DNA of 23,190 nt from a virus. The notes below the pieces were generated by a model. It was not told the origin of the DNA, ran no database searches, and saw nothing but the letters and a program-made list of their open reading frames with translations. Positions 1-23,190 of the stretch are shown here, one piece after another. Each line of letters begins with the position of its first letter. Position 1 is the first letter of the stretch. A program made the position numbers and the translations under genes. The stretch covers positions 1-23,190 of the IMG/VR virus record IMGVR_UViG_3300007229_000094; one strand, given 5' to 3'.

Positions 1-75
1 GAGGATTTCGGTTTCGGATTATGGAACGTGCGTGCGTACTATATATATAACCCCCACCCTTTTTATATCTCATAG
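1..75 (+). CDS. Possible C-terminal end of an upstream gene (partial)
   Basis: Frame 1 is open from the first base and ends with a TAG at 73-75. It encodes about 24 residues rich in aromatic amino acids (LWNVRAYYIYNPHPFYIS at the end), which looks more protein-like than the other two frames. Frame 3 also closes nearby, with TAA at 48-50, exactly where the repeated leader begins. In the second copy of that leader the preceding gene likewise stops right at the repeat, so frame 3 is a real alternative. No function can be given from so short a tail. Confidence 0.3.
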   Translation, partial: EDFGFGLWNVRAYYIYNPHPFYIS

Positions 76-123
76 AAATTTTATAAATTGCAATAAAATA
101 TAATTATGCCTACGCCTGTTAAA
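49..123 (+). repeat. Duplicated gene leader, copy A
   Basis: This stretch begins AACCCCCACC, continues through a T-run, TATCTCAT and an AT-rich segment, and ends in ATGCCTACGCCTGTTAAA. It aligns along its whole length with 642-719. It covers the whole leader of the first basic-protein gene plus its first six codons. A weak -7-like element (TAAATTG, 84-90) lies about 16 bases before the start codon. It probably carries the promoter or translation signal of the gene; whether the C-rich block is part of a phage promoter cannot be told. Confidence 0.7.
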
Positions 124-642
124 AAAAATCAAGAAAAATATAACGATCTAGCTGATAGATTAGCTGACGCTTTAGTTAGTCAAGACCCTGAGTCTTTAAA
201 GCTGTGGAGAAACAGTGGAGATAAAACATATCAGATGACAGGACCTACCTTTGTTAAGAGACATCCTGAATTAGCTAAAGAATATGGAATAACAGGTAAA
301 GGGCAAAGGTTGGTTTTAAATAGTTCTTCAGCTCCATCATTAACTCCAAAAAAAGTATCATCAGTATCTGGTCTTCAACCTAAAGTATCTCCCATAAAAA
401 AAGCTAAGAAGCCCGTAGAGAAAAAGAAAGAAAGTTTTTGGGCCTTTCATAATGATGGTCCTCATTTCTCTTCTAAAAAAGAGTTAGAAGCGTGGGGTCG
501 TAAAGAGGATTATTATGTAGATGGTCAATCCCCTAGGGTATTTGAGTACCAAAAAAACGATAAAGGTCTTCTAAGACTAAAAAATGATCCTGGTTACGGC
601 AAAGCTAAATATAAGATGAAAAGATCTATTGAAAAAATGTAA
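106..642 (+). CDS. Basic protein with MPTPV start, unknown function
   Basis: This gene encodes 178 residues, lysine-rich and without membrane segments or a signal peptide. Residues about 1-70 look helical (NDLADRLADALVSQDP), followed by a Ser/Pro/Lys-rich linker at about 75-110 containing KKAKKPVEKKK, then a C-terminal part with aromatic residues (FWAFHNDGPHFSSKKELEAW). I do not recognise a family. Its first residues (MPTPVKK) match those of the next gene (MPTPVRK), and the two leaders are near copies. The high charge and the closeness to virion genes suggest a small virion or DNA-binding protein, but that is inference. The start is fixed by the conserved ATGCCTAC start in both leader copies. 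Confidence 0.75.
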   Translation: MPTPVKKNQEKYNDLADRLADALVSQDPESLKLWRNSGDKTYQMTGPTFVKRHPELAKEYGITGKGQRLVLNSSSAPSLTPKKVSSVSGLQPKVSPIKKAKKPVEKKKESFWAFHNDGPHFSSKKELEAWGRKEDYYVDGQSPRVFEYQKNDKGLLRLKNDPGYGKAKYKMKRSIEKM

Positions 643-719
643 ACCCCCACCTTTTTCACATCTCACAAAAAATTTATACCTTAGCAAAAAATAATGTAAT
701 TATGCCTACACCTGTTAGA
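642..719 (+). repeat. Duplicated gene leader, copy B
   Basis: This copy starts at the last A of the preceding TAA stop with AACCCCCACC, then TTTTT, CACATCTCAC, an AT-rich segment with TACCTTAGC (a degenerate TAnnTTTG), and ends in ATGCCTACACCTGTTAGA. Compared with 49-123 it has a one-base deletion in the C-rich block and a few scattered substitutions and short gaps. The spacing from the C-rich block to the ATG is 60 bases, against 57 in copy A. Confidence 0.7.
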
Positions 720-1052
720 AAAAAGCGAAAGAAGCATATACAAAGCTTAAAAAGAAATAAGTCAGGAAGAAATGAAACCGTTAAAGTAGAGTTTTTTCCT
801 AACGAACCTCAAAGAGATGGAGATAGAAATAAGATTGTTCACTATGCTGCTCCATCAATAACATTTAAAGGTAATGAAAAGTCTAGACCTCAAAGTTTCA
901 ATGAGGCTAAAAAAGCAGGAGAGCTTTACGAATTTAAAAGACGCAAAAGAGCAGAGAAGTTTGCTGCAGGATCTTGGAAAAAAGGTAAAGACAGAAAAGA
1001 AGCTATGAAGGCTTACAGAGCCAAAAAAAGGCAAGAAAGAAAAAACAAATAA
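702..1052 (+). CDS. Small strongly basic protein with MPTPV start
   Basis: This gene encodes 116 residues, extremely rich in Lys and Arg (RKKRKKHIQSLKRNKSGR near the start; YRAKKRQERKNK at the end). It has a central segment with FNEAKKAGELYEFKRRKRAE. It has no membrane segment and no cysteine motif. The composition is that of a nucleic-acid-condensing or packaged internal virion protein, but no family is recognised. It shares its leader and first seven codons (MPTPV plus basic residues) with the gene before it, while the rest of the two proteins shows no clear similarity. Its stop at 1050-1052 abuts the stop of the convergent gene at 1053. Confidence 0.75.
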   Translation: MPTPVRKKRKKHIQSLKRNKSGRNETVKVEFFPNEPQRDGDRNKIVHYAAPSITFKGNEKSRPQSFNEAKKAGELYEFKRRKRAEKFAAGSWKKGKDRKEAMKAYRAKKRQERKNK

Positions 1053-1376
1053 CTACTCCTTCGCTTGCGTAATCTCAATCTCTTTTACTACTTTCTTGAT
1101 GTAGTCCATGTCTTTTTGTAGGTATTTTATCTTCAGATCTTGTTTCGCATCATCTGGTAGTGCACCCATCTCTCCACGAGGCCACTTTATTCTAAACTCT
1201 TCGTTGAGTTGTACAGCGTCTTGCATACGAACTACGTCTAGTTGTAGTTGAGCTATTGATGCTGTAAGGGTGAACCATATACCTGCCATAGATACTATCC
1301 CTACAACGATCCCTACGAGTGTTTTTATGTCTAGCTTTACCTTCGACTCTTCCCCAATATTCATTTCATTTTCCAT
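1053..1376 (-). CDS. Single-pass membrane protein with coiled-coil tail
   Basis: The product is 107 residues. A charged N-terminus (MENEMNIGEESKVK) is followed by one hydrophobic segment at about residues 18-36 (TLVGIVVGIVSMAGIWFTL), then the stretch EFRIKWPRGEMGALPDD and a charged helical tail likely to form a coiled coil (IKYLQKDMDYIKKVVKEIE). The RIKWPRGE-type motif is one I associate with small membrane proteins of environmental marine phages; the function is unknown. I chose the ATG at 1376 rather than the TTG at 1397, because the -7 promoter element (TAAATTTG, minus strand, 1402-1395) overlaps that TTG. The N-terminal layout matches the protein at 8081-8359 (L/FD[IL]K before the membrane segment, WFTL at its end), so the two look paralogous. 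Confidence 0.75.
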   Translation of the reverse strand: MENEMNIGEESKVKLDIKTLVGIVVGIVSMAGIWFTLTASIAQLQLDVVRMQDAVQLNEEFRIKWPRGEMGALPDDAKQDLKIKYLQKDMDYIKKVVKEIEITQAKE

Positions 1377-1394
1377 AATAATATTATTTTGTTC

Positions 1395-1402
1395 CAAATT
1401 TA
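1395..1402 (-). promoter_or_regulatory. Bacteroidota-type -7 element
   Basis: TAAATTTG on the minus strand fits TAnnTTTG and lies about 19 bases before the ATG at 1376, so the leader would be short. No clear TTG is seen at the -33 position, so only half of the promoter is supported. It would drive the membrane protein at 1053-1376. Confidence 0.5.
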
Positions 1403-1444
1403 CAAAAATTAATTTTTATATTGCAGGAACCATTTAAATTCAAG

Positions 1445-1840
1445 ATGAGCAAACTTACTAAAGCGACCAAGGTAAAGAAGACCCAGTTAGGGATGAATCC
1501 GTCGACAGCTTCCAACAGACTTAATAAACAACTCCTATATACATTTGCTAAGAAGTTAGATATGCACTGGTGTTACCAATGTGGTGCGGAGATTCTTGGT
1601 GTAGAAGATATGAGTATAGAACACAAAATCCCCTGGTTACATTCAGAGGATCCTGTGTCGTTATACTTTGATATTGAAAATATAGCCTTATCTCATAAGT
1701 CTTGCAACTACAGTGCAGCACGAAGGTTAAATAAGCAAGAGTGCCCATCAGTGGGTTCTTACAATAGGGGCTGCAGGTGTGACGGCTGCAAGAAGGCACA
1801 GTCTGATTATAGAAAAGGCCTTAGAGCTAAGAAGTCTTAA
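1445..1840 (+). CDS. HNH-type endonuclease with extra Cys-rich tail motif
   Basis: The product is 131 residues. The core has the HNH/zinc layout: CYQCGAE (first cysteine pair), then SIEHKIPW (catalytic-type His after a Glu, about residue 63), an Asp-Ile-Glu-Asn-Ile segment, and LSHKSCNYSAARR with the last His and Cys. The C-terminus has CPSVGSYNRGCRCDGCKKA, a compact Cys cluster of the GCRCxxC type that often accompanies phage HNH and other zinc proteins. The N-terminus is basic. HNH proteins in phages work as homing or packaging nucleases. This one is not next to the terminase but in an accessory stretch, so a free-standing homing nuclease is as likely as a packaging helper. An ATG at 1445 is preferred to the upstream TTG at 1421. 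The stop TAA overlaps the stop of the convergent gene at 1837. Confidence 0.75.
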   Translation: MSKLTKATKVKKTQLGMNPSTASNRLNKQLLYTFAKKLDMHWCYQCGAEILGVEDMSIEHKIPWLHSEDPVSLYFDIENIALSHKSCNYSAARRLNKQECPSVGSYNRGCRCDGCKKAQSDYRKGLRAKKS

Positions 1841-2235
1841 ACTTCTGTACCGTAAGTCATGTGCTCTACAACTGTACCACTAACTGTAGCGTAAGCCTTA
1901 AGAGTCACTCCACTTGTTACAGGAATCATTGCAAACCCACCACCAGGGATATAGAATAGATCTGGATCGTCAGATGCAGTATCAGCAAATACGGACACGT
2001 AGTTTGTAGTCACGTTACTTGTGTTTTTAATGTACAAGTAGTTAGGTGACGTATAAGAGCTAGCTGTATACAAAGTTACCTGACCAGAAGCTGTTGCTTT
2101 AGCCGTAGAGGTGATTGTTGATCTAGCTACACCTGTTGTGTTTGTAGCTGTTGAAGAACTAGTAACACTTATATTCAAGGGCTGAGATAGTAAGTTAGAG
2201 CTAGTTATCGTTAATTTTTTAGTTACTGTTGCCAT
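1837..2235 (-). CDS. Small beta-rich structural protein
   Basis: The product is 132 residues, rich in Ser, Thr and Val, with alternating hydrophobic residues typical of beta structure and no membrane segment. The pattern LYIKNTSNVTTNYVSVF, then PGGGFAMIPVTSGVTLKAYA and a final VVEHMTYG, is one I know from small virion proteins of marine phages, where it is thought to be a capsid decoration or fibre-associated protein; the exact role is unproven. It lies last in the minus-strand block, separated by 60 bases from the short fibre gene, and has its own TATATTTG element, so it can be expressed independently of the fibres. Its stop shares the TTAA at 1837-1840 with the convergent HNH gene. Confidence 0.7.
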   Translation of the reverse strand: MATVTKKLTITSSNLLSQPLNISVTSSSTATNTTGVARSTITSTAKATASGQVTLYTASSYTSPNYLYIKNTSNVTTNYVSVFADTASDDPDLFYIPGGGFAMIPVTSGVTLKAYATVSGTVVEHMTYGTEV

Positions 2236-2263
2236 TTTTGTTTATTGTTTAAATTATTGTTTA

Positions 2264-2271
2264 CAAATATA
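2264..2271 (-). promoter_or_regulatory. Bacteroidota-type -7 element
   Basis: TATATTTG on the minus strand is a full match to TAnnTTTG and lies about 28 bases before the ATG at 2235, in the intergenic gap. The -33 TTG is not seen at good spacing. It would start transcription of the small beta-rich structural gene at 1837-2235. Confidence 0.55.
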
Positions 2272-2295
2272 TAAAATTTATTTTATTGTTTAGGG

Positions 2296-2976
2296 TTATA
2301 AGGAGTTTGTCCAATCTAAATTTAAAACCATTGTTGCTATAGAGTCCATAGATGCGTTTGTAGGGTCAAAACTAATAAATATTACTTGCCCTGCAGTAAA
2401 AGTATTTAAGTTTGAAGCGTATTGACCATCAAAGCTAAGAAACTTGTAGGATGTATCGTCTGCACTCATATTTACTGTATCACTTACACCACTACCAGGA
2501 TTAAAGTTAGGCACTTCAGTATTATTATTTGCAAAATGTATACCTACGTTAGAATTTCCACAAGCATTTTCAGACCTAATTATTACTGACTCTACACTAC
2601 CATTACAAGGAGCAACAAATCCTCCGTATTCTAAGTATCCATTAGGAGATGTAGACTCAAAAGTACCACCATAACCAAAAGGTAAATATTGCCTAGCAGC
2701 AGAGCCACCATACCAACCACAGTTTAGTATCATTTTTGAAGAGTTTTTATGATTAAGCTCTGTATTAGAAAACCTTCTAAGCTCGTCAAGTTCTTCAGAC
2801 ATCTGCTGCATTTGATAAAGCAGGCAGCCTAAAGTTTCAAAAGCGTCTTCATCTTCTAGGTACTCTTTACTATTAAACTTAGACTGCATCCTACTTAACT
2901 TGGCAATGTCTACTTTGTCAGAGTCGCTTCCTGTAGTCGAATATATTCTGCTATGTTTTTTATCTGCTAGTGCCAT
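2296..2976 (-). CDS. Short fibre/tip protein coupled to the long tail fibre
   Basis: The product is 226 residues. Residues about 20-75 are helical and charged (YQMQQMSEELDELRRF), likely a trimeric coiled coil. Residues about 81-226 form a beta-rich domain related to the C-terminal tip of the long fibre upstream. Shared points are Y-x-x-G-x-S/A-A then P; P-x-[DN]-G-x-V; and [WN]TF-x-x-G-x-x-I-x-I-x-x-x-P near the end, finishing in D-x-T. Such domains are typical of receptor-contacting fibre tips in marine phages. Its ATG overlaps the stop of the long fibre gene (TAATG, 2978-2974), which implies translational coupling and a fixed ratio. It may be a second receptor-binding protein or an accessory tip subunit. 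Confidence 0.7.
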   Translation of the reverse strand: MALADKKHSRIYSTTGSDSDKVDIAKLSRMQSKFNSKEYLEDEDAFETLGCLLYQMQQMSEELDELRRFSNTELNHKNSSKMILNCGWYGGSAARQYLPFGYGGTFESTSPNGYLEYGGFVAPCNGSVESVIIRSENACGNSNVGIHFANNNTEVPNFNPGSGVSDTVNMSADDTSYKFLSFDGQYASNLNTFTAGQVIFISFDPTNASMDSIATMVLNLDWTNSL

Positions 2977-5900
2977 TACGTTGTCATATCAAATTCAAAT
3001 ACTACTGTTATTGTTGTTCCATTTACTGCTGCTGAAGGAGTTCTTCTTATCGCTATAGCTTCGCCTTTAGAAAACGTCCAGTCAGTATTGCAATCTCCAT
3101 TACCTTTTTGTGCAGAAGTAAAACTTAAGTCTGTACCTCTTTGGTCTGCAACAGGGTCGCTATCGTCTCCATCTATATACATTTCAAATAAATCAGTTCT
3201 AGTTGTTGTAGTTTGATTAAATACAGCTATCCTAACTACTCTACCATCAAAAGGCATTACTTGCATTAAGTGGTAAGACGAAGCACTTAAACCTGTACTA
3301 TCAGATGTTGTAGCACCAGACATAGGTATAAAGTGAGCACTTGTCCCTGAGTAGTGATAAGCGTAACTGTGTATATTCTTTTGTTTGTTTATAGTAACTA
3401 TTTCTTTACCTTCTATAGATGCTGTACCTGCTGCAGTTCTAGCTATAGTTGTATCAGATGCGTGTCCAAGTTCTATATTAGTTGTAACGTTTAAGTTACC
3501 AGACACAGTAGTTAAAGAGCTAGAGCCATTAGCTATAGTAACATCTACTTCATCTTCAGCATCACCATCTTCAACTATTAGACCATCTACAATCTCTCCG
3601 TCATGCGAAGCAACTTGTATTTTTACTGCACCTCCTCTTTCAGAAAAAGTGGTATCTTCAACTATACCAATAATTTTTGCAAATTCATTCTCTGAACCAT
3701 ATTGGTGTCTACATTTAAAAACTATTTCTCCAAGCTCATTATTATCAGGTTGTAAAGTATTTCTAAAAAACTCTAATCTTGGTGAACCTGCTGAATCTGT
3801 GTTGTTGTTTTGGTTTAGAATAAGGGTAGGGTCGTCATTATCATCTCCGTATATAATATATTGACCTTTTTCATTTATTTCAGCTATAGTAGTATTAGTA
3901 TTGTGTTTCCAAGTAAATTTTTGACTTGACTCATTAGCATCAGAATCTATGCGAAACACCATGCTACCGACAGAAGTAATCTCTGCATCGTTACCTATAG
4001 AAAGGTCTCCACTTACAGTAAGGTCTCCAGTAATCTCTACAGTATCTCCTATCTGTATATTACCTGCATCGTTGGATATAACAAGGTTACTTCCGTCGGC
4101 TTGTATAGAACTATCAAAATCAGTTACTGCAGCTCCACCACCAAATACTATTTTAGCTTGATCTGAAAACTTTAAAAAGTCTTCAGAAGAATCCCACTTT
4201 AGTTTTGAGTACTGAGTTGTAGCTCCATGCAAAGTAAAGTCATGTCCTGCTTGATCTGCTCCTATAGTAACATCCCCATCTATAGTTTGATTTCCTGCAG
4301 CAAGAGCAGTGGCAGTTGCAGCGTTACCTGTACAAGAACCTGACGAACCAGATACATTACCAGTTACGTCACCTGTTACGCTAGCATTCAGCGTATTTGC
4401 TATTGTTGTATTACCTGAGCTGTCAAAAGTTATACAAACTGTACCGTCATCATCTTTAATGTCGTTACCTTTTACAGTAAGATCTCCGTCTATAGATAAG
4501 TTACCATCTTTATCTATTGTAGCAATCTCTGTTGTAGACTGAACTGTACTTCCCGACGATCCTGCAACGCTTGAATGAAACTCTATAGACCCTCCAGCAG
4601 AATTACCTGTTGCAGCTCCTGCCGTCAAAATTAATTTTCCTCCAGCAATATTTACACCAGAAGCAGGGGCTTTAGATACTTCAGCGGCTTCACTGTTAGG
4701 CCAACCAACAACTAGGGTAGATGTATCTGTAAGTGGACTAGTAAAAGTAAGTGCAGATTCAGGAACAATACCATTAGTTCCGTTACCTGTTAAAATACTG
4801 TTTTCAGTTAGGGAAACAACTCCAGTACCTCCATTGGCTACAGGTAGGGTCCCTGTAACATTATCCGTAAGGTCTATATTGTTAGCTGTAATTTCCTGCC
4901 CAGATAAACTTAAGTAGTCTTCACCTGCTATAGTAACGTTAGTAGAGTTGTCAGTTCCTGCTGCGTCAACCCCTAATACAGTTCTAGCTGCTCCAGCATT
5001 TGCAGCAGTTATAACACCCACCATAGGAGCATCTGTTGCTACTGCTTGATTAGATCCGTTACCAATAAATAAAGCGTTTTGATCTAGGTTAGGCACATCA
5101 TTAGTTCTACCAATAGCAGAAACTAACATACCTTGACATATTGTTCCGTTAGTCCTTAAAACTATACCAACATTTTGAATAAGTGAGTCCTCCCCCGTAG
5201 GTTTAGTTTGAGATAAACTACCATCATCCTGTATGTACAAGTTATCACCTACAGCTAAAGAGGTAAACCCAGAAAGATTTGTATTGTATATACCAGACAC
5301 TACGGCAAAGTTATCTTTAGTAGAAGTAGTATTCATCTCTGAGTGAGCTATACCTATGCAAGGCATCTTTGCAGAGTCGTTAGCATCACAAACTCCAACT
5401 AAAATCCTATTGCTTCCACCTATCTCACCTTTACTATATAGTGGTTGACCTGCTGAAATAGTAGAGCCCTCATCGTTTCGTACTTGTATATGCATCTTCT
5501 CTCCATGACCCCATACAGCGTCACCATCATTCATTACTAGAACTTCAGTTTCTCCTGGAGTGTCACTAGATAAATTAAGATGATTTATAGTAGCGGTAGA
5601 TTGTATATCATTATCCCACCTGTAATGCTCTTCAGCCACAAAGTTAGTTGCTGCGTCATGGTCAACGACAAAATCCATATCACCGTTAGCATCATCATAA
5701 GTGATAGCAATACCAGTTTTAGTTCCACCAGTGGCAACTAGGTTCCCTGCTATATCTTCAATGTCCTCGTCGGTGTGACCACCGTTTGCACTAAGCTCTA
5801 CTTCTGCAACCTCGTTACTTTTGTAGTACAGTTTACCGTCAGCAGACTTAGTGTATATAACACCTCCCTTACCATCCGCAGGGGTTCCTGGGGCGGCAGA

Positions 5901-6050
5901 GCTTTCGTTGGTCCTAAGTGTGTCTGCTTTTATGTCTCCATAAAAATCAAAAAGGCTACGTCCTAGTAGCCCTTTCTTAAACACCTTCATTACCCTAGCT
6001 CCGTAATCAGTGACTACCTCACCTATGCTATTAATTAGGGATGATTTCAT
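2976..6050 (-). CDS. Long tail fibre protein
   Basis: The product is 1024 residues. Residues 1-50 are a likely virion-attachment part (MKVFKKGLLGRSLFDFYGD). Residues 62-80 carry the GGVIYTKSADGKLYYKS motif common in phage fibres. Residues about 165-320 form a beta domain of a kind seen in marine phage tail proteins (HIQVRNDEGSTISAGQPLY, MPCIGIAHSE). LPVANGGTG at 402-410 is a classical fibre motif. Residues about 510-700 are repetitive beta segments (GDVTGNVSGSSGS, TITGDLTV-like repeats). Residues 893-1024 are a globular tip related to the short fibre protein downstream. There is no catalytic motif and no obvious intramolecular chaperone domain. It sits in the minus-strand operon 5 bases after the basic protein gene. 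The role is host recognition at the tail. Confidence 0.85.
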   Translation of the reverse strand: MKSSLINSIGEVVTDYGARVMKVFKKGLLGRSLFDFYGDIKADTLRTNESSAAPGTPADGKGGVIYTKSADGKLYYKSNEVAEVELSANGGHTDEDIEDIAGNLVATGGTKTGIAITYDDANGDMDFVVDHDAATNFVAEEHYRWDNDIQSTATINHLNLSSDTPGETEVLVMNDGDAVWGHGEKMHIQVRNDEGSTISAGQPLYSKGEIGGSNRILVGVCDANDSAKMPCIGIAHSEMNTTSTKDNFAVVSGIYNTNLSGFTSLAVGDNLYIQDDGSLSQTKPTGEDSLIQNVGIVLRTNGTICQGMLVSAIGRTNDVPNLDQNALFIGNGSNQAVATDAPMVGVITAANAGAARTVLGVDAAGTDNSTNVTIAGEDYLSLSGQEITANNIDLTDNVTGTLPVANGGTGVVSLTENSILTGNGTNGIVPESALTFTSPLTDTSTLVVGWPNSEAAEVSKAPASGVNIAGGKLILTAGAATGNSAGGSIEFHSSVAGSSGSTVQSTTEIATIDKDGNLSIDGDLTVKGNDIKDDDGTVCITFDSSGNTTIANTLNASVTGDVTGNVSGSSGSCTGNAATATALAAGNQTIDGDVTIGADQAGHDFTLHGATTQYSKLKWDSSEDFLKFSDQAKIVFGGGAAVTDFDSSIQADGSNLVISNDAGNIQIGDTVEITGDLTVSGDLSIGNDAEITSVGSMVFRIDSDANESSQKFTWKHNTNTTIAEINEKGQYIIYGDDNDDPTLILNQNNNTDSAGSPRLEFFRNTLQPDNNELGEIVFKCRHQYGSENEFAKIIGIVEDTTFSERGGAVKIQVASHDGEIVDGLIVEDGDAEDEVDVTIANGSSSLTTVSGNLNVTTNIELGHASDTTIARTAAGTASIEGKEIVTINKQKNIHSYAYHYSGTSAHFIPMSGATTSDSTGLSASSYHLMQVMPFDGRVVRIAVFNQTTTTRTDLFEMYIDGDDSDPVADQRGTDLSFTSAQKGNGDCNTDWTFSKGEAIAIRRTPSAAVNGTTITVVFEFDMTT

Positions 6051-6055
6051 TTATA

Positions 6056-6775
6056 TTACTTTTTCTTCTTTACAGTCTTTACCTTTTCTTCTTTCATTTT
6101 AGTGCTGTACTTTTTACCTTGCCAGGTAAACTCGTCTTTACCGAAACGCTTCGCAGCTTTAAAAGCAGTACCGAAGTCAGATGAAAGACCACCTTTAGCA
6201 ACGTTACCACCCATATCTCCTAGGTATGTTTGTCTCTCTTCATCCCACACGTAAGTAACACCATTTTCGGTGTATCGTTTAGGCTTACCACCTAACTTAC
6301 CACCATTCTGAGCGTAACCCATTTTATTCCTTACTCCTGTAGGGAGTTTAGATAAACCTTTGTTATCTTTTGGAACTGCCTTAAGATAAGATCCTTTTTC
6401 AGCCTTCTTTATTTTAGATCCGCAAGCTGCTTTCTTTACAGCTCTAACCTTTTTCTTTGTACCGTCTTTCATTGTTCTAATATAAGTTTCGCCAGGCTTG
6501 GCTGCTGCTGCAGCTTTCCTATTAGCTATTGTTATTTCGTTTTGTTTAGATATAGATTTTTTCTTTTTAATATCAGCCTTAACAGCTTTTACCTTCGCAG
6601 CTTTATCTACAGGAGTAGACACCTTGTAGGAAACACTAGGGGTAGATTTTTGATTTTGAGCCCTTCGGGCTTTAGCGGCTTTAACTCTTTGTAGCCTTTC
6701 TTCACTAGACATCTTTCGATACTTTCGAGCTTGTCGTCTAGCAGCTCTTTTCCTCATTCTTAGTGGACTTGCCAT
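6056..6775 (-). CDS. Basic virion-type protein with a C-terminal FxxAFxxAK...WxGKKYxTK motif
   Basis: The product is 239 residues. It starts MASPLRMRKRAARRQARKY and is dominated by Lys, Arg and Ala through residue about 130. A middle part (MGYAQNGGKLGGKPKRYTENGVTYVWDEE) follows, and the end carries FGTAFKAAKRFGKDEFTWQGKKYSTKMKEE. That last motif (F..AF..A...G...F.W.GK.Y.T) recurs in small proteins of many environmental phages; its role is not established to my knowledge. The start at 6775 avoids a 29-base overlap with the gene before it that the next ATG upstream would create. It lies one base after that gene and five before the tail fibre. Association with virion DNA is a reasonable guess from its charge. 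Confidence 0.7.
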   Translation of the reverse strand: MASPLRMRKRAARRQARKYRKMSSEERLQRVKAAKARRAQNQKSTPSVSYKVSTPVDKAAKVKAVKADIKKKKSISKQNEITIANRKAAAAAKPGETYIRTMKDGTKKKVRAVKKAACGSKIKKAEKGSYLKAVPKDNKGLSKLPTGVRNKMGYAQNGGKLGGKPKRYTENGVTYVWDEERQTYLGDMGGNVAKGGLSSDFGTAFKAAKRFGKDEFTWQGKKYSTKMKEEKVKTVKKKK

Positions 6776-6776
6776 A

Positions 6777-7100
6777 TTATATTTCTTCGATCCCTTCAAG
6801 GACATTATAAAATTTATTTATCAACCTTCTAGTCTTGCTAGTAACCCTATATTTATTGGGCTTGTGAGAGTTCCAGGCCCTTTTCTCAAAGCAAAACACG
6901 TAATCTCTTTTTACCAACTCAGGAAACTTAGTATCGTTAAAGTCTTTACTTACAAACATACTCTCCCTTACGTATCTTTTTGTAAACGAGCCGTTTTCGT
7001 CGTTTATAAATAACAAGAACATAAGTTGATTGTCTGAGAGATTATATTTCCTTTTGAAGGAGTATATAGTATCTCCTACATATTTAAGGTAATTTCTCAT
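6777..7100 (-). CDS. Winged-helix-like DNA-binding protein
   Basis: The product is 107 residues and entirely alpha/beta in look: YNLSDNQLMFLLFINDENGSFTKRYVRESM resembles the first helices of a MarR/PadR-type winged helix, followed by FPELVKRDYVFCFEKR (recognition helix plus wing) and NKYRVTSKTRRLINKFYNVLEG (final helix). It is the first gene of the minus-strand fibre operon and is read away from a divergent promoter region, a common position for a transcriptional regulator. It could control both its own operon and the plus-strand block. Against this, similar small proteins occur within virion-gene blocks of Bacteroidota phages, so a structural role is not excluded. Assignment is by pattern only. 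Confidence 0.6.
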   Translation of the reverse strand: MRNYLKYVGDTIYSFKRKYNLSDNQLMFLLFINDENGSFTKRYVRESMFVSKDFNDTKFPELVKRDYVFCFEKRAWNSHKPNKYRVTSKTRRLINKFYNVLEGIEEI

Positions 7101-7120
7101 TTTCTTAGATTAAATTATTA

Positions 7121-7128
7121 CAAAGGTA
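7121..7128 (-). promoter_or_regulatory. Promoter -7 element of the fibre operon
   Basis: TACCTTTG on the minus strand matches TAnnTTTG and lies 20 bases before the ATG at 7100. The -33 region is AT-rich without a perfect TTG. It is the only candidate for transcription of the block 7100 down to 2296. Confidence 0.55.
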
Positions 7129-7158
7129 ACATTTTTATGGTAATTAAAAAATTATTGC

Positions 7159-7166
7159 TACATTTG
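7159..7166 (+). promoter_or_regulatory. Promoter -7 element of the plus-strand structural/lysis block
   Basis: TACATTTG matches TAnnTTTG and lies 34 bases before the ATG at 7201. It faces away from the minus-strand element at 7121-7128, with the two -7 boxes only 30 bases apart, so the polymerase footprints must overlap and the two directions could compete. Confidence 0.55.
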
Positions 7167-7175
7167 CATATAACA

Positions 7176-7189
7176 ATTTTTTAAAAAAT
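7176..7189. promoter_or_regulatory. AT-only palindrome in the divergent region
   Basis: ATTTTTTAAAAAAT is a perfect 14-base palindrome between the plus-strand -7 element and the start codon at 7201, close to the expected transcription start. It could be an operator or only base-composition noise; a run of six T then six A is not rare in DNA this AT-rich. Confidence 0.25.
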
Positions 7190-7200
7190 ACAATAATATT

Positions 7201-7563
7201 ATGGCTTTATCAGGAACAAAATACGAAATGGCTCAACTTGGTCAGTTTGGATCTATATTTTGCGACACCGCAGGAGACGTAACTCCTCCAGCAGACTTTA
7301 TAATATGTGCTATATTTTTTTTAGCTGATACAAACATTACAAAGTTAACCGCAGAAAATACTACAGACGGAAAAAGAATGTTTCCTAGTACTGCATATTC
7401 TGCTCACGAAGATGCAAATGGAATTGAAGGTAGTGGTGGAGACACTATTGCTGCAGCTCAAGAATTTCCTAAAGGTTCTACTATCTACGGAAGGTGGACA
7501 GAGCTAGCGATTACTGCTGACGCTGCCGCAGGTGTTATAGCATATCTAGCACCTAAACACTAA
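7201..7563 (+). CDS. Small structural protein, marine phage type
   Basis: The product is 120 residues. It starts MALSGTKYEMAQLGQFGSIF, has a hydrophobic beta pair DFIICAIFFLADTNITKL, then FPSTAYSAH, and ends in FPKGSTIYGRWTELAI and AAGVIAYLAPKH. The FPKG-x-TIYGRW element and the closing IAY are familiar from small virion proteins of marine phages that probably bind the capsid or a fibre; no activity is known. It is first in the plus-strand block and likely highly expressed, since it follows the promoter directly. It has no signal peptide: the hydrophobic stretch is short and internal and fits a beta sandwich better than a membrane helix. Confidence 0.7.
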   Translation: MALSGTKYEMAQLGQFGSIFCDTAGDVTPPADFIICAIFFLADTNITKLTAENTTDGKRMFPSTAYSAHEDANGIEGSGGDTIAAAQEFPKGSTIYGRWTELAITADAAAGVIAYLAPKH

Positions 7564-7567
7564 GACA

Positions 7568-7780
7568 ATGAATATCTTTAAAGACGATAACGACTGGAAT
7601 GAAAAGGCTATTGTAGGCTTTGTAGCTTTTGCTATCATGTGCCTTATAATGATAGCTGACCTAACAGCGGTATGGTTTGGTAAAGACTTTATGATAAACG
7701 AGCACGTATACGACTCCTTCGTTTGGGTTGTGTTGGGCTCGTTTGGTATTTCTGGGGTAGAAAAATTCTCAAAGAAATAA
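7568..7780 (+). CDS. Two-TM holin candidate
   Basis: The product is 70 residues. It starts MNIFKDDNDWNEKA, then has a hydrophobic segment at about 15-36 (IVGFVAFAIMCLIMIADLTA), a short polar loop with KDFMINEHVYD, a second hydrophobic segment at about 50-62 (FVWVVLGSFGISG), and ends EKFSKK. Small size, two membrane segments and a basic tail fit a holin or a holin-like small membrane protein, and the genes downstream include an M15 peptidase and a 3-TM holin. It starts four bases after the previous stop, and its own stop overlaps the next start (TAATG). A pore-forming role is inferred from architecture and context only. Confidence 0.6.
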   Translation: MNIFKDDNDWNEKAIVGFVAFAIMCLIMIADLTAVWFGKDFMINEHVYDSFVWVVLGSFGISGVEKFSKK

Positions 7781-8064
7781 TGGCTAAGGCGATACGAAAA
7801 ACAACAACAGGTAAAGGTGCTAACTACAGACCTACTAAGTCTGGAGCTGGTATGACTAAGAAAGGAGTTGCTGCTTACAGGCGTGCAAATCCTGGTAGTA
7901 AGTTGAAGACTGCTGTTACAGAAAGTAAACCTACAGGAAAAAGAGCAGGAAGGAGAAAATCCTACTGTGCTAGATCTTTAGGTCAGTTAAAAAGAAGTAG
8001 TCAGAAGACTCAGAACGATCCTAACTCAAGGATACGCCAAGCAAGGCGAAGATGGAAATGCTAA
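7780..8064 (+). CDS. Small basic protein ending in RRRWKC
   Basis: The product is 94 residues. The start overlaps the previous stop (TAATG at 7778-7782). Recognisable elements are YRPTKSGAGMTKKGVAAYRR, PGSKLKTAVT, then RRKSYCARSLGQLKR and a close in DPNSRIRQARRRWKC. This KSxCARSxGQ ... DPNSR...RRRWKC pattern is shared by small basic proteins of many marine tailed phages and some large eukaryotic viruses. I recall it under domain-of-unknown-function labels. The two conserved cysteines (in YCARS and at the C-terminus) could bind metal or form a disulfide. It may be a packaged basic protein; its place inside the lysis-type cassette is notable. Function unknown. Confidence 0.75.
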   Translation: MAKAIRKTTTGKGANYRPTKSGAGMTKKGVAAYRRANPGSKLKTAVTESKPTGKRAGRRKSYCARSLGQLKRSSQKTQNDPNSRIRQARRRWKC

Positions 8065-8080
8065 GAAAAACAATGTAATA

Positions 8081-8359
8081 ATGGGATTAAAGATTAATGA
8101 GAGTACAAATATAAGCTTTGACTTAAAAAGCTTAGGAGTAATGGCGGTAGGCTTATCCATCATAATAGGAATGTGGTTTACGCTACAAAACGATATAGCT
8201 GAGGCTAAAGAATTGCCAAGGCCTTTAGATCCTGTAATTACAAGGATGGAGTTCGACATGAAGGATCAACTTATTAGGCAGACTATTATGTCTACTCAAG
8301 AAGACGTTCAAGAAATTAAAGATGATATTAAACTTATTAAGGAGAAGTTATATGAGTAG
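8081..8359 (+). CDS. Single-TM coiled-coil protein of the lysis cassette
   Basis: The product is 92 residues. A short polar N-terminus with FDLK is followed by one membrane segment at about 17-35 (LGVMAVGLSIIIGMWFTL) and a charged C-terminal helix (STQEDVQEIKDDIKLIKEKL) predicted by eye to be a coiled coil. It resembles the minus-strand protein at 1053-1376 in order and in the FDLK...WFTL frame, but lacks that protein's RIKWPRGE stretch. One TM plus a long coiled coil, between a holin candidate and an endolysin-type gene, fits an inner-membrane spanin-like or a holin-regulating protein; this is inference. Its last eight bases overlap the thioredoxin-like gene. Confidence 0.65.
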   Translation: MGLKINESTNISFDLKSLGVMAVGLSIIIGMWFTLQNDIAEAKELPRPLDPVITRMEFDMKDQLIRQTIMSTQEDVQEIKDDIKLIKEKLYE

Positions 8360-8708
8360 AATTTTTCTTTTCTTATTATTTTTAATCCCGTTAAACCTAA
8401 AGGGTCAATCCTCTATAGGGGTTGAGAACTTTGACTGGGAAATAAGAAGGGGGGTTGTTGCGGTAGAGTTTTGGGCAGGATGGAATAGAGGAAACGAAAT
8501 ACTATTTATGCACGAGCTAACAAACTGTAGAGCTTACAGACACATAATAAGAAGGGACGCATCCTTACTAGAAAGATATAAAATAACCTCAGCACCTACG
8601 ATTATAATATTTAAAAACGGTGAGGAGGAGTTTAGGTTTGCACCTAACATAATGCTTAAAGTAACAGCAACAAAAAATCAAGTACAATCAGCAATAAACG
8701 AACTTTAA
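8352..8708 (+). CDS. Secreted thioredoxin-fold protein lacking the CxxC
   Basis: The product is 118 residues. Residues 1-18 are a signal peptide (RIFLFLLFLIPLNLKG) with a likely cut before QSS, as is usual in flavobacteria. The mature part follows the thioredoxin order: VVAVEFWAGWNRGNEIL (beta strand plus the active-site loop), a helix, NCRAYRHIIRRDASLLERYKI, then SAPTIIIFKNGEEEFRF with the cis-proline and the last strands. The active-site WCxxC is replaced by WNRGN, so there is no redox cysteine pair; one Cys remains at NCRAY. It should act in the periplasm as a non-redox binding or folding protein. I chose the ATG at 8352 because it gives the signal peptide; upstream in-frame codons do not. 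Related cysteine-less versions occur in marine phage data as far as I recall. Confidence 0.75.
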   Translation: MSRIFLFLLFLIPLNLKGQSSIGVENFDWEIRRGVVAVEFWAGWNRGNEILFMHELTNCRAYRHIIRRDASLLERYKITSAPTIIIFKNGEEEFRFAPNIMLKVTATKNQVQSAINEL

Positions 8709-8718
8709 TTAAACTAAA

Positions 8719-9174
8719 ATGAAACTAAGTAAAAACTTTTCTTTACTAGAGGTGACACGCAGTAGTACTGCTAAAAGAATAGGTATAGACAATGCACCGA
8801 ATAAAGAACATCTTAACAACATTCAGGCTCTTATTAGAAAAATCGTGCAGCCTTTGCGAGATGCTATCGGTCCTATTCGCATTAGCTCTGGTTATCGTAG
8901 CCCTGAACTCAATCGTGCCATTGGTGGTAGTAACAAAAGCCAGCATTGTAAAGGTCAAGCTTTGGATCTGCAGTTTTGGGAAGGAGGAGAAATGAATAAT
9001 AAGAAGATTTACGACTGGATACTATCTAGTGGTATAGACTTCGATCAAATGATTAACGAGTTTGACTACTCTTGGATACACATATCTTTTAACGAGTTTA
9101 AAAACAGAAAGCAGGTCCTTGAGGCTTACAAAGACGAAGACGGAGATACTAGATATAAATACGCTGAAGTGTAA
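8719..9174 (+). CDS. M15-family peptidase (endolysin-type)
   Basis: The product is 151 residues, the usual size for the phage Peptidase_M15_3-type D-Ala-D-Ala carboxypeptidase/endopeptidase domain alone. Zinc ligands fit: SQHCKGQALD gives His76 and Asp83 (SxHxxGxAxD), and SWIHISF gives His121. RISSGYRSPELNRAIGG upstream is the conserved SGYRS element. It cleaves peptide cross-links of peptidoglycan. There is no signal peptide, so it needs a holin to reach the wall. Its stop overlaps the start of the 3-TM holin (TAATG). It is the likely lysis enzyme, though virion-bound wall-piercing use is possible. Confidence 0.9.
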   Translation: MKLSKNFSLLEVTRSSTAKRIGIDNAPNKEHLNNIQALIRKIVQPLRDAIGPIRISSGYRSPELNRAIGGSNKSQHCKGQALDLQFWEGGEMNNKKIYDWILSSGIDFDQMINEFDYSWIHISFNEFKNRKQVLEAYKDEDGDTRYKYAEV

Positions 9175-9560
9175 TGAGTAAGCTACTAGACATATTAGGT
9201 GGAGGGGTAGTAAAGCAGGTTGGTGATGTTTTAGATAAGCTAACAACAACTAAAGAAGAGAAGCTTGCTGCACAACGAAAGATAGAAGAAGTTTTATTGA
9301 AAGCAGAAAGCCAAGCTCAACAGCAAGTTACTAGACGCTGGGAGGCTGATATGAAGTCTGACAACTGGCTTTCTAAAAACATTAGACCCCTTATCTGTAT
9401 ATTTTTAACTGTAATTTTTGTAGTTTTGTCAATGTTTGATGGTAACGTAGGAGGATTTGTTATTCAAGAAACGTACGTTCCAATATATCAAACGTTATTA
9501 ATAACAGTATACGGGGCTTACTTTGCGGGTAGGTCTATCGAGAAAATAAAAAAGAAGTAA
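9174..9560 (+). CDS. 3-TM-type holin (GTA_holin_3TM-like)
   Basis: The product is 128 residues. An N-terminal amphipathic helix (LLDILGGGVVKQVGDVLDKL) is followed by a charged coiled region with QQQVTRRWEADMKSDNWLSK, then KNIRPLICIFLTVIFVVLSMF (membrane segment about 69-88) and a second hydrophobic stretch YQTLLITVYGAYFAGRSIEK near the end. The order 'W-ADM-SD-WLSKN-RP' before the first membrane segment is the hallmark of the holin family named for three TMs in gene transfer agents. It directly follows the M15 peptidase with a one-base overlap, which supports a lysis pair. The other small membrane genes at 7568 and 8081 make this a multi-component cassette. Confidence 0.8.
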   Translation: MSKLLDILGGGVVKQVGDVLDKLTTTKEEKLAAQRKIEEVLLKAESQAQQQVTRRWEADMKSDNWLSKNIRPLICIFLTVIFVVLSMFDGNVGGFVIQETYVPIYQTLLITVYGAYFAGRSIEKIKKK

Positions 9561-9563
9561 ACA

Positions 9564-11141
9564 ATGAGCTCATTAAAAGGTAAAACAATATCAAGGACAT
9601 ATCAGAAGTTAATTCAGTCTGATAACGAAATAACTGACGGTACTTTAAAGCAGGTTAGTACAGGTAATGGAACGCCTACGGCTATGAAGCTTTCTACTAA
9701 TAAAGCTGAGTTTCAGCAATTAGGTGTTGGTACTGATGGTGTAACTCCAGATGGTTTACTTCACGTATTATCTGTAAGTGCAGGGGCTGTAACAGCTAGT
9801 TCTTTTGCTAACCAGTTAACTTTAGAAAACTCTGGAGACGCAGGTCTTTCTATACTTTCTGGAGCTTCTAGTTTTGGTCATATATATTTTGGTGATGCTA
9901 ACGATAATGATGTAGGTGGTATATCTTACGATCACTCTAACGACGCAATGAATTTTACCGTCGATGGGTCTCAGTCTATGAATCTTGATAAGTCAGGAAA
10001 CTTAACTATTGGTGGTACTTTAAGTGAGTCTGAAGACAGGTATACTCTTATAGAAAATTTCAACGAAATTCCTTATCACGACATTGGTCACCCAGACTCA
10101 GAAGTAACTCAGTCTACTAGCGGAACTACTGCGGTTGTAAATAACACTAAATATACTAGAATTACGACGGCTACCATTGACCTAGCTGCATCTGACTCTG
10201 TAGAGTTTACATTTACTAATGATATGATAGAGCAAAATTCTCACGTTTTAGCGTATTTTGTAAACTCAAGTGGGACTATAGCAGATAATGCTATGTTAGA
10301 TATTATGGTTCATGACGTTCAAGACTCTAGTTGTAAAATACGATTAAGTACCAACGCTGTAGATATAGCGTCTCAAACATATTTAATTCATGTTACTGTA
10401 GACCCACACATACCTTCTAATTACAACTGGGTTAGAGGTGGAATAAACAGCGAAGGACCTACAAGAATAACTTACTCAGAAGGTGGTATAGAGTTAAGCA
10501 CTCTAAGTTCTGATAATGATCAAACATTAATAACTCCAAGAAACTCAAACAACAGTATATTTGACGGAGGGTTTCATGCTGCATATCAAGGAATTAGCAG
10601 TTGGGAAAGTAATTTTACTGATCCATCGTCGAATGAAACTACGTTAAAAGTACCAATAACGACTGTAGATTCCCTTGACATTACAAACGTGGCAATTTGT
10701 ACTGGATGGAAGAGAAAACCTATATCTGGGGATTTTAATGAAGATTACGCAACTGACACATCTCAAGCTTATTTTTTATACGCTACAAACGACGACTTTG
10801 GAACTTTAACCAACCATACTAATTTGCATTTTGTGCATTCTACAGGGGGGGTTGACTATGTTACCAACTTAGGAATTACTATCGAGGCTGCTACTAATTA
10901 TAATTTAGAAATAAGGTTTGATGAAAACAAAAAAGTTTCTGCTTTTGTTAATGGGGTCCAGTATGGATTAACCAACACCCCCACAACCACAACTGCAGGA
11001 GGTGTTACAGAACCTAACTCGACTCAAAAAAGTATATCAGGAGACGTAATAGGTCAACTTCCCGTTGTTTGCGTTACCACTTTAAGTGCCACTTCTAAAA
11101 AACTAAAAGTTCACTTTATAAAAGCATCAAGAAAGTTTTAA
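9564..11141 (+). CDS. Fibre-like structural protein with lectin-like C-terminal half
   Basis: The product is 525 residues. Residues 1-60 (KGKTISRTYQKLIQSDNEIT, TPTAMKLSTNKAEF) are a virion-attachment part seen in marine phage fibres. Residues about 85-152 have the repeat-like GHIYFGDANDNDVGGISYDH and NLDKSGNLTIGGTL motifs. Residues about 160-525 are beta-rich and resemble concanavalin A/LamG-type sandwiches: QAYFLYATNDDFGTL, HFVHSTGGVDYVTNLG, then FDENKKVSAFVNGVQYGL. Sugar binding is inferred from fold resemblance. It lies on the plus strand next to TerS/TerL, far from the minus-strand fibre operon, so it could be a head fibre or a second tail fibre. It has no signal peptide or catalytic motif. 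Confidence 0.75.
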   Translation: MSSLKGKTISRTYQKLIQSDNEITDGTLKQVSTGNGTPTAMKLSTNKAEFQQLGVGTDGVTPDGLLHVLSVSAGAVTASSFANQLTLENSGDAGLSILSGASSFGHIYFGDANDNDVGGISYDHSNDAMNFTVDGSQSMNLDKSGNLTIGGTLSESEDRYTLIENFNEIPYHDIGHPDSEVTQSTSGTTAVVNNTKYTRITTATIDLAASDSVEFTFTNDMIEQNSHVLAYFVNSSGTIADNAMLDIMVHDVQDSSCKIRLSTNAVDIASQTYLIHVTVDPHIPSNYNWVRGGINSEGPTRITYSEGGIELSTLSSDNDQTLITPRNSNNSIFDGGFHAAYQGISSWESNFTDPSSNETTLKVPITTVDSLDITNVAICTGWKRKPISGDFNEDYATDTSQAYFLYATNDDFGTLTNHTNLHFVHSTGGVDYVTNLGITIEAATNYNLEIRFDENKKVSAFVNGVQYGLTNTPTTTTAGGVTEPNSTQKSISGDVIGQLPVVCVTTLSATSKKLKVHFIKASRKF

Positions 11142-11157
11142 ATTAAATTAAATTAAA
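11139..11157 (+). repeat. Pentanucleotide AAATT tandem in a leader
   Basis: The short gap between the fibre stop (TAA 11139-11141) and the ATG at 11157 is made almost wholly of TAAAT/AAATT units (about 3.5 copies). Unit-number change would alter the spacing in front of the next gene. With such simple bases it may just be an A/T-rich leader. Confidence 0.5.
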
Positions 11158-11432
11158 TGGAAGCAATTAACCCTATTATTAGAAAGATAACTATAGGGGA
11201 CTTAAAGCAGGGGCTTACCTATCAGGTGGGTCAAAGAATGCTAGGAGGGTCCCTTAGAGTTACAGCCATCATCCAAGATGAGGCAGCGTGGTACAAACAT
11301 CAACAAGTAGTGTACGACGTATACGTTAAAAAAGAGACTGAAGAGTTCTCTAGACCATGGAAGAGGTTTTTCTCTCAGCCTACGGCAATAGAGTACAACA
11401 CAGACAATCTAGAAGAGTACGAGGTAAAGTAA
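11157..11432 (+). CDS. Small conserved-looking protein of the packaging region
   Basis: The product is 91 residues, mixed alpha/beta, soluble: IRKITIGDLKQGLTYQVGQR, LRVTAIIQDEAAWYKHQQVV, YDVYVKKETEEFSRPWKRFF, ending in a short acidic tail. No family is recognised. It lies between the fibre gene and the GroES-like gene, all on the plus strand with gaps of about 16 bases, so it should share their transcript. The DNA upstream is the AAATT tandem. A small virion or assembly protein is the best guess from context. Confidence 0.65.
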   Translation: MEAINPIIRKITIGDLKQGLTYQVGQRMLGGSLRVTAIIQDEAAWYKHQQVVYDVYVKKETEEFSRPWKRFFSQPTAIEYNTDNLEEYEVK

Positions 11433-11448
11433 ATTTAAAGACAAAGAC

Positions 11449-12018
11449 ATGAGGCCAATTAAAGATAGCTACTGGATAGAGGTAGAAAAAGAAACAGAAG
11501 ATACCATCATGTTAAACGGAAAAGAGTTGTATAGAGACACTTCTTACGACCCTATGAAGTTAGCGAGACAGTATGGTACGGTTTACAAAACTCCGATCCA
11601 CGATACTAAAGATTCGGGAATACAGGAAGGCGATAAAGTATGGTTTCACCATTTTATAGCTACACCTGTAAATCTTGTTAAGCACGCAGACAAAAAGAAT
11701 ATATATCAGGCTAGTATGGAGCAGATATACCTAATAAAGAGGGGTGATGAGTATATCCCTGTAGGTGTATGGAACTTTATGGAGCAGGAGATGAAAGATC
11801 CAGAAAAATCAGATTCTGGTATATTTTTAGGATCAGAGGCTCAAGAAGTGGACCTGCATGGTGAAGCCGTTATTATTAACGAGTGGATGAAGGAGCAAGG
11901 AGTAGAAGAGGGAGATAGAGTAATGTGGAGCGAGAACTCTGAGTACGACATGGATGTAGACGGAAGAAAACTTCTTCGTATGCGAAACTTTGATGTACTT
12001 TGTAAGTATGAAGGATGA
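11449..12018 (+). CDS. Protein with two GroES-like domains
   Basis: The product is 189 residues made of two similar halves. Half one (about 1-110) has GTVYKTPIHD, then GIQEGDKVWFHHF, and ends EQIYLIKRGDEYIPVG. Half two (about 120-189) has GEAVIINEWM, then GVEEGDRVMWSENSEYDMDV, DGRKLLRMRNFDVLCKYEG. The G-[IV]-x-x-GD-x-V-x-[FW] turn followed by a strand and a closing 'Y/R-L-x-x-x-D-I/V' is the GroES beta-barrel layout. A true GroES has one such domain of about 95 residues and a mobile loop that contacts GroEL; an intact mobile loop is not evident here (the segments before each turn are short). It may form a co-chaperonin-like ring for capsid folding, or be a structural protein that reuses the fold. 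The last bases overlap the next gene. Confidence 0.65.
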   Translation: MRPIKDSYWIEVEKETEDTIMLNGKELYRDTSYDPMKLARQYGTVYKTPIHDTKDSGIQEGDKVWFHHFIATPVNLVKHADKKNIYQASMEQIYLIKRGDEYIPVGVWNFMEQEMKDPEKSDSGIFLGSEAQEVDLHGEAVIINEWMKEQGVEEGDRVMWSENSEYDMDVDGRKLLRMRNFDVLCKYEG

Positions 12019-12295
12019 TAATAAAAACTACGCTCTTAAAACTTTAGAAAAGCTAATAGAGGCTAGTAAAGGGGCTGTTGATCTTTTAATAGAGGAGATT
12101 GGTAAGCCTTTGGTGGAAGAAGATGACGCTAGGCGAAGGCAAGCTATAAAAGCTAAAAGAGAATGCTTTGAGGACTGTCAAGAAATTCTTTTAGGTATTA
12201 AGAATCTAGAGGATAGAATTAAAGAGGGCGAGTCCCTTATAGAAGATAAGAAAGACTTTAAAGGGTCTTTTGCTGAGAGGTATGCAAAAAAGTGA
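12008..12295 (+). CDS. Small terminase subunit candidate
   Basis: The product is 95 residues, all helical and highly charged: YALKTLEKLIEASKGAVDLL, then EEDDARRRQAIKAKRECFED and a C-terminal coiled segment IKNLEDRIKEGESLIEDKKD. No helix-turn-helix signature can be named with confidence. The assignment rests on position directly before TerL, size and helical coiled-coil nature, as in oligomeric small terminase subunits. A start at 12008 (MKDDNKN) is preferred over the ATG at 11990. It overlaps the preceding gene by 11 bases and the TerL start by 14. It could instead be another small packaging or capsid helper. Confidence 0.5.
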   Translation: MKDDNKNYALKTLEKLIEASKGAVDLLIEEIGKPLVEEDDARRRQAIKAKRECFEDCQEILLGIKNLEDRIKEGESLIEDKKDFKGSFAERYAKK

Positions 12296-14363
12296 TAAAG
12301 TATATTTAATCGAAGGCAGCGAGGGTGAGGTTTTAGAGTTTGACAACTTAAAGATCGTACTACCTAAGAAGCCTAGATTAAAAAAGGACATACTCTACCA
12401 CAACCTTCCTAAAGGAAAACAAAAGTGGACCAGGGAAGGAGCACCTAAAGGTTTAAGTAGAGATAACGCCACAGATTATGTGGACTATATAGAAGAAGAG
12501 TTTAGACGTAGAAGAGATGGGCTTTGGTTTTTTAACAACGGAGTACCAACCTATATTACAGGTTCTCACTATATGTTTATTCAGTGGAGTAAGATAGATG
12601 TTGGATACCCTGATTACAGGGATGCTAATAGGACGTTCTTTATTTTTTGGGAAGCGTGTAAGCTAGATAAAAACTCTTATGGGATGTGTTTCCTTAAGAA
12701 CAGGCGTAGTGGTTTTTCGTACATGGCTAGTAGTGAGATTGTAAATCAGGCTACTCAGACTTACGATAGTAACTTCGGATTATTGTCTAAGACTGGTGCT
12801 GATGCTAAAATAATGTTTACGGATAAGGTGGTTCGTATATACAGGAACTACCCTTTCTTTTTTCAGCCCATACAAGATGGTTCTAGTAACCCTCGTGTAG
12901 AGTTAGCCTTTAGGGAGCCTGCTAAAAAGATTACTAAGAATCAAAAGCATATCGAAGAGTCTGAAGCTTTAAACTCTACAATAGATTGGAGAAACACCGC
13001 AGACAACAGTTATGATGGTATGAAGCTCAAGCTTCTAATCCATGATGAAGCTGGAAAGTGGACGGGTCAAAATTCTATTAAGAAGAACTGGGGGGTTACA
13101 CAGACCTGTCTACTTTTAGGTCGAAAGGTTGTTGGTAAGTGCATGATGGGTTCTACTGCGAATAAGCAGCAAGATGGTGGTGCGGAGTTTAAGGATATAT
13201 TCTACGACTCTAATACTGACGATAAAGACCTTAACGGCAGGACTAAAAGCGGTTTATACAAACTATTTATACCTGCTTATGATAACTTAGAGGGCTTTAT
13301 AGATGAGTATGGATACTCTGTTATAGAAACTCCTAAGAAGCCAATTATGGGTATTGACGAGATGCTTGTAGACGTTGGGGCTAAAGATTATATTCAGAAC
13401 AGGAGAGAGGCTTTAAAGAACGATACTACAGCTTTATCTGAATTTAAACGTCAGTTTCCATTTACTGTAGAGGAATCCTTTAGGAATGACACACAAAGTT
13501 GTATCTTTGACGTAGAAAGAATCTATCAACAGATGGATTACAACGAGGTTAATAACGCAACGACGACTAGAGGAGAGTTCGTTTGGAGGAATGGGAAACA
13601 AGATGAAGAGGTTATTTGGATACCTCATAGAAAAGGTAAGTGGGAGATTAGTTGGGTTCCAGAGCATCAAGATCAAAACAATATCTCTAGTAGATACGGT
13701 AAGAGATTTCCTGGAAGGTCAGATGTCTTGGTGGCAGGCTGTGACCCTTATGACCATGACACCACTACTGATGGCAGGAGATCTGATGCTTCTGCTCATG
13801 TTTTTCACAAATTTAGCATGGCAAGTGATGCGTCTATGCAGTTTGTATGTGAGTATATTAATAGACCGCCTAAAGCGGAAATATTTTACGAAGACATGAT
13901 TAAGATGTGTGTCTTTTATGGTTGCCAAATATTAGTGGAGAATAACAAAGTAGGTATATTAAAGTACTTTGAAAATAGAGGATACTACGAGTATCTTATG
14001 GATAGACCAGACATGACGCATACAGACTGGAGTAGAGGCAAGCAAAAGACAAAGGGTATACCTGGATCTGGTGCTGCTGTAATTAACGCTCAAGCAGAGG
14101 CTATAGCTACGTATATATACGATCACGTTGGTCAAAATGAAAATACTGGTGAGATGGGAAGGTGTTATTTTAACGTCTTACTTGATGATTGGAGTAGATT
14201 TGAAATAGATAACAGAACAAAATACGATGCTAGTATATCGTCCTCGTTGGCTTTACTAGCTTCACAGAAGTACATAAAACCTAAAAAAGAATTAAAAATA
14301 TCGTCTCCTTTAGTTAAAAGGTACAATAACAAAGGGATGTCTAGTAAAAAATTAAGGGCATGA
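12282..14363 (+). CDS. terL: Terminase large subunit (DNA packaging ATPase-nuclease)
   Basis: The product is 693 residues. The ATPase part has a Walker A-like KNRRSGFS at about 139-146 and a Walker B LKLLIHDEAG with catalytic Glu at about 256, followed by GSTAN (about 290-295), typical of the coupling motif. The nuclease part carries the RNase H-like acidic triad: VLVAGCDPYDHD (Asp about 488), QILVENN (Glu about 553) and KYDASISSSLAL (Asp about 649). It packages concatemeric DNA through the portal and cuts it. The ATG at 12282 is preferred over an upstream TTG at 12270. The length and P-loop style resemble crAss-like terminases. The stop overlaps the portal start (ATGA). Confidence 0.92.
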   Translation: MQKSDKVYLIEGSEGEVLEFDNLKIVLPKKPRLKKDILYHNLPKGKQKWTREGAPKGLSRDNATDYVDYIEEEFRRRRDGLWFFNNGVPTYITGSHYMFIQWSKIDVGYPDYRDANRTFFIFWEACKLDKNSYGMCFLKNRRSGFSYMASSEIVNQATQTYDSNFGLLSKTGADAKIMFTDKVVRIYRNYPFFFQPIQDGSSNPRVELAFREPAKKITKNQKHIEESEALNSTIDWRNTADNSYDGMKLKLLIHDEAGKWTGQNSIKKNWGVTQTCLLLGRKVVGKCMMGSTANKQQDGGAEFKDIFYDSNTDDKDLNGRTKSGLYKLFIPAYDNLEGFIDEYGYSVIETPKKPIMGIDEMLVDVGAKDYIQNRREALKNDTTALSEFKRQFPFTVEESFRNDTQSCIFDVERIYQQMDYNEVNNATTTRGEFVWRNGKQDEEVIWIPHRKGKWEISWVPEHQDQNNISSRYGKRFPGRSDVLVAGCDPYDHDTTTDGRRSDASAHVFHKFSMASDASMQFVCEYINRPPKAEIFYEDMIKMCVFYGCQILVENNKVGILKYFENRGYYEYLMDRPDMTHTDWSRGKQKTKGIPGSGAAVINAQAEAIATYIYDHVGQNENTGEMGRCYFNVLLDDWSRFEIDNRTKYDASISSSLALLASQKYIKPKKELKISSPLVKRYNNKGMSSKKLRA

Positions 14364-16762
14364 TTTACAATAACAGTAAGGAAGAGTTAAACGGCTATCC
14401 TTCTCCTCTATCTACTAACGAAGAAAAAGCTTCTAACAGCTACGGTCTTAATTACTTTAAGGCTATGTACTACGAGTGGAAAAACAACGGAGACGTATAT
14501 TTTAGAGATACTAAAATGAGGTACTCCCGTAATAGGAGTTACGCTGAAGGTAATCAAGATATAGGTAAGTACAAAGACTTGCTTGATGTTCAAGGAGACT
14601 CATCTTACCTTAACATAGACTGGACACCTGTATCTATTATTCCTAAGTTTGTTGACGTTATTATTAACGGTATGGTAAACCAAGAGTACGATGTTAAAGC
14701 TAAGTCTATAGATCCTATAGCTGCAGCAGAAAGACTTGAAAAGAAAAAGAAGATGTTTGCTGACATGATCAACAAAGACTTCTTGGAGGATATGGAAGAT
14801 CAGACAGGTGTACCTATGACCTCTAAAGGTTTTGTAGCTGAAAACCCTGAAGAAATCGAAATGTTTATGGCCCTTAACTATAAACAAAACGTAGAGATTG
14901 CTTTAGAGAAAGCTATTGAGTACACTCTTGATGTAAACGACTACGACGAACTTAAGCGTTATATGATACGTGACCTTGTAGTTTTAGGTATATGTGCTGC
15001 TAAAACAGAGCTATCTAAAACAGAGGGTGTAAAGATTCGACACGTAGACCCTTCTAATCTTATTACTTCTTTTTCTGCAAAGCCTGACTTTAAAAACATA
15101 CGTCACGCTGGAGAGATTTACTCTATTACTATTGCTGACCTTAAACAACAAGCAGGAGATGAGTTTAGCGAAGAAGAGTACATATCTATAGCTAAACAGT
15201 ACGCAGGTAAAAACAACAACCCTATTAATTATAGCACTACAGCGTTTTATGATAACGGCAGCGAGACTTACGATTACGATAAGTTTAGCGTTAACATATT
15301 GGACGCTGAGTTTATTACCTCACACTCTTTAAAGTACGAGAAAAAAGAGAACAAGCATGGAGGATACTCTGTAAACAAGAAAGGGCCTAAGTACAAGGCT
15401 CCTAAAAAGTCTAAGACTAAAAGGGAAGATCTAGGGTCTACTGTAAAGGTTATATATAAAGGTAAGTATATTATAGATACAGACTACATCTTTAACTACG
15501 GGTTAATGAAAGATATGCCTAGACCTAAGTCTAACCTTTCAGAAACTAGACTTTCGTATATAGTTTATCAGCCAAACTTATACAAAATGAAGTCTAAGTC
15601 TTTGGTAGATCGTATGATTCCTTTTGCTGACCAGATACAGTTAGCTCATCTTAAGATTCAACAAGTACTTGCTAAGGCTAGACCAAAGGGTGCTGCGTTT
15701 GAGATTGGTTCTTTAGAGAACGTATCCAAAGGAGATGGTGGTACTTTTACCCCTATGGAGCTTCAGGAGATTTACGATCAAACTGGTAACATTTACTATC
15801 GAAGGATAGATGATGAAGGTCAGATGACTGGAGCTATGCCTATTCAGGAGTTAGAGAATGGTATTGGTAGAGACTTCGGTACTCTTATTAACGTGTATCA
15901 GCATAACTTACAGATGCTTCGTGACGTTACAGGTGTCAACGAGGCTAGAGACGCTTCACAACCATCTAGCGAGGCTTTGGTGGGTGTACAGAAGTTAGCA
16001 CTACTAGCATCTAACAACGCTACTAGAGATATTAATGACGCTTACCTTAACGTAACAAAAAGAGTATCTCAAAGTATTACTGTTCGTATGCAGGACCTGG
16101 TAAACTTTAAAGGTCTTCATGGTATGTACACCAACGTTATTGGTGAGACTTCTATGCACAGTATAGATATGATGAAAAAACTTTCTGTCCACGAGTTTGG
16201 TATTACTTTAGATGTAGCACCTAGCGAAGAGGAAAAGCAGATGATGGAACAGAACATACAGGTTTCGTTGGCTCAGAAGGAACTTAGGTTAGAGGATGCT
16301 ATTATGATTCGGTCTATTAGAAACATTAAGATGGCTAATCAGATGCTCATCCTTAGAAGGACTAAGTACCAGAAAGATCAGCAAGCTCAAGCACAGCAGG
16401 CTTCAGAACAAAACGCTATGCTACAGCAACAGTCAGCACAACAAGCAGCACAACTTAAGCAGCAGGAGTTGCAGACTGAGATGCAAATCGAGCAGGCTAA
16501 AGCTCAGGCTAAGGTTCAGGCAGATATGCAGCTTAAACAACTAGAGTATCAGCTTAAAGAGCAGTTCGAGCAATCACAGCACGAAAGAAGGCTTAGAGAG
16601 ATAGAGCTATCCAACCTTGGTAAAGAAGGTCAAGCATCTATTCAGGGGTCTGTAAGAAAAGATGTTCAACAACAGTCTGCTATGAATCAGTCTCAAATGA
16701 TAGAGCAAAGACAGGGTAAAAGAGGTCCTTTAGGTCAAGAGCAGCAAGAAGTAGAAGAATAA
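14360..16762 (+). CDS. Portal protein with Gln-rich C-terminus
   Basis: The product is 800 residues. It contains YFKAMYYEWKNNGD, YLNIDWTPVSIIPKFVD and INGMVNQEYDV in the first 130 residues, a wing/stem region with KFVDVIINGM and IRHVDPSNLI, and VYQHNLQMLRDVTGVNEARD with PSSEALVGVQ near 535-570, the conserved helix region of large portals. From about residue 670 to the end lies a Gln/Ala-rich coiled coil (QQQSAQQAAQLKQQELQTEM), probably the barrel or a head-filling tail. The ring at the capsid vertex guides DNA in and out. It follows TerL directly (4-base overlap) and precedes the capsid unit. The sequence flavour is like crAss-type portals. Confidence 0.9.
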   Translation: MIYNNSKEELNGYPSPLSTNEEKASNSYGLNYFKAMYYEWKNNGDVYFRDTKMRYSRNRSYAEGNQDIGKYKDLLDVQGDSSYLNIDWTPVSIIPKFVDVIINGMVNQEYDVKAKSIDPIAAAERLEKKKKMFADMINKDFLEDMEDQTGVPMTSKGFVAENPEEIEMFMALNYKQNVEIALEKAIEYTLDVNDYDELKRYMIRDLVVLGICAAKTELSKTEGVKIRHVDPSNLITSFSAKPDFKNIRHAGEIYSITIADLKQQAGDEFSEEEYISIAKQYAGKNNNPINYSTTAFYDNGSETYDYDKFSVNILDAEFITSHSLKYEKKENKHGGYSVNKKGPKYKAPKKSKTKREDLGSTVKVIYKGKYIIDTDYIFNYGLMKDMPRPKSNLSETRLSYIVYQPNLYKMKSKSLVDRMIPFADQIQLAHLKIQQVLAKARPKGAAFEIGSLENVSKGDGGTFTPMELQEIYDQTGNIYYRRIDDEGQMTGAMPIQELENGIGRDFGTLINVYQHNLQMLRDVTGVNEARDASQPSSEALVGVQKLALLASNNATRDINDAYLNVTKRVSQSITVRMQDLVNFKGLHGMYTNVIGETSMHSIDMMKKLSVHEFGITLDVAPSEEEKQMMEQNIQVSLAQKELRLEDAIMIRSIRNIKMANQMLILRRTKYQKDQQAQAQQASEQNAMLQQQSAQQAAQLKQQELQTEMQIEQAKAQAKVQADMQLKQLEYQLKEQFEQSQHERRLREIELSNLGKEGQASIQGSVRKDVQQQSAMNQSQMIEQRQGKRGPLGQEQQEVEE

Positions 16763-16764
16763 TA

Positions 16765-16794
16765 TTGCGATTGTAAATAAAATCGTTATATTTG
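16765..16794 (+). promoter_or_regulatory. Consensus Bacteroidota promoter of the capsid unit
   Basis: TTG at 16765-16767 is followed after 19 bases by TATATTTG at 16787-16794, a full match to the Bacteroidota sigma consensus (TTG, about 19, TAnnTTTG). The transcription start would be near 16800, about 20 bases before the scaffold ATG. It is the best promoter in the window and sits in the gap after the portal gene, so capsid and scaffold can be made at a higher level than packaging proteins. Confidence 0.85.
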
Positions 16795-16820
16795 CGAAAT
16801 AACAAGTAAATTTAATTAAC

Positions 16821-17897
16821 ATGGATATAAGAGAACAATTAGTACAGAAGTTTGGGGGAGAGGTTCAACAGAACCAACCTCAGCAAAATATTGTTGACTT
16901 GACTGGTGATGAAAACCAAGCAGTTGAGGCAACAGAAAATACAACTCAGGAAGAACCTGGTGTTGTAGACTTAACAGGAGAGAGTTCTTTAAATACTGAG
17001 GAACCCAATGTTGACGAACCTCAAGGTAGTCAGCAGGAAGAGGGAGAGGAAGTCAGTGATGACGAAGTTGTCTTACAATACCTTAGCGAGAAGCTTGGGC
17101 GAGACCTTTCATCATTTGATGATCTTAACACCCCTGGAGCAGAAACAGAAAGTAGTGACTTCGCTAGCGAGCAGCTTCGAGTTATTAACGACTATGTTAA
17201 AAACACAGGGCGTACAGTTCAAGATTACCTAAACACTCAATCTGTTGATTTGTCTGACGTGTCTGACGACGCTGTAATAAAGGAGTATCTACGTGTAGAG
17301 AATCCAAATTTGACTGAAGCTGAGTTAAATGATTATGTTACAGCTACTTACAAAACAGACTCTGAAGAGTATACTGCGAGAGATGTTAATGCTGGTAAGG
17401 TTCAGCTTAATAAGGACGCTAGAGCTGCTAGGGACTACTTTAACAAAGTGAAAGAGGATTACGCTACACCTTTAGAGGCTAGCGATCCTGGAGTATCTGT
17501 TGAAGAAAGGGCTGAGTGGATCAACGAGATGGAGTCTACGGTTAGTGACTTAGAAGGGTTATCCTTTTCTATGAACGACCAAGGCGAAGAGTACATTTAC
17601 AATCTAGACGACGATGCTCGTCAAGAGATTAAAGGGTACAACTCTGATCTAGAAAACTTTTTCGACAAGTATGTAGACCAAGGCGGTAGCTGGGATTTTG
17701 ATAAACTTAATACGGATATGTACATCCTGAATAACATCGATAAGATCGTTAGAGGAGTTGCTAATCAGTATAAGAGCAAAGGAACAGAAAGCGTAATTAA
17801 TGAGATTAAGAACCCGTCGTTTACACAAGATAAGCAAGCGACGAATCAGAAGCAAGAGTCAACTCTCGATATGTTAAGAAGACAAATTCTTGGTTAA
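16821..17897 (+). CDS. Acidic scaffold protein candidate
   Basis: The product is 358 residues, strongly acidic, with no membrane segment. The first 70 residues are disordered and hold a short repeated motif, VDLTGDE (about 27-33) and VDLTGES (about 49-55). Mid-region helices (YVKNTGRTVQDYLN, EYLRVENPNLTEAELNDYV, ARAARDYFNKVKEDY) suggest a long rod. The C-terminus ends STLDMLRRQILG, a basic amphipathic helix as used by scaffolds to bind the capsid protein. Position directly before the major capsid gene, its acidity and helicity all fit a scaffold; no protease domain is visible. It is first in the capsid unit, 24 bases after the promoter's likely start region. Confidence 0.7.
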   Translation: MDIREQLVQKFGGEVQQNQPQQNIVDLTGDENQAVEATENTTQEEPGVVDLTGESSLNTEEPNVDEPQGSQQEEGEEVSDDEVVLQYLSEKLGRDLSSFDDLNTPGAETESSDFASEQLRVINDYVKNTGRTVQDYLNTQSVDLSDVSDDAVIKEYLRVENPNLTEAELNDYVTATYKTDSEEYTARDVNAGKVQLNKDARAARDYFNKVKEDYATPLEASDPGVSVEERAEWINEMESTVSDLEGLSFSMNDQGEEYIYNLDDDARQEIKGYNSDLENFFDKYVDQGGSWDFDKLNTDMYILNNIDKIVRGVANQYKSKGTESVINEIKNPSFTQDKQATNQKQESTLDMLRRQILG

Positions 17898-17929
17898 AAA
17901 TTAATTATTTATTTTAAAAACATAAAAAA

Positions 17930-19330
17930 ATGGCAACAGTAAATATTGCTACAGGAATGCAGGCAACCCCTTCATCCTCAGCAGTTGCAACAACATCAAA
18001 CTACGTTTCTTCAGCAGACTTAATCGCTTCTGGAGATACTACAGCAGCTTTTCATAAGCGTGACGTTGATGAGCAACTAATAAAACGATACGGTAATCAA
18101 GGGATTACTGGACTTATGGAACTTTTAGGTTCTAAAAAAGAAACAACAGCAAATACTTTCGAGCACTACGAAGAGACTTTTCTTCACAACACTTTAACAG
18201 GTGCTATCGACGCTGATGGTATTCTTACAGTAGACGCTACCGACACTGATGGAGGAGACTCTGATGGAGATAAGCAATCAGCAGTTCGTAAAGGTGACTT
18301 ATTATTAGGTGCTACAGGTGCTATGTACTACGTTGCAGTAGCTACTGACGGAGACACTTACACGCTTAAAGATGTTGCTGACGGTACTTTAGCTGCCGCA
18401 GGAGATACAGAATTTGCTATTGTAGGTAACGCTTACGCAGAGCAAACTGATCAAGGTGTAGGATTAACTCCTAAAGTTCACCACTACTCTAACAAGTGTC
18501 AAATCATTAAAGAGTCGTTTGTAGTTTCAGGTTCTGAAGCAACTAACGCTGTTTATGTAAAGGTTAACTCTCCTGAGTCTGGAACTGGTTACTTATGGTA
18601 CTTGCAAGGTGAGGCTGATACTTACCAAAGATTCCAAGATTATGCTGAGTTGGCAATGATTGTAGGGGAATCTGCAGTAGGCCTAGAAGATGGTGCTACA
18701 GACGGTGTTGGTTCTTCAGTTACAACTACAGAAGGTCTTTTGAAGTTTATTGAAAACAAAGGTCAGTCTATGGATCTTGGTTCTTCTGCAATTACAATGG
18801 CTGACTTTGACGCTGCTGTTAAGTCTTTAGACAAGTTTAGAGGATCAAAAGAAATGGCTCTTTACGCAGGTATTGATCTTTCTTTAGATATTGACGACCT
18901 ATTAGCTTCTCAAGGTGCTTACGCAGCAGGTGGGGCTAACTACGGTACTTTCGCTAACAACAAAGATATGGCGTTGAACCTAGGATTTAACTCTTTCTCT
19001 CGTGGTGGTTACACTTTCCACAAGAAGACTTACGACCTATTTAACCGTCCTGACTTGTTAGGTGCTGCTTCATTTAAGTACAATGGATTCGGTATGTGTA
19101 TTCCTATGGACTCTCAGCGTGATGCTAAGTCTGGTGAGAAGATTCCTTCGCTTCGTATGAGATACAAAGCAGCTAACGGATACTCTCGTGAAATGGAGCA
19201 CTGGTTAACAGGTGGTGCAGTTCTACAAAACAAAACTAACGGTTTAGATGAGTTGAAGTGCAACTATCGTACTGAGCGTGGTTTTGAAGGATTTGCTCCT
19301 AACCGTTTCTTATTGTTCAAGAAATCATAA
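17930..19330 (+). CDS. Major capsid protein, HK97-fold type with inserted domain
   Basis: The product is 466 residues. The N-terminal 70 residues are a Ser/Thr-rich arm and helix (FHKRDVDEQLIKRYG, GITGLMELLG). TFEHYEETFLHN at about 76-87 fits the E-loop region. Residues about 90-175 are an acidic Asp/Gly/Thr-rich beta insertion (DTDGGDSDGDKQ, GDTYTLKDVADG), then KVHHYSNKCQIIKESFVVSG starts the next strand and helix series, with YLWYLQGEADTYQRFQDYAE as the long spine helix. The C-terminal half has GANYGTFANN, NLGFNSFSRGGYTFHKKTYD and LRMRYKAANGYSREMEHWLT. It follows a scaffold candidate and lies in the strong promoter-terminator unit. crAss-like capsid proteins also carry an insertion at this place. 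Confidence 0.88.
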   Translation: MATVNIATGMQATPSSSAVATTSNYVSSADLIASGDTTAAFHKRDVDEQLIKRYGNQGITGLMELLGSKKETTANTFEHYEETFLHNTLTGAIDADGILTVDATDTDGGDSDGDKQSAVRKGDLLLGATGAMYYVAVATDGDTYTLKDVADGTLAAAGDTEFAIVGNAYAEQTDQGVGLTPKVHHYSNKCQIIKESFVVSGSEATNAVYVKVNSPESGTGYLWYLQGEADTYQRFQDYAELAMIVGESAVGLEDGATDGVGSSVTTTEGLLKFIENKGQSMDLGSSAITMADFDAAVKSLDKFRGSKEMALYAGIDLSLDIDDLLASQGAYAAGGANYGTFANNKDMALNLGFNSFSRGGYTFHKKTYDLFNRPDLLGAASFKYNGFGMCIPMDSQRDAKSGEKIPSLRMRYKAANGYSREMEHWLTGGAVLQNKTNGLDELKCNYRTERGFEGFAPNRFLLFKKS

Positions 19331-19357
19331 TTATTAACTTTTTAAACAATTAAGAAA

Positions 19358-19648
19358 ATGGCAAAATTTATTAGATTTAAGGACGGTGCTGCTGATCAGC
19401 ACGCTTATTCAGTTGACAACATAAGAGCTGCTTATGTTGCTGACGCAACTAGTGTTATATTTTATGTAGCACCTATTGATACTGCTGTTACCTCTAGTTC
19501 TGTTATAGACATTACTGTAACTACTGGTAAAGCTCAAGAGGTTTTGGATGAAATCCTAAAAGCTGCAGTTAAAATTGATACTGCTGTGTATGAGGTTAGT
19601 GCTTCTCACGCAGACATTACTACAGTAGCATTTACTGAAGGAGCTTAA
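19358..19648 (+). CDS. Small capsid-associated protein candidate
   Basis: The product is 96 residues, beta strands plus one helix: FIRFKDGAADQHAYSVDNIR, then YVADATSVIFYVAPIDTAV, VIDITVTTGKAQEVLDEILK. It is the last gene of the capsid unit, 27 bases after the major capsid gene and before a strong terminator. Abundance matched to the capsid protein suggests a decoration or minor capsid protein. No sequence family is recognised. Confidence 0.65.
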   Translation: MAKFIRFKDGAADQHAYSVDNIRAAYVADATSVIFYVAPIDTAVTSSSVIDITVTTGKAQEVLDEILKAAVKIDTAVYEVSASHADITTVAFTEGA

Positions 19649-19672
19649 TAGGAAACTATTAATTATATTACT

Positions 19673-19696
19673 GGAGGGGAGCAATCCCCTCCTTTT
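19673..19696 (+). terminator. Rho-independent terminator of the capsid unit
   Basis: GGAGGGGA, a GCAA (GNRA) loop and TCCCCTCC form a perfect 8-bp GC-rich stem at 19673-19692, followed by TTTT. It lies in the 78-base gap after the small capsid gene and ends the unit that starts at 16765. Confidence 0.9.
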
Positions 19697-19726
19697 ATAA
19701 CTTTAATTTAATTTTAGACAATTATT

Positions 19727-20605
19727 ATGACTACGAAAAACAAAAGGAAGGCTGTAGTGCCTCCAACAAGTGCTAAGGTAGAAGCTAAAGCTCCCTTAAC
19801 AGAAAAGAAGTTTGTACCTCAGTTTACAAACAAACAACAAGAGTATAAGCCAACAGTATATAGATTAGTTACTAAGGCTAAAAAAAGAAACGGTATGCCT
19901 CAATACCCTGTAGTGTCTCTACTAAAGGCTGAGGATATTATATTTGATCCAGAAGCTGGTGAGAATAGAAAAATTAGATACGTCCCTGGAGAGACTTCTA
20001 TATTTGCAGACGAGCAACCAGAAGGCGTTAGAATGAGAGAGCCTATATCTTTTAATAATGGCTTTCTTTTTGTAGATCACACAAACCCTACACTTAAAAG
20101 ATACTTAGATACTTGCAACGCTAACGGAAGTAATCCTCATAGGATTAAATCTAAAAGTGTAGTATTTAATGTCAAAGATGATAAGAAGTCTGCACAGGAT
20201 AAAATAGCTCAGGTATCCGATACTATGGATGCTGTACAAGCTGCTCTTAAAATGCCTTTAAATGAGCTTATAGGGTACGCTAAGGTGTTAGGTGTTAATA
20301 CTAGTAAAAGTGTAGACGAAATTCGATGGGATATGAAGGTTCAAGCTGAAAGAAACCCTAAGTCTTTCTTAGCAGGTATGAACGACCCACGAACAGAAAT
20401 GAAGCAGTTGTTGCTTATGGCTCAAGAGTCAAGTATTATTTCTATGAAAAAAACAGGCGTTACTTGGGTGTCTTCAGGAAACACTATTTGTGTACCTGCA
20501 ATTGGAGTTAAACCTATCGACAGGATGGTAGACTTCTGCTCTGACGGAGAAGGAGAACAGATCTATGCTGAGATAGAGAGAAGACTTCAAGCTCTTAATG
20601 GATAA
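19727..20605 (+). CDS. Conserved structural-type protein, function unknown
   Basis: The product is 292 residues. It has a basic N-terminus (NKRKAVVPPTSAKVEAK), then YKPTVYRLVTKAKKRNGMPQ, a core with IRYVPGETSIFADEQPEG and EPISFNNGFLFVDHTNPTL, KRYLDTCNANGSNPHRIK, and a helical second half ending in a beta region (GVTWVSSGNTICVPAIG, DRMVDFCSDGEGEQIYAEIE). This mixture resembles conserved proteins of unknown role next to capsid genes in marine and crAss-like phages; I cannot name it. It lies between two terminators and has no strong TAnnTTTG in the 30-base leader, so it may be expressed through leak past the first terminator or from a promoter I do not recognise. Confidence 0.7.
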   Translation: MTTKNKRKAVVPPTSAKVEAKAPLTEKKFVPQFTNKQQEYKPTVYRLVTKAKKRNGMPQYPVVSLLKAEDIIFDPEAGENRKIRYVPGETSIFADEQPEGVRMREPISFNNGFLFVDHTNPTLKRYLDTCNANGSNPHRIKSKSVVFNVKDDKKSAQDKIAQVSDTMDAVQAALKMPLNELIGYAKVLGVNTSKSVDEIRWDMKVQAERNPKSFLAGMNDPRTEMKQLLLMAQESSIISMKKTGVTWVSSGNTICVPAIGVKPIDRMVDFCSDGEGEQIYAEIERRLQALNG

Positions 20606-20629
20606 TGACTTAATGTAATATATGTAATT

Positions 20630-20658
20630 AAAGGGGGCTTTGTGCTCCCTTTTTTTTT
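20630..20658 (+). terminator. Rho-independent terminator
   Basis: AAAGGGGGC, loop TTTGT, GCTCCCTTT form a 9-bp stem with one G-T pair, followed by a run of T (20650-20658). It ends the single gene at 19727-20605 and immediately precedes the next promoter. Confidence 0.88.
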
Positions 20659-20676
20659 ATATACCGATTTATTTTG

Positions 20677-20684
20677 TATTTTTG
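20677..20684 (+). promoter_or_regulatory. Promoter -7 element of the connector/tail block
   Basis: TATTTTTG matches TAnnTTTG and lies 23 bases before the ATG at 20707. The -33 position falls into the T-run of the terminator just upstream and has no clean TTG, so strength is uncertain. It would drive the ring and tail genes to the end of the window. Confidence 0.55.
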
Positions 20685-20706
20685 CTATTGAATAAATATT
20701 ATTATA

Positions 20707-21393
20707 ATGACAATTGATGAAATATATAGACTCGTGCAAGCCTTTGCTAGCAAGGATCAGAGGGGTTTTATAACTCCTGCTGAGTTTAACTTGATGGCAC
20801 AGCAAGCAGAGTTGGAACTATACAACGAAAGACTTCAGGTAGTTATGGAAGGCTCGCAAGCTAAAAAGATTGCAGGCTACTACAAGAAAGCATTAACACC
20901 TGCTGTAGCAGAACAAGACATATTACCGTTTTTATTCAACACTGAGGTTACTATAACGGGTAGTACTGCTTCTATTCGTTCAGATTATGTATGTCAATTA
21001 TATATTAAAAGTAATAACGTTCCTATAGATATAGTGACAACAAAAAACGTAGGACAAATACTAAGAAGTTCTTTAGTAAAGCCTTCTGCTGATTTTCCAG
21101 TAGCTTTACTATCCAGGGCTAGTAGTGATGCAACAAAAATATCCGTTTTCCCTGAGAGTATTGGTGCTGTTACTGTATACTATTACCGTTACGCAAGTAA
21201 ACCTACATGGAATTACGTTACTATAGCTGGTAAACCTGTTTATGACTCTTCTAACTCTAGAGCTTTTGAAATATCTAGTAGATGTCATGGAGAGTTGGTT
21301 ATAAAAATATTAGGATACTTAGGAGTAAGCATAAGAGAAGCTGACTTGGTGAACTACGCTCAAGCTAAAGAGGTTGAACAAGATAAAGTATAA
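20707..21393 (+). CDS. Head-tail connector/ring protein, crAss-like type
   Basis: The product is 228 residues. The N-terminal helix pair IYRLVQAFASKDQRGFITPAEFNLMAQQAELELYNERL matches the 'KEQRG-ITP-EFN--AQQA' layout I associate with ring proteins of crAss-like and related marine podoviruses. A beta middle (VTITGSTASI, YVCQLYIKSNNVPIDIV) and VYYYRYASKPTWNYV follow, with a helical end (CHGELVIKILGYLGVSIRE). It is the first gene after the terminator/promoter pair and is followed after two bases by another connector-like gene. Ring 1 or an adaptor under the portal is the inferred role. Confidence 0.7.
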   Translation: MTIDEIYRLVQAFASKDQRGFITPAEFNLMAQQAELELYNERLQVVMEGSQAKKIAGYYKKALTPAVAEQDILPFLFNTEVTITGSTASIRSDYVCQLYIKSNNVPIDIVTTKNVGQILRSSLVKPSADFPVALLSRASSDATKISVFPESIGAVTVYYYRYASKPTWNYVTIAGKPVYDSSNSRAFEISSRCHGELVIKILGYLGVSIREADLVNYAQAKEVEQDKV

Positions 21394-21395
21394 TT

Positions 21396-22121
21396 ATGAG
21401 TAAATATATTACTATAAAAGATATAGTTAACGATCTTCAGGTAATGATAGATGATACATCTTACGATAAAGATGCTCAGATCTATCAGCTTAGGTTGTTA
21501 GCACTTCAAGGGCTTAGAGAGCTTACATTTGATGCAGAGCAAAGAGTTAAATCTGTGGATAAAGTAGTAAGCTCAAATTTAATTGTTTCAACCCCTATCG
21601 ACTTAGTTGATATAAAAAGAATAGGGTTTTTAGATGATGAAAATGTTTTTCATCCTTTTTCTAACGACAATAACTTAAGTATTAACGCAGGATCTAAAGC
21701 TAACCCTTTAAGAAGCTCTAACGATGATGAAAACAACCCTTATTACCACACAGACTTAGGTAAAAAGTTTGGTGTAGGAGGAGGTCAAAACTCTTTAGGG
21801 TACTATAGACTTGACAGGCAAGATAACGCTATATTTTTCTCTTCTAACTTGAAAGGAAAAACAGTTTATTTAGAGTATATCGCTGACACAGCAGCATCCA
21901 CTAACCCAAAAATTCACGTTTTCTGTGAAGAGGCTTTAAGGTGTTATGTATACTACAAATACATTCAGCGTAAGCGTGGCGTCCCTGCTAACGAAAAACA
22001 AATGGCTAAAAGAGCCTACTACAACGAGAAAAGATTAGCTAGAGCTCGAATGATGAACTTTAGTAAAGAACAGGCTATGCAGGTCTCTAGAAAAGCATTT
22101 AAACAATCTCCAAAGATTTAA
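21396..22121 (+). CDS. Second connector/ring-type protein
   Basis: The product is 241 residues. The N-terminal helices ITIKDIVNDLQVMIDD and AQIYQLRLLALQGLREL resemble head-tail connector proteins. A beta region VVSSNLIVSTPIDLVDIKRI follows, then a long loop, GKTVYLEYIADTAAS, and a helical end with EEALRCYVYYKYIQRKR and the basic AYYNEKRLARARMMNF. The 'K-VYLEYIAD ... EAL--Y--Y' pattern is common in phage ring/adaptor proteins. It lies between the first ring-type gene and the large tail gene, a position that fits a connector stacked on the portal. Confidence 0.68.
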   Translation: MSKYITIKDIVNDLQVMIDDTSYDKDAQIYQLRLLALQGLRELTFDAEQRVKSVDKVVSSNLIVSTPIDLVDIKRIGFLDDENVFHPFSNDNNLSINAGSKANPLRSSNDDENNPYYHTDLGKKFGVGGGQNSLGYYRLDRQDNAIFFSSNLKGKTVYLEYIADTAASTNPKIHVFCEEALRCYVYYKYIQRKRGVPANEKQMAKRAYYNEKRLARARMMNFSKEQAMQVSRKAFKQSPKI

Positions 22122-22127
22122 TAGATA

Positions 22128-23190
22128 ATGGCAAAGGATAAAAGAGTATTTACGGGTGGGATGGATAAAGATTCTGATCCTCGTCTTATTAAGAATGGTG
22201 ATTATCGACACGCAGAAAACATAAGAAACATAGCATCTTCAGATGGTACTTCTGGCTCTGTAGAAAATATAGAGTCTACAGTTAAAGTCCCTTACTCTTT
22301 TAAGGGTGAAGATGTTGATCAAATCATTGAAATTGACGAAGGAACAGCTTCTGTATTACCTCAAAAATCTGTCTTTTATTCTCAGACCATTACTTTTGAG
22401 TTTAAAGGTAGAGAAGAAGATTGGGGCAGTAAAGAGAAAAACTCTTTTAGCATATACTCATATACTCCTGAAAAGGAATTAGAGCAGATAGGTCATCAGT
22501 GGTCTTCTAACGGTAGGCTTTCTTGGTCTCAAAATTCTTTTAAACCAACCCCTGAGCACCTTTGGGAGATGTTTAATGAAGAAACTGGTAAGATAAGTCA
22601 AAACATACCAATTTTAGATATAAATACTGGGGAGTGGGAAACAGCTCATTCTAAAGTTGACTTTTTAAGTTCTAGTTTTTTACGTGGGGGCAACAAGGTA
22701 ACGGTAGAGATAATAGCTGATAAAAGAGGTGTTTCTTTTTTATTAGACTTTATAAGCCCTGGTTCTGATAGGTACTGGAGTCAAACTATAGAAGAGTTTC
22801 CCCCTTATGGTAAGATGAATTTAAAGGGTGGTCCTAACTCTGTAGTTTACGAAACGTTAGTTTTATCATCTCAGTCTAGCTTTAATTCAGAAGACACTAA
22901 CAACCAAACGTTAGACGAGTTTATTGACGCTGAGGGGAATTCTTTCGAGAACAACACTCCAACACCTTTAGAGGGTGATACAATTACTGAGTACACATTT
23001 TCTTTTGAGGGTGAAGAGCCTACAACGGCTCAGGATGCGAGTGAAGTTCAAATATTCTCCTACGTTGAAAACGCTTTAGGAGGGTTTGAGGTTACGCCAG
23101 TATTATCTTTTGGTAGTGGGTTATATAACTCTGGTCAAACCTACGAGTTTAACGCTAACCAAGTTAGTTTGTCAAACTCTTTGCACGACA
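22128..23190 (+). CDS. Large tail/muzzle-type protein, 5' part (runs off the window)
   Basis: The reading frame from the ATG at 22128 stays open to the end of the window (at least 354 residues). The start AKDKRVFTGGMDKDSDPRLI followed by KNGDYRHAENIRNI and GSVENIEST matches the 'GG-NxDxD-R-I--GEYxxAxN' opening of large tail proteins (muzzle or tail stabilisation type) in crAss-like and marine podoviruses. The rest seen is beta-rich. It follows the two ring-type genes by six bases. The remainder and any C-terminal domain are outside the window. Confidence 0.7.
   Translation, partial: MAKDKRVFTGGMDKDSDPRLIKNGDYRHAENIRNIASSDGTSGSVENIESTVKVPYSFKGEDVDQIIEIDEGTASVLPQKSVFYSQTITFEFKGREEDWGSKEKNSFSIYSYTPEKELEQIGHQWSSNGRLSWSQNSFKPTPEHLWEMFNEETGKISQNIPILDINTGEWETAHSKVDFLSSSFLRGGNKVTVEIIADKRGVSFLLDFISPGSDRYWSQTIEEFPPYGKMNLKGGPNSVVYETLVLSSQSSFNSEDTNNQTLDEFIDAEGNSFENNTPTPLEGDTITEYTFSFEGEEPTTAQDASEVQIFSYVENALGGFEVTPVLSFGSGLYNSGQTYEFNANQVSLSNSLHD

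What the first reader, a model, noticed from the sequence alone, without database searches (positions are those of the whole stretch)
8352..8708. Secreted thioredoxin fold without redox cysteines in a lysis cassette
A signal peptide followed by the thioredoxin order (FWAGW, SAPTIIIF with cis-Pro) with WNRGN in place of WCxxC. A phage-made, periplasmic, redox-dead thioredoxin located between a coiled-coil membrane protein and an endolysin hints at a binding role in lysis, lysis timing or superinfection exclusion.
Basis: partly seen in the sequence, partly recalled or inferred. Interest (0 to 1): 0.62.

Follow-up and report, generated by a model that had tools for sequence, protein, structure and literature searches.

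The report
Redox-dead phage thioredoxin with membrane partner
Many uncultured marine phages, most likely of Bacteroidota, carry a secreted thioredoxin-shaped protein whose two catalytic cysteines are fixed as asparagines, always next to a gene for an inner-membrane coiled-coil protein, so it looks like a conserved binding part of an undescribed phage device in the host envelope rather than a decayed enzyme.

Summary
ORF 8352-8708 encodes a 118-aa protein with a Sec signal peptide and a confidently predicted thioredoxin fold (pLDDT 87). Asn-Arg-Gly-Asn replaces CxxC; the cis-Pro is kept. This is not a local loss. Of 189 distinct gene pairs from IMG/VR, 188 have NxxN and one NxxK; none has CxxC. 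The family is a single clade (aLRT 97 with the motif masked) under strong purifying selection. Samples chosen by the upstream gene alone, blind to the motif, agree. The real partner is that upstream inner-membrane coiled-coil protein (8081-8359, 8-nt overlap), present in essentially every case with an invariant RxE[FY]xMKDxxxR motif. Lysis linkage is real in the window (M15 endolysin, 3TM holin) and in 48 of 63 near relatives, but drops to about 25% (M15 within 5 kb) in the wider family. There the pair instead follows a phage-encoded outer-membrane beta-barrel (155 of 189 pairs) and often a type IX secretion substrate. The pair occurs in contractile-tailed and podovirus-like phages. Best reading: a periplasmic docking adaptor of a phage-made trans-envelope complex. 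Whether it serves exclusion, surface remodelling or outer-membrane lysis is unresolved.

The parts
8352..8708 (+). NxxN thioredoxin-fold protein, 118 aa, Sec signal peptide (gene 1)
8484..8495 (+). codons 45-48 Asn-Arg-Gly-Asn in place of Cys-x-x-Cys
   Evidence: N45 136/136, N48 135/136 distinct members; 188/189 pairs
8595..8600 (+). cis-Pro82-Thr83
   Evidence: 136/136 each
8339..8344 (+). Shine-Dalgarno-like AAGGAG inside the end of gene 0
   Evidence: sequence
8081..8359 (+). inner-membrane single-TM coiled-coil protein, 92 aa (gene 0), obligate partner; overlaps gene 1 by 8 nt
   Evidence: upstream in 64/65 trx-selected loci; followed by gene 1 in 75/76 and 76/76 gene-0-selected loci
8132..8185 (+). 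TM segment of gene 0
   Evidence: hydrophobic segment; flank charge difference favours N-in/C-out in 78 of 88 members
8240..8278 (+). conserved TRMEFDMKDQLIR segment of gene 0, proposed docking segment
   Evidence: RxE[FY]xMKDxxxR-type motif in 189/189
8719..9174 (+). M15 peptidase endolysin without signal peptide
   Evidence: PF08291 and phrog_894
9174..9560 (+). 3TM GTA-type holin
   Evidence: PF11351 and phrog_3427
1053..1397 (-). paralogue of gene 0 with a different tail (WPRGEMGALPDD), no thioredoxin gene beside it
   Evidence: cluster 0 member; phrog_20984

Best explanation
Gene 1 makes a Sec-exported periplasmic protein with a thioredoxin fold that lost redox chemistry once, long ago, and keeps the thioredoxin substrate groove as a binding site (Asn pair, cis-Pro, buried acid-base pair). 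Its constant partner is the inner-membrane coiled-coil protein of gene 0, translated from an overlapping frame. I propose that the groove docks on the invariant RxE[FY]xMKDxxxR segment of gene 0, and that the pair is the inner-membrane/periplasmic half of a phage-made trans-envelope complex. In most relatives the outer half is a phage-encoded outer-membrane beta-barrel, often with a type IX secretion cargo encoded just upstream. Shown: predicted fold, motif invariance, pairing, barrel and cargo linkage. Inferred: localisation, physical contact and the purpose. I lean to envelope or surface remodelling (superinfection exclusion or receptor masking) slightly ahead of outer-membrane disruption at lysis.
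For: Thioredoxin fold. NxxN in 188/189 distinct pairs, never CxxC, seen also in samples selected only by gene 0. Single clade with the motif masked, aLRT 97. dN/dS mostly near 0.1. E39 and R63, equivalents of thioredoxin D26 and K57, change together: R/K63 in 104 of 107 with E39 against 10 of 29 without. Near-absolute linkage to gene 0. Barrel in 155/189 with a roughly 12-strand model whose listed PDB matches are all outer-membrane barrels. T9SS sorting domains by curated models and by pattern in 28 of 53 loci. Gene 1 and barrel distances correlate (r 0.81; partial 0.66 given gene 0). Module shared by contractile-tailed and podovirus-like phages.
Against: The window's own clade has no barrel in 17 contigs, including 61.5 and 64.7 kb ones (positive control 6/6), so the barrel is not essential to the pair. 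Distance correlation between gene 0 and gene 1 given the barrel is weak (0.21), though gene 0 is short and noisy. Gene 0 topology is weakly determined. Barrel TM-scores are low, so only the class of fold is supported.
Confidence: 0.5

Rival explanations
1. Spanin-like lysis pair: gene 0 acts as the i-spanin-like inner-membrane coiled coil and gene 1 as its periplasmic partner, together disrupting the outer membrane after holin and endolysin act.
For: i-spanin-like TM plus coiled coil; overlapping genes; next to M15 endolysin and holin in the window and 48/63 trx-selected loci. Classical two-component spanins are not reported for Bacteroidetes phages (PMC12596118: exclusively unimolecular), and 91 of 677 surveyed phages had no recognisable spanin (PMC6139136), so an unrecognised solution is plausible.
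Against: No lipobox, so no outer-membrane lipoprotein, in gene 1; the part of gene 0 after its TM is only about 55 aa in the window; in the wider sample M15 is near in only 17/67 loci and the holin in 15/67.
Confidence: 0.25
2. Superinfection exclusion or receptor masking: pair, barrel and T9SS cargo alter the infected cell's envelope so that further phages cannot adsorb or inject.
For: Envelope-only composition; barrel in 155/189; T9SS cargo; maintained in unrelated phage lineages. T4 Imm (inner membrane) plus Sp (periplasmic) is a functional precedent (own knowledge).
Against: In the window it sits between structural and lysis genes, where late expression is expected, whereas exclusion genes are usually early; the window clade lacks the barrel.
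Confidence: 0.3
3. Dominant-negative decoy: the NxxN protein binds host periplasmic thioredoxin partners (DsbD-like, TlpA-like) or their substrates without turnover.
For: Groove residues kept while both cysteines are removed.
Against: Does not explain the obligate pairing with gene 0 or the link to the barrel.
Confidence: 0.08
4. Antiholin-like lysis timing: gene 1 binds the periplasmic face of the holin and delays its triggering.
For: Secreted small protein beside holin and endolysin in the window; T4 RI is a secreted antiholin (own knowledge).
Against: The 3TM holin is near in only 15/67 loci of the wider sample, whereas gene 0 is always there.
Confidence: 0.07
5. Plain degenerate thioredoxin gene, a simple loss with no retained function.
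For: Cellular thioredoxins with CxxC are the nearest outgroup.
Against: NxxN invariance in 188/189, dN/dS mostly near 0.1, conserved operon.
Confidence: 0.02

Closest known systems
Thioredoxin (PF00085, TIGR01068 / TrxA)
   Same: Fold, strand order, FWAxW region, cis-Pro-Thr, counterparts of D26 and K57 (E39 and R63).
   Different: CxxC replaced by NxxN throughout; Sec signal peptide; far below the TIGR01068 equivalog cut-off (25.6 against 96.8 bits); always paired with a membrane coiled-coil protein.
Redox-inactive thioredoxin-fold binding proteins (E. coli TrxA as T7 polymerase processivity factor, ERp29, calsequestrin; own knowledge)
   Same: Fold used as a scaffold rather than for catalysis.
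   Different: Phage-encoded, periplasmic by signal peptide, strict Asn pair, linked to an inner-membrane anchor and an outer-membrane barrel.
Two-component spanins (lambda Rz/Rz1)
   Same: Overlapping genes; inner-membrane TM plus coiled coil; near endolysin and holin in the window.
   Different: No lipoprotein; globular thioredoxin partner; not consistently lysis-linked.
T4 Imm and Sp superinfection exclusion pair (own knowledge)
   Same: One inner-membrane and one periplasmic small phage protein.
   Different: Not compared by sequence here; thioredoxin fold, barrel and T9SS cargo are not part of that system.
SprB/SprF and PorP-like anchoring of T9SS cargo (PMC9143113, abstract)
   Same: T9SS cargo gene next to an outer-membrane barrel gene in many relatives.
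   Different: Phage-encoded; barrel has no PorP/SprF family match; type A sorting domains; inner-membrane and thioredoxin parts added.

Membership tests
Thioredoxin superfamily (fold) | Thioredoxin fold with cis-Pro opposite the active site | tested here: met
   AF2 pLDDT 87, PDB matches thioredoxins, Pro82 136/136; cis conformation inferred from the alignment, not measured
Thioredoxin family PF00085 | Pfam gathering score | tested here: inconclusive
   Window protein 21.0 against 23.5 bits; most relatives tested pass with 25.4-38.1 bits
Redox-active thioredoxin | CxxC active site | tested here: not met
   0 of 189 distinct members
Thioredoxin equivalog TIGR01068 | curated cut-off 96.8 bits | tested here: not met
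   25.6 bits; best relative tested 43.8
Two-component spanin | Inner-membrane N-terminal TM with periplasmic coiled coil (i-spanin) | tested here: inconclusive
   Gene 0 has TM and helical tail; flank charges favour N-in/C-out in 78/88; topology not measured
Two-component spanin | Outer-membrane lipoprotein partner with lipobox | tested here: not met
   Signal peptides end ..(A/G)Q without a lipobox Cys, read by eye from alignments
Two-component spanin | Outer-membrane disruption at lysis | not testable with these tools
   needs a deletion phage
Lysis cassette member | Consistent linkage to endolysin/holin | tested here: inconclusive
   48/63 in near relatives; M15 17/67 and holin 15/67 in the wider sample; other endolysin families not searched
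Antiholin (T4 RI-like) | Binds periplasmic domain of the holin and delays lysis | not testable with these tools
   needs binding and lysis-timing assays
Superinfection exclusion protein | Blocks adsorption or injection of later phages | not testable with these tools
   needs expression in a host and challenge with phage

The most novel reading that the evidence does not exclude
A phage-built trans-envelope machine of marine Bacteroidota phages: surface protein exported through the host type IX secretion system, phage-encoded outer-membrane barrel, periplasmic NxxN thioredoxin adaptor and inner-membrane coiled-coil anchor, shared between unrelated tailed-phage lineages. It would be a kind of host-envelope takeover not described before.
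Probability: 0.35. Interest if true: 0.85.

Novelty: new variant of a known kind. Interest (0 to 1): 0.66.

Why it matters
If right, a catalytic fold was converted once into a fixed binding module (Asn pair as invariant as the cis-Pro) and kept by hundreds of marine phages of different tail types. It points to an unrecognised envelope module in phages of Bacteroidota, whose outer-membrane lysis and exclusion mechanisms are poorly known, and to phages exporting proteins through the host type IX system. It gives clear tests: pair deletion, substitution of the Asn pair, pull-down.

Tried and rejected
Simple loss in one phage: rejected by 188/189 NxxN and dN/dS. Search bias towards the motif: checked with two scans keyed only on gene 0; seven loci that first seemed to lack gene 1 had it one to two genes further on. 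Relatives in INPHARED phages by tblastn with gene 1, gene 0 and the barrel: only ordinary thioredoxins or chance-level hits. Relatives in bacterial genomes: 87/87 thioredoxin hits have CxxC; gene 0 in 399 genomes of one family (that of a MAG named Flavobacteriaceae) gave only weak hits, mostly inside long ORFs, read as coiled-coil chance. Disulfide between gene 1 Cys59 and gene 0: excluded, gene 0 has no Cys in 189/189. T9SS tails on clusters 8 and 13 of nearer relatives: suggestive by eye but no curated model matched. Literature searches found no description of this pair.

Full report
Observation. The ORF at 8352-8708 is real: 118 aa, signal peptide, VEFWAGWNRGN and SAPTIIIF, preceded by AAGGAG at 8339-8344 and overlapping the upstream gene by 8 nt. 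Sequence searches give weak thioredoxin matches for this member and passing Pfam scores for most relatives tested. The AlphaFold model built from 29 relatives has pLDDT 87 and pTM 0.78; the best PDB matches are thioredoxins, TM-score by query length about 0.6-0.7.

Family. Close relatives, distant relatives down to about 31% identity and a wider scan with 212 hits, 80 kept, all carry NxxN. In 136 distinct sequences N45 is 136/136, N48 135/136 with one Lys, cis-Pro 136/136 and Thr83 136/136; Trp41 and Trp44 may become Asn/Tyr and Phe. The conserved Cys59 (120/136) is the only cysteine in the window's mature protein. E39 and R63, the counterparts of thioredoxin D26 and K57, vary together. To avoid choosing on the motif, two further scans used only the upstream gene (with at least 555 and 590 relatives). 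In the first, 75 of 76 loci were followed by gene 1; in the second 69 of 76 had it adjacent and the other 7 one to two genes further on. Pooled, 188 of 189 distinct pairs have NxxN and one has NxxK. The samples share some contigs, so they are not fully independent, and each scan kept only its best 80 loci. All 87 cellular hits in genome contigs carry CxxC. With the motif masked, NxxN and CxxC sequences fall on two sides of one branch, aLRT 97, on few columns. dN/dS among window-type relatives is mostly near 0.1 (range 0.06-0.18, apart from one near-identical pair).

Neighbourhood. Gene 0 (8081-8359) is a single-TM coiled-coil protein with an invariant RxE[FY]xMKDxxxR-type motif and no cysteine; flank charges weakly favour N-in/C-out. 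It lies just upstream in 64 of 65 trx-selected loci. In the window the pair is followed by M15 endolysin and 3TM holin. That linkage holds in 48 of 63 trx-selected loci, but M15 is within 5 kb in only 17 of 67, and the holin in 15 of 67, of the wider sample; other endolysin families were not searched. A barrel-like protein of about 350 aa is present in 155 of 189 and directly upstream in 54 of 69. Its model has about 12 long strands (pLDDT 74) and its listed matches are all outer-membrane barrels, at low TM-score. In many distant relatives a protein with a type IX secretion sorting domain precedes the barrel: TIGR04183 47.3 and 31.8 bits, cut-off 23, and PF18962; by pattern 28 of 53 loci. The window's own clade lacks the barrel in all 17 contigs examined (control).

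Phage and host. The window's terminase resembles those of Flavobacterium elemoviruses, Cellulophaga and Maribacter phages, about 37% for the best of these, and that of a 60.8 kb podovirus at 47%. With the T9SS domains this points to Bacteroidota hosts, an inference. In the three TerL relatives inspected (MW202828, Maribacter phage Panino, an elemovirus) no recognisable pair was seen near the terminase. The pair occurs in contigs of 119-173 kb with a contractile-sheath gene (6 of 20 tested) and in contigs with the window-type terminase, so it crosses phage lineages.

Mechanism. Shown: a conserved, selected, redox-dead thioredoxin fold with a signal sequence, tied to an inner-membrane coiled-coil gene and usually to an outer-membrane barrel gene. 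Inferred: that the kept groove is a binding site, that its ligand is the invariant gene 0 segment, and that the parts form one trans-envelope complex. Distances of gene 1 and barrel correlate more closely than those of gene 1 and gene 0, which fits a barrel contact but may reflect noise from the short gene 0. The purpose is open: exclusion or surface remodelling is slightly favoured because the cargo and barrel are surface parts; a spanin-like lysis role is the main rival, favoured by the window's own context. Published surveys report only unimolecular spanins in Bacteroidetes phages (PMC12596118) and none found in 91 of 677 phages (PMC6139136).

Verdict. Confirmed observation, partly supported interpretation. 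The protein is a new variant of a known fold family; the module may be more novel than that, but no function was tested.

Noticed in passing
L020 (NC_073930.1) 79-564: The 5' ORF of ssRNA phage SRR5466337_2 encodes a membrane-anchored WCVPC thioredoxin that groups with cellular ones; either a chimeric assembly or an acquired gene.
   Followed up: partly
L251:17-1957, L263:125-730 and 727-1962, and upstream of gene 0 in many loci: Phage proteins with type IX secretion sorting domains, apparently exported by the host's T9SS.
   Followed up: partly
L107:4321-5376 and cluster 3 in 155 of 189 loci: Phage-encoded outer-membrane beta-barrel family without a Pfam, NCBIfam or PHROG match above cut-off.
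   Followed up: partly
L045:7305-7982: Gene 0 homologue with an added N-terminal region (KIGEILVQKGYVTQQQVDG, resembling type II secretion ATPase N-domains by eye) and a poly-proline linker; its host may not be Bacteroidota.
   Followed up: no
window 1053-1397 (-) and relatives: Second gene 0 type with WPRGEMGALPDDAKQDL, often between gene 1 and the M15 gene in relatives.
   Followed up: no
L081, L093, L111, L313, L320, L322, L347 between gene 0 and gene 1: Inserted small protein like DUF2279 / predicted periplasmic lipoprotein.
   Followed up: no
window 7780-8064: Arg/Lys-rich DUF6321 protein (KSYCARSLGQ) upstream of the pair; recurs in many loci.
   Followed up: no
L282 (MW202828.1) 9365-9988: In the nearest TerL relative a 207-aa TM protein with DTI repeats sits just before M15, where the window has the pair.
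   Followed up: no
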